The position numbers and the translations under genes are program-made. The notes below the pieces were generated by a model that did no database searches, was not told the DNA's origin, and saw nothing but the letters and a program-made list of their open reading frames with translations. From Actinomycetota bacterium (GTDB taxonomy: Bacteria > Actinomycetota > Thermoleophilia > Gaiellales > F1-60-MAGs149), in the NCBI GenBank assembly GCA_009885805.1, contig VFJZ01000030.1, positions 1-64,000 of the forward strand: a stretch of DNA of 64,000 nucleotides, given 5' to 3'. This document shows, in pieces, positions 1-64,000 of this stretch. Every line of letters begins with the position of its first letter. The first letter of the stretch is position 1.

Positions 1-426
1 GACGCCGACCTGCCCGTGCTCGGCATCTGCCGCGGGTTCCAGTTGCTCAACATCGCGTACGGCGGCGACCTCGTCCAGCACGTCGCCGACATCACCGACC
101 CGGCGCCGCACCGGCCGCAGCTCGGGACGTTCGGCAGGCACGACGTCGTCGTCAGTGGTGGCCGCCTGCGCGCCATCCTCGGCGAGCACGCGCCCGAGAT
201 CCACTCCCACCATCACCAGTCGCTGGGCCGCATCGGCGACGGGCTGGTCGTGACGGCGCAGGCGCCCGACGGCCTGATCGAGGGAATCGAGGATCCGGCC
301 CGCAGCTTCTGCGTCGGGGTGCTCTGGCATCCGGAGGAGGACCCCCTCGGCGCCGGCGCGCCGCTCTTCCGTGCCCTCGTGGACGAGGCGCGCGCGTATC
401 GCGAGCGCGCTACCGTGCCCGCCTGA
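1..426 (+). CDS. Peptidase C26 / gamma-glutamyl hydrolase-like amidotransferase, 3' part
   Basis: The reading frame is already open at base 1, so the N-terminus lies outside the window. The class I glutamine amidotransferase fold is recognisable from the nucleophile elbow GICRGFQLLN, with the catalytic Cys encoded at bases 28-30. The C-terminal GVLWHPEED motif supplies the His and Glu of the triad, and SHHHQSLGRIG lies between. This arrangement matches the PuuD / gamma-glutamyl-GABA hydrolase group, which cleaves gamma-glutamyl amides in the cytoplasm. The stop TGA shares one base with the ATG of the next gene, so the two are probably co-translated. The substrate cannot be told from the sequence. 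Confidence 0.85.
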   Translation, partial: DADLPVLGICRGFQLLNIAYGGDLVQHVADITDPAPHRPQLGTFGRHDVVVSGGRLRAILGEHAPEIHSHHHQSLGRIGDGLVVTAQAPDGLIEGIEDPARSFCVGVLWHPEEDPLGAGAPLFRALVDEARAYRERATVPA

Positions 427-992
427 TGCGCTCCTTCAGCGTCAAGACCCTCGCCATGTTCCTCGGTGCCTTCGCGGTACTCGCGGGGCTGTACCTCGTG
501 CTGTCGCTCACCGTCGGCTCGATCGTCGCCGCGATCGGCCTGATCGGCTTCCTCGTCGTCCTGCTGCTGTTCACGCTGTGGCTGTCGCGCACGAAGCGCG
601 GCAACAAGGTGGCGGAGAAGATCATGCTGCGGCTGATGAAGACGCGGTTCGGCCCGCGGCTCCGGCGCTGGCAACTGCGCACGTACGCGAAGCAGCAGGG
701 AGTGTCCCTGACCGACGCGAGCGGCCGCGAGCGTACCGAACTCGAGCTGATGCTCGAGGTCTCGCCGGAAGCCGAGGGCATCCGGCGCCAGCTGAAGACG
801 ATGAACCCCCAGCAGCGCGCGCAGGCGATGCGGATGCTGCAGGCGCAGCAGACGCTGATCGACAAGGGCGAGATCGATCCGGAGAACCCACCCGACTGGA
901 CGCAGCGTCAGCCGCGCCAGGCCGGGATGGGCGGCGCCCCGCGCGACGGCTACAAGTCGCGTGGCGCCGCCCGCAAGCGCAAGCGGCGGTAG
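426..992 (+). CDS. Small membrane protein of unknown function
   Basis: This 188-residue protein starts at an ATG overlapping the previous stop by one base. Two adjacent hydrophobic helices (about residues 9-31 and 33-53) form a hairpin anchor. A basic cytosolic tail follows, with a Met/Gln-rich stretch (MNPQQRAQAMRMLQAQQ) around residues 120-136 and a run of Lys/Arg at the end. I do not recognise a family. The tail looks cytoplasmic by the positive-inside rule. Its stop overlaps the GTG of the amidohydrolase gene, so the three genes 1-2551 look like one transcription unit. Confidence 0.75.
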   Translation: MRSFSVKTLAMFLGAFAVLAGLYLVLSLTVGSIVAAIGLIGFLVVLLLFTLWLSRTKRGNKVAEKIMLRLMKTRFGPRLRRWQLRTYAKQQGVSLTDASGRERTELELMLEVSPEAEGIRRQLKTMNPQQRAQAMRMLQAQQTLIDKGEIDPENPPDWTQRQPRQAGMGGAPRDGYKSRGAARKRKRR

Positions 993-2551
993 TGAGGACG
1001 GCGGCGCGCGCGACGGCGCTGGCGACCGTTGACGCGCGCGCGGACGAGCTGTCGACCTGGACGCGCCACATCTGGGAGCTGGCCGAGCCGGCGTGGCGCG
1101 AGTATCGGTCCTGTGCCTGGTACGTCGAGCGGCTGCGCGCCGAGGGGTTCGCGGTCGAGGAGGGGACAGGTGGGATGCCGACCGCGTTCCGGGCCCGCTT
1201 CGGCGCGGGCTCGCCGGTCGTCGCGACCTACGTCGAGTACGACGCCGTGCCAGGGAACTCGCAGGACGCCGTGCCCTACGAGACACCGCGGCCCGGCACG
1301 ACGCGGCACGCGGCCGGGCACACCGACCCGCACTCGGCCCTCGGCGTCGGCGCCCTCGGTGGTGCGCTCGCCGCGAAGGCCGCGATGGAGCGGCACGGCA
1401 TCGGCGGCACGCTGGTCGTCTTCGGTGAGCCGGCCGAGAAGGTGCAGGGCTCGAAGCCGGTGCACGCCGCGAAGGGCTTCTACGACGACCTCGACGCGGC
1501 CGTCTCGTTCCATCCGGCGTACATGCAGCCGTACACGAACACGACGCGGCTCGACACGCATTGCGGCGCGTACGGCTCGATCGTCTACACGTTCACGCCG
1601 GACGCGCCCCAGCGCTGGGCGGCCGCGGGCGGTGGCGGGCCGATCACCGAGGCGCACGCCTCGGCGCGCGCGCCCGGCGCGATCGACGCCGTCTGCCTGA
1701 TGTACGGCATCTCCAAGCAGCTGCGCGAGCACGTGCTGGCGCACACGGGGTCGTGGTCGATCAACGAGGCGATCCTCGCCGCCGGGCAGGCGACGGCAGA
1801 CAACCTGCCGCCCGACATCGGCCAGATCCAGTACTCCTGGCGGGTGCCGACGCTCGCGATGTCGGACCGGCTCGCCGCTGCGCTCGAGCGGAACGCCGGG
1901 CACGTCGCCGGCCTCACCGGGTGCCGCGTGGAGCCCCGTTGGGTGTCGCGCACGCGTCCCGGTGTGCCGAACCACGTCCTCGCGGAGCGGACGTACGCGA
2001 ACCTCGTCGAGGCCGGCCCGCCCGTGTGGGACGACGCGGCCCGTGCGTTCGCCAACGCGGTGCGTGCGACGCTCGGCCTGCCGCCCGTCGCCGACCCGCT
2101 GCATGCGGGTATGGCGGAGCTCATCGCGCCGGAGGAGGCCGAGCGGCAGCTGCGCCTGAACCTGCCCTCGTGGCAGCTGCACTTCACGAGCGACGACTAC
2201 GTCGAGTACACCTGGCACTGCCCGACGGTGCGGCTCTACGTGGGGCGCTGCATGCTCGCCGCCGATGCCGCCGCCGGGCCGTATCCGGCCTGGGTGGCGA
2301 ATGCCTTCGGTGGGCATCCGGCCTGCATCGACCCGACGGTGCGCACCGCGGCACGGACGATCGGGCTGATGCTCGTCGACCTGTTCTGCGACGCCGACCT
2401 CCTGGCAGAGGCGACGGCGGAGCATCGGCAGCGCACCGGCGCTGGCCGCTGGGTGGCGCCGCTGCTGCCGTCGGACTTCGAGCCGCCGATCGAGCTGCGC
2501 TGGCCCGAGTACATCGAGACGGCGCGCGGCCGCGGCTGGTGGATTCCGTGA
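992..2551 (+). CDS. M20 family metal-dependent amidohydrolase (AbgB/aminoacylase-like)
   Basis: The protein has 519 residues from GTG 992, which overlaps the stop of the upstream gene (TAGTG). It has the M20 amidohydrolase layout: a di-metal His/Asp region (AAGHTDPHSALGVGA), the FGEPAEK segment with its Glu, a His in VSFHPAYMQPY, and an insert dimerisation domain in the middle. Overall it resembles p-aminobenzoyl-glutamate hydrolase subunit B and related zinc amidohydrolases that release amino acids from N-acyl or peptide-like conjugates. Pairing with the upstream gamma-glutamyl hydrolase fits scavenging of glutamyl conjugates, but that is inference. A longer open frame extends upstream to base 371 inside the preceding gene and is rejected as overlap. 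Confidence 0.85.
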   Translation: MRTAARATALATVDARADELSTWTRHIWELAEPAWREYRSCAWYVERLRAEGFAVEEGTGGMPTAFRARFGAGSPVVATYVEYDAVPGNSQDAVPYETPRPGTTRHAAGHTDPHSALGVGALGGALAAKAAMERHGIGGTLVVFGEPAEKVQGSKPVHAAKGFYDDLDAAVSFHPAYMQPYTNTTRLDTHCGAYGSIVYTFTPDAPQRWAAAGGGGPITEAHASARAPGAIDAVCLMYGISKQLREHVLAHTGSWSINEAILAAGQATADNLPPDIGQIQYSWRVPTLAMSDRLAAALERNAGHVAGLTGCRVEPRWVSRTRPGVPNHVLAERTYANLVEAGPPVWDDAARAFANAVRATLGLPPVADPLHAGMAELIAPEEAERQLRLNLPSWQLHFTSDDYVEYTWHCPTVRLYVGRCMLAADAAAGPYPAWVANAFGGHPACIDPTVRTAARTIGLMLVDLFCDADLLAEATAEHRQRTGAGRWVAPLLPSDFEPPIELRWPEYIETARGRGWWIP

Positions 2552-2557
2552 CGGTCC

Positions 2558-2648
2558 GTGACGGGGCCTGGCCCCGAAACGGCCATCGTCGCGCACGAAC
2601 CCGCATTCCTGCGTGGGCCGTGGCCGTCTGGGAGCCAGGCACCGTCAC
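2558..2648. repeat. Large imperfect inverted repeat with two GGNGCCNGGCNCC palindromes
   Basis: The 30-nt arm at 2558-2587 pairs with 2619-2648, reading GTGACGGGGCCTGGC outward on one side and the complement of GTGACGGTGCCTGGC on the other, with about five mismatches. The apex carries a smaller hairpin (CCCGCA ... TGCGTGGG). Each arm holds one copy of a 13-nt palindrome also found at 28357 and 63952. The element sits in the 188-bp gap between the convergent amidohydrolase and tatA genes. It could act as a two-way terminator or be a REPIN-type mobile repeat. Nothing else is visible in the gap. Confidence 0.7.
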
Positions 2649-2739
2649 CGCGCCGCGACCGATCGACGCGGTTCAGGCGCACCGCGACGCGGGGCCGTGA
2701 CCGGACGCGGCGGATCGGGCGCCGTACGTGACGGAGGCG

Positions 2740-2970
2740 TTACGCCTGGGCCGTGTCGTCGCGCCGCTCGACCGGCTGCGCGACCTGATCCTCGTCGCCC
2801 TCGCCCTGCAGCAGCTCGTCCTTGAAGCCGCGGCCCGCGTCGACGAGGCTCTCCTTCGTCCTGCGCAGCCGCCGCCCGCCGCCGCGCCCGACCTTCGACA
2901 GGCGAGGCCCGCCGAACAGGACGACGAGGATCACGAGCACGATCACGATCTGCCAGGGTCCGACGGTCAT
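2740..2970 (-). CDS. tatA: Sec-independent protein translocase subunit TatA/TatE
   Basis: This 76-residue protein has the TatA plan: a short N-terminus, one hydrophobic helix (PWQIVIVLVILVVLFGGPRL), the FG hinge, then a basic amphipathic helix and an acidic tail. TatA forms the pore-like oligomer that moves folded proteins with twin-arginine signals across the membrane. The ATG overlaps the stop of the upstream MFS gene by 4 nt (ATGA), so the two are co-translated. tatC is not in the window. The molybdopterin oxidoreductase encoded here has no visible Tat signal, so it need not be a client. Confidence 0.88.
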   Translation of the reverse strand: MTVGPWQIVIVLVILVVLFGGPRLSKVGRGGGRRLRRTKESLVDAGRGFKDELLQGEGDEDQVAQPVERRDDTAQA

Positions 2971-4127
2971 ACGTTCACCATCGTAGCGCGCCGCCGCACC
3001 CGGGCGGACCAGGTGAACGCGGCGACGCAGACGAGGACGTCGAGGGCCCACGGCGCGCGCCGGTCGACGTGGTCGTCGAGGAGGCCGGCGACGACCGGGC
3101 TCACGATCGCGAGGACGCCCCAGAGCGCGTTCGCGAGCCCGAGCACCGAGGCGCGACCGACGCCGACCCGTTCCGCGCCGAGCGCGGTGAGTGGCACCGC
3201 CATCGCGAACAGGGTCGCCAGCGGCACGCCGCGGGCACCGAGGAACGAGTAGAGCGCCATCGGCTCCGCGGTCACGAGCGGGATCACGCACAGCAGACCG
3301 AGCACGCCGCAGGCGGCGGTGCCGAGGCCGATCCGGACGGCGCCGGCGCCGACGCGCGTGATCACGACCGACGTCACGAGGAACAGCCCCGCGCCGACCG
3401 TCAGACCGATCCCGATCGCGGCGTCCGAGCTGCCGGCATCGCGCAGATCGAGGGGCACCAGGAGGTGGATCGTGTTCGCCACGAACGTCGGTACGGCCAT
3501 GAAGACCAGCCCGGCGACCGCGCGCGGATCGCGTGCGAGCACGCGGACGTCGGCGAGGAGGCGAGTCGGTGCCGCGAACGAGCCGGACCGGTCGCGCAGC
3601 CCGACCAGGAGCAGCGTCACCGTCAGCGTGACGCCAGCGCAGATCGCGAACGGCGCCGCGACCGACAGCCGTTCGCTGAGGAGGCCGCCGAACGTCGGCC
3701 CGATCATCGTCGCGGCGCCGGCGACGATCATCGCGCCGGTCAGGACCCGCGCGCGCTGCGCGGCGGGCAGGACCTCCTGCAGGTAGGCGAGGCCCGCCGG
3801 CCAGATCGCCCCGAATGCGAACCCCTGCAGCGCCCGCGTGACGAACAGGGTGGCGAAGCCGTCCGCCAGGGCCTGCCCGGCACAGCCGGCGGCCAGCAGC
3901 AGCCCCATCAGCGTCGTCACGCGCAGCGGGCCGATCCGGTCCGCCAGACGTCCGGCCGGGATCGACACGACGAGCACCGCGACCGGGAACGCCGCGAACA
4001 GCACCCCGACCTCGGTCGAGGTCAGGCCGAGCGCGTCCCGGTAGGCCGGCCCGAGCGGGAACATCGCCGACCAGGCGATGTCGCCGAGCGCGAGAAGTCC
4101 GTAGACGGCGACGAGGGAGCGGCGCAC
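2967..4127 (-). CDS. Major facilitator superfamily transporter
   Basis: This is a 386-residue protein with about 12 hydrophobic segments. The loop after helix 2 (GRLADRIGPLR) is the classic MFS motif A, and the two halves are related. The start is taken as GTG 4127, immediately before the first helix (RRSLVAVYGLLALGD). A CATTCT hexamer lies 6 nt upstream, overlapping the divergent proC -10 element. No substrate can be assigned; the general form is that of drug or metabolite exporters. The gene is followed by tatA with a 4-nt overlap. Confidence 0.85.
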   Translation of the reverse strand: MRRSLVAVYGLLALGDIAWSAMFPLGPAYRDALGLTSTEVGVLFAAFPVAVLVVSIPAGRLADRIGPLRVTTLMGLLLAAGCAGQALADGFATLFVTRALQGFAFGAIWPAGLAYLQEVLPAAQRARVLTGAMIVAGAATMIGPTFGGLLSERLSVAAPFAICAGVTLTVTLLLVGLRDRSGSFAAPTRLLADVRVLARDPRAVAGLVFMAVPTFVANTIHLLVPLDLRDAGSSDAAIGIGLTVGAGLFLVTSVVITRVGAGAVRIGLGTAACGVLGLLCVIPLVTAEPMALYSFLGARGVPLATLFAMAVPLTALGAERVGVGRASVLGLANALWGVLAIVSPVVAGLLDDHVDRRAPWALDVLVCVAAFTWSARVRRRATMVNV

Positions 4128-4132
4128 CTCCG

Positions 4133-4138
4133 TAGAAT
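4133..4138 (+). promoter_or_regulatory. -10 element TAGAAT for proC (leaderless)
   Basis: TAGAAT ends 8 nt before the proC GTG, leaving no room for a Shine-Dalgarno. The minus-strand reading of overlapping bases 4139-4134 is CATTCT, 6 nt before the MFS start, so one site may serve both directions. Confidence 0.55.
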
Positions 4139-4146
4139 GGGCTTCA

Positions 4147-4962
4147 GTGACCGCGGATGCGTCGTCCACGATCGGCCTGATCGGTGCCGGCAACATGGCC
4201 GGCGCCATGATCCAGGGCTTCGTGCGCGCCGATCCGGAGCGCGCGGGCCGGATCTTCGCGACGGACCGCGGCTCCGGCAGCGCCGCGCGCCTCGCCGCCG
4301 AGCACGGCATCGCCGCCCTACCGACCAACGAGGAACTCGTCGATCGCTGCGACGTGATCCTCCTCTGCGTCAAGCCGATCGACGTCGAGCGGGTGCTCCG
4401 CGCCGTCGGCGGGCGCGTGACGCGCGACAAGGCGCTCGCGAGCGTCGCGGCCGGCGTCGCGACCGTGACCATGGAGACGATCCTCGACGAGGACGCACCC
4501 GTCTTCCGCCTGATGCCGAACGTGCCCGTCCAGGTCGGAGCGGGGACGATCTGTTTCGCGCCGGGGCGCTTCACCGACACCGCCGCGGAGGAGCGCGTGC
4601 TCGACTGGCTGCGCCTGCTCGGCACGGTGGTGCGCCTCGAGGAGCGGCAGTTCGACGCGGCGACGGCACTGTCCGGCTCGGGCCCGGCCTTCATCGGCCT
4701 CGTCATCGAGGCGTTCGAGGATGCCGGCATCGTCGCCGGCCTGTCGCACGCGCAGGCGCGGGAGTTGATCCTGACCACGATGCTCGGGACGGCGACGATG
4801 CTCGACGTCAACGACCTGTCCTGCTCCGAACTGCGGCGCATGGTCACGTCGCCGGGTGGTACGGCAGCGACCGGTCTCGCCGCCCTGGAGCGCGCGGGCG
4901 TGCGTGGTGCGATCATCGACGGCGTCCTCGCCGCCATGCGGCGGGCTGCAGAGCTCGGCTAA
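4147..4962 (+). CDS. proC: Pyrroline-5-carboxylate reductase
   Basis: ProC reduces 1-pyrroline-5-carboxylate to L-proline with NAD(P)H, the last step of proline synthesis. The 271-residue protein has the N-terminal dinucleotide motif GLIGAGNMAGAM, the ALSGSGPAF segment and the C-terminal signature TSPGGTAATGLAALERAG of the family. The GTG start at 4147 lies 8 nt after a TAGAAT -10 element. The gene heads a run with yggT (9 nt gap), divIVA and an SDR gene. The proC-yggT-divIVA neighbourhood is typical of Gram-positive division clusters. Confidence 0.95.
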   Translation: MTADASSTIGLIGAGNMAGAMIQGFVRADPERAGRIFATDRGSGSAARLAAEHGIAALPTNEELVDRCDVILLCVKPIDVERVLRAVGGRVTRDKALASVAAGVATVTMETILDEDAPVFRLMPNVPVQVGAGTICFAPGRFTDTAAEERVLDWLRLLGTVVRLEERQFDAATALSGSGPAFIGLVIEAFEDAGIVAGLSHAQARELILTTMLGTATMLDVNDLSCSELRRMVTSPGGTAATGLAALERAGVRGAIIDGVLAAMRRAAELG

Positions 4963-4971
4963 GGAGAAACG

Positions 4972-5241
4972 TTGGACATCATCATCAGGATCGGTGACGG
5001 TTTCATGTTCGTGGCGTGGGCGCTGACGATCGCCTACATCGTGATGAGCATCCTGCCGCTGCCGTCCAACCGCACGATCGCTGCGATCCGCGACTTCCTC
5101 GAGCAGACCGTCGGCCCGGTGTTGCGCTTCGTGCGGCGGTTCGTGCCGCCGCTCGGCCCGATCGACCTGTCGCCGATGATCGCGCTGATCGGCCTGTCGC
5201 TCATCTGGGGCGGTGTCCTGAAGCCGCTCCTCGGCGGCTGA
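4972..5241 (+). CDS. YggT family membrane protein
   Basis: The protein has 89 residues from TTG 4972. The uncommon start is supported by a strong Shine-Dalgarno (AAGGAG, bases 4962-4967) at good spacing. It has two hydrophobic segments, one near the N-terminus (FMFVAWALTIAYIVMSILPL) and one near the C-terminus, with the conserved Pro-rich loop (PPLGPIDLSPMIALIGL). YggT proteins commonly lie between proC or sepF and divIVA in Gram-positive bacteria. They are linked to envelope or division functions, but no biochemical role is fixed. Confidence 0.88.
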   Translation: MDIIIRIGDGFMFVAWALTIAYIVMSILPLPSNRTIAAIRDFLEQTVGPVLRFVRRFVPPLGPIDLSPMIALIGLSLIWGGVLKPLLGG

Positions 5242-5303
5242 GGGGCAGGACGCGCCGCTCGGGCGGCGAACTCGGTGACCTCCAACGACGAGCGGGGGCA
5301 CCG

Positions 5304-5804
5304 ATGTCGATCAGCCCGGCCGAGATCCGTCATGTCCGCCTGCGCCGGCGGCTTGTCGGCGTGAAGAAGAGAGACGTCGAGCGCGAGCTCGACCGGATCG
5401 CCGAGTCGTTCGGCGAGGTCTGGCGCCAGCGCCAGGACCTCGAGGAGCGAAACCACGAGATCGCCACGCAGCTCGCCCGGCACCAGGAGTCCGAGGCGAT
5501 GCTCCGCAAGACCCTGATCACGGCCGAGCGCTCCGCCGACGTGATGCGTGCGGACGCGCGTCGCGAGTCCGAGCGGATCGTGCGCGAGGCAGAGCAGCGG
5601 GCGCGCGAGATCGTCGGCGAGGCGCACCACGAGCGCGAGCGTGTGCGCATCGAGATCATCCGCCTGACAGAGCAGGAGCGTTCGTTCCGTGCCCGCTTCC
5701 GCGCGATGATCGGTGCTACATCGTCCGTCATCGAGTCCTACGAGGAGGACACCGGCGAGGCCGATGCGCTGGTCGAGTCCGACCAGACCACGCACGCCGA
5801 GTGA
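5304..5804 (+). CDS. divIVA: DivIVA-domain coiled-coil protein
   Basis: This 166-residue protein opens with the DivIVA-type signature (SPAEIRHVRLRRRLVGVKKR then DVERELDRIAESF). A long charged coiled coil covers residues about 40-140. DivIVA-family proteins sit at curved membranes and at the septum and recruit division or polar-growth factors. The position after proC-yggT is the usual one. A GGGG stretch at 5295-5298 serves as a weak ribosome site. The stop overlaps the GTG of the next gene by 4 nt. Confidence 0.85.
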   Translation: MSISPAEIRHVRLRRRLVGVKKRDVERELDRIAESFGEVWRQRQDLEERNHEIATQLARHQESEAMLRKTLITAERSADVMRADARRESERIVREAEQRAREIVGEAHHERERVRIEIIRLTEQERSFRARFRAMIGATSSVIESYEEDTGEADALVESDQTTHAE

Positions 5805-6547
5805 TCACCTACGACTTCTCGGGCCGCAGCGCCGTCATCACCGGCGGTGCGAGCGGTATCGGCCTCGCGACGGCGCGCCTGCTGGCCTCGTCTGGCGCCC
5901 GCGTGGCGATCCTCGACGTCGACGGTGCAGAGGCCGAGGCGGCGGCCGGCGCAATCGGTGAGAACGCGCTCGGCGTGGGAGCGGACGTCCGCGCCTCTGC
6001 CGACGTGAACGCCGCGGTCTCTCGGGCCGCGGAGCAGCACGGGCCGGCCGACATCCTCGTCTGCTGCGCGGGCATCGCCGGGCGGTCGCTGCGCACGGTC
6101 GAGGTTGACGACGCCGAGTGGGAGCGCGTCAACGCCGTGAACGCGAATGGGACGTTCTACGCGATGCGGGCGGTGCTCGGCGCGATGCTCGAGCGCGGCT
6201 ACGGCCGGATCGTCAACGTCGCGTCCGTCGCCGGCAAGGAGGGCAACCCGATGGCGGCTGCCTACTCCGCCTCGAAGGCCGCCGTGATCGGCATGACGAA
6301 GTCGGTCGGGAAGGACGTCGCCGGCTCGGGCGTGCTCGTCAACTGCATCGCCCCGGCTCCGGTCGCGACGCCGATGGTCGCGGGATTGACCGAGGAGCAC
6401 GTGACGTACATGCTGTCCCGCGTCCCGCTGGCGCGGCTCGCGACACCGGAGGAGGCGGCGATCGCAATCTGCTGGCTCGCCAGCGACGCGATGACGTTCT
6501 CCACGGGCGCGGCGTTCGATCTCTCCGGCGGCCGCCTGACCTACTGA
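5801..6547 (+). CDS. Short-chain dehydrogenase/reductase
   Basis: The 248-residue protein is a classical SDR. The TGGASGIG cofactor loop lies at residues 14-21, the catalytic set is S142, Y155 and K159 (YSASK), and CCAGIAG stands in the NNAG position. It is an NAD(P)-dependent oxidoreductase of the FabG-like type. The substrate is not identifiable. It is translationally coupled to divIVA by GTGA at 5801. Its 3' end overlaps the convergent EamA gene by 7 nt. Confidence 0.88.
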   Translation: MITYDFSGRSAVITGGASGIGLATARLLASSGARVAILDVDGAEAEAAAGAIGENALGVGADVRASADVNAAVSRAAEQHGPADILVCCAGIAGRSLRTVEVDDAEWERVNAVNANGTFYAMRAVLGAMLERGYGRIVNVASVAGKEGNPMAAAYSASKAAVIGMTKSVGKDVAGSGVLVNCIAPAPVATPMVAGLTEEHVTYMLSRVPLARLATPEEAAIAICWLASDAMTFSTGAAFDLSGGRLTY

Positions 6548-7398
6548 GCGACCGGCCGTGTGCTGCGCTCCGCGCACACGATGCCGAAGACTGCGCTGAC
6601 GACGAGGACGGCTCCGCCGATCTCCGCCGCGGTCAGCGACTCGCCGAGGACGAGCGCGCCCAGCGCCAGCGCCACGACCGGGTTGACGTACTGGTGCGTG
6701 ACGACGGTCGCGATCGGCAGGTGCGCGAGTGCGTAGTGATAGGCCGCCAGCGCCAGCGTGCCCGCGATGACGAGGTAGGTGAGCGCCGCGGCGGAGCGTG
6801 CGGAGACCTCGCCCGGGCGTTCGCCACTGGCAAGGCCGACGCCGATCATGACGACGCCGGCGACCGCCATCTGGATCGTCGTCGCCGCCCAGATCGCGCG
6901 CGGCGAGGGCAGGCGGCGCCCGTAAAAGGAGCCGCTCGACCACAGCAGCGCCGAGACCAGAATCAGGGCCATCCACGCCACCGGGGCACTCGCGCCACCC
7001 GGTCCGAGCAGCATCAGCACGATCCCACCGAACCCGACGGCGACCCCCGCTCCGGTCAACGGTGACAGTCGCTCACCTGCCACGAGCCGCCAGAGGCAGA
7101 TGGTGATCGACGTCGTCGAGGCGAGCACGGCGGCGATGTTCGACGGCACCTCGGTCTCCCCGATCGTGAGCAGGCCCGGCCCTCCGATCAGGAGCCAGAG
7201 GCCGAGCAGGGAGGCGCCGGCGACCTCGCGCCACGGCGGCCGGTTGCGCAGCACGATCGGCGCCAGCACGACGCCTGCGATCGCAAAGCGCAGGCCGGCG
7301 CCGAGCAGCGGCGGGATCGTCTCGACCATCACGCGGATCGCGAGATACGTCGAGCCCCAGACGGTGTAGAGCATGCCCATGGCGGCGACGATGCGCAC
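6541..7398 (-). CDS. EamA/DMT family transporter
   Basis: This is a 285-residue membrane protein with about ten hydrophobic helices in two repeats. The GSTYLAIRV motif in helix 1 and a late HQYVNPVVALALGALVLGE segment are both characteristic of EamA permeases such as the RhtA/YdcZ-like exporters of amino acids and metabolites. The start is GTG 7398; a CATGCT hexamer lies 6 nt upstream on the minus strand, close to the TANNNT pattern used by neighbours. It is divergent from the SAM-I controlled met operon, but no functional link is shown. Confidence 0.85.
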   Translation of the reverse strand: MRIVAAMGMLYTVWGSTYLAIRVMVETIPPLLGAGLRFAIAGVVLAPIVLRNRPPWREVAGASLLGLWLLIGGPGLLTIGETEVPSNIAAVLASTTSITICLWRLVAGERLSPLTGAGVAVGFGGIVLMLLGPGGASAPVAWMALILVSALLWSSGSFYGRRLPSPRAIWAATTIQMAVAGVVMIGVGLASGERPGEVSARSAAALTYLVIAGTLALAAYHYALAHLPIATVVTHQYVNPVVALALGALVLGESLTAAEIGGAVLVVSAVFGIVCAERSTRPVAQ

Positions 7399-7432
7399 CG
7401 CGACAGCATGACTGCGGCCCTCGGCCGTGTGG

Positions 7433-7438
7433 TACGGT
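7433..7438 (+). promoter_or_regulatory. -10 element TACGGT for the met operon leader
   Basis: TACGGT lies just upstream of the SAM-I aptamer, which would put the transcript start at about 7445. The remaining 230 nt before metY form the riboswitch leader. Confidence 0.5.
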
Positions 7439-7445
7439 GCGCCCG

Positions 7446-7541
7446 CGAACCATCACGAGCGGGGGAGGGAACTGGCCCGATGATCCTGCAGCAACCGGGG
7501 CCGATGCCCGTCAGGTGCTACATCCAGCGCAGAGCCGATCC
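7446..7541 (+). promoter_or_regulatory. SAM-I (S-box) riboswitch aptamer
   Basis: The S-box core is present in order: GAGC, GGGAGGGAACTGGCCCGAT, CCTGCAGCAACC, then GGTGCTACATCCAGC. These form the kink-turn P2 stem, a short P3 and the P4 stem with GCU/AGC pairing, and they bind S-adenosylmethionine. The outer P1 stem is not clean in my reading. The downstream genes metY, metX and metW are textbook S-box targets, so SAM binding should switch off the operon. Confidence 0.92.
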
Positions 7542-7599
7542 GTCCCGGGCGGCCGAGCGGAAGATGGAACGTCGCCCTGCGAAGCGCACGGGCGTTGAG

Positions 7600-7636
7600 G
7601 GCCCTCCGGGACATCTACCGAGAGGGCCTTCGTCGT
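7600..7636 (+). terminator. Likely riboswitch-controlled terminator hairpin
   Basis: GGCCCTC at 7600-7606 pairs perfectly with GAGGGCC at 7622-7628 across a 15-nt loop, followed by TTCGTCGTT. It lies between the SAM-I aptamer and metY, where an S-box expression platform would be. The U-tract is weak, as is usual at this GC. A competing antiterminator was not worked out. Confidence 0.65.
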
Positions 7637-7678
7637 TCCCGGGGCAGGATCGCGCCACCCGGCGCAGGGAGCACGGAC

Positions 7679-8977
7679 ATGAGCGGACATCGACCGGAGA
7701 CCGTCGCGTTGCACGGCGGCTACGTGCCCGACCCGACCACGAACGCGCGGGCCGTGCCGATCTACCAGACGACGTCGTACGTCTTCGACGACACCCAGCA
7801 CGCCGCCGACCTCTTCGCACTGAAGGTCCCAGGCAACATCTACACGCGCATCATGAACCCGACCTGGGACGTGTTCGAGCAGCGCGTCGCAGCGCTCCAG
7901 GGCGGCATCGCGGCGCTCGCGCTCGCCTCCGGGCAGTCGGCGGTGGCGTACTCGGTGCTGAACATCGCCCGCGCCGGCGACAACATCGTCTCGGTCTCGA
8001 CCCTCTACGGCGGCACCTACAACCTGTTCGCCCACACGCTGCCGCAGTTCGGCATCGAGGTGCGGTTCGCCGACCCGGACCGGCCCGAGTCGGTCGCGGA
8101 ACTGACCGACGCCAACACGCGCCTGGTCTTCGCCGAGACGATCGGCAACCCGAAGCTGAACGTCGTCGACATCGCCGCCTGGGCGGAGGCCGCGCACGCG
8201 CAGGGCCTGCCGCTGATCGTCGACAACACCGTGCCGACGCCGCTCGGCTGCGACGTCTTCGGCCTCGGCGCCGACATCGCCGTGCACTCCGCGACGAAGT
8301 ACATCGGCGGCCACGGCACCTCGATCGGCGGCGTCGTGATCGACTCCGGGAAGTTCGACTGGGTCGCCAACGCCGATCGCTTCCCGGGCCTCACGAAGCC
8401 CGACCCGTCCTACCACGGCGTCGTCTGGGCCGACGCGCTCGGGCCGGCCGCCTACATCGGGCGGGTGCGCACCGTGCTGCTGCGCAACCTGGGAGCGGCG
8501 CTGTCGCCGTTCAACGCGTTCCTCTTCATCCAGGGCCTCGAGACGCTCCCGCTGCGCATCGAGCGGCACTTCCAGAACGCGCTCGCCGTGGCCGAGCACC
8601 TCTCGGCACATCCGCAGGTGCGTTGGGTCAACTACCCGGGGCTGCCGACGAGCGAGTCGTACGAGGTCGCGCGCCGCACGCTGAAGATCGGCGGCGGTGG
8701 ACTCGTCACCTTCGGGATCGACGGCGGGCAGGAGGCCGGTCGCGCGTTCATCGAGGGGCTCGGCCTCTTCTCCCATCTCGCGAACATCGGCGATGCGCGC
8801 TCGCTCGCGATCCACAACGCCTCGACGACCCACTCGCAGCTGAACGCAGAGGAACTCGCGAAGGCCGGCGTTACGCAGGACACCGTCCGACTCAGCGTCG
8901 GCATCGAGCACATCGACGACATCCTCGAGGACATCGACCAGGCGCTCGCGAAGACGCGCGCGCTCGCCACCGCGTAG
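7679..8977 (+). CDS. metY: O-acetylhomoserine aminocarboxypropyltransferase (thiol-lyase)
   Basis: MetY makes homocysteine from O-acetylhomoserine and sulfide using pyridoxal phosphate. The 432-residue protein is a full-length Cys/Met-metabolism PLP enzyme. The Schiff-base lysine is K207 in [14 protein letters not shown]. The N-terminal YQTTSYVF and [17 protein letters not shown] segments are typical of the MetY branch rather than cystathionine enzymes. ATG 7679 has a GGGAG ribosome site 7 nt upstream and follows the SAM-I leader. metX starts 11 nt after its stop. Confidence 0.94.
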
Positions 8978-8988
8978 GTCGCCTCGGC

Positions 8989-10152
8989 ATGGCCACCGCC
9001 ACCGGCCCGTTCGGCTCGCTCGGGCTCGTCGAGACCAGGCGGGTCGTCCTCTTCACCGAGGACGACCCGCTCGTGCTCGACTCGGGCGAACGGCTGGCGC
9101 CGGTGGAGGTCGCCTACGAGACCTACGGCACGCTCGACGCGGCGGGTGGCAACGCGGTCTTCGTCTGCCACGCGCTGACCGGTGACGCGCACGCGGCCGG
9201 CCACCACGGCGATCCGGCCCGCCCTGGCTGGTGGGACACGCTGATCGGGCCCGGCAAGCCCGTCGACACGGATCGCTTCTTCGTCATCTCCCCGAACCTG
9301 CTCGGCGGCTGCCAGGGCACGACCGGCCCCGGATCGCTCGAGCCGGGCACCGGGCGTCCGTATGGCCTTCGCTTCCCGCTCTTCACCGTCGCCGACCTCG
9401 TCCGCGTCCACCGGCGGCTCGCGCGGCACCTGGGCGTGAACCGTCTGGCGGCCGCGATCGGCGGCTCCCTCGGTGGCATGCAAGTGCTGCAGTGGGCCCT
9501 CGACCACCCTGACGATCTGCATGCCGGGCTGCTGATCTGTGCGAGCGCCCGGCTGACGGCGCAGAACATCGCCTTCTCCGCCGTCGCGCGCGAGGCGATC
9601 ATGCGCGACGAGCACTTCCACGGCGGCGACTACTACGAGACCGGCGAGCGGCCGGAGGTCGGACTGACGATCGCGCGGATGATGGCGCACATCACGTACC
9701 TGTCCGAGGAGTCGATGCGCGAGAAGTTCGGCCGCCGGATCCAGGACGCATCGGCGCCGCGGTTCCGGTTCGGCGTCGACTTCGAGGTCGAGAGCTACCT
9801 CCAGCACCAGGGGGAGAGCTTCCTGCAGCGGTTCGACGCGAACTCGTACCTGTACCTGACGCGGGTGATGGACTACTTCGACCCGTTCCGCGACCTGCCC
9901 GCGGCGCTCGTCCGGCTCCAGGCCGTGCGGACGAGTTTCCTCGTCGTGTCGTTCGACACCGACTGGCGGTTCGACACGAAGCACTCGCTCGATCTCGTCC
10001 GCGTGCTGCAGACGGCGGGGGTGCGCGTGACGTTCCGCGAGATCGCGTCGCCGTACGGTCACGACTCGTTCCTGCTCGAGGTGCCGGAGTATCACCGCAC
10101 CGTCGCCGCGTTTCTCGCGCGGGTGGCGGAGGAGGCCGGCGTCGCGCCCTGA
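8989..10152 (+). CDS. metX: Homoserine O-acetyltransferase
   Basis: MetX transfers an acyl group (acetyl in the usual family assignment) to homoserine, producing the substrate of MetY. The 387-residue alpha/beta hydrolase has the nucleophile elbow GGSLGGMQ (S160), the oxyanion region HALTGDAHAAG, and later VVSFDTDWRF and SPYGHDSFL that carry the Asp and His of the triad. Acetyl versus succinyl specificity cannot be settled by eye. It is the middle gene of the SAM-regulated metYXW operon. Confidence 0.94.
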   Translation: MATATGPFGSLGLVETRRVVLFTEDDPLVLDSGERLAPVEVAYETYGTLDAAGGNAVFVCHALTGDAHAAGHHGDPARPGWWDTLIGPGKPVDTDRFFVISPNLLGGCQGTTGPGSLEPGTGRPYGLRFPLFTVADLVRVHRRLARHLGVNRLAAAIGGSLGGMQVLQWALDHPDDLHAGLLICASARLTAQNIAFSAVAREAIMRDEHFHGGDYYETGERPEVGLTIARMMAHITYLSEESMREKFGRRIQDASAPRFRFGVDFEVESYLQHQGESFLQRFDANSYLYLTRVMDYFDPFRDLPAALVRLQAVRTSFLVVSFDTDWRFDTKHSLDLVRVLQTAGVRVTFREIASPYGHDSFLLEVPEYHRTVAAFLARVAEEAGVAP

Positions 10153-10162
10153 CCTCGACATC

Positions 10163-10741
10163 GTGGCGGCGCTCGTACCGCGCGGCGCCCGCGTTCTCGA
10201 CCTCGGCTGCGGCGACGGCGAGTTGCTCGCGAACCTGGCCGCCGAGCGCAGCTGCGTGGTCTCGGGGATCGAGTCCTCGGACGAGGGCTTCCTCGCCTGC
10301 GTCGCACGCGGCGTTCCGGTGCTGCAGGCCGACATCGACGGTGGGCTGGCGGACTGGGACGACGCGTCGTTCGACGTCGTGATCCTCAGCCAGACCCTGC
10401 AGGCGACGCATCGGCCGGCGCTGGTGGTCGCCGAGATGATGCGGGTCGGCGCCGCGGGGATCGTCTCGTTCCCGAACGTCGGGCACTGGCGGCATCGGCT
10501 GACACTCGCACTCCGCGGGCGGATGCCCGTCATGGAGGCGGCGACGCTCCCGTGGTTCGCGACGCCCGACATCCACCTCTGCACGGTGCGGGACTTCGAG
10601 CGCCTCGTCGGCGGCCAGGGCCTGCGGGTCACGCGGCGCGTACTGCTCGACGAGCGCGGCGGCGACGCCTCAGGCGGCGCTGCGCGGCTCAGGCCGAACC
10701 TCCTCGCGGCCGGGGCGGTGTACGGGCTGGCCGCACGCTGA
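10163..10741 (+). CDS. metW: MetW-type methyltransferase-fold protein
   Basis: This 192-residue protein has the class I motif RVLDLGCGDGELL followed by ESSDEGFLACVARGVPVLQADID and SFDVVILSQTLQ, which are hallmarks of MetW. MetW usually lies next to metX and is thought to assist or modulate MetX, although its chemistry is not established. GTG 10163, 10 nt after the metX stop, is the only in-frame start near the conserved motif. That leaves a slightly shorter N-terminus than usual. No clear Shine-Dalgarno is visible. Confidence 0.9.
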   Translation: MAALVPRGARVLDLGCGDGELLANLAAERSCVVSGIESSDEGFLACVARGVPVLQADIDGGLADWDDASFDVVILSQTLQATHRPALVVAEMMRVGAAGIVSFPNVGHWRHRLTLALRGRMPVMEAATLPWFATPDIHLCTVRDFERLVGGQGLRVTRRVLLDERGGDASGGAARLRPNLLAAGAVYGLAAR

Positions 10742-10748
10742 AGGGGGC

Positions 10749-10754
10749 TACCCT
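10749..10754 (+). promoter_or_regulatory. -10 element TACCCT for the zinc-finger gene
   Basis: TACCCT ends 8 nt before ATG 10763, the spacing of a leaderless transcript. The downstream gene therefore probably has its own promoter, separate from metYXW. Confidence 0.45.
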
Positions 10755-10762
10755 TCGCGACG

Positions 10763-11041
10763 ATGGACCTCGTCGCCGTGCGCACGCAGTTGGAGTCGGA
10801 GCGCGCTCGGCTCGAATCCCAGCGCGATCGTCTCGATGGGGCGCTTGGGGACGGAGCGGTCGCCGACGCGCCGGACGGCGCCGTCGATCTCGTGCTCGCG
10901 CAGATCGCCGCCGCGCTCGCGCGGATGGTCGACGGCGCGTACGGTGTCTGCGCCGCCTGCGGCGCGCAGATCGCACCGAGCCGCCTCGCCGCGCTTCCCT
11001 ACGCGACCCGTTGCGTCACCTGCGCGGATCGCCGTGACTGA
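10763..11041 (+). CDS. TraR/DksA-type C4 zinc-finger protein
   Basis: This 92-residue protein has an N-terminal helical hairpin (ERARLESQRDRLDGAL) and a C-terminal four-cysteine zinc knuckle: CAACG, then CVTC 21 residues later. This is the layout of the TraR/DksA/RbpA-adjacent small proteins that bind RNA polymerase or act as zinc-finger regulators. The acidic DxxDxA tip of true DksA is not evident, so a ppGpp role is not claimed. The stop overlaps the GTG of lspA, so the pair is co-translated. Confidence 0.85.
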   Translation: MDLVAVRTQLESERARLESQRDRLDGALGDGAVADAPDGAVDLVLAQIAAALARMVDGAYGVCAACGAQIAPSRLAALPYATRCVTCADRRD

Positions 11042-11579
11042 CGACGGGGCTCCGCGCGCGCACAGGTCGCCGATCCACGAGTTGCCGCCCGGCCTACGGC
11101 CGCCGGCGCACGGTGCTGGGGCGCTGGAGTGGGTGGGGTTCAGCGCCGTCGCGACGGTCGCCGTGGTCGCGGATCAGCTGACGAAGTCGATCGCGACCCG
11201 GGCGCTCGAGCGCGGCGAGATCGTCGAGCTGCTGCCGTTCTTCGATCTGCGCCGGATCAGGAACACCGGCATCGCGTTCGGGCAGTTCACCGACAGCCAG
11301 GGGATCGTGATGGCACTGACCGTCGTCGCGCTGATCTGGATGCTGGTCTTCTTCAGCCGCGCCGGCGCGCGCAGCGCCCTTCTGCCGCCAGCCCTCGGCA
11401 TGCTCGTTGGCGGCGCGTTCTCGAACCTCGTCGACCGCATCCGCGCCGGGTTCGTGACCGACTTCCTCCACATCCACAACTGGCCGGTCTTCAACCTCGC
11501 CGACATGTTCATCGTCGCCGGCGTCGCGATCCTCCTCCTCAGTCTCGGGCGGCACGAACGCGCGCGGTCACTGCAATGA
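11034..11579 (+). CDS. lspA: Signal peptidase II (prolipoprotein signal peptidase)
   Basis: LspA removes the signal peptide of lipoproteins in the membrane after diacylglyceryl modification. The 181-residue protein has four hydrophobic segments and the family aspartates in NLVDRIRAGFVTDF and NLADMFI, with RNTGIAFG in between. GTG 11034 overlaps the zinc-finger stop. The first 30 residues are a charged extension, so an internal start is possible but less well supported. The 3' end overlaps the rluD start (ATGA). Confidence 0.94.
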   Translation: MTDDGAPRAHRSPIHELPPGLRPPAHGAGALEWVGFSAVATVAVVADQLTKSIATRALERGEIVELLPFFDLRRIRNTGIAFGQFTDSQGIVMALTVVALIWMLVFFSRAGARSALLPPALGMLVGGAFSNLVDRIRAGFVTDFLHIHNWPVFNLADMFIVAGVAILLLSLGRHERARSLQ

Positions 11580-12481
11580 TCGTGGCGACGGTGTCCGATG
11601 CCCGCCGCGGCGCCCGTCTCGACCGGTTCCTGGCGGGCGTCGAAGGGATCGGCTCGCGGACGACGGCCGAGCGCCTCCTGGCCGAGGGTCTCGTCACCGT
11701 CGACGGCACTCCCCGCCACAAGTCGTTCCGCGTCCTGCCTGGCATGGTCGTCTCGATCGACGCGGAGCCGGTCACGCCCGTCGCCCTGCAGGCGGACGAC
11801 ACCGTGCCGTACGCGATCGTTTACAGCGACGACGATCTGATCGTCGTCGACAAGCCGGCCGGCGTGGTCGTGCATCCGGCGCCGGGGCGCCGCGACGGGA
11901 CACTCGTCCACGGCCTGATCGCGGAGGGCATCGCCGGCGGCGACGACGCCGATCGTCCGGGTGTCGTGCATCGCCTCGACCGCGAGACGTCGGGTCTGCT
12001 CGTCGTCGCCCGCTCTGCCGAGGCGCACGCCGCGCTCGGTCGCGCGATGCGCGCGCGAGCGATCACCCGCGCCTACGTGGCGCTGGTGCATGGGCGGCCG
12101 GCGGCCCGGGCCGGGCGCATCGAGGCCGCCATCGGCCGTGACCGTGGCCGGGGGCGGATGGTGGTCGACGGTGTCGCCGCCCGACCGGCGGTGACGCACT
12201 TCACCATCGCCGAGCAGCTGACGACGACGACGCTGCTCGACGTCGAGCTCGGCACCGGCCGGACGCACCAGATCCGTGTCCACCTGGAGGCGATCGGGCA
12301 CCCGGTCGTGGGCGATCCGTCGTACTGTCCGCCGGCGATGGATCGGTTCGGTGTGACCAGGCAGTTCCTGCACGCTGGCCGGCTCGTGCTGCCGCACCCG
12401 CGCACCGGGGAGGAGCTGGATGTCCGCAGCGAGCTCCCGGACGATCTCCTGGCAGCGCTGGAGCGCGCGCGCCGCCTGTGA
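11576..12481 (+). CDS. RluD-type 23S rRNA pseudouridine synthase
   Basis: This is a 301-residue RluA-family enzyme. It has an N-terminal S4-like RNA-binding segment (RLDRFLAG ... LVTVDGTPRHKSFRVLPG) and the catalytic motif HRLDRETSGLLV with D135. GTGRTHQIRVHLEAIGHPVVGDP follows near the C-terminus. It should isomerise uridines in large-subunit rRNA. The lspA-rluD order is common in Gram-positive genomes. ATG overlaps the lspA stop by 4 nt. Confidence 0.92.
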   Translation: MIVATVSDARRGARLDRFLAGVEGIGSRTTAERLLAEGLVTVDGTPRHKSFRVLPGMVVSIDAEPVTPVALQADDTVPYAIVYSDDDLIVVDKPAGVVVHPAPGRRDGTLVHGLIAEGIAGGDDADRPGVVHRLDRETSGLLVVARSAEAHAALGRAMRARAITRAYVALVHGRPAARAGRIEAAIGRDRGRGRMVVDGVAARPAVTHFTIAEQLTTTTLLDVELGTGRTHQIRVHLEAIGHPVVGDPSYCPPAMDRFGVTRQFLHAGRLVLPHPRTGEELDVRSELPDDLLAALERARRL

Positions 12482-12485
12482 GCGC

Positions 12486-12518
12486 GTGGAACAAAGGGGC
12501 GAGGCCCCTCTGTTCCAC
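12486..12518 (+). terminator. Strong hairpin after the rluD-type gene
   Basis: GTGGAACA (12486-12493) pairs with TGTTCCAC (12511-12518). Inside, AGGGGC pairs with GCCCCT around a 3-nt GAG loop, with one A-C mismatch. It starts 5 nt after the stop codon. There is no U-tract, but the position and the near 14-bp stem suit a terminator or 3'-end stabiliser. Confidence 0.65.
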
Positions 12519-12670
12519 GATCCCCCTCACACACGGGCGGCCATCCCCCCAGCGCCACCTGCCACACAGATCCCCCGCACCGGACGCCAAGGGTGGTCGG
12601 CGTCGGTGCACGGCTGTCCCGATCCGCGTGTGCACCCAGTCTGCACCGGGATCTCACCCCGGGCAACCCG
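12519..12670. other. Intergenic stretch without a gene
   Basis: This is the first part of the 385-bp gap before rpsB. It holds three C-runs, each preceded by AT (near 12520, 12543 and 12572), and no believable reading frame. I see no further structure that I can name. Confidence 0.5.
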
Positions 12671-12692
12671 ACCTTGGTCGTACGACCAAGGT
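12671..12692. promoter_or_regulatory. Perfect 22-bp palindrome upstream of rpsB
   Basis: The arms ACCTTGGTCGT and ACGACCAAGGT are exactly complementary with no loop. Such a site suits a dimeric repressor; the core TGGTCGTACGACCA resembles GntR/FadR-type operators. It lies 54 bp before the probable rpsB -10. It is followed by TTTCAGTAGATTTT, so a terminator of the upstream operon is the alternative reading. Confidence 0.6.
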
Positions 12693-12745
12693 TTCAGTAG
12701 ATTTTGCAGTTTCTCGCAGTGACGGTACCGGTGGCGGCGCGCTGG

Positions 12746-12751
12746 TAGAGT
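12746..12751 (+). promoter_or_regulatory. -10 element TAGAGT for rpsB-tsf
   Basis: TAGAGT would start a transcript near 12758, giving a leader of about 110 nt before the rpsB GTG. A matching -35 was not clear. Confidence 0.5.
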
Positions 12752-12770
12752 CCGGCCTGTCAACCCCGAC

Positions 12771-12832
12771 CCCGACGGCCTTCCGCGTAGGGGGTGCCGG
12801 CGCCCTGCGTCGGTCCTACGCGTCCCGTCGGG
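12771..12832 (+). promoter_or_regulatory. Structured 5' leader of rpsB, possible ribosomal-protein autoregulator
   Basis: Two nested 8-bp stems are perfect: CCCGACGG (12771-12778) with CCGTCGGG (12825-12832), and CGCGTAGG (12784-12791) with CCTACGCG (12815-12822). The apical region can add GGGTGCC/GGCGCCC pairing. The element lies 35 nt before the rpsB start. Leaders of rpsB operons in other phyla bind S2 and repress translation, so an autoregulatory role is plausible; this particular fold is not one I recognise. Confidence 0.65.
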
Positions 12833-12866
12833 CATCCGTTCGTCCAACCGAACCAAGGAGACGCCC

Positions 12867-13706
12867 GTGGCCTCTGCCACGATGCGCGAGTTGCTCGAGG
12901 CCGGTGTGCACTTCGGCCACCAGACGCGCCGCTGGAATCCGAAGATGCGCCGCTTCATCTTCGGCGAGCGCGCCGGAATCTACGTCATCGACCTGCAGAA
13001 GACGATGGGGCTGCTCGCCGACGCGCACGATCGCGCCCGTGACATCGCGGCCAAGGGTGGGTCGGTGCTGTTCGTCGGCACGAAGAAGCAGGCCAGGGAC
13101 GCGGTCGCGGATCACGCGCGGCGGTCGGGCATGCCGTACGTCAACCATCGCTGGCTCGGCGGACTGCTGACGAACTTCCGCACGATGTCGACGCGGATCG
13201 ACCACCTGCACGACCTCCGGAACAAGCGCGACGACGGTCAGCTCGACCTGCTGCCGACGAAGGAGCGGATCGCCAAGCTCCAGGAGCTCGAGAAGCTCGA
13301 GATCAACATCGGTGGCGTCGCCGACATGCGTCGCCTGCCACAGGCCGTGTTCGTGATCGACCTGAACTCCGAGGAGCTGGCCGTGCGCGAGGCGCGGCGG
13401 CTGGGTATCCCGCTGATCGGCCTCGTCGACACGAACTGCGATCCCGACCAGGTCGACCTGATCGTCCCCGGCAACGACGACGCGATCCGGTCGTGCGACC
13501 TGATCTGCCGGGTCATCGCCGACGCCGTCATCGAGGGTCGCAGCGCGACGGCTGCTGCCGCTGCGGCGGCTGCTGCCGCTCTTGCCGAGGCCGAGGCCGC
13601 CGAAGCGGCGGAGGAGACCGACGCGATCGAGGAGGCCGTCGCCGAGGCACTCGCCGTGGCCGGCGTCGACGCTGAGCCGGACGCGCCGAGGCAGGACGGA
13701 GCGTGA
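12867..13706 (+). CDS. rpsB: 30S ribosomal protein S2
   Basis: This 279-residue S2 starts MASATMRELLEAGVHFGHQT, the standard N-terminus, and contains GGLLTNFRT and the VDTNCDPDQVDLIVPGNDDA segment. The last 55 residues form an Ala/Glu-rich extension that is longer than in most S2 proteins. GTG 12867 has a good AAGGAG site. It forms an operon with tsf, whose GTG overlaps the stop. Expression may be controlled by the folded leader upstream. Confidence 0.97.
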   Translation: MASATMRELLEAGVHFGHQTRRWNPKMRRFIFGERAGIYVIDLQKTMGLLADAHDRARDIAAKGGSVLFVGTKKQARDAVADHARRSGMPYVNHRWLGGLLTNFRTMSTRIDHLHDLRNKRDDGQLDLLPTKERIAKLQELEKLEINIGGVADMRRLPQAVFVIDLNSEELAVREARRLGIPLIGLVDTNCDPDQVDLIVPGNDDAIRSCDLICRVIADAVIEGRSATAAAAAAAAAALAEAEAAEAAEETDAIEEAVAEALAVAGVDAEPDAPRQDGA

Positions 13707-14311
13707 GCGACTACAAGCCGACGCCGGCCGAGATCAAGGAGTTGCGGGAACGCAGCGGAGCGGGGATGCTGGACGTGCGCAACGCGCTCGCCGAGGCGGG
13801 CGGCGATCGGGAGGCCGCGCTGAGGGCGCTGCGCGAGTCCGGGATCGCCAAGGCCGCCAAGCTCGCCGGTCGCGAGACGAGCGAGGGCCGGATCGGCTCC
13901 TACATCCACCCGGGCGCCCAGAAGGGCGTGCTCGTCGAGGTCCGCTGCAACACCGACTTCGTCGCGAACAGCGAGCCGGTGGCGGTGTTCGTGAAGGACA
14001 TGCTGTTGCAGATCGTCTCGACGGAGGGAACGCGCTGGATCGCTGTCGATGATGTGCCCGCCGCTGCGCGTGATGCAGAACTCGACATCTACCGCAGCCA
14101 GGCCGCAGCAGAGGGGAAGCCGGAGCCGGTGCAGGAGAAGATCGCCGAGGGTCGGCTGCGCAAGTGGTACGAGGAGGTCGTCCTCCTCGAGCAGCCGTAC
14201 TTCAGGGACGAGAAGCTGAAGGTCGAGGAGGTCCGGGCCGCGCTTTCACGGGAGACCGGCGAGAACATCGAGATCGCCCGCTTCGCCTCGTACACCGTCG
14301 GCGGTTCGTGA
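13703..14311 (+). CDS. tsf: Elongation factor Ts (short form)
   Basis: EF-Ts exchanges GDP for GTP on EF-Tu. The protein has 202 residues, shorter than the roughly 280 of E. coli because one core subdomain is reduced. This short form is known in several bacterial groups. The N-terminal UBA-like domain ([19 protein letters not shown]) and the TDFVAN motif in [13 protein letters not shown] are intact. It is coupled to rpsB through a GTGA overlap. Confidence 0.96.
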
Positions 14312-14326
14312 GCCTGGCCGGTCCAC

Positions 14327-14332
14327 TACACT
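14327..14332 (+). promoter_or_regulatory. -10 element TACACT for pyrH (leaderless)
   Basis: TACACT ends 7 nt before the pyrH GTG. It suggests an internal promoter between tsf and pyrH in addition to read-through from rpsB. Confidence 0.5.
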
Positions 14333-14339
14333 CGCCCTG

Positions 14340-15128
14340 GTGTCTGCGCCGGCCCTCTTCGTGACCGAGCCCGCGGCCTTCGGCCGTGTGCTGCTGAAGC
14401 TCTCGGGCGAGGCGCTGATGGGCGATCAGCATTACGGGCAGGATCCCGGTCGCATCAGTGCCATCGCCAGCGCGATCCGTGACGTCGTCGACCTCGGCGT
14501 CGAGGTCGCGATCGTCGTCGGCGGCGGCAACATCTACCGCGGCATGGAGGAGGTCGTCAGGCTCGGCATGGACCGCGCCTCGGCTGACTACGCGGGCATG
14601 CTCGCCACGGTCCTGAACGCACTCAGCGTGCAGGATGCGCTCGAGCGCAACGGCGTCTACACGCGCGTGCAGTCGGCGCTCGAGATCAAGGAGGTGGCGG
14701 AGCCGTACATCCGCCGCCGTGCGATCCGCCACCTCGAGAAGAAGCGCGTCGTGATCTTCGCCGGTGGCACCGGCAACCCGTTTTTCACGACCGACACGGC
14801 CGCCGCCCTGCGGGCCTGCGAGATCGGGGCGGAGACGATCCTGATGGGCAAAAACGGCGTGGAGGGCGTCCTCGACGCCGACCCGCGCGTCGACCCGACG
14901 GCGAGGCTGATCCCCGAGATCAGCCACCTCGAGGCGATCGAGCGGGGTCTCCGTGTGATGGACACGACCGCGCTGTCGCTCTGCATGGAGAACGACATGC
15001 CTCTCCGCGTCTTCAACCTCGACGACGAGCGCAACATCGTTCGCGTCACCCGCGGCGAGGCGATCGGCACGCTCGTGCGGACCCGTGCGGTGGTCGCCCC
15101 CGGCGCGCCGCGCGAACCCGCCGCCTGA
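14340..15128 (+). CDS. pyrH: Uridylate kinase
   Basis: PyrH phosphorylates UMP to UDP. The 262-residue amino acid kinase-fold protein has [20 protein letters not shown], the GGGNIYRG loop, the [20 protein letters not shown] nucleotide segment and AEILM-like [15 protein letters not shown]. The GTG start has no Shine-Dalgarno and sits 7 nt after a TACACT hexamer. A Pro/Ala tail of about 12 residues ends the protein. The rpsB-tsf-pyrH-frr order is conserved in most bacteria. Confidence 0.96.
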
Positions 15129-15145
15129 CACCCGAAGGAGGGACG

Positions 15146-15703
15146 ATGCTCGAGGATCTGCTGAAGGACGCCGGCCGTCGGATGGCGAAGTCGGTCGAGG
15201 CGACGAAGCACGAGTTCGCGTCGATCCGCACCGGGCGGGCGTCGGCCGCCCTGCTCGACCGCATCCACGTCGACTACTACGGCACGCGGACGCCGCTGAA
15301 TCAGCTCGCCACCGTCGGTGTGCCCGAGGCGCGGATGCTGACGATCACGCCGTATGACAAGTCGTCGCTGAAGGAGGTCGAGCGCGCGATCATGGAGTCC
15401 GACCTCGGCATCACCCCGTCGAACGACGGCGCGATGATCCGGCTGCCGATACCGGCGCTGACGGAGGAGCGACGGAAGGACCTCGTGAAGGTCGCGCATC
15501 GGATCGCCGAGGATGGCCGGATCGCCGTCCGCAACGTCCGCCGTGACGTGTTGCATCACACGAAGGAGATGGAGAAGAACGGCGAGGCTGGCGCCGACGA
15601 CGTCCACCGCGCGGACGCCGGCGTGCAGAAACTGACCGACGAGCATGTCCAGCTGATCGACGCCGCTCTGAAGCACAAGGAAGAGGAGATCATGGAGGTC
15701 TGA
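15146..15703 (+). CDS. frr: Ribosome recycling factor
   Basis: RRF splits post-termination ribosomes together with EF-G. The 185-residue protein has the expected length and fold signals: the MAKSVEATKHEFASIRTGRA helix, YYGTRTPLNQLATV, and LTEERRKDLVKVAHRIAEDGRIAVRNVRRD. ATG 15146 follows a strong AAGGAGGG site. It lies 17 nt after pyrH. Confidence 0.97.
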   Translation: MLEDLLKDAGRRMAKSVEATKHEFASIRTGRASAALLDRIHVDYYGTRTPLNQLATVGVPEARMLTITPYDKSSLKEVERAIMESDLGITPSNDGAMIRLPIPALTEERRKDLVKVAHRIAEDGRIAVRNVRRDVLHHTKEMEKNGEAGADDVHRADAGVQKLTDEHVQLIDAALKHKEEEIMEV

Positions 15704-15725
15704 TGGCCTTCATGTCCCTGCCGCG

Positions 15726-16478
15726 ATGACCGTCCTCGACCGTCTGCTCCGCGCACGCCGGCTGCGCGCCCAGCAGAGGGAGCCCGACCTGCCGCAGGCG
15801 GCGCGGGCCGTCGCGATCATCATGGACGGCAATGGGCGCTGGGCGCGCCGGCGCGGCCTGCCGGTCGCAGCGGGACACCGGGCCGGCACGGCGGCGTTGC
15901 GTCGGACGGTGGAGGCGGCGCCCGATCTCGGGATCCGCTCGCTCTGCGTCTACGCGTTCTCGACGGAGAACTGGACGCGGCCTGACGACGAGGTCTCCGA
16001 CCTCATGGACCTGTTCGCCGAGACGATCCGCGGCCAGTTCGAGGATCTCCACCGGCAGGGCGTTCGGATCCGGTTCTTCGGTCGCCGCGACCGCGCCTCG
16101 GACTCGCTGCGCGCGCAGATGGCCGGCATCGAGGAGCGGACGGCGGCGAACGAGCGGCTCGACCTGTGGGTCGCGTTCGACTACGGCGGCCGGGCCGAGA
16201 TCGTCGAGGCGTGTCGTGAGATCGTCCGCTCGGGCGTCACTGCGGAGGGAGTCGATGCCGCGCTCATCCGGCAGAGTCTCGCCGCGCCCGACCTTCCCGA
16301 TCCCGACCTCGTCATCCGCACGTCCGGCGAGCAGCGGTTGTCGAACTTCTTGCTCTGGCAGTCCGCCTATGCCGAGTACGTCTTCACGACGACGCTGTGG
16401 CCGGACTTCGGCGCGGACGCTCTCCGCGACGCACTCGCCGAGTATGCCCGCCGCCGCCGGCGCTTCGGCGGTCGCTGA
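15726..16478 (+). CDS. uppS: Isoprenyl (undecaprenyl) diphosphate synthase
   Basis: UppS extends farnesyl diphosphate in cis to make the lipid carrier for cell wall synthesis. The 250-residue protein has IIMDGNGRWARRRGLP (catalytic D34), GHRAGTAALRRTV, LCVYAFSTENWTRP and the C-terminal RTSGEQRLSNFLLWQSAYAE, all family signatures. Chain length cannot be predicted. It is coupled to cdsA: the stop TGA and the next ATG share a base. Confidence 0.96.
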   Translation: MTVLDRLLRARRLRAQQREPDLPQAARAVAIIMDGNGRWARRRGLPVAAGHRAGTAALRRTVEAAPDLGIRSLCVYAFSTENWTRPDDEVSDLMDLFAETIRGQFEDLHRQGVRIRFFGRRDRASDSLRAQMAGIEERTAANERLDLWVAFDYGGRAEIVEACREIVRSGVTAEGVDAALIRQSLAAPDLPDPDLVIRTSGEQRLSNFLLWQSAYAEYVFTTTLWPDFGADALRDALAEYARRRRRFGGR

Positions 16479-17284
16479 TGTCGAACCTCCTGAACCGCGT
16501 GCTGATCGCGGTGCCGCTCGCGGCGGTCGCGCTCGCCGCCGTCTACCAGGGCGGCTGGGCGGTCGCCGCCTTCGCGGCCGTCGTCGGGGCGATCGGCTGC
16601 CACGAGTTGTACGGCATGGCGCGCGTGCACCGTCCGATGGTGATCGCCGGCCACATCGGGACGTTGGTCGCGATCGTCGGTGCACAGGCGGCGGGCGTCG
16701 AGTGGGCGCTCGCGGCGCTGCCGATCACACTCGTCGTCTCGTTCATCCTCGCTGCCGGTGTCTCGATGCGAGAGTCGGCGATCGTCTCCATCGCCGTCAC
16801 GATGCTCGGGCCGGTCTGGATCGGCCTCGGTCTCGCGTCGCTCGTCTTGCTGCGCGAAACGGGCAGCGACGACCTCGGCTTCAACCTGCTGCTCGCGGTC
16901 CTGCTCGGCACGTGGGCGTCGGACATCTTCGCCTACTTCGGCGGGCGCCTGCTCGGTCGTCACCGTCTCGCTCCGGCGATCTCGCCGAAGAAGACCGTGG
17001 AGGGCTTCGTGATCGGCGTGGTGTTCGGCGCGGTCGTCGTCTGGTGGACGCTGTACGAGGTGCAGGACGTGATCACGCTCAGGCAGGCGGCGGTGCTCGG
17101 CGTGGTCGTCGCCTTCGTGGCGCCGTTCGGCGACCTGTTCGAGTCGTTCCTGAAGCGCGACCTCGGCGTCAAGGACTCCGGGCACCTGCTCGGCGGGCAT
17201 GGGGGCGTTCTCGACCGGGTCGACGCGATGCTGTTCGCCTGCCCGGCGGCCTGGATCACGCTCGACCTGATGGCACGGATCTGA
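16478..17284 (+). CDS. cdsA: Phosphatidate cytidylyltransferase
   Basis: CdsA converts phosphatidic acid plus CTP to CDP-diacylglycerol in the membrane. The 268-residue protein has about seven hydrophobic helices, SPKKTVEGF in the middle and the CDS signature KRDLGVKDSGHLLGGHGG with VLDRVDA near the C-terminus. It starts at ATG 16478, overlapping uppS. It is the last gene of the ancestral block before the accessory insertion; dxr resumes only at 23127. Confidence 0.95.
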   Translation: MSNLLNRVLIAVPLAAVALAAVYQGGWAVAAFAAVVGAIGCHELYGMARVHRPMVIAGHIGTLVAIVGAQAAGVEWALAALPITLVVSFILAAGVSMRESAIVSIAVTMLGPVWIGLGLASLVLLRETGSDDLGFNLLLAVLLGTWASDIFAYFGGRLLGRHRLAPAISPKKTVEGFVIGVVFGAVVVWWTLYEVQDVITLRQAAVLGVVVAFVAPFGDLFESFLKRDLGVKDSGHLLGGHGGVLDRVDAMLFACPAAWITLDLMARI

Positions 17285-17320
17285 GCGTGGCGGCCGCTCA
17301 ATCGCTTTACCGAGTCCTGA

Positions 17321-17326
17321 TAGAGT
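17321..17326 (+). promoter_or_regulatory. -10 element TAGAGT for the toxin-antitoxin pair
   Basis: TAGAGT ends 8 nt before GTG 17335, again the spacing of a leaderless start. The surrounding 30 bp are AT-richer than the flanking genes. Confidence 0.5.
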
Positions 17327-17334
17327 AAAGGGCT

Positions 17335-17553
17335 GTGAGTGCGATTTCCCGGAAGAACCAGTTGACGATCCCGGTCGACGTCCTTCGCGAGGCGGGCTTG
17401 GAGCCCGGTGATGACGTGCGGATCTCGAGCGTCGGTGCGGGACGGATCGAGCTTGTCAAGACCGCCGAATTGATCAAGGCGTTCGCCGGGTGCCTGGATG
17501 AGGAGGTCTTTCCGCCGGGGTACCTGGATGGGGTGCGCCGCGGGTGGGCGTAG
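17335..17553 (+). CDS. AbrB/MazE-family antitoxin
   Basis: This 72-residue protein has a swapped-hairpin AbrB fold: ISRKNQLTIPVDVLREAGLEPGDDVRISSVGAGRIELV. The C-terminal 25 residues would bind the toxin. Antitoxins of this type neutralise the PIN RNase and bind their own promoter. Its stop lies within the next gene (10-nt overlap), the usual antitoxin-toxin arrangement. The start is 8 nt after TAGAGT. Confidence 0.88.
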   Translation: MSAISRKNQLTIPVDVLREAGLEPGDDVRISSVGAGRIELVKTAELIKAFAGCLDEEVFPPGYLDGVRRGWA

Positions 17554-17954
17554 TCGTCTTCGACAGCGATGTCCTGATTGGCTTTCTGAGCGCGCACGAC
17601 CGGCACCATGCGGATGCCATTGCCTGGATGGAGCGCGCGCTCGCGCCTGGCACGCGGCGCCTGTTGTGTGCGGTGAACTACTCGGAGATCCTGATCGGCC
17701 CGTTGAAGGTGGGCCGCCAGGAGCCGGTCAAGCGGATGGTGGCGCAGTTCTCGATCGACATCGTCGTGGTGGATCGATTGCTGGCCGAGCGCGCGGCGCT
17801 TGTGCGTGCCCGCACGGCGTTGAAGCTACCGGACGCGTACGCGGTCGCGGCCGCGCTCCAGGCGGAGGAGCGGGCGTCGGACGATGTCGCTCTCGCGAGC
17901 TTCGATACCGCTGTCGTCCGCGCTCACTCGCGCCTCCGCCAGCACGGCACCTGA
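17544..17954 (+). CDS. PIN-domain toxin (VapC family)
   Basis: This 136-residue PIN domain has the acidic residues in the expected places: D7 (VVFDSDVLIG), E48 (NYSEILIGP), D97 (KLPDAYAVAAA) and D121 (ASFDTAV). These bind Mg2+ for RNA cleavage. With the AbrB-type partner it forms a type II toxin-antitoxin module. The module lies just after cdsA at the point where the conserved cdsA-dxr order is broken, suggesting acquisition with the accessory segment. Confidence 0.9.
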   Translation: MGVVVFDSDVLIGFLSAHDRHHADAIAWMERALAPGTRRLLCAVNYSEILIGPLKVGRQEPVKRMVAQFSIDIVVVDRLLAERAALVRARTALKLPDAYAVAAALQAEERASDDVALASFDTAVVRAHSRLRQHGT

Positions 17955-18248
17955 TCGCGGCCGTAGGCGGTGATCCCGTCCGGGCAAGGTCGGCGGCTCC
18001 GGCGGTGGTGGCGGGCGGCCTCGAACCCGGGCTCATCCGGGGATGCGATTGACCGATGGCGTCGCCGCTCACCCGGGCACATGCCAATCGTCGCTACTAG
18101 CCGAACAGGCTGCCGCCGCGCCCCGCGCACGCGAGCGTCCCGGCTCCGTCGCGCTCGCGACCTCCCGGTTCTCGATCGTGATGAACTCGGGGGGTCTCGG
18201 CCGGCTCGGTCTCGCTCGATGATCATGGCCGGAGGCGCACGTCAGCGA
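17955..18248. other. Intergenic region without a supported gene
   Basis: This 294-bp gap lies between the convergent toxin and nucleoside hydrolase genes. Open frames here lack starts, ribosome sites and family resemblance. A GTTCGAGGCC string on the minus strand mimics a tRNA T-loop but has no pairing stem. I see no clear terminator. Confidence 0.5.
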
Positions 18249-19163
18249 TCATGCCGCCCCCGCGTGACGGGCGAGCGCCGCCAGCACGAGATCCCAGAAC
18301 CCGTCTGCGTCGACGCGGGTCAGGACGTGCGCGTTCGGCGGCTGCCCGAGCCGCCCGTAGACGTCGACGACCGTCATGCCGCGCGTGTGCTCGCCGGTCG
18401 TCTCGACCGTGACGAAGCGATCGTCGCCGCCGAACAGGTGGGGTGCGATCAGCCAGGCGATCGTGGCGGGGTCGTGGACGGGCGGGTGGGGGAGGCCGAA
18501 CACGGCGCGGTAGGCGGTCTCGAAGAAGCGGAGGAGGCCGAGGACCGCATCCGCGACGGGTGTGCCGATCGCGGCGATCCGCGCCTGCACCGCCGGTGTC
18601 GCGCACAACTGGTGCGTGAGGTCGAGCGGCACCATCGTCACCTCGACGCCCGCGGCCAGCACCGCCGCCGCCGCCTCGGGATCGACGTAGGCGTTGAACT
18701 CTGCGGCCGGCGTGACGTTGCCGAGGGCGATCGCGCCGCCCATCCAGACGATCCGGCGCGGCCGGGCGCCCTGCTGCAGGGCGGCGGCGACGTTGGTCAG
18801 TGGGCCAGTCGCGACGATCGTCGTCTCCGGCCCAGCACTGGCGAGTACGGCGACGCCGTCGCGTCCATCCGCTGCCGCGAGCGGCGCCGGTAGTTCGGCA
18901 CCGTCGAGGCCGGTTTCGCCGTGGATGTCTGCCGCGACGACGAGCGGCCGCACGAGCGGTTCCGCGCGTCCGGCCGAGACCGGCACGTCCGTCCGCCCGG
19001 CGAGTGCGAGGACGCGCAGGGCGTTCGCGGTCGTCCGGGCCAGCGTCTGGTTGCCGGCGCAGGTCGTGATCGCCGCCAGGTCGATGCTCGGGTGCTCGAG
19101 GGCGAGGAGGATCGCGACCGCGTCGTCGTGGCCCGGGTCGCAGTCGAGCACGACCCGCGTCAC
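18249..19163 (-). CDS. Inosine-uridine-preferring nucleoside hydrolase
   Basis: This 304-residue enzyme hydrolyses the N-glycosidic bond of ribonucleosides for salvage. The Ca2+-binding motif VVLDCDPGHDDA carries D7, D9, D13 and D14. ATGPLTNVAAAL, WMGGAI and the C-terminal HDPATIAWLIAP complete the family pattern. GTG 19163 overlaps the dipeptidase stop by 4 nt. It is the last gene of the LysR-dipeptidase-nucleosidase operon, which looks like a nutrient-scavenging unit. Confidence 0.93.
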   Translation of the reverse strand: MTRVVLDCDPGHDDAVAILLALEHPSIDLAAITTCAGNQTLARTTANALRVLALAGRTDVPVSAGRAEPLVRPLVVAADIHGETGLDGAELPAPLAAADGRDGVAVLASAGPETTIVATGPLTNVAAALQQGARPRRIVWMGGAIALGNVTPAAEFNAYVDPEAAAAVLAAGVEVTMVPLDLTHQLCATPAVQARIAAIGTPVADAVLGLLRFFETAYRAVFGLPHPPVHDPATIAWLIAPHLFGGDDRFVTVETTGEHTRGMTVVDVYGRLGQPPNAHVLTRVDADGFWDLVLAALARHAGAA

Positions 19164-20146
19164 GGGTACAGCCCTCGCAGCATCCGCAGCCAGTTGCCGG
19201 CCAGCACGCCGTCGACGTCGTCCGCGCTCCAGCCGCGCTCGGTCAGTGCCGTGCCGATGACCCCGAGGTCGCCGACGGTGTCGATCTCGGGCGGCATCTG
19301 CTCGGCGCCGAAGCCGCCGTCGAAGTCGGAACCGATCGCCACGTGCCTGGCGCCACCGGCGATCTCGGCCGTCACCTCGATCGCGTCGCAGACGGCAGCC
19401 AGGGTGTTCGCGGGGAGCGCCCAGCCGGCCGGGATCACGCCGATGACGCCGTCTCGCGCCGCGATCTCCCGGATGGCGAACTCCGGCAGCCCCGACGCCT
19501 TCCCGGTCACACGCCGCGGGATGGCGTGGCTCGCGACGATTGGCCCGTCGAAGCGGCGGACCGCCTCCCCGATCGCCGTGTCGCTCATGTGCGACAGGTC
19601 GAGGCACATCGCCAACCGCGTCAGTTCGTCGAGCAGCGTTCGGCACGACTTCGTCAGACCGTTGACGACGTACTCGTTCGGCGCCAGCCACGCCGGCCCG
19701 ACGAGACGAACGCCGGCCTCGTGGAACAGCGCGACATCCTCCGGATCGCGGATGCAGTCGGCGTTCTCGATCAGCAGGGCGACGCCGACCCGGCCCTCGG
19801 GTCGCTCCACGTCGGCGGCCGTCGCGACGAGGTCGATCTCCGGCCACGTGGCCGCCCAGCGGCGGTAGATCCCGAGTTGCGCGAGCGCCTGCTCGTGCGC
19901 GCCGTGCTGGTTGACGTAGCCGCACTCGCCCTTGCCCGCCTCGGAGCGAGGCATCGCGAACAGCGTCGTGACGATCAGCCGCACGTCGCCGGCCAGCAGC
20001 TCCGGCAGGCCGACCATGCAGGCACCGTTTGACTCGGAGATCGGCCCGCCTGCCTCGTCGGCCCTGATCGCCAGTGCCGACCGCCGGTAGTCGCGGCCGT
20101 CGACGAGCGCGTTGTAGGCGAGGTCGAGGTGTCCGTCGACGATCAC
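19160..20146 (-). CDS. Membrane dipeptidase, peptidase M19 family
   Basis: This 328-residue zinc dipeptidase has the N-terminal DGHLDLAYN (H6, D8), the bridging Glu in VALLIENADCI, and the later His-containing LDLSHMSDTAIGE and IVASHAIPR. SDFDGGFG lies near the C-terminus. Bacterial M19 enzymes cleave dipeptides, including D-amino-acid ones. No signal peptide is present, so it is probably cytoplasmic. Both ends overlap neighbours by 4 nt. Confidence 0.93.
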   Translation of the reverse strand: MIVDGHLDLAYNALVDGRDYRRSALAIRADEAGGPISESNGACMVGLPELLAGDVRLIVTTLFAMPRSEAGKGECGYVNQHGAHEQALAQLGIYRRWAATWPEIDLVATAADVERPEGRVGVALLIENADCIRDPEDVALFHEAGVRLVGPAWLAPNEYVVNGLTKSCRTLLDELTRLAMCLDLSHMSDTAIGEAVRRFDGPIVASHAIPRRVTGKASGLPEFAIREIAARDGVIGVIPAGWALPANTLAAVCDAIEVTAEIAGGARHVAIGSDFDGGFGAEQMPPEIDTVGDLGVIGTALTERGWSADDVDGVLAGNWLRMLRGLYP

Positions 20147-21120
20147 ACGTGGACGGTAGCGGCCGGCAGCGCCGGGAGGTCGAGCGTCGCGGCAACCTCG
20201 AGCGCCGTCTCGACGAAGGCGACGGCGGACGGTGAGCGGTAACGGTCGCGATGCCAGACGATGCCGATGCGGCGCGAGAATGCCTCGGCCCCCGCGATCC
20301 GGAGCACGGTCACGGCGGCGTCGGGCACGTGCTGCTCGACGGCCAGGAGCGGCACGATCGCCACGCCGATGCCGGCGGCGACGAGGCGCTGCAGCGTCAG
20401 GTTGTCGGAGCTGCGAAAGACGTTCACCGGGCGCACGCGGGCGGCCTCGAGCGCTCGTTCGACGCGGATCGTGCAGGCGTCGACGACCGTGGACGAGATC
20501 ATCCGGGCGCCGTGCAGCTGGCCGAGATCCAGCTCGCCGACTGCGGCGAGGGGGCTGTCAGGCGGCACGATCGCGACGTACGGGTCGACGAGGAGTTCGG
20601 CGCTGTCGAGCGTGTCTGCCGCGCCCGACAGGTCCGAGAACGCGACATCGAGCTGGCCCGACTGGACGAGCGCGTCGATGTCGCCGCAGCTCATCTCGTT
20701 GCGCAACTCGACGGCGACCCGCGACCACCCGTCGCGGAAGCGCGCGATCGTGGGCGGCAGCAGGCGTGTGCTCGCGGACTGGAAGGAGCCGACGCGCAGC
20801 GTCCCGGCCTCGCCGGCGGCGAGTGCGTCGAGGTCGGCACGCACGGCGCCGAGCCGTGCCGTGATCTGGGACGCATGCCGCAGCAGCAGCTGGCCGGCCT
20901 CCGTCAGCGAGACGGGGCGTGGGCCGCCGGGCCGCTCGACGAGACGATGCCCGACGACGCGCTCGAGGGTCGCGATCTGCTGCGAGACCGCGCTCTGCGC
21001 GTAGCCGAGCTCGGCGGCAGCCTGCGAGAACGAGTGGGTGCGGGCGATCGCATCGAGCGCCACCAGGTGGCGGACCTCGATGCCGAGCGGTAAATCGCGT
21101 GAAGTGATCGACTCAGACAT
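20143..21120 (-). CDS. LysR-family transcriptional regulator
   Basis: This 325-residue regulator has an N-terminal winged helix (HLVALDAIARTHSFSQAAAE with LGYAQSAVSQQIATLER) and a C-terminal substrate-binding domain starting near residue 100 (GTLRVGSFQSAST). It heads the operon with the dipeptidase and nucleoside hydrolase, so it likely controls them as well as itself. The divergent AT-rich region 21121-21192 is the probable operator. The ligand is unknown. Confidence 0.93.
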   Translation of the reverse strand: MSESITSRDLPLGIEVRHLVALDAIARTHSFSQAAAELGYAQSAVSQQIATLERVVGHRLVERPGGPRPVSLTEAGQLLLRHASQITARLGAVRADLDALAAGEAGTLRVGSFQSASTRLLPPTIARFRDGWSRVAVELRNEMSCGDIDALVQSGQLDVAFSDLSGAADTLDSAELLVDPYVAIVPPDSPLAAVGELDLGQLHGARMISSTVVDACTIRVERALEAARVRPVNVFRSSDNLTLQRLVAAGIGVAIVPLLAVEQHVPDAAVTVLRIAGAEAFSRRIGIVWHRDRYRSPSAVAFVETALEVAATLDLPALPAATVHV

Positions 21121-21192
21121 GAATACGTATTTTCCTTATCAATCGCTATGAACGATAATACGAGTGTACAGAATCAAGAAAGGGGATACAAG
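21121..21192. promoter_or_regulatory. AT-rich divergent promoter/operator between lysR and a small ORF
   Basis: This 72-bp stretch is far richer in A/T than its surroundings. It contains the palindrome AATACGTATT (21122-21131) and the dyad TTATC...GATAA (about 21136-21158), the sort of spaced dyad that LysR regulators bind. A GATAAT hexamer at 21154-21159 could be the -10 of the small ORF. Confidence 0.6.
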
Positions 21193-21312
21193 ATGATCAT
21201 CGCATTCGCACTCCTGCTGTTCGTGCTGCTTCCCGTGCTCGCCGTCCGGTACGGCGCCGAGACCCGTCCAGACTTCGTCATCCGCCCCGACCGGCGCGCC
21301 CGCAACGCCTGA
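21193..21312 (+). CDS. Small single-helix membrane protein (39 aa)
   Basis: From ATG 21193, preceded by an AAAGGGG ribosome site, the frame encodes a hydrophobic N-terminal helix (IIAFALLLFVLLPVLAVRYG) and a short basic tail ending RRARNA. It is divergent from the lysR gene and shares its AT-rich promoter. A strong hairpin follows at 21335. The good start context and promoter support a real gene; no family is recognised. Confidence 0.6.
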   Translation: MIIAFALLLFVLLPVLAVRYGAETRPDFVIRPDRRARNA

Positions 21313-21334
21313 TGTAAGCAACCTGTTCGGACTC

Positions 21335-21360
21335 CGCCACCCGTCATAAGGCGGGTGGCG
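21335..21360 (+). terminator. Hairpin after the 39-aa ORF
   Basis: CGCCACCCG (21335-21343) pairs perfectly with CGGGTGGCG (21352-21360) around an 8-nt TCATAAGG loop. There is no U-tract. It is probably the end of the short transcript. Confidence 0.65.
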
Positions 21361-21406
21361 CGCCAGGGTCACGCCGGTGTCCAGCCGCTCCTGAGGAGGA
21401 GACACC

Positions 21407-21451
21407 ATGTGCACTACCCTGACCGCCCTCGTACTGTCTCCGGCATCGTGA
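21407..21451 (+). CDS. Possible 14-aa ORF with a strong ribosome site
   Basis: ATG 21407 is preceded by GAGGAGGAGA at ideal spacing, yet the frame ends after MCTTLTALVLSPAS. It could be a leader peptide. Alternatively, it is the beginning of the signal peptide of the downstream exported protein whose frame has been broken; the residues look like a signal-peptide h-region. See the entry at 21651. Confidence 0.35.
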   Translation: MCTTLTALVLSPAS

Positions 21452-21650
21452 TCCCGAAGGTGGGGACGGCGACGATGAACGTGCGCACGACGGTCAGGGC
21501 GACCCTACGGGTGACCGTCCGCCGTGCTGCCGGCGGCGCGCTTGTCGTCCGGCGCCGTACGCACCTGCGCCGGAAGCTCCACCAGTTAGGCGCACGGGCA
21601 CGTTCCGCACCCGCTCGATCCAGACCGTCGGCTTCGACGCCTCGTCGAGC

Positions 21651-22472
21651 TTGGCCGCTGACACCGGCTGCGCGACGCAGTGCATCCAGACGGCGTCGTC
21701 GTCGCCCGACCTGACCGGCTCGCTGCTCGAAATCCGCACCACGACCGCTGCCTTGGTCGAGGTCGAGGCCGACACGTCCGCACCGCAGCTGGTCGGCGGC
21801 GCGCCGTATCACCTGGGCGGTGCCGAGCGCCAGGTGACGCTGCCGACGCAGGACAACCGCCTCGTCTTCCGCCTGGGCGCACTCGAGGCGGGAACGCTGT
21901 ACCACGTGATCCTTCGCGCGACCGACACGAACGGCCACGTCGCGTGGCGGACGGGAACGATCCGGACGCTCGCGCGGCGCGTGGAGGTGCGATTCACCCA
22001 CGTCGAGGTGATCGCCGACGGCGACAACGGCAGCTCCAACCGCGGCGAGCTGCGTTTCCAGGCGGGCATCCCAGGTGCCACGCTGTTCGCGACGCCGTGC
22101 CAGCAGCGGAAGGGCGGCACCTGGTTCGTCCCGCCGCAGAACTCCCTGATCGACACGAACCACGGCCGCTACCTGCACCTCGGCGCGCTCGGGACCGATT
22201 GGGACGAGCCCGGCGCCGATCGTTGCTCGCACGACCTCGTCGAGGCGCCCGGCTTCGATCCCTGGGCTCTGGCACCTTTCGGGCGCATGGACGCTGGGGT
22301 CTACGACGGCAGTCGCGAGTCCGGGAGTGGACTCACGACCCTCGACCTCGACGCGATGATGCCGGACGGAGCGACGGGATACATGATCGGCGTCGAGGTC
22401 GGGCAGACCGATCCCGACGCGCGGGTCCGGTTCCGGGTCGTCGGTGAGCTGCGCGTGACAGCCGTTCAGTAG
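21651..22472 (+). CDS. Predicted exported protein, 5' end damaged or misread
   Basis: The annotated TTG start gives 273 residues with a beta-sandwich feel (LLEIRTTTAALVEVEADT, NRLVFRLGALEAGTLYHVIL), cysteines near the N-terminus (GCATQC), and no signal peptide. Convincing protein-like sequence continues upstream in frame (TFRTRSIQTVGFDASSS) to about 21590, where no start codon exists. A different frame at 21520-21586 encodes a plausible signal-peptide end (VLPAARLSSGAV) that stops at TAG 21586. The likely explanation is one or more frameshifts between 21407 and 21590, real or from sequencing. No family is recognised. Confidence 0.6.
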   Translation: MAADTGCATQCIQTASSSPDLTGSLLEIRTTTAALVEVEADTSAPQLVGGAPYHLGGAERQVTLPTQDNRLVFRLGALEAGTLYHVILRATDTNGHVAWRTGTIRTLARRVEVRFTHVEVIADGDNGSSNRGELRFQAGIPGATLFATPCQQRKGGTWFVPPQNSLIDTNHGRYLHLGALGTDWDEPGADRCSHDLVEAPGFDPWALAPFGRMDAGVYDGSRESGSGLTTLDLDAMMPDGATGYMIGVEVGQTDPDARVRFRVVGELRVTAVQ

Positions 22473-23086
22473 AGCCCGTCGCCGCGGGCGTACCGTTCAA
22501 CGCGGGCCCGATCATACGCCTCGGCGTCGAACTCGCGCTCCTGGAGCGAGCGGAGGATCTCACCGGAACTCGGGAGCTCGGAGCGGTCGATGTGCCGCTC
22601 CGGGCTCCACAGCGCCGATCGGATCAGCGCCTTCGCGCACTGGGTGTAGGCCTCCTCGATCGTGACGCACACGGCGAGACGAGGCACGGCGCCGTTGACC
22701 GCCGACGGTTCGAGCAGTTCGGCGTCGTCGGTCAGGGTCGCCGTGCCGTTGACGCGGAAGCTGTCGCCGACGCCGGGGATCAGGAACAGCAGGCCGACGC
22801 GGCCGGTGGCGAGGATGTTGCGCAGCGAGTCGGCGATGCGGTTGCCAGGCCGCTCGGGTAGCAGCAACGTCCGCTCGTCGAGCACGCGCACGAACCCGGG
22901 TGGGTCGCCGCGAGGGCTGACGTCGACCGAGCCGTCGGCGCCCGTCGTCGCGATGCAGACGAACGGCGATCGCTCGACGAACTGGCGGGTGAGGGCGTTC
23001 AGCCGGTCGGCCTGCTTCGCGAGCACAATCTCCTGCGGCTCGCCGAGGAGCGCGCGGAGTTCCGCGACCGTCGAGATCTGCCCCAT
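22466..23086 (-). CDS. Pyridoxamine 5'-phosphate oxidase-like FMN-binding protein
   Basis: This 206-residue protein has the split-barrel flavin-binding pattern: FVCIATTGADGSVDVSPRGD, LLLPERPGNRIADSLRNIL and VGLLFLIPGVGDSFRVNGTA. It resembles the MSMEG_1061-type PPOX subfamily, whose members bind FMN or F420 and whose substrates are mostly unknown. ATG 23086 lies 6 nt after a TAGTGT hexamer. It is divergent from dxr and convergent with the exported-protein gene (7-nt overlap). Confidence 0.85.
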   Translation of the reverse strand: MGQISTVAELRALLGEPQEIVLAKQADRLNALTRQFVERSPFVCIATTGADGSVDVSPRGDPPGFVRVLDERTLLLPERPGNRIADSLRNILATGRVGLLFLIPGVGDSFRVNGTATLTDDAELLEPSAVNGAVPRLAVCVTIEEAYTQCAKALIRSALWSPERHIDRSELPSSGEILRSLQEREFDAEAYDRARVERYARGDGLY

Positions 23087-23092
23087 GGCGGG

Positions 23093-23098
23093 ACACTA
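23093..23098 (-). promoter_or_regulatory. -10 element TAGTGT for the FMN-binding protein gene
   Basis: On the minus strand TAGTGT ends 6 nt before ATG 23086. It is 14 bp from the divergent dxr element, so the two promoters share their upstream DNA. Confidence 0.5.
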
Positions 23099-23111
23099 CC
23101 CGCGGCGGGGC

Positions 23112-23117
23112 TATCGT
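23112..23117 (+). promoter_or_regulatory. -10 element TATCGT for dxr (leaderless or very short leader)
   Basis: TATCGT ends 9 nt before ATG 23127. It suits the independent promoter needed after separation of dxr from cdsA. Confidence 0.5.
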
Positions 23118-23126
23118 TCGAGAGAG

Positions 23127-24227
23127 ATGAAGCGCGTCGCCATTCTCGGCGCCACCGGTTCGATCGGCGTGCAGGCGCTCGAGGTATGTGCGGCCAGTCC
23201 CGAACTGCAGGTGGTCGCCCTCGCCACGGGTCGTGACCGCGACGGACTCGCCGCCGCCGCCGCGGCCCACGGCGTCGCCCGTACCTGCGTCGCCGCCGAC
23301 GACGGTCCCGATGCCGTCGTGCGGCTCGTCCGGGAGTGCGGGGCCGATGTCGTCCTGAACGGCATCGTCGGCGCCGCCGGACTGGACGCCTCGCTCGCCG
23401 CGCTGGAGTCGGGCGCCGACCTCGCGCTCGCGAACAAGGAATCGCTCGTCGCGGGCGGCCCGCTCGTCCTCGCGGCGCTGCAGCGCTCCGGACGGCGCCT
23501 GCTGCCGGTCGACTCGGAGCACTCGGCGCTGATGCAGTGCCTGGCGGGCGAGTCGCCCGACGCCCTCGTGTCCGTCGTCCTGACGGCGTCGGGTGGGCCC
23601 TTCCGCGGTCGGACGGCTGCGGAACTGGAGCACGTCACGGCCCGCGATGCCCTCGCGCATCCGACCTGGTCGATGGGAGCGAAGATCAGCGTCGACTCCG
23701 CCACCCTGATGAACAAGGGCCTCGAGGTGATCGAGGCGCACTTCCTGTTCGGCCTGCCGTACGACCGCATCGAGGTCGTCGTTCATCCGCAGTCGATCGT
23801 CCACGGGCTTGCCAGGCTGCGCGACGGCGCCCTGATCGCGCACCTCGGGCATCCGGACATGCGCGTGCCGATCTCGTACGCGCTGACCTACCCGGAGCGC
23901 GCCGCCACCCCGGCGCGGCAGCTCGATCTCACGCAGTTGGGGACGCTGTCGTTCGAACCGCCCGACACGGCGACCTTCCGCTGCCTGGCGCTGGCGCGCG
24001 CCGCCGGTGAGGTTGGCGGCACCGCGCCGTGCATCCTCAATGCGGCGAACGAGGAGGCGGTCGCGGCGTTCCTCGCCGGGCGTGTCCGTTTCCTCGACAT
24101 CGCGGCGCTCGTCACCGACGCGCTGGACGCCGTGCCGGTCGCGGTCGTGGACGACATCGAGGTCGTCCGCGCCGCCGACGCCGCCGCCCGCACGGCCGTC
24201 GGTGTCCGGATCGGGGCGGTCGCATGA
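23127..24227 (+). CDS. dxr: 1-deoxy-D-xylulose 5-phosphate reductoisomerase
   Basis: Dxr makes MEP, the first committed intermediate of the non-mevalonate isoprenoid route. The 366-residue protein has the NADPH motif ILGATGSIG, LANKESLV, the metal-binding LLPVDSEHSAL, and WSMGAKISVDSATLMNKGLE. Start at ATG 23127 is fixed by the glycine-rich loop just after it. The stop overlaps rseP, and ispG of the same pathway follows. Confidence 0.97.
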   Translation: MKRVAILGATGSIGVQALEVCAASPELQVVALATGRDRDGLAAAAAAHGVARTCVAADDGPDAVVRLVRECGADVVLNGIVGAAGLDASLAALESGADLALANKESLVAGGPLVLAALQRSGRRLLPVDSEHSALMQCLAGESPDALVSVVLTASGGPFRGRTAAELEHVTARDALAHPTWSMGAKISVDSATLMNKGLEVIEAHFLFGLPYDRIEVVVHPQSIVHGLARLRDGALIAHLGHPDMRVPISYALTYPERAATPARQLDLTQLGTLSFEPPDTATFRCLALARAAGEVGGTAPCILNAANEEAVAAFLAGRVRFLDIAALVTDALDAVPVAVVDDIEVVRAADAAARTAVGVRIGAVA

Positions 24228-25486
24228 GTTATCTCGTCGGCATCCTCGGTCTGCTCGGCCTCGTGTTCGTGCACGAACTCGGTCACTTCCTCGCGGCGAA
24301 GGGCGTCGGTGCGCGCGCGACGAAGTTCTACGTCGGCTTCCCGCCAGCGCTCCTGCGGTACCGACGCGGCGACACGGAGTACGGCCTCGGCGCGGTGCCG
24401 CTCGGCGGCTACGTCCGCATCGTCGGTATGGCGCGTCCGCAGGCCGTCGATCTGTACCGCGTCCGCGACGCCGCCGACGAGGCGCAACTGCGGCGGAGCC
24501 CGGACGATCCGGACGATCTGACGCCGGCGGTCGACGCGCTCGAGCGGGAGCTCGCAGCCGGTCGGCTCGACCGCGCTCACCCGCTCGCGCACGTGACGCT
24601 GGCGGCGATCGAGGCGGACGCGGCGCTCCTCACCGATACCACCCTCCGGCAGGCCGTGAAGGACGTGCGACGGATGACGGAGGACCTCGACCCGCGCGCC
24701 TACTGGGCGCTCGCCGTCTGGCGCCGGATCGTGGTGATCGCCGCCGGCCCGATCGCCAACGTGCTCGCGGCCGTCGTCATCCTCGCCGGCTTCTACATGA
24801 TCGGCGAGCCGACCTTCGCCTCGCGGATCGGCAAGGTCAGTGCCGGTTCGCCGGCGGAGGCAGCCGGCGTCCGGCCGGGCGACATCATCGTCGGCGTCGG
24901 CGATCGCGCCGTCGACGGGCCGGCCGATGTCCGACCGGCGACGCAGGCGACGGGCGGCGCCGCGGTCGTGGTGCGCGTCGTGCGCGGCGAGCAGACACTG
25001 TCGCTCGGGCCGGTCGCACCGCGCCTCGATGCGGCGTCGCAGCGCTACCTGTTCGGTGTCCAACTCGACCCGGTCCGCGACGGCACCGTGCGCTCCGATC
25101 CGATCACCGCCACCGGCCGCGCCGTCGCCGAGACCTGGCTCGTCACCCGCGGCACGGTGGAGGGGATGAAGAACATCGTCACCCCGCAGGGCCGTGAGCA
25201 GCTGACGACGCCAGTTGGTATCGTCGAGGCGTCGTCGGACGCGGTCGGCGCCGGGTACTACCCGGCGCTGCTGGCGTTCATCTCGCTGGCCCTGGCGATC
25301 TTCAACCTGCTGCCGTTTCTCCCGCTCGACGGTGGCCACATCGTGTTCGCCCTGATCGAGAAGCTGCGTCGCAAGCCGGTGCCGCGAGCCGTGTTCGAGC
25401 GCGTCTCGATCGTCGGCATCGTCTTGATGCTGATGCTGTTCACGGTCGGGCTGAACAACGACATCGGGCGGCTCGGCGAGCCCTGA
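24224..25486 (+). CDS. rseP: RseP/RasP-type site-2 membrane metalloprotease
   Basis: This 420-residue zinc protease cleaves transmembrane segments of anti-sigma factors or signal-peptide remnants. HELGH (H17, E18, H21) lies in helix 1 and LPLDGGH (D369) near the end. One PDZ domain spans about residues 200-280 (IGKVSAGSPAEAAGVRPGD). A charged insert of roughly 90 residues lies between the first loop (PLGGYVRIVGMARP) and the second membrane helix. Similar inserts occur in actinobacterial homologues, but its role is unknown. It overlaps dxr by 4 nt. Confidence 0.94.
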   Translation: MSYLVGILGLLGLVFVHELGHFLAAKGVGARATKFYVGFPPALLRYRRGDTEYGLGAVPLGGYVRIVGMARPQAVDLYRVRDAADEAQLRRSPDDPDDLTPAVDALERELAAGRLDRAHPLAHVTLAAIEADAALLTDTTLRQAVKDVRRMTEDLDPRAYWALAVWRRIVVIAAGPIANVLAAVVILAGFYMIGEPTFASRIGKVSAGSPAEAAGVRPGDIIVGVGDRAVDGPADVRPATQATGGAAVVVRVVRGEQTLSLGPVAPRLDAASQRYLFGVQLDPVRDGTVRSDPITATGRAVAETWLVTRGTVEGMKNIVTPQGREQLTTPVGIVEASSDAVGAGYYPALLAFISLALAIFNLLPFLPLDGGHIVFALIEKLRRKPVPRAVFERVSIVGIVLMLMLFTVGLNNDIGRLGEP

Positions 25487-25516
25487 CCGGCGGGGACGGC
25501 GGCAGGACCCTCGCGC

Positions 25517-25522
25517 TACGCT
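25517..25522 (+). promoter_or_regulatory. -10 element TACGCT for ispG (leaderless)
   Basis: TACGCT ends 8 nt before ATG 25531, in the 44-bp gap after rseP. No Shine-Dalgarno is visible. Confidence 0.5.
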
Positions 25523-25530
25523 GCCGCGCG

Positions 25531-26646
25531 ATGGGATCGTCCCGCCAGATCAGCGTCGGTGGTGTGCCGATCGGCGGTGGCGCACCGATCGCCGTGCAGT
25601 CGATGACGACGACGAAGACGCACGACGCGGCGGCCACTCTCGCCCAGATCGGCGCGCTCGCCGAGGCCGGCTGCGAGATCGTCCGCGTCGCCGTCCCCGG
25701 ACTCCCCGACGCCGCCGCCCTGCATGAGATCGTCGCCACCAGCCCGATCCCGGTGATCGCGGACATCCACTTCAACGCTTCGCTGGCGCTGAAGGCGATG
25801 GACGCCGGTGTCGCCGCCGTCCGCATCAACCCGGGCAACATCGGCGGCGCGGAGCGCGTCGAACAGGTCGTGCGCCGTGCCCTGCAGACGTCGACCCCGC
25901 TGCGGATCGGCGCCAACTCCGGTTCTCTCCCCGAACATCTGCGGCCGGCCGCGACCGCGGACCCGGCCGGAGCGCTCGTGCAGGCGGCGACCGAGGAGGT
26001 GGAGATCCTCGAGAGGCTCGGTTTCCACGACTTCAAGATCTCCGTCAAGTCGACGTCCGTGCCCGTGATGATGGAGGCCTACCGGCGGCTGTCGGAGGCG
26101 GTGCCGTATCCGCTCCACCTCGGCGTCACCGAGGCCGGCACGCTCGTGACGGGCGCCGTCAAGTCGGCGATCGGGATCGGGGCGCTGCTCGCTCAGGGCA
26201 TCGGCGACACGATCCGCGTCTCGTTGTCCACTGACCCGGTCGAGGAGGTTCGCGTCGGGTTCGAGATCCTGAAGGCGCTCGGCCTCCGCCAGTTCGGCCC
26301 CGAGCTGATCGCCTGCCCGTCCTGCGGCCGCACCAACGTCGAGGTGCACGGGCTCGCGGAGACGGTCGAGACGCGCCTGAAGGCGTACCGCGAGCACTTC
26401 GAGGTCGCTGTCATGGGCTGCGCCGTCAACGGGCCGGGCGAGGCGGGGGACGCCGATTTCGGCATCGCCGGCGGGCGCGACGCCGGTCACATCTACGCCC
26501 ACGGCGCGGTTCTGCGCCGCGTGCCGCAGGACCGCCTCGTCGATGAGTTGTTCGCTGAGATCGACCGCTGGATCGCCCTCGGTATGCCCCGGCCCGAACG
26601 CGGTCGCCGCAAGCTGGCGCTGCCCGTCGTCGGTGCGGGCGCGTGA
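25531..26646 (+). CDS. ispG: 4-hydroxy-3-methylbut-2-enyl diphosphate synthase
   Basis: IspG (GcpE) reduces MEcPP to HMBPP in the isoprenoid pathway using a 4Fe-4S cluster. The 371-residue protein has the N-terminal VQSMTTTKTHDAAAT and cluster ligands C262, C265 (CPSCGR), C297 (MGCAVNGPGE) and E304, spaced as in the family. It closes the dxr-rseP-ispG trio. A small ORF overlaps its stop. Confidence 0.97.
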   Translation: MGSSRQISVGGVPIGGGAPIAVQSMTTTKTHDAAATLAQIGALAEAGCEIVRVAVPGLPDAAALHEIVATSPIPVIADIHFNASLALKAMDAGVAAVRINPGNIGGAERVEQVVRRALQTSTPLRIGANSGSLPEHLRPAATADPAGALVQAATEEVEILERLGFHDFKISVKSTSVPVMMEAYRRLSEAVPYPLHLGVTEAGTLVTGAVKSAIGIGALLAQGIGDTIRVSLSTDPVEEVRVGFEILKALGLRQFGPELIACPSCGRTNVEVHGLAETVETRLKAYREHFEVAVMGCAVNGPGEAGDADFGIAGGRDAGHIYAHGAVLRRVPQDRLVDELFAEIDRWIALGMPRPERGRRKLALPVVGAGA

Positions 26647-26819
26647 CGCCGGCGAGGCGCAAGGCCGCCGCAGCGGCCGCGGCGGCCCTGCTCGGCACCG
26701 CCGTCCTCAAACACTCGCGTCTGGCCCGTCTCGCCGTCGTCGGTGGCCTCGCCGCGGTGGCCTACACGCGAATGCGCGGCCGCGAGCCGGAATGGCACGA
26801 CGTGCAGCGTCCGACGTGA
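26643..26819 (+). CDS. Small hydrophobic protein (58 aa) of unknown function
   Basis: GTG 26643 overlaps the ispG stop and the frame ends with TGA overlapping the next GTG, so it is linked at both ends by 4-nt overlaps. The protein is Ala-rich with a basic N-terminus, a possible membrane helix (LARLAVVGGLAAVAYTRM) and a short polar tail. The double overlap is good evidence for translation. No family is recognised. Confidence 0.6.
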   Translation: MTPARRKAAAAAAAALLGTAVLKHSRLARLAVVGGLAAVAYTRMRGREPEWHDVQRPT

Positions 26820-28339
26820 CGGTGGTGACGCTCGACGAGGTAGAGAACCGCCTCCGGCCGCTCGCCGAGGCGTCCGCGCGCGCCCACTGGCAGATGGCGG
26901 GCGCGGCGACCGACGCGCATCGGGCGGTTGCGGCCGAGAAGGAGATCGCACTCGAGGCCGCGCTGTCGGATCCCGCCCTGGTCACGCCGGCGCCGGGGGA
27001 GGGGCCGTTCGACGCCCGCCGCGCCGAGTTGCTGCGGCTGTGGGTGGCGCCGCGCCAGCGTCCGGCGCAGCTCGCGGAGCAGATCATCCGGCTGGAGACG
27101 GAGCTGGCCGGTCGCTTCAGCGCGCACCGCGCTGTCGTCGGTGATCGCGAGGTCGACGACAACGAGCTCGACCGGATGCTCCTGCGGTCGACCGACGAGG
27201 CCGAGCGGCGCGGCGCCTGGCGGGCGTCGCGCGCGGTCGGCGGAGCCGTCGCCGACGAGCTGCGCGAGCTCGTCGCCCTGCGCAACACCTCCGCCGAGCG
27301 CCTTGGCGAGCGCGACCACTACGCGCTGTCGCTCCGCTACGACGAGCTCGACGAGGCCTGGCTCTACGGCCTCCTCGACCGGCTCGACGCCGGGCTCGCC
27401 CCTGCGTGGACAGCGGAGCGTGGCGCGATCGACGGCGACCTGCGCGCCCGCCTCGGACTCCCGCCCGGGACGCGCATCGAGGCCTGGCACGCGACCGACG
27501 CCTACTTCCAGGACGCCCCGCCGCCGGTCGACGACCCGCTGCTCGACGCCGCCGGCGAGATCGACCCGGTCGCCGCGTGCCGCGCCTACTTCGCCGATCT
27601 CGGCCACGATGTCGACGCGATCCTCGAGCGGTCCGATCTCCAGCCGCGGCCGCTCAAGGACCAGCACGCCTTCCAGACGACGATCGTACGCAATGCCGAC
27701 GTGCGCATCCTCTGCAACCTCGCGCCCACCCTGCGCTGGCTGGAGACGTTGCTGCACGAACTCGGGCACGCCATCTACGACGCGGCGGTCGATCCGTCGT
27801 TGCCCTGGCTCCTACGCACGAACGCCCATACCTTCGCGACCGAGGCGATCGCCATGGTGCATGGTCGGCGTGGGCGCGACGCGGCCTTCCTGACGCGCTA
27901 CGCCGGCGTCCCGGCGGCGATCGCCGAGCACCCGGCCAATGCGGCTTCGTTGCGGCGCGAACTCCTCGTGTTCACGCAGTGGGTGCAGGTGATGGCCCGC
28001 TTCGAGCGTGGCCTGTACGCCGACCCGGGGCAGGATCTCGACGCGCTCTGGTGGTCGCTGGTCGAGCGCTATCAGGGGCTTCCGCGCCCGGCCGACGCAC
28101 CGGCGGGCGCCTGGGCCGCCAAGATCCACCTGACCGTGGCGCCGGTCTATTACCACAACTACCTGCTCGGGCAGATCCTCGCCTCGCAGCTCGACGCGAC
28201 GATCGGCTGCGGTGCGGAGCTGACCGAGCGGTTCCTGTGGCCCGGTGCCTCGCTGCGCTGGGACGCGCTGATCGAGCGTGCGACCGGCGAGCCGCTGACG
28301 ACGGACGCCTTCGTCGCGGACATGGCGATGCGGGCGTAG
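26816..28339 (+). CDS. M2/M3-like zinc metallopeptidase
   Basis: This 507-residue protein is mostly helical. It has the gluzincin motif HELGH (H314, E315, H318) and a Glu 25 residues later (ATEAIAMV) as the probable third zinc ligand. The C-terminal KIHLTVAPVYYHNYLLGQIL segment with HxxxxxYYHNY resembles the substrate-closing region of peptidyl-dipeptidases and carboxypeptidase Taq-like enzymes. It lacks a signal peptide and so likely degrades peptides in the cytoplasm. Assignment to M2 or M3 cannot be decided by eye. Confidence 0.82.
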   Translation: MTVVTLDEVENRLRPLAEASARAHWQMAGAATDAHRAVAAEKEIALEAALSDPALVTPAPGEGPFDARRAELLRLWVAPRQRPAQLAEQIIRLETELAGRFSAHRAVVGDREVDDNELDRMLLRSTDEAERRGAWRASRAVGGAVADELRELVALRNTSAERLGERDHYALSLRYDELDEAWLYGLLDRLDAGLAPAWTAERGAIDGDLRARLGLPPGTRIEAWHATDAYFQDAPPPVDDPLLDAAGEIDPVAACRAYFADLGHDVDAILERSDLQPRPLKDQHAFQTTIVRNADVRILCNLAPTLRWLETLLHELGHAIYDAAVDPSLPWLLRTNAHTFATEAIAMVHGRRGRDAAFLTRYAGVPAAIAEHPANAASLRRELLVFTQWVQVMARFERGLYADPGQDLDALWWSLVERYQGLPRPADAPAGAWAAKIHLTVAPVYYHNYLLGQILASQLDATIGCGAELTERFLWPGASLRWDALIERATGEPLTTDAFVADMAMRA

Positions 28340-28347
28340 CCCGTCCG

Positions 28348-28378
28348 CGTCGCAAAGGTGCCTGGCACCATTGCGACG
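28348..28378. repeat. Hairpin repeat with GGTGCCTGGCACC core between convergent genes
   Basis: CGTCGCAA (28348-28355) pairs with TTGCGACG (28371-28378), enclosing the palindrome GGTGCCTGGCACC (28357-28369) with one A-A mismatch. It fills the 40-bp gap between the peptidase and the convergent acetyltransferase, so it can serve as a terminator in both directions. The core and the CGCAATGG flank recur at 63943, which marks it as a member of a dispersed repeat family. Confidence 0.75.
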
Positions 28379-28379
28379 G

Positions 28380-28883
28380 CTAGAGCGTCAGCAGCATTCG
28401 CGTGTTGCCGAGCGTGTTCGGCTTCACGCGCTCCAGATCGAGGAACTCGGCGACACCCTCGTCGAACGATCGCCGCAGCTCGGCGTAGACGTCCGGCGTG
28501 ACGGGCGTGCCGTCGATCGGCTGGAACCCGTGCCGCTCGAAGAAGGCGACCTCGAACGTCAGGACGAACACCCGCGAGATGCCGAGCTCGCGCGCGTCCT
28601 CGACGAGCGCCATCATCAGCAGGTGACCGACGCCGTGCCCCTTCGCGGAGGGTGCGACGGCGAGCGTTCGGATCTCCGCGAGGTCCTCCCAGAGCGGGTG
28701 GAGCGCTCCACAGCCGACGACGTCGCCGTCCAGTTCGGCGACGCGGAAGTCCTGGATGTCCTCGTACAGCTGGACCGTCGCCTTCTCGAGCAGGATGCCG
28801 GCAGGGACGTAGTGATCGACGAGTCCGCGGATCCCTCGAACGTCGCCGGTGCGGGCACGGCGGATGAGCGGCGAGGCGGTCAC
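28380..28883 (-). CDS. GNAT acetyltransferase, probable short-type N-acetylglutamate synthase
   Basis: This 167-residue GNAT protein has the acetyl-CoA loop VAPSAKGHGVGHLLM, preceded by EIRTLAV and followed by VFVLTFEVAFFERHGF. The sequence resembles the short actinobacterial ArgA-type enzymes that acetylate glutamate in arginine synthesis. The start is taken at GTG 28883, which has TACGAT 9 nt upstream; an in-frame ATG at 28940 gives 19 more residues with no family support. No other arg genes are nearby. Confidence 0.82.
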   Translation of the reverse strand: MTASPLIRRARTGDVRGIRGLVDHYVPAGILLEKATVQLYEDIQDFRVAELDGDVVGCGALHPLWEDLAEIRTLAVAPSAKGHGVGHLLMMALVEDARELGISRVFVLTFEVAFFERHGFQPIDGTPVTPDVYAELRRSFDEGVAEFLDLERVKPNTLGNTRMLLTL

Positions 28884-28892
28884 GCGGCGGCC

Positions 28893-28898
28893 ATCGTA
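28893..28898 (-). promoter_or_regulatory. -10 element TACGAT for the GNAT gene (leaderless)
   Basis: Read on the minus strand, TACGAT ends 9 nt before GTG 28883. It supports that start over the upstream ATG. Confidence 0.5.
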
Positions 28899-28939
28899 TC
28901 CGACCTCGCCGGAATCGACCGGCGGTCGCGAGCGTTGCA

Positions 28940-29020
28940 CAAGGTACGTTACAAAGAGCGCTCAGTTTCCTGCAATACAAACCGATAACGCTGTTACATA
29001 CTTCGTTACAAGGAGTTCAC
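28940..29020 (+). promoter_or_regulatory. AT-rich promoter region with three GTTACA repeats
   Basis: GTTACA occurs at 28948, 28993 and 29005, the first and last followed by AAAGAG and AAGGAG. The stretch is markedly lower in GC than its surroundings. It ends with the ribosome site AAGGAG 6 nt before ATG 29022. The direct repeats look like operator half-sites for the small gene downstream. Confidence 0.5.
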
Positions 29021-29021
29021 C

Positions 29022-29204
29022 ATGTTCCATCACCCGCTCGTTCACATCGTCGATCAGCTGAGCCGCGGATCGGTGCAGCCCGAATCCGAGCAGGCGTACT
29101 TCGAGCGTCTCTCGCGCGAGGCCATTCGCGCGCAGCGGCGCAGCCGGCGGGCGCGCCCGCAGCGTCGGTTCGTCGCGCCGGGGAGCCGCCGCGTCGCCGT
29201 CTGA
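29022..29204 (+). CDS. Small basic protein of unknown function (60 aa)
   Basis: ATG 29022 has an excellent AAGGAG ribosome site. The product has a polar, helical first half (VHIVDQLSRGSVQPESEQAY) and an Arg-rich tail (RRSRRARPQRRF), suggesting nucleic acid or ribosome contact. It sits between the GNAT gene and dnaE with its own AT-rich promoter. I do not recognise it. Confidence 0.6.
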   Translation: MFHHPLVHIVDQLSRGSVQPESEQAYFERLSREAIRAQRRSRRARPQRRFVAPGSRRVAV

Positions 29205-29213
29205 CCCCGGCCC

Positions 29214-29219
29214 TACAAT
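29214..29219 (+). promoter_or_regulatory. -10 element TACAAT for dnaE (leaderless)
   Basis: TACAAT, close to the TATAAT consensus, ends 9 nt before the dnaE GTG 29229. There is no Shine-Dalgarno. Confidence 0.6.
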
Positions 29220-29228
29220 GGGCGTCCC

Positions 29229-32200
29229 GTGCCCGACACCTTCGTCCACCTGCACTGCCACTCCGAGTACTCGATCCTCGATGGGGCGTGCAGGATCCGC
29301 GAGGTCGTCGAACGCGCCGTCGAGTTCGAGATGCCGGCCGTCACGGTCACCGATCACGGATCGATGGCCGGGGCGGTCGAGCTCTATCGGACGGCGACGA
29401 AGGCCGGCATCAAGCCGATCATGGGCTGCGAGATCTACCTCGTCGACGACCGCTTCCAGCGCGAGCAGGGCACCCACCGCTCGTGGGCTCACCTCACCCT
29501 GCTCGCGCAGGATACGGCTGGCTACCACAACCTCGTCAAGCTCGTCACCGCCGGCTATCTCGAGGGCTACCACTACAAGCCACGGGCCGACTTCGATCTG
29601 CTGCAGCAGCACAGCGCCGGACTGATCGCCCTCTCCGGGTGCCTGTCCGGCCGCACCTGCAAGGCGCTCCTGGCGGGCGACGAGCCACGGGCGCGATCCG
29701 AACTCGACCGGCTCGTCCAGATCTTCGGGCGTGACCAGGTCTACGTCGAGATCCAGGACGCCGGGCTCGCGGCGCACCGCCAGGTCAACCCGGGCCTGAT
29801 CCGGCTCGCCGACGACGCCGGCCTCCCGCTCGTCGGCACCGGCGATGTCCACTACCTCCGCGCCGAGGACGCCGACCCGCACGAGGCGCTGCTCTGCATC
29901 CAGACCGGTGACGAGCTCTCCAACCCGAAACGGTTCCGCTTCGAGAACAAGGAGTTCTTCTTCAAGTCGGCAGCCGAGATGGCGCGGGACTTCGCGCCGT
30001 ACGGTCGCGACCTGCTGCGGCCGACGCTGGAGATCGCCGAGCGCTGCAACGTCGAGATCGAACTCGGCCGGATCCGTCTGCCCAGCTACGACGTCCCCGA
30101 CGGCGCGGACGCGCTGACCTTCCTCGAGGGCCTCTGTCGGGAGGGGCTGCAGGAGCGCTACGGCGCTGTGGAGCCCGCGCTCGAAGCCCGCCTGCGCTTC
30201 GAGCTGCAGACGATCGCCGAGATGGGGTTCGCCGACTACTTCCTGATCGTCTGGGACTTCGTGCGTTTCGCGAGGACGAACGGCATCGGCGTCGGCCCGG
30301 GTCGCGGTTCGGCAGCCGGATCGCTGGTCGCGTACTGCCTGCGGATCACGGACGTCGACCCGATCCGCTACGAGCTGCTGTTCGAGCGGTTCCTGAACCC
30401 GGGCCGCAAGTCGATGCCCGACATCGACATCGACTTCTCGGTCGACGGGCGCGAGCGTGTCATGAACTACGTCGTCGAGCGGTACGGCCGCGAGCGCGTC
30501 GCGCAGATCATCACGTTCGGCAAGCTCGCGGCGAAGGCCGCGACCCGCGACACGGGCCGCGTGCTCGGGCTGCCGTTCGGCGTCGTCGACCGGATCGCGA
30601 AGATGATTCCCGACGGCGTCAAGGTCGGCTTCGCCGACTGTCTGAAGCCGGGCCAGGAGCTGCAGGCCGCGTACGACGATCCGGCGCCGATCGGGCATGA
30701 CGGGCAGGGCCGGCCGGTGACCGCACGGCAGCTGGTCGACATGGCGCGGCCGCTCGAGGGCCTCGTCCGGCAGGACTCGATCCACGCGGCGGCCGTCGTG
30801 ATCGGTGACCGCGACCTGTCCGAGTACCTACCGCTGCAGCGCAAGGGCGCCGACGAGCCGATCGTGACGCAGTACGCGATGGGCGATGTCGAGGCGCTCG
30901 GCCTGCTCAAGATGGACTTCCTCGGGCTGCGCAACCTCGACGTGATCGACGAGGCCGTGCGGCTCGTCGGCGAGTCGACCGGCATCCAGCTCGACATCGA
31001 CACGTTGACGCTCGACGACGAGCGGACCTACGAGCTGCTGCGCCGGGGTGACGCGACCGGCGTCTTCCAGTTCGAGTCGGCGGGCATGCGTGATGCGCTG
31101 CGCCAGGTGCGGCCGACGGAGTTCGACGACCTGATCGCCCTCGTCGCCCTGTACCGGCCCGGCCCGATGCAGAACATCCCGGTCTATGCGCGGCGCAAGA
31201 ACGGGCAGGAGCCCGTCAGCTATCCGGAACCACGGCTGCAGGAGATTCTCTCGCGCACGTACGCGGTGACGGTCTACCAGGAACAGAACATGCAGATCGC
31301 GAAGGTCCTGGCCGGGTTCACGCCCGCCCAGGCCGACGATCTGCGCAAGGCGATCGGCAAGAAGGATGCGACCCTGATGGCGTCGCTGAAGGATCGCTTC
31401 ATCGCCGGCGCGATCGAGAACGACGTCGTCCCCGCGCTGGCGGAGTCGCTGTGGCTCGAGAACGAGCGCTCCGCCGACTACTCGTTCAACAAGAGCCACG
31501 CCGCCTGCTACGCGCTGATCGCCTACCGCACCGCATACCTGAAGGCGAACTACCCGGCCGAGTACATGGCAGCGCTGATCTCGTCGGTGATGGACACGAA
31601 GGACAAGGTGCCGTACTACGTGGCCGAGTGCGCTGACATGGCGATCGACGTCCTGCCGCCTGACGTGAACGTCTCGCAGCGCGACTTCGCCGTCGTCGAC
31701 GGCAAGATCCGCTTCGGACTGTCTGCCGTGAAGAACGTCGGCGACAACGCCGTGCGGGCGATCCAGAGCGCCCGCGACGAGGGTGACCGGTTCACGTCGA
31801 TCTGGGATTTCTGCGAGCGCGTCGACATGCAGCTGGTCAGCTCGCGGGTGCTCGAGAGCCTGATCCGCGCCGGTGCCTTCGACTCCACCGGCGCCCGCCG
31901 GCGCGGGCTGCTCGAGGTCGTCGAGCAGGCGATCGGCAACGGTCGCAAGCAGCAGGCCGATCGCCTCGCCGGCCAGGGCTCGATCTTCGATCTCGAGCCG
32001 ACCGAGTCGGTCACGGCGGCGCAGATCTCTCACCCGCCGATCCCCGATGTCGAGTTCGACCAGAAGGAACTGCTCCAGGCCGAGCGCGACACGCTCGGCC
32101 TGTACGTCTCCAGCCATCCGCTCGCCGGTGTCCGCGACCAGCTGCGCCGCAAGGTGGACTGTGGCATCCGCGAGCTGGCCGGTCGCCGCGAGGGCGAGCG

Positions 32201-32681
32201 CGTCACCGTCGGCGGGCTCGTGTCGTCGGTTCGCCAGCACCTGACGCGGAAGGGTGACCAGATGGCGTTCGTCGTCCTCGAGGACCTGACCGGGTCGACC
32301 GAGGTGACGGTGTTCACCCGTACCTATACGCAGGCACGCGACCTGCTGGTGGCGGATCGGATCGTGATCGTGCGCGGCCGCATCGATGGCAGGGCTGGTG
32401 GTGAGGCGAAGCTCGTCGCGGAAACGGTGCTCGGGTTCGAGGCGGTCGCCGAGATCGGCATCGTCCGGTTGGCGATCGACGCGCGCACGGCTGCCGGTAG
32501 CGCGATCGATGAGCTCCGCGCGCTCGTGCGTGAGTTCCCGGGAGACCATCCCGTCGTCGTCGAGTTTGCGACCTCGCGGGGACCGAAGAGCCTCCGTCTC
32601 GGTGCCGGCTATCGCGTGCGGCCCGACTCGGCGTTCTTCGCCGAGGCCAAGGCTCGGCTCGGCGACGCCACTCTCGCCTAA
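29229..32681 (+). CDS. dnaE: DNA polymerase III subunit alpha
   Basis: This is the replicative polymerase of 1150 residues. Domains in order: an N-terminal PHP domain (FVHLHCHSEYSILDGACRI, TVTDHGSMAGAVE); the palm with GVGPGRGSAAGSLVAY and the catalytic PDIDIDFSVDGRERV; fingers with the FNKSHAACYALIAYRTAYLK region; a helix-hairpin-helix; and a C-terminal OB fold (VTVGGLVSSVRQHLTRKGD). The length fits DnaE1. The GTG start, 9 nt after TACAAT, is right at the PHP motif. No downstream operon partner is evident. Confidence 0.97.
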   Translation: MPDTFVHLHCHSEYSILDGACRIREVVERAVEFEMPAVTVTDHGSMAGAVELYRTATKAGIKPIMGCEIYLVDDRFQREQGTHRSWAHLTLLAQDTAGYHNLVKLVTAGYLEGYHYKPRADFDLLQQHSAGLIALSGCLSGRTCKALLAGDEPRARSELDRLVQIFGRDQVYVEIQDAGLAAHRQVNPGLIRLADDAGLPLVGTGDVHYLRAEDADPHEALLCIQTGDELSNPKRFRFENKEFFFKSAAEMARDFAPYGRDLLRPTLEIAERCNVEIELGRIRLPSYDVPDGADALTFLEGLCREGLQERYGAVEPALEARLRFELQTIAEMGFADYFLIVWDFVRFARTNGIGVGPGRGSAAGSLVAYCLRITDVDPIRYELLFERFLNPGRKSMPDIDIDFSVDGRERVMNYVVERYGRERVAQIITFGKLAAKAATRDTGRVLGLPFGVVDRIAKMIPDGVKVGFADCLKPGQELQAAYDDPAPIGHDGQGRPVTARQLVDMARPLEGLVRQDSIHAAAVVIGDRDLSEYLPLQRKGADEPIVTQYAMGDVEALGLLKMDFLGLRNLDVIDEAVRLVGESTGIQLDIDTLTLDDERTYELLRRGDATGVFQFESAGMRDALRQVRPTEFDDLIALVALYRPGPMQNIPVYARRKNGQEPVSYPEPRLQEILSRTYAVTVYQEQNMQIAKVLAGFTPAQADDLRKAIGKKDATLMASLKDRFIAGAIENDVVPALAESLWLENERSADYSFNKSHAACYALIAYRTAYLKANYPAEYMAALISSVMDTKDKVPYYVAECADMAIDVLPPDVNVSQRDFAVVDGKIRFGLSAVKNVGDNAVRAIQSARDEGDRFTSIWDFCERVDMQLVSSRVLESLIRAGAFDSTGARRRGLLEVVEQAIGNGRKQQADRLAGQGSIFDLEPTESVTAAQISHPPIPDVEFDQKELLQAERDTLGLYVSSHPLAGVRDQLRRKVDCGIRELAGRREGERVTVGGLVSSVRQHLTRKGDQMAFVVLEDLTGSTEVTVFTRTYTQARDLLVADRIVIVRGRIDGRAGGEAKLVAETVLGFEAVAEIGIVRLAIDARTAAGSAIDELRALVREFPGDHPVVVEFATSRGPKSLRLGAGYRVRPDSAFFAEAKARLGDATLA

Positions 32682-32732
32682 GGTAGACGGCGTCGTCTGC
32701 CGATATCGGAGCATCGACCCCGGGAGCTCCAC

Positions 32733-33746
32733 GTGATTGATGCACCGCTGCATGTCCTCGTCGTTCGCGTCGGGGAGAGTCAGCTTGCCCTGCCGATGAC
32801 CCACGTCGAGCAGACGTTCCGCCTCAGCGGCCGCCGCCTCTTCAACGTCGCGGGCCAGCTCTGCCTCCTGTTCCGGGGCCGCACTCTGGCGGCGCGGTAC
32901 CTGGGCGAGGCGCTGGGGTTGCCGGGTGACGGCGCCGAGGGCAAGGCGGTCATCGTCTGGTGCGGCGGTCGACGGATGGCGTTCGCCGTCGACGATCTGG
33001 TCGGCCAGTTCACGCTGCAGCGGTATCCCTTGCCGCCGCTCGCCTTGAGCCCGTTCTGCTCCGGCGCGCTGATCGGCGACGAGGGCGAGATCGTGCCGCT
33101 CCTCGACCCGCTCGTCGTCGCCGGCATCTCCGAGGAGGGACGCGCGGCGGTGGTGCTGACTGCGATGCAGCAGTCGGCGCTGCGCGAGGTCGGCAACATC
33201 GGCTCCAGTACCGCGGCGACCGCGCTCGCGGGCATGCTCGGCACCGAGGTGCGGATCGACTACTCCGACTCCCTCCTCGTCACCGTCGACCAGGTCGCCG
33301 GCCTGATCGGGTCGCCGCTCGAGACCTCGGCGATGGTCGTGACGCCGATCACCGGCGGTCACGGCTCGGTGTTGATGCTGTTCGCCGGCGCTGCGCCGCG
33401 GAAACTGTGTGCGCTGCTCGGCGTCTCGCTGGACGAGGACATGGGCCGGTCGGCGCTGTGCGAGGTCGGCAACATCCTCTCGTCGTCGTACCTCACGGCG
33501 CTGCAGACCATGACCGGGCTGGCGCTCGACCCCGAACCGCCTCTGCTCGACGTCGACGTCCTCGGATCGCTCCTCGGCACCCACATCGACCCCACGACGA
33601 GCGCTGGCGACCTGATCGTCCTCATGCGCTCGTCGCTCGGCGTCGGCGACGGCGACGAAGGCTTCTCCTTCTCCTTCGTCCCGCAGATGACCGACGTTCA
33701 GGAGCTCCTGGGCCGGCTCGAGGCGTCGCTCGGGATGGCCGCGTGA
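32733..33746 (+). CDS. CheW-CheC fusion protein
   Basis: The 337-residue protein joins two chemotaxis modules. Residues about 5-130 form a CheW-like SH3-type domain (VLVVRVGESQLALPMTHVEQ, GRRMAFAVDDLVGQFTLQRY). Residues about 145-320 are CheC-like with both phosphatase helices: S148-E152-N155 (QSALREVGNIGSS) and S240-E244-N247 (RSALCEVGNILSS). CheC dephosphorylates CheY-P; CheW couples receptors to CheA. No CheA, CheY or receptor gene is in the window, and a CheW domain directly in front of CheC is unusual. GTG 32733 follows GGGAG. Confidence 0.85.
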   Translation: MIDAPLHVLVVRVGESQLALPMTHVEQTFRLSGRRLFNVAGQLCLLFRGRTLAARYLGEALGLPGDGAEGKAVIVWCGGRRMAFAVDDLVGQFTLQRYPLPPLALSPFCSGALIGDEGEIVPLLDPLVVAGISEEGRAAVVLTAMQQSALREVGNIGSSTAATALAGMLGTEVRIDYSDSLLVTVDQVAGLIGSPLETSAMVVTPITGGHGSVLMLFAGAAPRKLCALLGVSLDEDMGRSALCEVGNILSSSYLTALQTMTGLALDPEPPLLDVDVLGSLLGTHIDPTTSAGDLIVLMRSSLGVGDGDEGFSFSFVPQMTDVQELLGRLEASLGMAA

Positions 33747-33784
33747 TCGGGCCGCGCGCCCGCTTCGACGTCCGACCCGATCGG

Positions 33785-33790
33785 TAGCCT
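33785..33790 (+). promoter_or_regulatory. -10 element TAGCCT for scpAB (leaderless)
   Basis: TAGCCT ends 9 nt before the scpA GTG 33800. It lies in the short gap after the CheW-CheC gene. Confidence 0.45.
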
Positions 33791-33799
33791 GCGCAGCTG

Positions 33800-34555
33800 G
33801 TGGCGACGCCGTCGGTCTTCTCACTCGAACTCGACCTCGACCTGTTCGCCGGGCCGTTCGACCTGCTGCTCGCGCTCGTCCTGCGCGACGAGGTCGACCT
33901 CGCCGAGGTCCCGGTCGCGGAGGTGTGCGTCGCGTATCTCGAGCGCCTCGGCGCGACCTCCGACCTCGATCTCGAGGCGGCCACGGAGTTTCTCGTCCTC
34001 GTCGCTGCCCTCGTCGAGATGAAGAGCCGCCTCCTCATCCCCGGTGCGGAGGACGACGAGCCGCTCGACGCGCTCGAGGCCGCTGACGAGCTGGCGGCCA
34101 GGCTTGCCGAGTACGCGCGGATCCGGGCGGCGGCGGCCTGGCTCGGCGATCGACGCCACGACCTCGGGCGACGGCTGTTCCGCGTCGGTCCCGCGCCGCT
34201 CGCCGCCCCGCGACCGCCCGACCGCGAGGTCATGAGCTCCGATCCGGCGGCGCTCGCCGCCGCGATCACGCGTCTCCTCCGGCCGGCGCTGGCCGTCGAC
34301 CTCTCCCACCTGCCGCGTCGCCTCGTCCCGGTCCGCGACTTCCTGGCGCGTTTCCGTCGCCTTCTCGACGAACGTGGCTCCTTCACGTTCGACGACGCGG
34401 TCAGCGGCCTCGACCGGATGGGGATCGCCGTCGCGTTCTGGGCGCTGCTCGACCTCTATCGCCGCGGTGAGGTGCTGCTGGCCCAGCCCGAGGCGTTCGC
34501 GGCGATCGAGGTGGCAGCGGTGACCGCGTCGTTCCGCCGGGAGGCCGTCGCATGA
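33800..34555 (+). CDS. scpA: Segregation and condensation protein A
   Basis: ScpA is the kleisin that bridges SMC heads, with ScpB as partner. The 251-residue protein has the N-terminal signature LDLDLFAGPFDLLLALVLRD and the helical VAALVEMKSRLLIPG, then a C-terminal winged helix (FDDAVSGLDRMGIAVAFWALL). It is coupled to scpB by a 4-nt overlap. smc is not in the window. Confidence 0.95.
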   Translation: MATPSVFSLELDLDLFAGPFDLLLALVLRDEVDLAEVPVAEVCVAYLERLGATSDLDLEAATEFLVLVAALVEMKSRLLIPGAEDDEPLDALEAADELAARLAEYARIRAAAAWLGDRRHDLGRRLFRVGPAPLAAPRPPDREVMSSDPAALAAAITRLLRPALAVDLSHLPRRLVPVRDFLARFRRLLDERGSFTFDDAVSGLDRMGIAVAFWALLDLYRRGEVLLAQPEAFAAIEVAAVTASFRREAVA

Positions 34556-35127
34556 CCGAGTTGACGCACGTCGTCGAGGCGCTTCTCTTCATCGCCTCCG
34601 AACCGCTCACCGTCGCCGAGCTCGCCGAGGTCGCCGCCGCACCGCCCGAGCGCGTCGAACGAGCGCTCGATGCGCTCGCCGAGCGGCACGCGGAGGGTCG
34701 TAGTGGCGTCGTTGTCGAGCGCGTCGCCGGCGGCTACGGCCTGCGCGCGGCCGCCTCGACGACCGACGTCTGCGCGCGCCTCGTCGCACGCTCGCCGGAC
34801 CGCCCGCTGTCGCAGGCCGCGCTGGAGACGCTCGCGGTGATCGCCTATGCCGGGCCCCTGTCGAGGCCCGAGATCACGCGCGTCCGAGGCGTCTCGGCCG
34901 ACGGCGCCGTCGCCGGCCTCGTCGATCGCGGCCTGATCGAGGAGGCCGGACGCGGGGGCACGCCGGGCGCTCCCGTCCTGTATTGCACGACGACCGTGTT
35001 CGACCGGGTGTTCGGGTTGGAGGAGGGCCTCGCGTCGCTCCCGTCGATCGAGTCGCTCGCGCCCGACGAGGCCCGATCCGATGCTCTCCGGGAGCGGCTC
35101 GCGGTCGTCGCCGCCGAGCGTGGCTGA
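34552..35127 (+). CDS. scpB: Segregation and condensation protein B
   Basis: This 191-residue protein has two winged-helix domains: VEALLFIASEPLTVAELAEV at the N-terminus and LSQAALETLAVIAYAGPLSR followed by PEITRVRGV, the most conserved ScpB segment. It binds ScpA in the SMC complex for chromosome compaction. The stop is 6 nt before the lyase homologue. Confidence 0.95.
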   Translation: MTELTHVVEALLFIASEPLTVAELAEVAAAPPERVERALDALAERHAEGRSGVVVERVAGGYGLRAAASTTDVCARLVARSPDRPLSQAALETLAVIAYAGPLSRPEITRVRGVSADGAVAGLVDRGLIEEAGRGGTPGAPVLYCTTTVFDRVFGLEEGLASLPSIESLAPDEARSDALRERLAVVAAERG

Positions 35128-35133
35128 CGCCCG

Positions 35134-36534
35134 GTGCGGGAACTGCGCCTCGATGGCCGCAGCCTGACCGTCGTCGACCTCGTGCGCGTCGCCCGGGAGG
35201 GCCACCCGGTGTCGATCGACCCGGGTGCGCTGCCGGCGATGGCGGCGGTACGCGACCTGGTCGTCCGGATCGCTGCACGCGGCGACGCCGTGTACGGACT
35301 GACGACGGGCGTCGGCGTCCGCAAGCTGCGGGCCGCACCGACCGGTGCCCGGCTGCTGCGCGAGCACCGAACCGGGATGGGCCCGCCGCTCGCCCCCGAC
35401 GTCGCCCGCGCGTCGGCGGTGCTCCTCGCGAACACGATCGCCGCCGGGCGGACCGGTGTCCGCGCCGAGGTCGCGGAGCGCCTGTGCCGAACGATCTCGG
35501 CGGGGGTGACGCCGCACGTCCGCCGCTACGGCTCGACCGGGATGGGGGACGTCGTACCGCTCGCCGATCTCGTCGCCGATCTGCTCGCGGAGGAGCAGAT
35601 CCTGCCCGACGAGGCTCTGCCGCTGATCGCCCAGGGATCGGTCGCGACCGCCGCGGCCGCGCTGGCGCTGCACGACGCGCTGCGGCTCCTCGATCGCCTG
35701 ACGGAGACGGCTGCGCTCGACCTCGAGGCGTTCGCCGCCAATCCGTCGCCCTTGCACGAACTGGTGCCGATCGTGCGCCCGTACCCGGGCCTCGGGCGGG
35801 CGATCGCCGACCTGCGAGCTCTGCTCGCGGGCAGCCGTCTCTTCCAGGAGGAGCCGCGCCACCTCCACGCGCCGCTCGCCTTCCGCTGCGCCGCCCACGT
35901 GCTCGGCGCGGGCAACGACGCGCTCGCGTTCTGCGACCGCCAGGTGACGATCGAACTCAACGCGCACCAGCAGAATCCCCTGCTCGTGATCGACGCCGAC
36001 CGGGCGGTGCCGGTCGCGAACTTCGACCTCCAGCCGCTCGCCCAGGCGATGGATATCGCCCGACTCGCGCTCGCTCCCTGCCTGACGACGCAGCTGGAGC
36101 GGACGATCACCCTGCTGCAGGCGTCCCAGACGGGTCTCACGGACGGTCTCGAGCCGTACGGCGACCCGGGCGGACACGGGCTGTCGGAGCTCGCGTGGAC
36201 GGCGCAGGCGATCGCCGCCGAGGCGCGGCTGCTCGTCCAGCCGGTGTCGGCCGAGATCGGGTCGTCGACGCAGGCCGAGGGGATCGAGAACCGCATGACG
36301 CTCGCCCCGCTCGGTGCCCGGCGGCTCGCCGAGATGACGGACCTCGGGCTCCGGCTCGGCGCGATCGCAGCCGTCGTCTCGTGCCAGGCGATCGACCTCC
36401 GTGGCGTCGAGCGCCTCGGCGCGCCAGCGCGGACGCTGTACGACCGCGTCAGGTCGGTCGTCGCCTCGCTGGCGCCCGGCGAGCCGCCCCCGGCCGATCT
36501 CGAGCCGCTCGTCGCGCTGCTCGCCCGCGCCTGA
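35134..36534 (+). CDS. Aromatic amino acid ammonia-lyase homologue lacking the MIO triad
   Basis: The 466-residue protein is full length for the histidine/phenylalanine ammonia-lyase superfamily. Y54 in VYGLTTGVG corresponds to the catalytic Tyr of YGxNTGFG. The site that normally reads GSxGASGDLAPLA is GSTGMGDVVPLA here: residues 136-138 are Gly-Met-Gly instead of Ala-Ser-Gly, so the MIO cofactor cannot form in the known way. The GNFHG segment is also changed (VANFDLQPLAQAMD). It may catalyse different chemistry or be a binding protein. It lies 6 nt after scpB and so is probably co-transcribed. Calling it HutH would be wrong. Confidence 0.85.
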   Translation: MRELRLDGRSLTVVDLVRVAREGHPVSIDPGALPAMAAVRDLVVRIAARGDAVYGLTTGVGVRKLRAAPTGARLLREHRTGMGPPLAPDVARASAVLLANTIAAGRTGVRAEVAERLCRTISAGVTPHVRRYGSTGMGDVVPLADLVADLLAEEQILPDEALPLIAQGSVATAAAALALHDALRLLDRLTETAALDLEAFAANPSPLHELVPIVRPYPGLGRAIADLRALLAGSRLFQEEPRHLHAPLAFRCAAHVLGAGNDALAFCDRQVTIELNAHQQNPLLVIDADRAVPVANFDLQPLAQAMDIARLALAPCLTTQLERTITLLQASQTGLTDGLEPYGDPGGHGLSELAWTAQAIAAEARLLVQPVSAEIGSSTQAEGIENRMTLAPLGARRLAEMTDLGLRLGAIAAVVSCQAIDLRGVERLGAPARTLYDRVRSVVASLAPGEPPPADLEPLVALLARA

Positions 36535-36574
36535 CCATCCCGGCGCGCGCAGGATCGTCCCGCGTCGGTCGCGG

Positions 36575-38531
36575 TCAGCGAATCTCGGTGCCGGTCGCGC
36601 CCGGATCCGGCTCGTCGACCGCGTCGGCGAAGCGCGTCGCGGCTCTGACGCCACCGGTCACGCCGGCGACAGCCTCGGCGATCACGTGCTCGCCGGCGCT
36701 CACCGATGTCGAGCCGCCAGCGATCGCTACGCGATCGCGCCCGGCCTCCTTCGCCTGGTACAGGGCGGTGTCGGCAAGACGGGTTACCGCGTCGATCGTG
36801 TCGGCCTGACCGGAGTCGGCGACGCCGAAACTCGCCGTGAACGGGGGCTGGCCATCCAGGTGTGCCGCCGCGAGCTGGGTGCGAATGCGATCGAGTATGG
36901 TGGCGGCGAAGTGGCGGTTGGCTTCGGGCAGGACGATCACGAACTCCTCGCCGCCGTGGCGGGCGACCAGGTCACCGTCGCGTACCGCTCCGCTCACGAC
37001 GCGGGCGAACAGGCGAAGGGCGCGGTCGCCCATCTCGTGGCCGTAGGTGTCATTCAGCTTCTTGAAGTGGTCGAGGTCGCACATGGCAAGGGCGAACGAC
37101 CGACCACCCGCGCTCATCTCGCGGAGCCGGTTCTCGAGTGTGCGCCGGTTCATCAGGCCGGTCAGTGCGTCCGTCGCGGCCTGGAGCTGCGTCTTCTGGA
37201 AGGCCCGCACCGTGCCGATCCGCGCGCCAGCCTGGGTGGCGAGCGTCGTCAGCCGGTCGAGTTGGTCGTCTCCAAGCGGTTCGTGCTCGGGCCCCGTTGC
37301 GTGCAGGACGCCGAGCGCTCGACCCATGAACGTGACCGGGACGCAGGCGGCAGAGCAGGCTCCCTGGGGCCGGTCGCGCAGCGCCGGACACGCATTCAGC
37401 GCCTCGCTGGTCTCGAACACGACCGGAACTCCGCGCCGGACAGCGACGCAGGAGAACGGCGACTTGACCGGGCATCCCGGCGCGCCAGCCGAGCTCACGA
37501 CGACGGCCGCGAGCGATGCCTGACTCGAATCCGAGAGCAGCAACTCCATCGGTCCGTCGGCGACCTCGGCCATCGCGCGCTCGACGACTGCGTGGGCAGC
37601 CTCCTCCTCGTCGGCCATCTCGAGCGCGTCGAGGAGGCGCGTTCCGAAGCCGTCGCGCTGTGCCTCGGCCTCGAGCTGATCGACGAACGCCGTGAGGGAG
37701 TCGGCCATCTCATTGAAGGCGGTGGCGAGCCGTCCGACCTCGTCGCCGGCGCCAACCTGCGCGCGCGCCGCGAGGTCGCCGGCGACGACGCGGTGGGCAA
37801 CGTCGGCGAGCGACTGAAGGCGACGGACGATCGCGCGGCCGAGCAGCAGTGTGAGGAGAAGGAGGCCGAAGCAAATGGCGATGGCGCCGATGACCTGGTT
37901 GCGGATCGCGGCGTCCTGGATCGAACTCTCGGTGCTCCGCGCCATCGCCTGGCGACGTTCGAGTGCGGCGATGGCAGCGTCGTTCAGGTCGCGGACAGCG
38001 AGGAACGATCGCTCGAAGGCGGGGAGCGCCGCGGTTGCTGCGTCGATGTCGACGGGCGCGAGGTCGGTCACCGCCGGGGCCGAGGCGACGTAGGCCTCGA
38101 AGCGCGGTCTCGCGTCTGCGAGTATCGCTCGCTCCGCGGGATCGAGATCGATGGCGAGCATCGCGTCGAGGTCGCGTATCAGTCGACTGCCATCGTCGCG
38201 ACCATCAGCGTCGATCTCGTGGTGCACCGCCGGCGACGCCCTCGGACTTCGCCGCGAGCACTCCCCGGTACGTATCGCCGCGCAGGGCATCGTGCGCCAG
38301 GTCGGCGTCCTGGAAGAGCGCCCGCGCCCGGGAGAGTGCCGTGGCCTTCCCCGAGGCGTCGATCATCTGTTGCATCCCCACGACGGCTGCCAGGCTGAGG
38401 GCCATCGTGAACAACTGGCCCACGATCGCGATGCCGATCAGTCTCTTCCGCAAGGACAATCGACCGACGAGCGACCGTCGGTGTGCGCCCACAGGCGTTT
38501 CTGCAACGTCGAGCGCCACAATTGACAGCAT
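36575..38531 (-). pseudogene. GGDEF diguanylate cyclase (HAMP-GAF-GGDEF), frameshifted
   Basis: The N-terminal part (start ATG 38531, membrane helix KRLIGIAIVGQLFTMALSLA, then a four-helix sensor) is in one frame and stops at 38205. The rest continues in another frame, open from 38290. The break lies at about 38215-38240 and needs one base removed. Downstream come a second helix, a HAMP segment (RLQSLADVAHRVVAGDLAAR), a cysteine-rich GAF domain, and an intact cyclase with RHGGEEFVIV and the inhibitory site RDGD five residues before. Such enzymes make cyclic di-GMP. Sequencing error or true loss cannot be told apart. It starts 34 nt after the LCP gene. Confidence 0.8.
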
Positions 38532-38565
38532 CGACAGTTGATCGACCGGGCTTGACCGCCAACCG

Positions 38566-40050
38566 TCAGCGGCAGGCGCCACCGCCGATCGTCCGCGGGT
38601 CGCCCGGCTCCGGGGGACGGCGGATGGCATCCTTGACGGCTCGGCGGATCGCCGGCACGTCGGGCATCGCCGCGCCGCGCTTGGTGACGCCGGCGGTGAA
38701 CTGCGGCGGCGTGAAGCCGATCGAGACTGTCTGGTTCATGCGGATCGATGTCGCGAGTTTCGCGAGGTCGGGTAGGTGCTTCGCCGGGATGTCGGTGCGG
38801 ATGTTCTCGCGGAACGCCTTCGTGAGCTTGCGGAACGAGCGAAGGACCGTCGTCGGCCCCGTCTGGGATGCGATGCCGGCGATCACGCAGCGCTGCCGCT
38901 TGATGCGGTCCCAGTCCGATGAGGTCGAGCGTGCGCGGACGTAGGCGAAGGCCTCGTCTGCCCCGAGATGATGGCGGCCCGGTGCGAGGTCGATGCGGAT
39001 CCACTCGCCGCCCGACTCGTACGGCGAGACGCGGTCGAGCACACGGCGCGGCACGTCGACGTCGACGCCGCCGAGCGCATCGACGAGCGCGTGAAAGCCC
39101 CGGAAGTCGACCAACACGTAGTAGTCGATCGGGAGTCCGACGAGCTGACCCAGGGTCTGCTTGAGGGCGGTCACGCCAGGATCCTTGCCGCCGGGGAAGA
39201 GATCGGGGTTGCGCGAGCCGAACTGGTGGAGGGCGTTGAGGATCGGCTCGAAGCGTGGAGTACCGGCGCGTGCCGCCCGCGGCGGGAGGGGCACGCCGCC
39301 CATGTTGCGCGGAACGGAGAAGAGCGCCGCGCGGCGCGTCTTCAGATCGATGGTCGCGACCATCATGGTGTCGGTGCGAAGCCCGGAACGGCCCGGCCCG
39401 GCGTCGGCGCCGAGCAGCACGAGGTTGAGGCGGCCCCGTCGCTTCCAGGCCGGCGGCTTCCCCGCCGGCGGCGGTGCGGCTGCCGCGGGCGTCGGCGTGC
39501 GCCCGACGGCTGACGGCTCGACGGACGCGGGCTCGGCGACGTCGAACTCGTCCGGCAGCGGCTCGAGGACGTCGGTCGGCTCGACCTCTTCGAACACCGC
39601 CGTCACCGTGTCGTAGGCCGTGTAGGCGTACCAGGCTGCCGCGCCGTGCGGGATCGCGACCAGCAGCGCCAGCACGGCCACGGTCATCGGCGTGCCGCGG
39701 GCCGGGCGGCCGAGCCGCGCTGCGGCGACGATCGCCGCGACCCGCGTGAGGGCGATGAGGGCGTTGCCGACCAGGCCACCGACGAGGACGCGCGTGTTTA
39801 CGGCGCCGCCGATCAGATCATCGCGGTCGCCCAACGCGAGGATGAGCAGGGCGCCGAGTGCGAGGACGAGCGCGCCGCCGCTGATCGCGAGGCCGCGTCG
39901 ACGCGCGCCGGCGTGGAGGTGCCCGAGGCCCGGCCAGAGGAACGAGAGCAACGCGCAGCGCGCCGCCAGGGGCGGACGGCGGCCGTGATCGCCACCGTCT
40001 GGCGGCTCGGACGAGTGAGTGCGGACGGGGCGCTGGCCGACAGTGGCCAT
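38566..40050 (-). CDS. LytR-CpsA-Psr (LCP) family protein with multi-helix N-terminus
   Basis: This 494-residue protein has four to five hydrophobic N-terminal segments, a Pro/Ala linker (TPTPAAAAPPPAGKPP), and an LCP domain over about residues 205-370. LCP signatures include VLLGADAGPGRSGLRTDTMM, the arginine-rich SVPRNMGG, VDALGGVDVDVP and FAYVRARSTSSDWDRIKRQ. LCP enzymes attach glycopolymers to peptidoglycan outside the cell. ATG 40050 lies 5 nt after TACTCT. The multi-helix N-terminus is unusual, since most LCPs have one helix. Confidence 0.9.
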   Translation of the reverse strand: MATVGQRPVRTHSSEPPDGGDHGRRPPLAARCALLSFLWPGLGHLHAGARRRGLAISGGALVLALGALLILALGDRDDLIGGAVNTRVLVGGLVGNALIALTRVAAIVAAARLGRPARGTPMTVAVLALLVAIPHGAAAWYAYTAYDTVTAVFEEVEPTDVLEPLPDEFDVAEPASVEPSAVGRTPTPAAAAPPPAGKPPAWKRRGRLNLVLLGADAGPGRSGLRTDTMMVATIDLKTRRAALFSVPRNMGGVPLPPRAARAGTPRFEPILNALHQFGSRNPDLFPGGKDPGVTALKQTLGQLVGLPIDYYVLVDFRGFHALVDALGGVDVDVPRRVLDRVSPYESGGEWIRIDLAPGRHHLGADEAFAYVRARSTSSDWDRIKRQRCVIAGIASQTGPTTVLRSFRKLTKAFRENIRTDIPAKHLPDLAKLATSIRMNQTVSIGFTPPQFTAGVTKRGAAMPDVPAIRRAVKDAIRRPPEPGDPRTIGGGACR

Positions 40051-40055
40051 GGCTC

Positions 40056-40061
40056 AGAGTA
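40056..40061 (-). promoter_or_regulatory. -10 element TACTCT for the LCP gene
   Basis: TACTCT (minus strand) ends 5 nt before ATG 40050, slightly closer than the other cases here. Confidence 0.4.
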
Positions 40062-40097
40062 CCTCGCCGAAGAGGTTTTCCCTGGTAGCAGGAGTTT

Positions 40098-40457
40098 CTA
40101 CGCGCCGGCCGCAAGCACGACGAGCGCAGCGAAGCCGACGGCGACGCCGAGCGGCACCGCGTAGCGTGGGCGCACGCCGCGGGAGGCGACCTCCGCCGCG
40201 AGACCGCCGGCGATCGCTCCGGCGACGGGGGCCGGACCGGCGATCAGGGCGACGATCGCCACCAGCAGCGCGGCCGTGCGGCCGGGGCGTGGCCCGAACA
40301 GGTAGGGAAGGGCGGCGGCCAGCGCCCACGGCGCCCACCAGGCTGCCACTTCGGTGCCCAGCCCGAGGGCGAGCGCCTGCAATGTGGCCGGCGCGCCGAC
40401 GATCGACGCGATCAGGATCGGCGTGACGATCGGTCGTGCCTGCGCGGCGCGGTCCAT
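40098..40457 (-). CDS. Small multi-helix membrane protein of unknown function
   Basis: From ATG 40457 the frame gives 119 residues, nearly all hydrophobic, with about four helices ([65 protein letters not shown]). TATCCT lies 8 nt upstream. It is divergent from the rluB-type gene. No family or partner is recognised; a longer upstream extension overlaps that gene and is rejected. Confidence 0.65.
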
Positions 40458-40465
40458 GAGGCGCC

Positions 40466-40471
40466 AGGATA
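40466..40471 (-). promoter_or_regulatory. -10 element TATCCT for the 119-aa membrane protein (leaderless)
   Basis: On the minus strand TATCCT ends 8 nt before ATG 40457. It lies inside the 19-bp gap between divergent starts. Confidence 0.5.
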
Positions 40472-40476
40472 CGCCC

Positions 40477-41247
40477 GTGCAGGACTCCGACGCCACCCGC
40501 CTCAACCGCCTCCTGGCCGCTGCCGGGGTCTCGTCGCGTCGCGGGTCGGACGTCCTGATCGCTGCGGGCCGGGTCACGATCGACGGTGTGGTCGCGGAGG
40601 TCGGGGCGCGGGTCACCCCCGGCCAGAAGGTCGCCGTCGACGGCCGGATCGTCCACGCCCAGCGACAGATCTACCTCATGCTCCACAAGCCCGGGGGTGT
40701 CGTCACGACTGCGAGCGACCCCCAGGGCCGCCCGACGGTTATCGACGCCGTGCACGTCAGGGAGCGGGTCTTTCCCGTCGGTCGGCTCGACGTCAGCACG
40801 ACCGGTCTGCTGCTCCTCACGAACGACGGTGCCCTGGCGGACCGGCTGATGCACCCCCGCGGCGGCATTCGCAAGACCTACCACGCGCTCGTCCGTGGCA
40901 TCGTCTCGGACGAGACGGCCTCGCGCCTCGCCGCCGGGGTGGATCTGGACGACGGCCCGACGGCGCCGGCCGAGGTGCGCGTGGCAGGGCGCGACGCGTA
41001 CGGCAGCGTCCTCGAACTCGTCCTGCGCGAGGGTCGGAACCGCCAGGTGCGCCGGATGTGCGAGGCCGTCGGCCATCCGGTTCGCGCGCTGCGTCGGACC
41101 GGCTACGGTCCCCTGCGCCTCGGCGAACTCGCCGAGGGCGCGTCGCGCCGACTGACGGAGCGGGAACTGACCGACATCCGCCGTGTCACGGGACTCGACG
41201 TGGAGGTGCGATCGGCGCACGCACGCCGGGGGAGGCAGGCACGGTGA
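40477..41247 (+). CDS. rluB: RluB/RsuA-family pseudouridine synthase
   Basis: This 256-residue protein has an N-terminal S4 domain ([20 protein letters not shown] with [17 protein letters not shown]) and the RsuA-type catalytic motif [20 protein letters not shown] with D105. [18 protein letters not shown] is typical of RluB/RluE. It modifies rRNA. Position next to scpAB-like and cmk genes is common in Gram-positives; here the scp genes are 5 kb away. The stop overlaps mscL. Confidence 0.93.
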
Positions 41248-41624
41248 TCGGAGAGTTCCGGGACTTCCTGATGCGAGGTACCATCGTCGAGCTGGCAGTC
41301 GCCGTGATCGTCGGCGTCGCGTTCGGTGCGGTTGTCACGTCGCTGAACGACAACCTCCTGACGCCGCTGATCGGCATGATCGGCGGCACGCCCGACTTCA
41401 GCGGCCTGCGCTTCACGATCAACGGCTCACCGTTCCTGTACGGGAAGTTCGTCAACGACGTCATCTCGTTCGTACTGATCGCCGCGACGGTCTTCTTCTT
41501 CGTCGTCAAGCCGATGAATCACCTGATGACGCGGCAGCGGGCAGCGGAGACCGAGGGAGCGCCCGCGACCCCGGAGGACATCCAGCTCCTGCGGGAGATT
41601 CGCGACGCCCTGCGCGCGCGCTGA
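41244..41624 (+). CDS. mscL: Large-conductance mechanosensitive channel
   Basis: MscL opens under membrane tension to release solutes in osmotic downshock. The 126-residue protein has the N-terminal amphipathic helix and TM1 ([20 protein letters not shown] then [20 protein letters not shown]), an extracytoplasmic loop, TM2 ([17 protein letters not shown]) and a C-terminal helix ([19 protein letters not shown]). GTG 41244 overlaps the rluB stop. Confidence 0.95.
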
Positions 41625-41651
41625 CCGCCCGGGTGGCGGCACGCCCGCTGG

Positions 41652-41657
41652 CATGAT
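41652..41657 (+). promoter_or_regulatory. Possible -10 element CATGAT for tyrA
   Basis: CATGAT, one mismatch from TATGAT, ends 6 nt before GTG 41664. It is weaker evidence than the exact TANNNT cases. Confidence 0.35.
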
Positions 41658-41663
41658 GGGCCG

Positions 41664-42773
41664 GTGCGCGTCACGATCGTCGGTCTCGGGCTGATGGGTG
41701 GATCGCTCGGCCTGGCGCTCGCCGGCCGGGCGGGCGCCCGCGTGGTCGGCTACGACCCGGATCCGGCCGCGGGGGCCGCTGCCCTCGAGCGCGGCTGCGT
41801 CGCGCTCGTCAGCGCCGACATCGCCGACGCCTGCGCGGAGGCCGACCTCGTCGTCGTCTGCGCTCCGGTGGCTGATCTGCCGGCGGTGGTCGGCAGGGCT
41901 CTCGCCGCGGCGCCGGCGACCGCAACGGTGACGGACGTCGGTTCGACCAAGGCGAACGTCGTGCGCAGCGTCGCCCCGCACGACCGGCACCGTTTCATCG
42001 GCGGCCACCCGGTCTGCGGCTCCGAGGCGCGCGGTGCGGCCTCCGCGCGCGCGGAGCTGTTCGACGGCGCCACCTGGTTCCTGACGCCGGTCCACGACTC
42101 CGACCCGGCGCGTTTCGCGGCACTGCACTCGACCGTGACTGCCGTCGGGGCCCGGCCCGTGGCGATCGATCCCGGCGCGCATGACCGCCTCGTCGCGCTC
42201 ACCAGCCACCTGCCGCACGTGATCGCGAACCTGCTCGCCGGCCAGGCGGGCGCCGGGACGATCGACGGTCACGATCCGCTGGCCGCGGTGGGCGGCTCCT
42301 TTCGTGACATGACCCGGGTCGCCGGAGCCAATCCGCGCGTCTGGATCGACATCTTCCTCGACAACCGTGACGCGCTCCTTGCTGCCGCGCGCGAGCACGC
42401 ACGCCGGCTCGACGACGTCATCGTCGCCCTCGAGCAGCGCGATGCCGGGTATCTCGCCCGTTTCATCGGCGAGGCGGCGGGCGCGCGGCGTCGAGCGCTC
42501 GAGGCCGCCTTCGCGGGCGTCGCCGGCGACCTCCACGTCGTGCGCGTGCACGTGCCGGATCGGCCCGGAGCGATCTCGGGCATCGCCCAGGCGCTCGGCG
42601 CCGCGCGTGTCAACATCGAGGACTTCGTCCTGCACCACGTCTCGCCGGAGCAGGGCGGAACGGCCGAGATCACCGTCGCCGGCGAGGCGGCTGCGGATCG
42701 CGCCGTCACCATTCTGGACGAGCAGGGATACGGCGCGATCGCCACCCGTCTCGAGCCTGGCGCGCCGGCGTGA
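41664..42773 (+). CDS. tyrA: Prephenate dehydrogenase with ACT domain
   Basis: TyrA oxidises prephenate to 4-hydroxyphenylpyruvate for tyrosine synthesis. The 369-residue protein has the NAD motif VTIVGLGLMGGSLGLAL, TDVGSTKANVV, the FIGGHPVCGSEARG signature and LTSHLPHVIANLL. The last 75 residues form an ACT domain (VVRVHVPDRPGAISGIAQAL) that suggests feedback control by an amino acid. It is coupled to aroA by a 4-nt overlap. Confidence 0.94.
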   Translation: MRVTIVGLGLMGGSLGLALAGRAGARVVGYDPDPAAGAAALERGCVALVSADIADACAEADLVVVCAPVADLPAVVGRALAAAPATATVTDVGSTKANVVRSVAPHDRHRFIGGHPVCGSEARGAASARAELFDGATWFLTPVHDSDPARFAALHSTVTAVGARPVAIDPGAHDRLVALTSHLPHVIANLLAGQAGAGTIDGHDPLAAVGGSFRDMTRVAGANPRVWIDIFLDNRDALLAAAREHARRLDDVIVALEQRDAGYLARFIGEAAGARRRALEAAFAGVAGDLHVVRVHVPDRPGAISGIAQALGAARVNIEDFVLHHVSPEQGGTAEITVAGEAAADRAVTILDEQGYGAIATRLEPGAPA

Positions 42774-44077
42774 CCCGGGATCTCGACGTCGCCGCGTCCG
42801 GACCGCTCGCCGGCGAGATCGCCGTCAACGGCGACAAGTCCGTCTCGCATCGCGCGCTGCTCGTCGGCGCAGTCTGCGACGGCCCGGTGCGCGTGTCGGG
42901 GTTCGGCGGCAGCGCCGACACCGGCGCGACGCTCGCGGCGGTGCGTGCGCTCGGTGTCGCGGTGGACGAGGTGTCGCCGACCGAACTCGTCGTGCACGGC
43001 GTCGGGCTGCGCGGCCTCCGCGAGCCCGCCGCCGTCATCGACGTGCTCAACTCCGGCACGCTCCTGCGGCTCCTGCCGGGCATCCTCGCCGGCCAGCCGT
43101 CCGGCCGGTTCACGCTCGACGGCGACGAGTCGATCCGACGGCGCCCGGTCGATCGTATCGCCCTGCCACTGCACCGGATGGGCGCCCGGATCGATACGAC
43201 GGACGGGTGCGCCCCGATGACGATCGACGCCGGGCACGTCCTCACCGGCATCACGTACGAGCTGCCGGTCGCCTCGGCCCAGGTGAAGTCCTGCCTGCTG
43301 CTCGCGGGTCTCTACGCCGCTGGCGAGACGACGATCGTCGAGCCGCTCGCGACGCGCGACCATACCGAACGGCTCCTGCGCGCGGCCGGAGCGCGGATCG
43401 AGCGGCACCCCGGCGCGGTCACCGTCCGTCCGGCGACGGCGCTTCGGCTCGACGAACTCGTCGTGCCGGGGGACTTCTCCTCGGCGGCCTTCTTCATCGT
43501 CGCCGCGACACTGGTGCCGGAGTCGCACATCTTCCTCCGCGGCGTCGGCGTGAACCCCGGGCGCGCAGGCCTCCTCACCGTGCTCGAACGCATGGGCGCG
43601 CGCGTCTCGCTCTTCAACCGCCGGACGACCGCCGCCGGCGAGCCGATCGCCGACATCGAGGTGCGCCACGCCGAGCTCGTCGGCACCGACGTCGAGCCCG
43701 AGCTCGTGCCGACGATGATCGACGAGCTGCCGGTGCTGGCGCTCGCCGCCGCCCGTGCCCGCGGGACGACGCGGATCCGAGGCGCCGAGGACCTCCGCCG
43801 CAAGGAGTCCGACCGCATCGAGACGACGGCCGAGGCGCTCGTCGCGCTCGGCGCGCGCGTCACGACGACCGACGACGGGTGGCAGCTGCGCGGCACGCCG
43901 GCCCGCCTGCGTGGCGGCACCGTCGATCCGCACGGCGATCACCGCATCGCGATGATGGGCGCGATCGCCGGTCTCTACTCGGAGGGCGGCGTCCGCGTGC
44001 TCGACGCGGACTGCATCGACGTCTCTTTCCCCGGTTTCCGCGACCTGCTCGCCGGGATCGAGGCGCCGTGGTCGTGA
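42770..44077 (+). CDS. aroA: 3-phosphoshikimate 1-carboxyvinyltransferase (EPSP synthase)
   Basis: AroA makes EPSP from shikimate 3-phosphate and PEP. The 435-residue protein has NGDKSVSHRALLVGA at the N-terminus, LNSGTLLRLLPGIL, SAQVKSCLLLAGLYA, and the late RGAEDLRRKESDRI and DPHGDHRIAMMGAI, all in their usual places. Position after tyrA makes a small aromatic amino acid cluster. cmk overlaps its end. Confidence 0.96.
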   Translation: MTRDLDVAASGPLAGEIAVNGDKSVSHRALLVGAVCDGPVRVSGFGGSADTGATLAAVRALGVAVDEVSPTELVVHGVGLRGLREPAAVIDVLNSGTLLRLLPGILAGQPSGRFTLDGDESIRRRPVDRIALPLHRMGARIDTTDGCAPMTIDAGHVLTGITYELPVASAQVKSCLLLAGLYAAGETTIVEPLATRDHTERLLRAAGARIERHPGAVTVRPATALRLDELVVPGDFSSAAFFIVAATLVPESHIFLRGVGVNPGRAGLLTVLERMGARVSLFNRRTTAAGEPIADIEVRHAELVGTDVEPELVPTMIDELPVLALAAARARGTTRIRGAEDLRRKESDRIETTAEALVALGARVTTTDDGWQLRGTPARLRGGTVDPHGDHRIAMMGAIAGLYSEGGVRVLDADCIDVSFPGFRDLLAGIEAPWS

Positions 44078-44613
44078 CCATCGACGGTCCGGCCGGCGCC
44101 GGCAAGTCCACCGTCGCCTGCGCACTGGCAGAGCGGGTCGGCTTCCGCTACCTCGACACCGGAGCGATGTATCGCGCGGTCACCCTGGCCGTCCTGAGCG
44201 GGGCCGGTGAGGCGCCCGAGGCGGCTGCCTCCGGCGCCTGGCGCTCCTACCTCGACGATCCCCGGCTGCGCTCGCGAGAGGTCGCCGAGGCGGTCTCCGC
44301 GGTTGCGCGTCAGCCCGGAGTCCGCGAGGCGATGCGGGCCGCGCAGCGTGCGTTCCTCGAACAGGGCGACGCGGTCGCGGAAGGCCGTGACATCGGCGAC
44401 GTCGTCTGGCCCGACGCCGAGCTGAAGATCTGGCTCGACGCCGCGCCGGCGGTGCGGGCGACGCGCCGTGGCGGCGAGGATGCCCTCGAGCGCGATCGCC
44501 GCGACGCCGCCCAGACGCGCGTGCCAGCCGACGCCGTGCTCGTCGACACGACGTCGCTGACGCCCGCTCAGGTTGTCGACGTGCTCGTGGCGCTCGTGGA
44601 GGAGCGTCGATGA
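44068..44613 (+). CDS. cmk: Cytidylate kinase (compact form)
   Basis: Cmk phosphorylates CMP and dCMP. The Walker A loop IDGPAGAGKSTVACAL, YLDTGAMYRAVTLAVL, EGRDIGDVVWPDAELKIWLD and the late DTTSLTPAQVVDVLV define it. At 181 residues it is about 40 shorter than E. coli Cmk, with a reduced NMP-binding region. GTG 44068 gives VVVTIDG, the usual length before the P-loop; GTG 44074, which would overlap the aroA stop as GTGA, is an alternative. Confidence 0.92.
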   Translation: MVVTIDGPAGAGKSTVACALAERVGFRYLDTGAMYRAVTLAVLSGAGEAPEAAASGAWRSYLDDPRLRSREVAEAVSAVARQPGVREAMRAAQRAFLEQGDAVAEGRDIGDVVWPDAELKIWLDAAPAVRATRRGGEDALERDRRDAAQTRVPADAVLVDTTSLTPAQVVDVLVALVEERR

Positions 44614-45317
44614 CCGCGGCCCCGGGCGACGACCTGCGCCACTGGCGACCCGAGGCGACCTGGAAGCTCGCGCGGATCATCCTCCAGAGCTGGTTCGCGC
44701 CGATGATGCGTCTGCGCGTCTACGGCCGCGACCGCGTCCCGGTCACAGGGTCGGCGGTGCTCGCGGCGAACCACATCTCCGCCGACGACCCGATCGTCCT
44801 CGGCATGGCCTGTCCCCGCTCGATCCGGTTCATGGCGAAGGTGGAGCTCTGGCGCGTCCCGATCCTCCGCCGCGTCATGCCGCACACCGGGGCCTTCCCC
44901 GTCGTCCGCGGCGCATCCGATCGCGGTGCGATCCAGAACGCGCGGGCCGTCCTGCGCAGCGGCAACCTGCTCGGCATCTTCGTCGAGGGCACGCGCCAGA
45001 CATCGGCGGAGGTCGGCGCGGCCAAGACCGGCGTCGCCATGTGCGCGGTCCTCGAAGGGGCGATGATCATCCCGGCCTGCCTCTACGGCACCGACGCCCA
45101 TCGGCGCAACCCGTTTCGCCGGGCGGCGGTCGCGTGGGGGACGCCGATCGACGTTTCCGGCGTCGGGCGTGGCGCCCGGGCCTACCGCCTGATCGCAACC
45201 GCGGTGGAGGAGGAGTTGCGCGCGTTGCGCGACTTCCTCATCGCAGCCGAGAAGGCAGGCTTTCCGCGGGACGCCGCGCCGCCGACTTCGCGCACCCGAG
45301 TGGAGGCTCCGACATGA
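44610..45317 (+). CDS. plsC: 1-acyl-sn-glycerol-3-phosphate acyltransferase
   Basis: PlsC acylates lysophosphatidic acid to phosphatidic acid, the substrate of CdsA encoded upstream in the window. The 235-residue protein has NHISADDPIVLG (the NHxxxxD catalytic motif), FPVVRGASDRGAIQNA, FVEGTRQTS and a basic amphipathic N-terminus. The cmk-plsC-der order is seen in many actinobacteria. It overlaps both neighbours by 4 nt. Confidence 0.92.
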   Translation: MTAAPGDDLRHWRPEATWKLARIILQSWFAPMMRLRVYGRDRVPVTGSAVLAANHISADDPIVLGMACPRSIRFMAKVELWRVPILRRVMPHTGAFPVVRGASDRGAIQNARAVLRSGNLLGIFVEGTRQTSAEVGAAKTGVAMCAVLEGAMIIPACLYGTDAHRRNPFRRAAVAWGTPIDVSGVGRGARAYRLIATAVEEELRALRDFLIAAEKAGFPRDAAPPTSRTRVEAPT

Positions 45318-46726
45318 CCGACGACAGGGACGAGCGCGACCGTCGTCGCGAACCGCCACGCGCGCGTCAGCAGCGCGGCCGCGACGTTCCCGAGGGCGAT
45401 GAGGATGGCGTTCGGCCGATCGCGGGCACCGTCGCCGTCGTCGGGTATCCGAACGTCGGCAAGTCGACGCTCGTCAACCGGCTGGTCGGACGGCGCGAGA
45501 CGGTCGTCCACCAGCAGTCCGGGGTCACGCGCGACCGCAAGGAACTCGAGTGCGAGTGGAACGGCAAGACGTTCCGGATCGTCGACACCGGTGGCATCGA
45601 CGTCGGCCTGGAGGGCGACCCGATCGGTCGCCAGGTCTCGGAGCAGGCGCGGTTCGCGCTTGCCGAGGCCGACCTCGTCCTCTTCGTCGTCGACGTCCAG
45701 ACCGGCGTGACCCCCGGCGACCACGAGGTGGCCGAGATCATCCGCCGATCACGGACACCGGTCATCCTCGTCGCCAACAAGGCCGACCATCCGAAGCGCG
45801 AGGCACAGGACTCGGCGCCGCTGTACGAGCTCGGGCTCGGCGATCCGTTCCCGGTCTCGGCGATCCAGGGAACGAACGCCGGCGACCTCCTCGACCACGT
45901 GCTCGAGCGACTCGCGGGCATCGAGGGCGCGGCGCGCACGGAGCGGGCCGCCGACGAAATCGGGGTCGCCATCCTCGGCCGCCCGAATGTCGGCAAGTCG
46001 AGCCTGCTCAACGCCGTCTGCGGGCAGCCACGGGCGATCGTCTCCGACATCCCTGGCACCACGCGTGACACCCTCGACACGCGCGTCACCGTCGGCGAGA
46101 CGACCTTCCGCCTGATCGACACCGCCGGACTGCGGCGCAAGCGCAAGCACCGCCAGGACATCGAGTACTGGTCCGAGGTGCGTGCGCTGCAGGCTGCGCA
46201 GCACGCGGACGTCGCGCTGATCGTGATCGACGCCGGGCAGGGAATCGTCGACCAGGACCTCTCGATCGCGGACGAGGCGCGGAAGGCGGGCTGCGCGACG
46301 ATCGTCGTCGTCTCGAAGTGGGACATCCAGGAGGTCGATCTCGACGACGTGCGCGAGCGGCTGCAGATCAAGCTGCGCCACCGCCCGCCGGTGATCACGA
46401 CGAGCGCCGTCACCGGACGTGGCGTCGAGCGTCTCCTGCGCACGGTCGAGGAGGTGTTCGGCCGCTACACGAGCCGGATCTCGACCAGTGAGATGAATCG
46501 CCTGCTGAAGGAGGCCGCGGAGCGTCGGCAGGCGCCGTTGATCAAGAACCGCCGCCTGAAGCTCATCTACGGCGCTCAGGTGCAGACGCGTCCGCCGCGC
46601 TTCCGGGTGACCGTCAACGATCGTCGGCTGGTGACGGCCGACTACGCGTACTACCTGGAGAACCGGATCCGCGAGGCGACGGGCCTCGAGGGGTGCCCGG
46701 TGATCGTCGACTTCATCGCGCGTTAG
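45314..46726 (+). CDS. der: Ribosome biogenesis GTPase Der
   Basis: Der (EngA) is an essential 50S assembly factor with two GTPase domains in tandem. Residues about 36-200 hold GYPNVGKSTLVNRL and DTGGIDV; residues about 215-390 hold GRPNVGKSSLLNAV and DTAGLRRK. The C-terminal KH-like domain follows (LIYGAQVQTRPPRFRVTVND). The N-terminal 35 residues are a charged extension. The protein is 470 residues long. Its 3' end overlaps the convergent exported-protein gene by 4 nt. Confidence 0.96.
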   Translation: MTDDRDERDRRREPPRARQQRGRDVPEGDEDGVRPIAGTVAVVGYPNVGKSTLVNRLVGRRETVVHQQSGVTRDRKELECEWNGKTFRIVDTGGIDVGLEGDPIGRQVSEQARFALAEADLVLFVVDVQTGVTPGDHEVAEIIRRSRTPVILVANKADHPKREAQDSAPLYELGLGDPFPVSAIQGTNAGDLLDHVLERLAGIEGAARTERAADEIGVAILGRPNVGKSSLLNAVCGQPRAIVSDIPGTTRDTLDTRVTVGETTFRLIDTAGLRRKRKHRQDIEYWSEVRALQAAQHADVALIVIDAGQGIVDQDLSIADEARKAGCATIVVVSKWDIQEVDLDDVRERLQIKLRHRPPVITTSAVTGRGVERLLRTVEEVFGRYTSRISTSEMNRLLKEAAERRQAPLIKNRRLKLIYGAQVQTRPPRFRVTVNDRRLVTADYAYYLENRIREATGLEGCPVIVDFIAR

Positions 46727-47676
46727 CCGATCGCGAACGTGAACATCGACGCGATGTACGGCGAGTCGGCGGCCGGCGAGTACGTGAGCCGCACGCACTG
46801 ATCGCCGTACCGTCTCGGCAGCGTCGTCGTGAAAGCGAGTTTCGACGTCAGCGCGAGCGTCCGCAGCGTGATGTAGCCGCCGCCGGTGCAGGCGCCGGCG
46901 CGCTTCGCGCGGCGCCGGAGGCGGACCGTTCCCGTCGAGCGGGCGACCCGCTCCGCGAGCAACTGTCCGGTGATCTGGTAGCGACCGCGTCGGATCGGAA
47001 ACGGCTGGGCGACCCGCCAGTCGGGAGCGACCCACAGATACGCCTGGGAGCCAGTCGTTCCGCCGATCGTCGGCACGTCGACGTCGATCAGTTCGCTCAC
47101 GAGTGGACGTCCCACACGCGTCGCCCGCCCCGCGGCGTCGGTGGTCCTCTCGACCGCGTCCGGAGGGAGCCCGGCGAACCGCACCCTCACGCCGACCACC
47201 GGCAGCGCGTCGTCGAGAAGCGATGCCGACAGCGTCGTGCGCCGGCGATAGAAGACGCTGAAGCCCGGGATGCCATGGAACGGTGGTGCGAAGACGAGGC
47301 CGGGCGCGTTGATGGTGACGGCGAGCACCGGTGCCGCGACGACGTCGATCGCCACGGTGTGCCGCGTCACGGCACCGTCCGACGCATCGAGGATGACCTG
47401 GTCGGCGCCGGTCGCGGCGCCGGCCGTGAACGTGAACGCACCGGTGGCGTCGGGCGTCGTCGCGGTGCCGCGGCTGCCGTTCGTGACGATCGTGTACGTC
47501 ATCGGTGCGCCCGGCACCGTCGGCGCGCACGTCACCTGCAGGATTCGCGCGGAGCCGGCCCACGCTCGCTGCGGGGTCGTCAGCGAGCAGTCCGGGGCCG
47601 CGCTGGCGGCGGCAGGGAGCACGATCAGGACGGCGGCGGCGGCGACGGTCACCCGTCGGATCCTCGTTGCGATCAC
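46723..47676 (-). CDS. Exported protein of unknown function, Ig-like
   Basis: The 317-residue protein begins with a clear signal peptide (RRVTVAAAAVLIVLPAAASA). The body is rich in Thr, Val and Ala with beta-strand periodicity and four cysteines, and a YTIVTNGSRGTAT segment suggests Ig or fibronectin-type sandwiches. GTG 47676 overlaps the stop of the upstream propeller gene by 4 nt, which fixes the start and shows co-expression. No family is recognised. Confidence 0.75.
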   Translation of the reverse strand: MIATRIRRVTVAAAAVLIVLPAAASAAPDCSLTTPQRAWAGSARILQVTCAPTVPGAPMTYTIVTNGSRGTATTPDATGAFTFTAGAATGADQVILDASDGAVTRHTVAIDVVAAPVLAVTINAPGLVFAPPFHGIPGFSVFYRRRTTLSASLLDDALPVVGVRVRFAGLPPDAVERTTDAAGRATRVGRPLVSELIDVDVPTIGGTTGSQAYLWVAPDWRVAQPFPIRRGRYQITGQLLAERVARSTGTVRLRRRAKRAGACTGGGYITLRTLALTSKLAFTTTLPRRYGDQCVRLTYSPAADSPYIASMFTFAIG

Positions 47677-49814
47677 CGGCGGATCCTGACCGTCACGCGG
47701 GCGCCGTTCCGCAGACTCGAACCGGCGCCGGGGGTGGTGCCGAGCGCGAGGCCAGGCAGGACACCGATGCCGCCGGCGCGGACGGTGCGTGACCGGCAGC
47801 CGCGCCGAGCGAGCGCGGTACGGGCGTCGAAGGCCGGCAATCCCAGCACGTACGGCACGACACACCGCCCGGGAATGGTCAGTCGCGCGTCGACGATCGT
47901 CGACGCACTGCCGCTCGCGGCAGTCGCGCGGCAGGTGAGGCGCCGGCCGAGGTCGGCGGCGCGCACCCGACGGCTGCGGCTGCGGGCGCCGGCGATCGTC
48001 CGCGCGCCGCGCAGCCAGCGGTACCTGACCGAACTCGCTCCGACGAAGCGCGGACAGCGGACGGTGGTGCCGACGATCGGCGATCCGGTCAGCGACGACG
48101 ACAGTGCCCGCGGTGCGATCCGGACGAGCGGTGAGTCGGCCGTCGTCGTCGCGATGGCGTTCGTGGCGCTGACCCGGCAGAACAGGTCGGCGCCGGCGTC
48201 GGCGGCGACGACGCGGCGGACCGGTTCGGTCGCGTCGGCGATCGGCACGCCGTTGCGGAGCCAGGCCGTGGCGCTCGCCGTGACTCCTTCGCCGTCGACG
48301 GGCGCGGGCCCGCAGGTCAGCGTCCGGCCGACGCGAGCCGTGCCCGTCAGCGTCGGTGCGTGCTCGTACGCCGGCGCGGCGAACGACGCCTCGTAGACGT
48401 CGACGGCGGCGTCGCCGTCGCCGCTGCCAGCGACGGCGGTCGTCGTCGTGACGAGCAGCCGCGAACCATCGGGCGTCAGCGTGATCGGCAGCGCGCTCGA
48501 GCCGGCGGCGAGTCCGCCCGCGGCGGGCCGGAAGCTCTCGGCGCCGATCTCGTAGGCGTCGGGTTGGCCGTTCACGTCACCCGACGCGGGCACGTCGACG
48601 TCCAGGTCGAGTAGCAGCCGGGTCGCGGCGACGTTCCTCGACGTCGCGAAGATCGCGGTGAAGGAGCCGACGCCACCCGTCAGCAGCGTCGGCGGGCCCG
48701 TCACGCCGAACCGGTAGAGATCGGACAGTCCGTCGAGGTCGTCCGGCACCAGGGCCTCGGTCGTGGCGACGACGACGACGCCCTCGCTCGTCGCGCCGCG
48801 GAACGCCGGCGCCGCGGCCGTGCCGGGCGTCGCCAGCCTGAACGTCCCGTCGATCCTGCGCTCGTACACGTCAGGCTGCGCGTCGCCGTCGTTCGCCGGG
48901 TCGAGCGCGGCGGTCGTCTCGATGAACAGGCGCCTGGCGTCGTCCGTCGCGCCGAGGATGGTCGCCGCGGCGATCAGCGTCACCGCGCCGCCGGAGGACA
49001 CGTACGTCGATCCGCCGACCGTGAACCACGTCGTCACGAGGTCCGGCGTCGAGACGTGCGCCTCGACCGGACCCGTCTCGTCCGTGACGAGCGTGTACGC
49101 CCCGCCGGCGATCGGCACCGAGTAGCGGTCCGCCGCTGGATCGTCGTCACCCGGGGCGAGGACGTCGTTGGTCGTGAACTGCACCCGACTGCCGTCGGGA
49201 GCGACCTCGGCCGCGATTGTCGGTGCCGCCGTGTCGGCCGTGAGCAGGGCGACGACGCCGTCGGCGCGGCGGACGAACAGGTCGACCATGCCGTCCATGC
49301 CGTCCGGGTCACCCGTGCCGGGGACGGCCTCGGACGTGGCGAAGACGACGATCGAGCCGTCGTCGGCGCCGCCGACCAGGGCGGCGTCGAGCGCTCCGTT
49401 GCCCGCGCTGATCAACCGCAGGCCGGCCGGCCCGCGCTCGTACACGTCGGCCGCACTGTCCGTGTCGGCGACCGGGAGGAGTTGCTGGCGCGTCACGAAC
49501 CAGGCCCGGGCGCCGCTGGCGCTGATGCGCAGATCGGACGGGGCATCGGATCCGGTCAGGCCGTCGCTGATCAACGCGACGACACCGTCCTGGTCGCGGG
49601 CGTAGTAGTCGAGCCGCGCGTTCTGGTCGTCGCCGACGAGCGACTCCGTGGTCGCGAAGAAGGCGCGTTCCGCGCCCGCCGAGATTGCCACGATCGAGGC
49701 ATCGACGGGCCCCAACCCGGCCGAGACCAACCGCAGCGTCCGCGGTGGCGCCGCGTTCGCCGGCGCTGCGCCCAGGCAGCCGAGGACGACGAGCAGGAGG
49801 AGGATCCGCGCCAC
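47673..49814 (-). CDS. Exported beta-propeller-like protein with C-terminal PASTA domain
   Basis: This is a 713-residue protein with signal peptide MARILLLLVVLGCLGAAPANA. Residues about 25-460 consist of repeated units with D-x-Y-E/A-R and FATTE/FVTRQ segments (SAADVYERGPAGLRLIS, DAQPDVYERRIDGTFRLA), like TolB/PD40 blades. Two repeats of about 90 residues follow (TCGPAPVDGEG, TVRCPRFVGAS), and the last 60 residues are PASTA-like (VPYVLGLPAFDARTALARRG). PASTA domains bind peptidoglycan or muropeptides. GTG 49814 is 6 nt after TAGGGT. Confidence 0.78.
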   Translation of the reverse strand: MARILLLLVVLGCLGAAPANAAPPRTLRLVSAGLGPVDASIVAISAGAERAFFATTESLVGDDQNARLDYYARDQDGVVALISDGLTGSDAPSDLRISASGARAWFVTRQQLLPVADTDSAADVYERGPAGLRLISAGNGALDAALVGGADDGSIVVFATSEAVPGTGDPDGMDGMVDLFVRRADGVVALLTADTAAPTIAAEVAPDGSRVQFTTNDVLAPGDDDPAADRYSVPIAGGAYTLVTDETGPVEAHVSTPDLVTTWFTVGGSTYVSSGGAVTLIAAATILGATDDARRLFIETTAALDPANDGDAQPDVYERRIDGTFRLATPGTAAAPAFRGATSEGVVVVATTEALVPDDLDGLSDLYRFGVTGPPTLLTGGVGSFTAIFATSRNVAATRLLLDLDVDVPASGDVNGQPDAYEIGAESFRPAAGGLAAGSSALPITLTPDGSRLLVTTTTAVAGSGDGDAAVDVYEASFAAPAYEHAPTLTGTARVGRTLTCGPAPVDGEGVTASATAWLRNGVPIADATEPVRRVVAADAGADLFCRVSATNAIATTTADSPLVRIAPRALSSSLTGSPIVGTTVRCPRFVGASSVRYRWLRGARTIAGARSRSRRVRAADLGRRLTCRATAASGSASTIVDARLTIPGRCVVPYVLGLPAFDARTALARRGCRSRTVRAGGIGVLPGLALGTTPGAGSSLRNGARVTVRIRR

Positions 49815-49820
49815 GCTCTC

Positions 49821-49826
49821 ACCCTA
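49821..49826 (-). promoter_or_regulatory. -10 element TAGGGT for the propeller-PASTA gene (leaderless)
   Basis: On the minus strand TAGGGT ends 6 nt before GTG 49814. It lies 16 bp from the divergent element of the oxidoreductase. Confidence 0.45.
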
Positions 49827-49841
49827 CTGCGGCCCGTCTGC

Positions 49842-49847
49842 TACAAG
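49842..49847 (+). promoter_or_regulatory. Possible -10 element TACAAG for the molybdopterin oxidoreductase
   Basis: TACAAG, one mismatch from TANNNT, ends 6 nt before ATG 49854. Confidence 0.35.
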
Positions 49848-49853
49848 GTGCGA

Positions 49854-51914
49854 ATGCCGACCATCCGCGGCGCGTGTCCGCATGACTGTCCCGACACCTG
49901 TGCGCTGCTCGTCACCGTCGAGGACGGCCGCGCGACGGCGATCGCCGGCAACCCCGACCATCCGATCACCCGCGGCTTCCTCTGCGGCAAGGTCTCGGAC
50001 TACCTGGAGCGGGTGTACCACCCCGACCGGCTGCTGCGGCCTCTGATCCGGACCGGGCCGAAGGGCGAAGGCGAGTTCCGCGAGGCGTCGTGGGACGAGG
50101 CGCTCGATCGTGTCGCCAGCGGCCTCGGCGGTGCGATCGACCGACACGGCGGCGCCACGGTGCTGCCCTACAGCTTCATCGGGACGCAGGGAGCCCTGCA
50201 GTACAACGTGGTCAGCGGGCGGCTCTTCAACGCGATCGGCGCAACCGAGCTCGAGCGGACGATCTGCGACGCGGCGGCGATGGCCGGCGTGATGATGACG
50301 CACGGCGCCGATCCCGAAGTCGACCCGGACGAGTGGCACCACGCGCGGCTGATCGTGCTGTGGGGGTGGAATCCGCTCTCGACGGCGCCGCACCTGTGGC
50401 GCCGCGTCCTCGACGCCCGAGCGGCTGGCGCGCGCATCGTCGTCATCGACCCGTTTCGGTCGCGGACGGCCCGCGTTGCCGACGAACACGTGCAGCCGAT
50501 CCCGGGCACCGACGGCGCACTCGCTCTCGGGTTGATGCGCGCGATCGTCGACGCCGGTCTGGCCGACGAGGAGTGGTGCCGCGCGCACGCCGACGGCTAC
50601 GACGACCTGCTTGGCCGCCTGGAGCAGTACCCCGTCGGCCGTTGCGCCGCGATCACCGGCATCGACGAGGCTGCGATCCGCGCGCTCGGCGAGGCCATCG
50701 CCGCCGTGCAGCCGTCGCTCGTGCGGCTGGGCGTCGGAGCCCAGCGACACGCGGGTGCCGAGATCGCCTATCGGACGATCGCCTGCCTGCCGGCCGTCGC
50801 GGGCTCGTGGCGGCACCGCGGCGGCGGCTTTGCCTACTCGCCGATCGCGACCTTCCTGGCCCTCCCGCAGGAGGCGATGGAGCGACCGGATCTGCGCCCG
50901 GGCGCGGTCCGCTCGGTGCCGATGGGTCAGCTCGGACGCGCGCTGACGACGCTCGACGATCCCCCGGTGTCGGCGCTCGTCGTCTGGAATGCGAATCCGC
51001 TGATCGGTGAGCCCAACGAGACGGCGGTGCGAGCGGGGTTGGAGCGCGACGATCTCTTCTGCGTCGTGCTGGAGCAGTTCATGACGGATACCGCGCGCTA
51101 CGCCGATGTGATCTTGCCGGCGACGACCGGCCTCGAGCATCGCGATGTCGTGCCGTCGTGGGGACACCACTACCTGACGTGGAACGAGCCAGCGATCGCG
51201 CCGCGCGGCGAGTCACTGCCGAACAGCGAGATCTTCCGGCGGATCGCGTTGCGCCTCGGGCTCGACGGCGACGTGTTCAGCGTCAGCGACGACGACCTGC
51301 TCGAGCAGCTGCTGGCCGGCAGTTCCGTGCCGGTCGACCGGTCTGCGCTGCGTGCGCAGGGCTACGTCAAGGTCGATCTCGGTCAAGGCGCGGCGCCGCA
51401 CGCCGCCGGTGACTTCGCGACCCCGAGCGGGCGGCTCCGTCTGCGCAACGACGACCTCGACGATCCGCTGCCGTTCTACGACCCGCCGGCGGAGATCGCC
51501 GACGAAGCGCTCGCGGCGCGCTTCGGTCTCTGCCTGATCACGCCGAAGACGCACCTGTTCCTGAACTCCTCGTTCGCGAACGGTCGGCGGCAGACCGCGG
51601 CCCAGCCGGAGCCCTACGTCGTCCTGCACCCGGACGACGCTGCCGCCCGCGCCATCGTCGATGGCGGCACCGTCCGCGTCTTCAACGATCGCGGCTCCTT
51701 CACCGCCCGCTGCCGTGTGTCGGACGACGCTCGCGTGGGCGTCGCCGTCGCGCCGCAGGGGTGGTGGCTGAAGGCATGGCGCGGCGCCAGCTGTCAGGCG
51801 ACGACGCCGGACGCCGTCACCCGCTTCGCGCACGCGCCGACCTTCAACGACAACCGCGTCGAGGTCCTACCCGAAGGTCGCCATCCCGGCCACGAAGCAT
51901 TCGCCGACGAGTAG
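49854..51914 (+). CDS. Molybdopterin-dependent oxidoreductase with 4Fe-4S cluster
   Basis: This 686-residue enzyme of the DMSO reductase superfamily has an N-terminal cluster motif CPHDCPDTC (C8, C12, C16) plus C44 in GFLCGK. Molybdopterin segments follow (LYxF-like TVLPYSFIGTQGALQYN, LIVLWGWNPLSTAPH, ALVVWNANPL, YADVILPATTGLEH). The C-terminal half is the dinucleotide-binding domain (LNSSFANGRR). It lacks a Tat signal and so is probably cytoplasmic. The substrate is unknown and no partner subunit is adjacent. Its last 48 bases overlap the convergent gene. Confidence 0.9.
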   Translation: MPTIRGACPHDCPDTCALLVTVEDGRATAIAGNPDHPITRGFLCGKVSDYLERVYHPDRLLRPLIRTGPKGEGEFREASWDEALDRVASGLGGAIDRHGGATVLPYSFIGTQGALQYNVVSGRLFNAIGATELERTICDAAAMAGVMMTHGADPEVDPDEWHHARLIVLWGWNPLSTAPHLWRRVLDARAAGARIVVIDPFRSRTARVADEHVQPIPGTDGALALGLMRAIVDAGLADEEWCRAHADGYDDLLGRLEQYPVGRCAAITGIDEAAIRALGEAIAAVQPSLVRLGVGAQRHAGAEIAYRTIACLPAVAGSWRHRGGGFAYSPIATFLALPQEAMERPDLRPGAVRSVPMGQLGRALTTLDDPPVSALVVWNANPLIGEPNETAVRAGLERDDLFCVVLEQFMTDTARYADVILPATTGLEHRDVVPSWGHHYLTWNEPAIAPRGESLPNSEIFRRIALRLGLDGDVFSVSDDDLLEQLLAGSSVPVDRSALRAQGYVKVDLGQGAAPHAAGDFATPSGRLRLRNDDLDDPLPFYDPPAEIADEALAARFGLCLITPKTHLFLNSSFANGRRQTAAQPEPYVVLHPDDAAARAIVDGGTVRVFNDRGSFTARCRVSDDARVGVAVAPQGWWLKAWRGASCQATTPDAVTRFAHAPTFNDNRVEVLPEGRHPGHEAFADE

Positions 51915-52535
51915 TGTGGTCTGGTCGGAGGCGGCGAACGTGACGGCGGCCTGGCGGCCTGTCGTCGTGTCGACGTAGACCAGCTGCCCGGTCACGTCGG
52001 GGTCGATCGCGTTGACGATGGTCGCCGCCTCGCCGATATCGAGATCGTAGTCGCCGGTGATGCCGTGGCGGATGATGGCGTTGTTGACTGCCGAGCTCGC
52101 CGTGATCGTGAGTTGGTCGATCGCGCTGCACGACGCCGTCAACGACAGCCCGACGGCCTGGAAGATGACGACGGGGCCCGTCGCGGGCTCGCCGCGGTAG
52201 ATGATCGACTTCATGCTCATGCCGTCGACGGCGTCAGCCGTGCCGGCGGTGCCGGCGACACCGGCCGAGTCGGCGGAGTCGGCGACCGCGGCGAACGGCA
52301 CCGTTCCGAGCGTCGCCTCGTTGATGTCGGCGCCGCTCAGCGAGTCGTCGCGGACGCGCGCCGAGTCGACCGCGCCGTGGCTGAGATCACGGCCCTTCAC
52401 CTGGCCATCCCTGATCGACGTCGAGACCACGCTGTCCCGCGTCGCGACGTGCGTTGCATAGCCGACGCCGGACGCGCCGAAGACGAGGGCGACGGTCGCG
52501 ATCACGAGTGCAGCGCTGGGTCTCCGGATCGCCAC
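51867..52535 (-). CDS. Exported protein with repeated D-x-S-L/D-L motifs
   Basis: The 222-residue protein has a signal peptide (SAALVIATVALVFGASGVGYA). It then carries an irregular repeat region around residues 33-75: SIRDGQVKGRDLSHG, AVDSARVRDDSLSGADI. A C-terminal beta-rich domain with two cysteines follows. Proteins of this style are frequent in Thermoleophilia, but no function is known. GTG 52535 lies 6 nt after TACGAT. The 3' end overlaps the oxidoreductase gene by 48 nt, more than most convergent pairs here. Confidence 0.72.
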   Translation of the reverse strand: MAIRRPSAALVIATVALVFGASGVGYATHVATRDSVVSTSIRDGQVKGRDLSHGAVDSARVRDDSLSGADINEATLGTVPFAAVADSADSAGVAGTAGTADAVDGMSMKSIIYRGEPATGPVVIFQAVGLSLTASCSAIDQLTITASSAVNNAIIRHGITGDYDLDIGEAATIVNAIDPDVTGQLVYVDTTTGRQAAVTFAASDQTTLLVGECFVAGMATFG

Positions 52536-52541
52536 GGCGCC

Positions 52542-52547
52542 ATCGTA
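52542..52547 (-). promoter_or_regulatory. -10 element TACGAT for the exported protein (leaderless)
   Basis: On the minus strand TACGAT ends 6 nt before GTG 52535. Confidence 0.5.
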
Positions 52548-52568
52548 CGTCTCGTTTCACGTTCCGCC

Positions 52569-52574
52569 TACCCT
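52569..52574 (+). promoter_or_regulatory. -10 element TACCCT for the thiolase (leaderless)
   Basis: TACCCT ends 8 nt before ATG 52583, with no Shine-Dalgarno. It is 21 bp from the divergent element at 52542. Confidence 0.5.
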
Positions 52575-52582
52575 TTGCGGCC

Positions 52583-53758
52583 ATGGACGCCTACCTGATC
52601 GACGCCGCCCGAACGCCGTTCGGGCGCTACCGCGGCGGCCTGTCCGGCATCCGCACGGACGATCTCGCCGCGCTGCCGATCCGCGCGCTCGTCGAGCGCA
52701 CCGGGGGCCTCGACCCGGCCGCGATCGACGACATCTGGTACGGCAACACGAACGGCGCGGGGGAGGAGAACCGCAACGTCGCCCGCATGGCCGGTCTCCT
52801 GGCGGGCCTGCCGACGAGCGTCCCCGGCGTGACCGTCAACCGCCTCTGCGCCTCCGGATCGGAGGCGATCCTCGGCGCCGCACGGGCGCTCGCCGCCGGC
52901 GACGCGCGGCTGGTGATCGCGGGCGGCGTCGAGTCGATGAGCCGCGCTCCGTACGTCCTGCCGCGGCCGGATGAAGCGTTGCCGCGCTCGATGCAGTTGG
53001 TCTCGACGGCGCTGGGCTGGCGGCTCGTCAACCCGCTGATGCGCGACGAGTGGACGATCTCGCTCGGCGCGTGCACGGAGCAGATCGCCGCGCGCTACGG
53101 CGTCTCGCGGGCGGAGATGGACGATTACGCCGCCTCGAGCCATCGGCGCGCGCACGCCGCGTACGAGGCGGGGTTCCACGACGGGTTCGTGTTGCCGGTC
53201 GAGGGGATCACGCGCGACGAGTCGATCCGCCCCGACACGACCATCGAGTCGCTGGCGGGGCTCAGGCCCGCATTCACGCGGGACGGCACCGTCACGGCCG
53301 GGAACTCGTCTCCGATCAACGACGGCGCGACGGCCGTCCTGATGGGGACGGCCGCGGCCTGCCTCGAACTCGGCGTCGAGCCGCTCGGCCGGATCGTGGC
53401 GTCGGCGACGATCGCCGTCGATCCGCAGGACTTCCCGATCGCGCCCGCGTTCGCGATCCGGCGTCTGCTGCAGCGTACGGGTGGTGATCTCGACCGCTTC
53501 GCCGTGATCGAGATCCAGGAGGCGTTCGCCGGCGTGCCGCTCTCCTGCTGCAAGGAGTTGCCCCGCATTCCGCTCGACCGCCTCAACCCGAATGGCGGTG
53601 CGATCGCCCTCGGGCACCCGCTCGGCGCATCGGCGCCGCGTGCCGTGATCGACCTCGTCCGCGAGTTGCGTCGGCGCGGTGGCGGCCGCGGCCTGTTCGC
53701 CGTCTGCATCGGCGTCGGGCAGGGGCAGGCGATCGAGGTGGAGGTCGACGGGAGGTAG
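52583..53758 (+). CDS. Acetyl-CoA acetyltransferase / 3-ketoacyl-CoA thiolase
   Basis: This 391-residue thiolase carries the nucleophile C89 (VNRLCASGSEA), H345 (GGAIALGHPLG) and C375 (CIGVGQG). The normal NEAF motif, whose Asn (N316 in the Zoogloea enzyme) positions a water in the oxyanion hole, is QEAF here with Q312. The loop after it (AGVPLSCCKELPRIPLD) is also unusual. Activity may be altered. It could act in fatty or aromatic acid breakdown or acetoacetyl-CoA formation. It is followed within 16 bp by the metH promoter. Confidence 0.9.
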   Translation: MDAYLIDAARTPFGRYRGGLSGIRTDDLAALPIRALVERTGGLDPAAIDDIWYGNTNGAGEENRNVARMAGLLAGLPTSVPGVTVNRLCASGSEAILGAARALAAGDARLVIAGGVESMSRAPYVLPRPDEALPRSMQLVSTALGWRLVNPLMRDEWTISLGACTEQIAARYGVSRAEMDDYAASSHRRAHAAYEAGFHDGFVLPVEGITRDESIRPDTTIESLAGLRPAFTRDGTVTAGNSSPINDGATAVLMGTAAACLELGVEPLGRIVASATIAVDPQDFPIAPAFAIRRLLQRTGGDLDRFAVIEIQEAFAGVPLSCCKELPRIPLDRLNPNGGAIALGHPLGASAPRAVIDLVRELRRRGGGRGLFAVCIGVGQGQAIEVEVDGR

Positions 53759-53773
53759 CCGCGTTCCACCATG

Positions 53774-53779
53774 TAGGAT
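53774..53779 (+). promoter_or_regulatory. -10 element TAGGAT for the metH leader
   Basis: TAGGAT puts the transcript start near 53786, at the first base of the riboswitch stem P1. Confidence 0.55.
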
Positions 53780-53785
53780 TCGGCG

Positions 53786-53869
53786 CAGCGCGCAGTGATT
53801 TGGCAAGCCGCTTGCAAGCGCGCGTTCCCTCGCGAGAGGGGCGAACCAAAAGCTAAAGAGCCCAGGAGG
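53786..53869 (+). promoter_or_regulatory. SAM-II-like (SAM-alpha) riboswitch upstream of metH
   Basis: P1 is GCGCGC (53788-53793) with GCGCGC (53818-53823). Its loop holds the conserved GTGATTTGG and CCGCTTGCA blocks. A GNRA-capped hairpin insert (GTTC CCTC GCGA GAGG ... GAAC, 53824-53846) follows, then AAAAGCTAAAGAGCC. GGC 53802-53804 can pair with GCC 53860-53862 to form the short pseudoknot. The ribosome site AGGAGG starts directly after it, so SAM binding would hide it. The sequence blocks match the SAM-II class; pseudoknot pairing is short. Confidence 0.78.
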
Positions 53870-53877
53870 CTGCTGCG

Positions 53878-56800
53878 TTGCCCGCATCCGATCCGAACGG
53901 CTACCTCGACCTCGTGCGGTCCCGCACCGTCGTCAAGGACGGCGCGATGGGAACCCAGGTCCAGGCTGCCGACCTCCCCGACACCGCCTATGGCGGCCAC
54001 GTCGGCAACATCGACCATCTGACGCTGTCGGCGCCCGAGGTGATCACGGAGATCCATCGCTCGTTTCTCGACGCCGGCGCGGACTACCTGATCACGAACT
54101 CGTTCCAGTCGACGCGACTGCGCCTGGAGGAGTGGGGGCTCGCCGACGCGACCTTCGAGCACAACCGGGCGGCGGCCGCGCTCGCCCGGGCGGCCGCGGA
54201 CGAAGTCTCGACGCCGTCGTGGCGCCGCTACGTCGCCGGCTCGGTCGGGCCGACCGGGATGCTGCCATCGGGCAACGACCCGACGCTGTCGGCCATCACC
54301 TACCCCGAACTGGTGGAGCTGTTCCGCGAGCAGGTCGTCGGCCTCCTCGCCGGCGGCGTCGACCTGCTCCAGATCGAGACGATGCAGGACATCCTCGAGA
54401 CGCGCGCGGCGATGAACGGCGCCCGCCGTGCCTTCGTCGAGACGGGTCGACCCGTGCCGCTGCAGGTCTCGGTCGCGCTCGACGTCACCGGCCGGATGCT
54501 GCTCGGCACCGACATCGCCGCCGTCGCCGCGATCCTGCGCGGGCTGAAGGCCGACATCATCGGCACGAACTGCTCCGTCGGCCCCGAGCATCTGCGCGAA
54601 CCCGTGCGCTACCTCTGCCAGGAGTGCGACCTGCCCGTCGTCGTCGTCCCGAACGCCGGGTTGCCGCTGAACGTCGACGGCGAGACGGTGTACCCGCTCG
54701 GGCCGTCCGAGATGGCCGAGCAGATGGCGGCGTTCGTCCGCGACTGGGGCGCGAACGTCGTCGGCGGCTGCTGTGGGACGACGCCGGAGCACATCCGCCA
54801 GCTCGGCGAAGCGGTCCGGAGCGTCACCCCGCGACCGCGGCACCCCGTGTTCCGGCCGGCGATCGCCTCCGCCATGGCGGCCGTCGCCCTGCACCAGGAG
54901 CCGCGCCCGATGATCGTCGGCGAGCGCGTCAACACCCAGGGCTCCCGCAAGGTCAAGGAACTCGTCCTCGCCGACGACTACGACGGCATCCTCGGCGTCG
55001 CCCGCGACCAGGTCGAGTACGGCGCCCACTGTCTCGACATCTGCCTCGCGCTCACCGAACGTGGCGACGAGGCCGACCAGATGGTGCACGCCACGAAGAA
55101 GCTGTCGATGGGCGTCGAGGCGCCGCTGATGTTCGACACGCTGGAGACCGACGCGCTGCGCAGGGGCCTGGAGACGTATCCCGGCCGCGCGATCGTCAAC
55201 TCGATCAACATGGAGAACGGCCGCGCCCGGATCGAGGAGTTCGTGCCGCTCTGCGTCGAGCACGGGGCGGCGGTGATCGCGCTCACGATCGACGAGGCCG
55301 GCATGGCGAAGACGCGCGCCGAGAAGGTCCGCGTCGCCCGCAAGATCCACGACATCTGCTGCGACGAATATGGCCTGGCACCGTCCGACCTGATCTTCGA
55401 CGCCCTCACGTTCACGCTCGCGACCGGTGACGCCGAGTGGAGCGACTCGGCCGTCGAGACGATCGCGGGCATCCGCCTGATCAAGCGCGAACTGCCGGGC
55501 GTCCTGACGTCGCTCGGTGTCTCGAACGTCTCCTTCGGCCTCTCCCCGAAGGCGCGCGCCGTGCTCAACTCCGTCTTCCTGCACCACTGCGTCGAGGCCG
55601 GCCTCGACCTGGCGATGGTCAACCCGACGCACACCGTTCCGTACATGGAGATTCCCGCCAACGAGCGCGAACTCGCCGACGACCTCGTCCTGAACCGCCG
55701 GCCGGACGCGCTGCAGCGGCTGATCGCGCACTGCGACTCGATGCCGCTCGACGACCCCGGCACCTCGCTCGCCGACCGCTACGCCGAGCTTCCAGCCGAC
55801 GAGCGCCTGCACCAGAAGATCCTCCACCGCATCAAGGACGGCATCGAGACGGACATCGAGGCGGCGCTCGACGGGCGCGGCGGGCGCGGCAACGACGAGG
55901 CCGTCGCACTGCTCAACACCGTCCTTCTGCCCGCCATGAAGGACGTCGGCGACCGCTTCGGCCGCGGCGAGCTGATCCTGCCGTTCGTCCTGCAGTCGGC
56001 CGAGGTGATGAAGAAGGCGGTCGCGAAGCTGGAGGGCTACCTCGACCGCATCGACGGCCAGTCGAAGGGCAAGGTCGTGCTGGCGACGGTGTTCGGCGAC
56101 GTGCACGACATCGGCAAGAGCCTCGTCAACACGATCCTCTCCAACAACGGCTTCACGACGTACGATCTGGGCCGCCAGGTGCCGATCCAGGTGATCCTCG
56201 ACAAGGCGGTCGAGGTCGGGGCCGACGCGATCGGGCTGTCCGCGCTGCTCGTCTCGACGTCGAAGCAGATGCCGCTCTGCCTGCACGAGCTCGACGCGCG
56301 CGGCCTCGACTTCCCGGTGCTGATCGGCGGCGCCGCGATCAACCGCTCGTTCGGACGGCGGATCTGGCACCTCGAGGACGGGCGGCCGTACGGCGGCGGT
56401 GTCTTCTACTGCCAGGATGCGTTCGAGGGCCTCGACACGATCGAGCTGCTGCAGACGGACGAGGGTCGTGCCGAGCTGAAACGGTCGCGGCAGGAGGAGG
56501 CCGACCGGTACCTCGCGGAGGTGGCGCGGGCTCGCGCCGTGCGACCGGCCGTCGCGGCCGGGCAGCGAGCCGACCTACCGCGGGTGCGCGTGCCGGAGGC
56601 ACCCTTCTTCGGCGCCCGCATTGCCGACGACGTGCCGATCGACGAGGTCTGGGCGGGGATCGACCTGCGGACGCTGTACAAGTCGAGCTGGGGCGCGAAG
56701 AACGCGAAGGGCGCCGAGTTCGACCAGCTCGTCGCGACCGACTTCGAGCCCCGTCGCCTGCGCATGCAGGCCGAGGGTGTCGCGGCCGGTTGGCTGCGTC

Positions 56801-57363
56801 CCCGCGGCGTGTACGGCTACTTCCGCTGCGCCGCCGACGGCGAATCGCTGGTGCTGTTCGACGCCGACGGCGACAGCGAACTCGGCCGCCTCGCCTTCCC
56901 GCGCCAGGAGCGGCACGATCGGCTCTGCATCGCCGACTACTTCCGTCCGATCGACGACGCCGAACGCGACGTGGTCGCCTTCCAGGTCGTCACGGTCGGC
57001 CGCGAGGCGCAGGATCACGTCGATGCGCTCTACGCCGCCGAGGAGTACGCGGAGCAGTACTTCGCGCACGGCCTCGCGATCGCCGCCACGGAGGGGATGG
57101 CGGAGGCGCTGCACACGCGCATCAAGCGCGAGCTCCGCATGGAACCGGATCAGGGCCGACGCTACTCGTGGGGGTACCCGGCCTGCCCCGACCTCGAGCA
57201 CCACGCGCTCGTCTGCGACCTCCTCGGCGCGTTCGACGCGATCGGCATCGGCCTCACGTCGGCCTTCCAGCTCGACCCGGAACAGTCGACCGCGGCGATC
57301 GTCGTGCACCATCCGTCGGCGGTCTACTTCTCCGCGCTGCGTTCGGAGCGCGCCACCGCCTGA
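53878..57363 (+). CDS. metH: Cobalamin-dependent methionine synthase
   Basis: MetH methylates homocysteine with methyltetrahydrofolate through cobalamin. The 1161-residue protein has all four modules: homocysteine/zinc domain (VKDGAMGTQVQ, C232, C298, C299), pterin domain (about 340-600, IVGERVNTQGSRKVKE), cobalamin domain (GDVHDIGKSL with ligand H743), and the activation domain (about 900-1160). TTG 53878 is fixed by AGGAGG 8 nt upstream. It is regulated by the SAM-II-like element in front. It supplies methionine alongside the metYXW operon. Confidence 0.96.
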   Translation: MPASDPNGYLDLVRSRTVVKDGAMGTQVQAADLPDTAYGGHVGNIDHLTLSAPEVITEIHRSFLDAGADYLITNSFQSTRLRLEEWGLADATFEHNRAAAALARAAADEVSTPSWRRYVAGSVGPTGMLPSGNDPTLSAITYPELVELFREQVVGLLAGGVDLLQIETMQDILETRAAMNGARRAFVETGRPVPLQVSVALDVTGRMLLGTDIAAVAAILRGLKADIIGTNCSVGPEHLREPVRYLCQECDLPVVVVPNAGLPLNVDGETVYPLGPSEMAEQMAAFVRDWGANVVGGCCGTTPEHIRQLGEAVRSVTPRPRHPVFRPAIASAMAAVALHQEPRPMIVGERVNTQGSRKVKELVLADDYDGILGVARDQVEYGAHCLDICLALTERGDEADQMVHATKKLSMGVEAPLMFDTLETDALRRGLETYPGRAIVNSINMENGRARIEEFVPLCVEHGAAVIALTIDEAGMAKTRAEKVRVARKIHDICCDEYGLAPSDLIFDALTFTLATGDAEWSDSAVETIAGIRLIKRELPGVLTSLGVSNVSFGLSPKARAVLNSVFLHHCVEAGLDLAMVNPTHTVPYMEIPANERELADDLVLNRRPDALQRLIAHCDSMPLDDPGTSLADRYAELPADERLHQKILHRIKDGIETDIEAALDGRGGRGNDEAVALLNTVLLPAMKDVGDRFGRGELILPFVLQSAEVMKKAVAKLEGYLDRIDGQSKGKVVLATVFGDVHDIGKSLVNTILSNNGFTTYDLGRQVPIQVILDKAVEVGADAIGLSALLVSTSKQMPLCLHELDARGLDFPVLIGGAAINRSFGRRIWHLEDGRPYGGGVFYCQDAFEGLDTIELLQTDEGRAELKRSRQEEADRYLAEVARARAVRPAVAAGQRADLPRVRVPEAPFFGARIADDVPIDEVWAGIDLRTLYKSSWGAKNAKGAEFDQLVATDFEPRRLRMQAEGVAAGWLRPRGVYGYFRCAADGESLVLFDADGDSELGRLAFPRQERHDRLCIADYFRPIDDAERDVVAFQVVTVGREAQDHVDALYAAEEYAEQYFAHGLAIAATEGMAEALHTRIKRELRMEPDQGRRYSWGYPACPDLEHHALVCDLLGAFDAIGIGLTSAFQLDPEQSTAAIVVHHPSAVYFSALRSERATA

Positions 57364-57368
57364 GCGCC

Positions 57369-57388
57369 GCTGGCGGGTTCGCGCCAGC
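57369..57388 (+). terminator. Hairpin after metH
   Basis: GCTGGCG (57369-57375) pairs perfectly with CGCCAGC (57382-57388) around GGTTCG. It begins 6 nt after the metH stop. No U-tract is present. It lies just upstream of the next promoter. Confidence 0.55.
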
Positions 57389-57396
57389 CGCGCCGG

Positions 57397-57402
57397 TATA
57401 CT
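57397..57402 (+). promoter_or_regulatory. -10 element TATACT for the second LCP gene
   Basis: TATACT is close to consensus and starts a leader of about 50 nt before GTG 57459, unlike the leaderless cases. Confidence 0.55.
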
Positions 57403-57458
57403 CGCTGGATCAACCGCCAGCTCCGGGCCTGCTTTCCGCGGTCCGTGGCGCCTCAGCC

Positions 57459-59408
57459 GTGTCGACGACGAAGCCACCCGAAACTCCCGTCGAGTTCCCG
57501 GCCCGCACGAACGGCAGCGGGCCCGTGCGCCCCTCGATGCGTGTCTACCGGGCCGGCAACGGCAAGGCGCCGAAGAAGAAGCGCCGCGCGCTACGCATCG
57601 TCGGCTGGATGATGCTCGTGCTCGTGATCATCGGCGGGGCGGGTGCCGGCGCCTTCTACCTCTACGTGCAGGACGTCGTCGCCGAGATCGCGACGCCGCG
57701 CGCGGGCGATGAGCCGGCGTTGGAGGCGATCGCTCCCGTTACGCCCGGCGCCGGACCCGTCGCCTCCCGCCCGGCGGTGTTCCTGTTGATCGGCGAGGAC
57801 CGGCGTGGCAACGAGGGGCGTGGTCGGTCCGACACCCTGATGCTGGTGCGTGTCGACCCGCGCAAGAAGATGATCTCGTTACTGTCCGTCTCCCGCGACT
57901 GGATCGTCGACATCCCCGGGTACGGGCCGCAGGCAATCACCGAGTCGTACATCCTCGGCGGGCCCAAGCTCGCGATCGAGACCGTCTCCGGCGCCACGGG
58001 TGTCGACATCAACTACTACGTCTCGGTCGACTTCAACGCTTTCCAGCGGATCGTCGACGCCTTCGACGGCGCCTACCTCGACGTCGACCGGCGCTACTAC
58101 AACCTCAATCGCAACACCGCCGCCACCGACTTCGCCTCGATCGACCTCGAGCCCGGCTACCAGCTGATGCTCGGCGACAGCGCCCTGTCGTTCGTCCGGC
58201 ACCGCCACGACGACGACGACACGTTCCGGCTCGCCCGGCAGCAGGCGTTCCTGCACGAGTTCAAGCACAAGGCCGACCCGGTCACGGTTTCACGTAACAT
58301 CCTCGACCTGCTCGACGTCGCGAAGAAGAACCTGAAGATCGTCGGCAAGCCCAAGATGGGGAAAGATCAGCTGGAGGAGTGGGCCAACGCCCTGCGCAGC
58401 ACGCCGAAGAACAACATCGTCAGCCTCCGGCCGGAGATGTCGCGGCACCCGCTCGACGTCAACCGCATCACCGTCGCGCCAGCCGAGATCGAGAGGGTCG
58501 TGGACGAGTTCCTCGATCCGGACCCGACCGTCCCGGCGCGTGCCGCCGACCAGGCGGCCGGCAAGAAGCCGAAGGCCCCCACCTTCACCGCCGCCGAGGT
58601 CGGCGTCGAGGTGAGGAACGGCAACGGCACGCCGGGCCTCGCGTTCGTGGCCGAGCAGGACCTCAGGGCGCGCGGCTGGGCGAAGACGGCTGCGAACGGC
58701 GACGCGCCGGAGACGTTCAGCTCGGTGATCTACCACGACGGCCGCAAGGAATCGCTGGCGGCGGCGAAGGCGCTGCAGGCGGTGATCCAGCCGAGCGAGC
58801 TGAAGCCGCTCGACCAGGCCGCGATCGACGGCCTCAACGCTGCGGCCGCGTCGAAGCACAACGACGACGGTCTCGACGTCGGCGTCACCGTCGTCCTCGG
58901 GCTGAGTTTCAGCCAGCTGGCGCGGGAGAGGGAGACGGCGCTGCCGGACGCCGTCAAGGCCGAGGTGATCAGCGACCGCGGCCGCGATGTGAAGGAATGG
59001 CAGAAGGCGGAGAAGAAGGTCGGCTACGCGTTGATGATGCCGACCCGGTTGCCGTCCGATGCGGTGCTCGGCGACCCGAACTTCCGCTCCTACCAGGACT
59101 TCCGGGTGTACAGGCTGCGCGGCAAGAACGCGCTGCACGTGACGTACTACCGGCGCTCGAACCCGCGCTCGGCGAGCTTCGGTTTCCAGGCGCTCGACTG
59201 GGAGGAGCCGCCGATTCTGAAGTCGCCGAACGAGATCCGCAAGTTCGGTGGGCGCGATTACAAGCTGTACTTCAACGGCGCGAAGCTCCATCGCGTCGCC
59301 TGGCGCGCCCAGGGGAAGACCTACTGGCTGTCCAACTCCCTCGTGGACGGCCTCTCGAACACGACGATGTGGGCGATCGCGACCGGCTTCAAGTCGGTCC
59401 CGAACTAA
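57459..59408 (+). CDS. LytR-CpsA-Psr family protein with LytR_C domain
   Basis: This 649-residue protein has a basic cytoplasmic N-terminus, one membrane helix (about 44-66, WMMLVLVIIGGAGAGAFYLY), and an LCP domain at about 105-300 (VFLLIGEDRRGNEGRGRSDT, SVSRDWIVDIPG, FVRHRHDDDDTFRLARQQ). A LytR_C domain (about 380-480, VEVRNGNGTPGLAFVAEQDL) and a further C-terminal beta-rich domain of about 130 residues follow. It should transfer glycopolymers to peptidoglycan. The start is GTG 57459; no Shine-Dalgarno is visible. It lies 19 nt before ugd. Confidence 0.9.
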   Translation: MSTTKPPETPVEFPARTNGSGPVRPSMRVYRAGNGKAPKKKRRALRIVGWMMLVLVIIGGAGAGAFYLYVQDVVAEIATPRAGDEPALEAIAPVTPGAGPVASRPAVFLLIGEDRRGNEGRGRSDTLMLVRVDPRKKMISLLSVSRDWIVDIPGYGPQAITESYILGGPKLAIETVSGATGVDINYYVSVDFNAFQRIVDAFDGAYLDVDRRYYNLNRNTAATDFASIDLEPGYQLMLGDSALSFVRHRHDDDDTFRLARQQAFLHEFKHKADPVTVSRNILDLLDVAKKNLKIVGKPKMGKDQLEEWANALRSTPKNNIVSLRPEMSRHPLDVNRITVAPAEIERVVDEFLDPDPTVPARAADQAAGKKPKAPTFTAAEVGVEVRNGNGTPGLAFVAEQDLRARGWAKTAANGDAPETFSSVIYHDGRKESLAAAKALQAVIQPSELKPLDQAAIDGLNAAAASKHNDDGLDVGVTVVLGLSFSQLARERETALPDAVKAEVISDRGRDVKEWQKAEKKVGYALMMPTRLPSDAVLGDPNFRSYQDFRVYRLRGKNALHVTYYRRSNPRSASFGFQALDWEEPPILKSPNEIRKFGGRDYKLYFNGAKLHRVAWRAQGKTYWLSNSLVDGLSNTTMWAIATGFKSVPN

Positions 59409-59427
59409 CAGGCGGAGGCGGTCAGCG

Positions 59428-60738
59428 ATGAGTCGTGAGCCGATCGGCGTGATCGGAGTCGGATACGTCGGTCTCGTGACGGCCGCCTGCTTCGCCGACC
59501 TCGGTCACGAGGTGATCTGCCGCGACATCGACGCGGCCAGGGTCGACGTCCTGCGCGGCGGTGGCGTGCCGCTGCACGAGCCGGGACTGGAGGACCTGCT
59601 CCGCCGCAACCGTCGGCGCCTGCACTTCACGCTCGACCTCGACGCCCTGTTCGCGCGCGCCCGGCTGGCCTTCATCTGTGTCGACACGCCGCCGATGCCC
59701 TCCGGCGATGCGGACCTGTCGCGGGTGCAGGCGGTGATCGATGCGATACCGGTCAGCGCCGAGGGCGCCGGCCTGGTGATGAAGTCGACGGTGCCGGTCG
59801 GCACGGGCGAGAAGGTGCGGCGGGGGCTCGACGCCCGTGGCCTGCACGGCGTCGCGTACGTGTCGAACCCGGAGTTCCTGCGCGAGGGCTCGGCGGTGTC
59901 GGACTTCATGGCTCCCGACCGGGTCGTCGTCGGCGCCGCCTCCAGCGACGACGCCGATCGCGTCGTGCGCCTGTACGACGGCATCGACACCGAGATCGTG
60001 CGCACCGACGTCGCCTCGTCGGAGATGATCAAGCTCGCGGCGAATGCATTCCTCGCTACGAAGATCTCGTTCATCAACGAGATCGCCAATGTCTGCGAGG
60101 CGGTCGGCGCCGACGTCGCCGAGGTCGCGCGCGGGATGGGCCTGGATCGCCGGATCGGCGCCAGCTTCCTCCGTCCCGGCATCGGCTACGGCGGCAGCTG
60201 CTTCCCGAAGGACGTCCGGGCGCTCAAGCAGCTCGCCGGCAACTCCGGCTACCACTTCCAGCTGCTGACGTCGGTGATCGAGGTGAACGAGATCCAGAAG
60301 CGCAAGGTCATCTCCAAGCTCGAGCGTCACCTCGGATCGCTGCGCGGCCGGCAGATCGCGTTGCTCGGCATCGCCTTCAAGCCGAACACCGACGACGTTC
60401 GCGAGGCGTCGAGCCTCGTGCTCGCCTCGCGGCTCGTGGCCGAGGGTGCCGAGGTCAGGGCGTACGACCCGGTCGCCGACGGCGCCGCCGTCGCAGCCAT
60501 CGGCGCGCGCGTCGTGACCACCCCCGGCGAGGCGCTCGACGGCGCCGACGCGGCCGTCATCGTGACGGAGTGGAACGAATTCCGGGCCGTGCTCGATCCG
60601 GCGATGCGGGACCGGATGGCGCGCCCGCTGCTGATCGACGGCCGGAACCTGCTCGACCCGGCCGAGGCCGCGGCAGCCGGGTTCGAGTACGAGTGCGTCG
60701 GCCGGCCGAGCCTGACGTCGCCCGTGACCGCCACGTGA
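59428..60738 (+). CDS. ugd: UDP-glucose 6-dehydrogenase
   Basis: The 436-residue enzyme oxidises UDP-glucose to UDP-glucuronate for envelope polysaccharides. The NAD motif IGVIGVGYVGLVTAA, the VKSTVPVGTG-type segment (MKSTVPVGTG), SNPEFLREGSAV and the catalytic C258 in GYGGSCFPKD are all present. LGIAFKPNTDDVREA marks the UDP-binding C-terminal domain. ATG 59428 has a GGAGG site upstream. GDP-mannose dehydrogenase is the main alternative. It overlaps the nucleotidyltransferase gene by 4 nt. Confidence 0.92.
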   Translation: MSREPIGVIGVGYVGLVTAACFADLGHEVICRDIDAARVDVLRGGGVPLHEPGLEDLLRRNRRRLHFTLDLDALFARARLAFICVDTPPMPSGDADLSRVQAVIDAIPVSAEGAGLVMKSTVPVGTGEKVRRGLDARGLHGVAYVSNPEFLREGSAVSDFMAPDRVVVGAASSDDADRVVRLYDGIDTEIVRTDVASSEMIKLAANAFLATKISFINEIANVCEAVGADVAEVARGMGLDRRIGASFLRPGIGYGGSCFPKDVRALKQLAGNSGYHFQLLTSVIEVNEIQKRKVISKLERHLGSLRGRQIALLGIAFKPNTDDVREASSLVLASRLVAEGAEVRAYDPVADGAAVAAIGARVVTTPGEALDGADAAVIVTEWNEFRAVLDPAMRDRMARPLLIDGRNLLDPAEAAAAGFEYECVGRPSLTSPVTAT

Positions 60739-61682
60739 TCGCGATCATCCTGGTCGGCGGTGAGGGGACACGGCTACGCCCGCTCACGATCGACCGTCCC
60801 AAGCCGATGCTGCCGATCAACGGTCGCCCGTTTCTCGCACACATGCTCGACCGCGTCGCCGCGACCGGCGTCACGGACGTCGTCTTCTCCTGCGGATACC
60901 TGCCCGACGCGATCGTCGCAGCCTTCGGTGAACGGTACGGCTCGCTCGACCTCTCGTACGCGCTCGAGCCGACCCCGCTCGACACTGCCGGCGCGATCCG
61001 CTTCGCCGCTGAGGGACGGGTCGACGGGCCGTTCCTCGCCCTGAACGGCGACGTCCTCGCGACCGCGCCGCTGCAGGGCCTGATCGACCGGCACCGCGCG
61101 GTGGGCGCGCGCGCCACGATCACGCTCACGGCCGTCGCCGATCCGAGTCGCTACGGCCTCGTCACGTGTGCGGACGACGGCGCCGTCAGGGCCTTCCTCG
61201 AGAAGCCCGCACCCGACGCGCTGCCGCCCGGGCCGGGGCCGCACTGGATCAACGCGGGCGCGTACCTGCTCGATCGCTGGTTCCTCGACGTCGTCCCGTA
61301 CGGCGTCCGGCGCAACATCGAGCGCGATGTCTTCCCGGCTCTCGTCGGCAAGGGGCTCCACGCCTGGCGCAGCGACGGTTACTGGAACGACATCGGCACG
61401 CCCGAGACGTACCTCGCCGCGAACATGCACCTCTCCGGGGGTGCGAGCGTGCTCGCGGACGGGGTGCAGGTGCATGACGGCGCGGTCGTCGAGGGAAGCG
61501 TCATCCTCGAGCGCGCCGCGATCGGCCCCGGCGCGACCGTCCGTGACTCGGTCGTCGGCCCGGACGCCGTGATCGGCGCCGGCGCGGTCGTGGAGGACGG
61601 CTGCATCGTCGGGCCCGGCGTCGCCGTCGCCCCGCGCAGCCGGCACAGCGGCGAGCGCCTGAACGGCGAGGTCGTGACGTGA
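60735..61682 (+). CDS. Sugar-phosphate nucleotidyltransferase (GDP-mannose pyrophosphorylase-like)
   Basis: This 315-residue protein has the nucleotide-binding loop LVGGEGTRLRPLTIDRPKPM at residues 6-25 and FLALNGDVLA. The C-terminal third is a left-handed beta helix of hexapeptide repeats (ASVLADGVQVHDGAVVEGSV). It resembles mannose-1-phosphate guanylyltransferases, though glucose-1-phosphate transfer is possible. Its neighbours ugd and the SIS isomerase agree with nucleotide sugar supply. Confidence 0.88.
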   Translation: MIAIILVGGEGTRLRPLTIDRPKPMLPINGRPFLAHMLDRVAATGVTDVVFSCGYLPDAIVAAFGERYGSLDLSYALEPTPLDTAGAIRFAAEGRVDGPFLALNGDVLATAPLQGLIDRHRAVGARATITLTAVADPSRYGLVTCADDGAVRAFLEKPAPDALPPGPGPHWINAGAYLLDRWFLDVVPYGVRRNIERDVFPALVGKGLHAWRSDGYWNDIGTPETYLAANMHLSGGASVLADGVQVHDGAVVEGSVILERAAIGPGATVRDSVVGPDAVIGAGAVVEDGCIVGPGVAVAPRSRHSGERLNGEVVT

Positions 61683-62665
61683 TCGTGCCGGCGACGATGC
61701 ACGGGCAGGCGCTGGCGTTCGGTCGCCAGCTGCGCGAGTCGGCGGCGCTCGCGACCGGGCTCGTCGCCGGGCCGTTCGACGGCGTCGCTCTCTGTGGACT
61801 CGGCGGCTCGGCCGCCGGCGGCGCGCTCGCGCGCGGTTTCCTGCACGACCGCCTGCGGCTCCCGGTGACGCCTGGCCTGCCGGGCCATGTGGGGCCGGGC
61901 AGCCTGGTCGTCGTCACCTCGTACTCGGGCGCGACTGCCGAGGCGCTCGACGCCTTTGCCGAGGCCGGGCGGCGCGGGGCGCGTCGCGTCGTGATCACCT
62001 CCGGCGGCGCCCTCGCGCAGCGCGCCGCCGACACCGGCGTGCCCGTCGTCCTGATCCCGGGCGGTTGGCAGCCGCGCGGCGCGCTCGGCTACCTGCTCGG
62101 CCCGCTCCTCGTGCTCCTCGACGAAACCGGAGCGGCACCCGGCGCGGCCGGGCTGATCGGCCCCGGCGCCGACGCCGCCGATCTCGCCGCCGGTCGCGAC
62201 GACGAGGCCCGCGACGTCGCGGCAGCGCTCGCCGGAACGGTCCCGGTCCTCTACGGCGCCGGCCTCCGCGCGCCCGTCGCGGTGCGACTGAAGGCGCAGA
62301 TCAACGAGAACGCCAAGGTCGCCGCGTTCGCCGGCGAGCTTCCCGAGGTCGCGCACAACGAGGTCCTCGGCTGGTTGCAGCTGCGCCGCACCGCGCACCG
62401 CCATACGGCCGTCTTCCTGCGCGACGCGAACGAGCCGCCGGCGCTCGCCGCGCTCATCGCCGCCGTCGCCGCCGAGGTCGCCGGTGACGGCGCCCAGGTA
62501 CTGTCGCTGACGGCGGCCGGCGCCGACGAGGTGTGCCGCGCCTTCGGGCTGCTCGCGTTCGGCGATCTCGTCTCGTGTCACCTCGCCGTGAACGAGGGCA
62601 CCGATCCGCTCGACACGGCGCGGCTCGACCGTCTCAAGGCGCGGCTGGCGCTGGCGCGGGAGTAG
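61679..62665 (+). CDS. Bifunctional phosphoglucose/phosphomannose isomerase-like SIS protein
   Basis: This 328-residue protein has two SIS domains. The first has GVALCGLGGSAAGGALA and VVVTSYSGATAEALDAFAEA. The second has the active-site stretch KAQINENAKVAAFAGELPEV followed by AHNEVLGW, the mark of the bifunctional PGI/PMI family. It would interconvert hexose and mannose 6-phosphates with fructose 6-phosphate. It is coupled to the nucleotidyltransferase by GTGA. Confidence 0.88.
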   Translation: MIVPATMHGQALAFGRQLRESAALATGLVAGPFDGVALCGLGGSAAGGALARGFLHDRLRLPVTPGLPGHVGPGSLVVVTSYSGATAEALDAFAEAGRRGARRVVITSGGALAQRAADTGVPVVLIPGGWQPRGALGYLLGPLLVLLDETGAAPGAAGLIGPGADAADLAAGRDDEARDVAAALAGTVPVLYGAGLRAPVAVRLKAQINENAKVAAFAGELPEVAHNEVLGWLQLRRTAHRHTAVFLRDANEPPALAALIAAVAAEVAGDGAQVLSLTAAGADEVCRAFGLLAFGDLVSCHLAVNEGTDPLDTARLDRLKARLALARE

Positions 62666-62668
62666 ACT
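62663..62668 (+). promoter_or_regulatory. -10 element TAGACT for ahcY (leaderless)
   Basis: TAGACT overlaps the stop codon of the SIS gene and ends 9 nt before GTG 62678, so ahcY can be expressed separately from the sugar genes. Confidence 0.5.
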
Positions 62669-62677
62669 CCGCGGACT

Positions 62678-63937
62678 GTGGACGCCCACGACGTCACCGA
62701 CCTCGGCCTCGCCGCCGACGGGCGTGGCCGCATCGAGTGGGCCGACCGCGAGATGCCGGTGCTCCGCCTGATCCGCGACCGCTTCGCGCGGGAGCGACCC
62801 CTCGAGGGGATCTGCGTCGCGGCCTGCATGCACGTGACGCCGGAGACGGCGAATCTGATGCGGACGCTCGCGGACGGCGGCGCGCGGGTGCTGCTCTGCG
62901 CATCGAACCCGCTTTCCACCCAGGACGAGGTCGCCGCGTCGCTCGTCGCCGACTACGGCATCGCGACGTTCGGCCGCCGCGGCGAGGCTGACGAGACGTA
63001 CTACACGCACATCGACCGCGTGCTCGACCGGCGGCCCGCGATCGTCATGGACGACGGCGGCGACCTGATCAAGGTGCTCCACGCCGACCGGCGCGACGGT
63101 CTCACGGACGTGATCGCCGGCACCGAGGACACGACCACGGGCGTCATGCGGCTCAAGGCGATGGAGGCCGACGGCGTCCTCGCCTTCCCGATCATCGCGG
63201 TCAACGAGGCGCAGACGAAGCACCTGTTCGAGGATCGCTACGGCACCGGCCAGTCGACGATCGACGGCATCGTGCGGGCGACGAACATCCTCCTCGCCGG
63301 GCGTTGCATGGTCGTTGCCGGCTACGGACTCAGCGGCCGCGGCATCGCCGACCGGGCCAGGGGGATGGGCGCGCACGTGATCGTGCTCGAGGTCGACCCG
63401 ATGCGCGCCCTGCAGGCCGTCATGGACGGCTACCGCGTGATGCCGGTCGCCGATGCGGCGCGGCGCGGCGATGTCTTCGTCACCGTCACGGGTGACATCC
63501 ACGTCCTGCGTCGGGAGCACTTCGAGGTGATGCGTGACGGCGCGATCATCGCCAACGCCGGGCACTTCAACGTCGAGGTCGACGTGCCGGCACTCGAGGA
63601 GCTCGCGGTCGAACGGAGGTCGCCGCGCCCGGGCCTCGAGCAGTTCCGCCTCGCCGATGGCCGCAGCATCGCTCTGCTCGCCGAGGGACGCCTCGTCAAT
63701 CTCACGGCCGGCGAGGGACATCCGGCAGCGGTGATGGACCTTTCCTTCGCGAACCAGGCGCTGTCGACGGAGTATGCGGTCCGCCACGGCGCCTCCCTCG
63801 AGCGTCGTGTCTACGTCGTGCCCGACGCGATCGACTCGGAGATCGCCCGCCTCAAGCTGGCCACGCTCGGCCTCGAGATCGACGTCCTCACCGACGCGCA
63901 GTCGCGCTACCTCTCGACCTGGGATCACGGGACGTAA
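62678..63937 (+). CDS. ahcY: Adenosylhomocysteinase
   Basis: AhcY splits S-adenosylhomocysteine to adenosine and homocysteine, completing the SAM cycle with MetH. The 419-residue protein is of the shorter type. It has [18 protein letters not shown] at the N-terminus, the substrate segment [14 protein letters not shown], the NAD motif [18 protein letters not shown] and the C-terminal [15 protein letters not shown] 62678 has no ribosome site and follows TAGACT. A palindromic repeat closes the gene. Confidence 0.95.
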
Positions 63938-63942
63938 TGGTT

Positions 63943-63964
63943 CGACGCAATGGGGCCTGGCCCC
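63943..63964. repeat. GGGGCCTGGCCCC palindrome copy after ahcY
   Basis: The 13-nt palindrome at 63952-63964 is identical to the one at 2563-2575. Its left flank CGACGCAATGG matches the CG(T)CGCAATGG flank of the 28348 copy in its reverse reading. It starts 6 nt after the ahcY stop and may end its transcript. Confidence 0.65.
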
Positions 63965-64000
63965 TTAGGTGATCGCGCCCGAGGCGATCATCCGGCTCGA

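Follow-up and report, generated by a model that had tools for sequence, protein, structure and literature searches.

SAM-II riboswitches are known mainly from proteobacteria and Bacteroidetes. At the time of a 2007 survey, no actinobacterial SAM-II was known (PMC2258182). Typically, the P2a helix of SAM-II comprises 5 bp and the element is often tied to terminators (PMC6061858, PMC2258182); for the metX SAM-II, a translational switch, a P2a of 2 bp is reported (PMC6061858). Those SAM-II and SAM-V switches that are known at methionine genes turn expression off (PMC1273637, PMC6061858). In the apparently actinobacterial DNA analysed here, a stretch of 64 kb (the window), a sequence-only reading had proposed a SAM-II-like RNA upstream of metH, the gene for a B12-dependent methionine synthase of 1161 aa with a TTG start and five MetH Pfam domains in order (53878-57363, on the plus strand like all window features below). 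The conserved core, the P1 helix and two independent profiles (R1 and R2, see below) support this proposal computationally. At a probability of about 0.8, we interpret the metH leader as a SAM-II-type aptamer, predicted to switch metH off at the level of translation in response to SAM. Judged by score and by predicted anatomy, the element is different from the listed SAM-IIs.

The leader gap spans 119 nt, from the end of a thiolase gene (53758) to the TTG of metH (53878). Base-by-base inspection of 53788-53863 revealed the SAM-II core GATTT, TTGC and GCTAA together with a perfect 6-bp P1, the order of parts being GCGCGC, AGT, GATTTG, GCAAGC, CGC, TTGC, AA, GCGCGC, a GCGA-capped hairpin, CAAAA, GC-T-AA, AGA, GCCC and AGGAGG. 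The conserved blocks claimed in the sequence-only reading (GTGATTTGG at 53795-53803, CCGCTTGCA at 53808-53816 and AGCTAAAGAGCC at 53851-53862) are all real, as are the 6-bp P1, the GNRA hairpin and the AGGAGG directly after. The 5' strand of P1 (GCGCGC, 53788-53793) is the perfect complement of the 3' strand (GCGCGC, 53818-53823) and aligns with P1 of both RF01726 and R2. GATTT (53797-53801), the predicted third strand of a SAM-binding triplex, is fully or almost fully conserved across 38 SAM-II elements from three phyla. TTGC (53812-53815), which forms the 5' strand of P2b (U-A, U-A, G-C, C-G), and GC-T-AA (53852-53856), its 3' strand with a bulged U, are invariant in our SAM-II alignment A1. 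The loop between P1 and the 3' block (L3) contains an inserted hairpin, CCCTC-GCGA-GAGGG, at 53827-53840 according to folding; for the 23-nt insert, a folding energy of -9.7 kcal/mol was calculated (z -1.5). Hairpins occupy the same position in four Bacteroidetes SAM-IIs (L131-L134) and in one relative from the order (L038).

While P2b is complete, P2a comprises 2 bp in the canonical register (G53807-C53861 and C53808-G53860), followed by an A-C mismatch, which places it among the weakest in this comparison and was counted against the switch reading. Its 5' strand, GC at 53807-53808, precedes the 3-nt spacer CGC (53809-53811), and its 3' strand, GC at 53860-53861, follows the spacer AGA; the 3' end of GCTAAAGAGCC (TAAAGAGCC) is also that of most order relatives. 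Since a 2-bp P2a was reported for the translational metX SAM-II, we regard this helix as weak but not disqualifying. The register is common to the window, to alphaproteobacterial elements (spacer GGC) and to the order relatives (spacer AGC). In alphaproteobacterial SAM-IIs the 3-nt spacer before TTGC is accompanied by 2-3 nt after GCTAA, the corresponding lengths in Bacteroidetes being 1 and 2. The pseudoknot originally proposed, GGC at 53802-53804 with GCC at 53860-53862, is out of register: it needs a 7-nt spacer, as opposed to 1-3 nt in other SAM-IIs. As no reference SAM-II has a 7-nt spacer there, this pairing was rejected as the primary one.

The sequence-only reading had named a score far below the model threshold as refuting, and formally this is what Rfam gave: RF01726 (SAM-II long loop) scored 17.0 bits at the site, against a cut-off of 44, and no match to RF00521 (SAM_alpha) was listed there. 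That no Rfam model attained its cut-off was counted against the switch reading. The site ranked first for RF01726 in the 3.56-Mb genome (E 2.3), and at E values up to 10 the leader had no other Rfam family listed than RF01726. Our own profiles R1 and R2 contained zero actinobacterial sequences. R1 is a sequence-only profile of the 38 aligned SAM-IIs of alignment A1 (proteobacteria, Bacteroidetes, and plasmids including one from Gemmatimonadota) and R2 a structured model of Bacteroidetes SAM-II only. Each produced a single match in the window, namely the metH leader site (R1, E 3.4e-4; R2, 18.8 bits). R3, a model of the variant described below, made from order relatives only, placed this site first in both the window and the genome (15.0 bits).

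A three-block pattern (GTGATTTN{3,18}CTTGCAN{10,40}GCTAAA) was run on 399 genomes of the class and 397 of the phylum (overlapping draws). Besides the window genome it matched only G168, where P1 was missing, and the reversed control pattern also had one match. A looser pattern, applied to both strands of about 1.7 Mb of fetched sequence, matched in the window solely at the metH leader site; outside the window it recovered SAM-II or variant elements and one Firmicute locus (L007) without Rfam support. None of the other class genomes yielded the exact classical core before metH, which was counted against the switch reading; the window copy has no close homologue. A long-insert pattern scan of genome contigs gave 11 matches (Bartonella repeats, Colwellia and others), treated as chance; six of these loci were rescanned and had no Rfam support. 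The Bartonella pair ATGGGC/GCCCAT, initially read as P2, was rejected, the loci having no convincing P1. The search of viral contigs returned nothing. On plasmid 1 of Gemmatirosa kalamazoonensis (Gemmatimonadota; L081:2992-3068), an element with a reduced P2 scored 38.1 bits for SAM_alpha, just over the cut-off.

With members of RF01726 (Bacteroidetes and marine sequences), the window element shares the gap-free spacing of P1-ANN-GATTTG and of TTGCAA-P1' as well as an A-rich run before GCTAA. Accepted members of this family also carry one or two L3 hairpins (L131-L134) or a longer L1 (L123, L135, L136). Unlike RF01726, the element has a GC-rich P1 and an L1 that is 4 nt longer than the model, and its P2a register includes a spacer of 3 nt, which is the proteobacterial arrangement. 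The resemblance to RF00521 (proteobacteria) lies in the P2 spacing (GATTTG, NGC-TTGC, GCTAA-AGA) and in the methionine genes downstream, whereas the 2-bp P2a with the Shine-Dalgarno sequence directly adjoining and the L3 hairpin depart from the typical RF00521 form with its 5-bp P2a. The metX SAM-II (2QWY) and SAM-V likewise possess a 2-bp P2a by the Shine-Dalgarno sequence, and its occlusion upon SAM binding has been proposed (PMC6061858). In these two, the Shine-Dalgarno sequence lies inside P2a, whereas in the window it starts 2 nt after P2a. The P3 hairpin of SAM-V and its longer P2 below the bulged U are absent from the window element, which has GC/GC there, as in SAM-II.

The range extension claimed in the sequence-only reading turned out to be larger than stated. 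Among 60 metH leaders retrieved for the same order, 38 had a variant SAM-II, and every one of these 38 belongs to f2, another family than that of the window genome, where most species examined use the variant (L021, L025, L028-L030, L032, L035, L036, L038, L043, L044, L046, L047, L184-L187, L189-L194, L196-L198, L200-L202 and L205-L213); a 39th f2 copy (L204) is clipped and stands outside this count. None of the order metH leaders scanned reached an Rfam gathering cut-off, the best f2 result being SAM_alpha at 19-26 bits, so that with these cut-offs alone the variant would have stayed hidden. When R1 was scanned over 319 genomes of the class, it found one site 65 nt before metH in G066 and two sites in G165. 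It matched none of the 30 short leaders searched with it; the variant therefore needs a model of its own.

The variant consensus reads CCYGG-ANA-GCTTTG-n(0-4)-GGC-AGC-TTGGC-GA-CCRGG-A-rich-GCC-T-AAA-GA-GCC. Compared with SAM-II, P2b is extended by one G-C pair (TTGGC/GCC-T-AA) and the third strand is mostly GCTTT, with GATTT in L035. Of the cells in an alignment of 37 sequences, 99.6% are paired. Double-sided changes numbered 14, compared with 3.2 in shuffled alignments (none of 500 reached 14), and the signal was lost in slid controls. In P1, a C-G pair was replaced by U-A in 10 sequences and by A-U in one; in P2a, GGC/GCC became AGC/GCU in L046, L206 and L212. P2b is invariant, so covariation supports P1 and P2a only. 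As for the covariation anticipated among metH leaders, it was thus found in P1 and P2a of the order's variant, but the window element itself is without a close homologue. R3 scored 39.4 bits on the second member of a tandem SAM-II pair that precedes an O-acetylhomoserine sulfhydrylase-like (metY-like) gene in a proteobacterium (G835; L246:382-448 and 550-612), and this second member bridges the variant and SAM-II groups. The model gave 30-32 bits for the G165 elements and also recovered Bacteroidetes and alphaproteobacterial SAM-IIs at the correct sites. From this, we take the variant, the window element and SAM-II to be homologous. In other genomes, R3 matches that scored no more than 22 bits fell mostly in coding DNA without the core and were discarded.

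In both the variant and the window element, ANN precedes the third strand and the spacers are AGC/AGA or similar; the two also share the TAAAGAGCC 3' end and metH downstream, and one variant member (L038) has L3 hairpins as well. Unlike the window element, the variant has TTGGC/GCCTAA for TTGC/GCTAA, mostly GCTTT for GATTT, a 3-bp P2a, an E. coli-type MetH, and usually a platform of 40-55 nt before the start. In L046 and L212 an in-frame AUG follows directly after P2a. In 14 of the 37 order relatives, a significant complement to the P2 strand lies downstream, which points to a second platform with alternative pairing. In a genome from another family of the class, two near-identical elements with the classical core are separated by 3.8 kb (G165:C12; L242:1337-1400 and 5175-5238). 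Both precede short ORFs without a Pfam match, with no recognised met gene, and behind each come a GC hairpin and a GGAG site.

As for the mechanism, transcription would start at or just before P1. The -10-like hexamer TAGGAT (53774-53779), a candidate from sequence alone, lies 8 nt before P1 and would put the start at approximately the first base of P1. It has no -35 partner, and a sigma-70 scan found no promoter there; this lack of a confirmed promoter was counted against the switch reading. When abundant, SAM would stabilise the P2 pseudoknot by binding between P2b and the third strand. The stabilised P2 would then bury or sterically block the adjacent AGGAGG (53864-53869, 8 nt before the TTG), so that less methionine synthase would be translated; at low SAM, P2a would open and leave the Shine-Dalgarno sequence free. 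The compact layout, in which AGGAGG lies 2 nt behind P2a and the aptamer 20 nt from the metH start, fits blocking of ribosomes by P2, as proposed for metX SAM-II and SAM-V. The L3 hairpin may be a tolerated insert, probably merely shortening a long loop. The main mechanistic uncertainty is a possible hairpin enclosing the Shine-Dalgarno sequence (AGCC-CAGGA-GGCT, 53859-53871), predicted by the local minimum free energy fold of 53852-53900. It would form in competition with P2 and could reverse the direction of the switch, which was counted against the preferred reading.

Were the output reversed in this manner, SAM-stabilised P2 would break the AGCC/GGCT hairpin and turn metH on. The local fold does pair AGCC (53859-53862) with GGCT (53868-53871) around the Shine-Dalgarno sequence, but the hairpin is short and AGGA stays in its loop. 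Moreover, SAM-II and SAM-V at methionine genes are known as OFF switches (PMC1273637, PMC6061858), and switching methionine synthase on by SAM would make little metabolic sense, so we hold a reversed output to be quite improbable. The element might also be a decaying or non-functional SAM-II remnant, its P2a too weak for SAM binding or switching. This would fit the 2 bp with the A-C mismatch, the sub-threshold Rfam scores, and the lack of a second genome with the exact form before metH among those searched. We nevertheless consider it unlikely: every core block and the perfect GC P1 are intact, and the Shine-Dalgarno sequence and start are compactly arranged. Furthermore, in both classical-core copies of G165 the third P2a position is likewise A-C, and the metX SAM-II has a P2a of 2 bp too (PMC6061858).

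A chance resemblance in a GC-rich leader seems scarcely credible. The Rfam score is under the cut-off, and unpseudoknotted folding of the leader favours another fold, with stability no better than shuffles (z 0.2), which was counted against the switch reading. On the other hand, the class and phylum draws held a single foreign pattern match, without P1, independent profiles rank the site first, and it lies exactly in a metH leader, in an order with a SAM-II variant in its other metH leaders. If instead the contig were foreign to the genome through a binning error, the extended range would not hold for the window genome. The assembly is MAG-like with an estimated contamination of 3.33%, and MetH differs in most order mates. 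Against this, GC content is 0.714, the tetranucleotide correlation to the other contigs of the genome is 0.84 (0.73-0.80 to relatives), and MetH shows 54-63% identity to its counterparts within the class, making a foreign origin very improbable. The SAM-repressed OFF switch is the reading we prefer.

The window MetH scored 993.7 bits for TIGR02082, slightly under the cut-off of 1010.85. The MetH proteins to which it is 54-63% identical come from other families within the class, phylum matches being less close, and the best matches among named records were from Streptomyces and Nonomuraea; these matches, the high GC content and the genome sizes seen in the phylum draw point to an actinobacterium. 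The f2 MetH that was tested belongs to the E. coli type (NF007024, 1743 bits, versus 722 for the window MetH). As the two types differ, two metH lineages in one order have SAM-II-type leaders. Joint arrival of metH and riboswitch in the window genome was considered and dropped, since the closest MetH in the order (G121, 63%) has no leader and class relatives show leaderless starts, SAM-I or a palindromic operator instead. The two SAM-sensing classes claimed for this genome stand up to computational analysis: a SAM-I (S-box) riboswitch at 7447-7570 (RF00162, 61.4 bits, gathering cut-off 44.4) precedes an O-acetylhomoserine sulfhydrylase gene at 7595-8977 (TIGR01326, 634.8 bits, cut-off 495.1).

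It is conceivable, though we propose it only tentatively, that actinobacterial metH leaders represent a distinct subclass of a SAM-II/SAM-V superfamily (longer P2b, A-to-C in the third strand), which entered the order with E. coli-type metH and maybe has a shifted ligand preference, while the window genome re-uses the classical core before a native actinobacterial-type metH, alongside SAM-I. The co-occurrence of SAM-I and a SAM-II-type RNA in one apparent actinobacterial genome, together with a covarying variant missed by Rfam yet common before metH in the order, points to a wider class. P2b of GC, GGC and SAM-V type offers a natural length series for testing how well the SAM pocket common to these RNAs copes with changes in the helix. 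The variant also shows to what extent small pseudoknot riboswitches are under-called by current covariance models in GC-rich phyla.

In other members of the class, metH has a leaderless start, a SAM-I leader or a palindromic operator; the type of metH regulator turns over within one class. SAM-I before metH was observed in another family of the class (L057:3360-3459, minus strand; 45.7 bits, cut-off 44.4), and the L055 metH leader resembles it but is under the cut-off. A palindrome resembling TTGACAC-N3-GTGTCAA occurs just upstream of the metH start in several families of the class (L052, L053, L056, L059, L060 and the G001 leader L195), and is likely the operator of a methionine regulator, in place of riboswitch control. 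Two genera of family f48 (L065, L068) share similar metH leader text, GCTG-CCTGATGGG-AGGGCG...CGCCAGGAG, with no Rfam match at cut-off; possibly, this is an undescribed RNA element. Finally, in one relative from the class, the 1.5 kb upstream of metH contain a c-di-AMP (ydaO) riboswitch of 76.1 bits (L059:1212-1379, minus strand).
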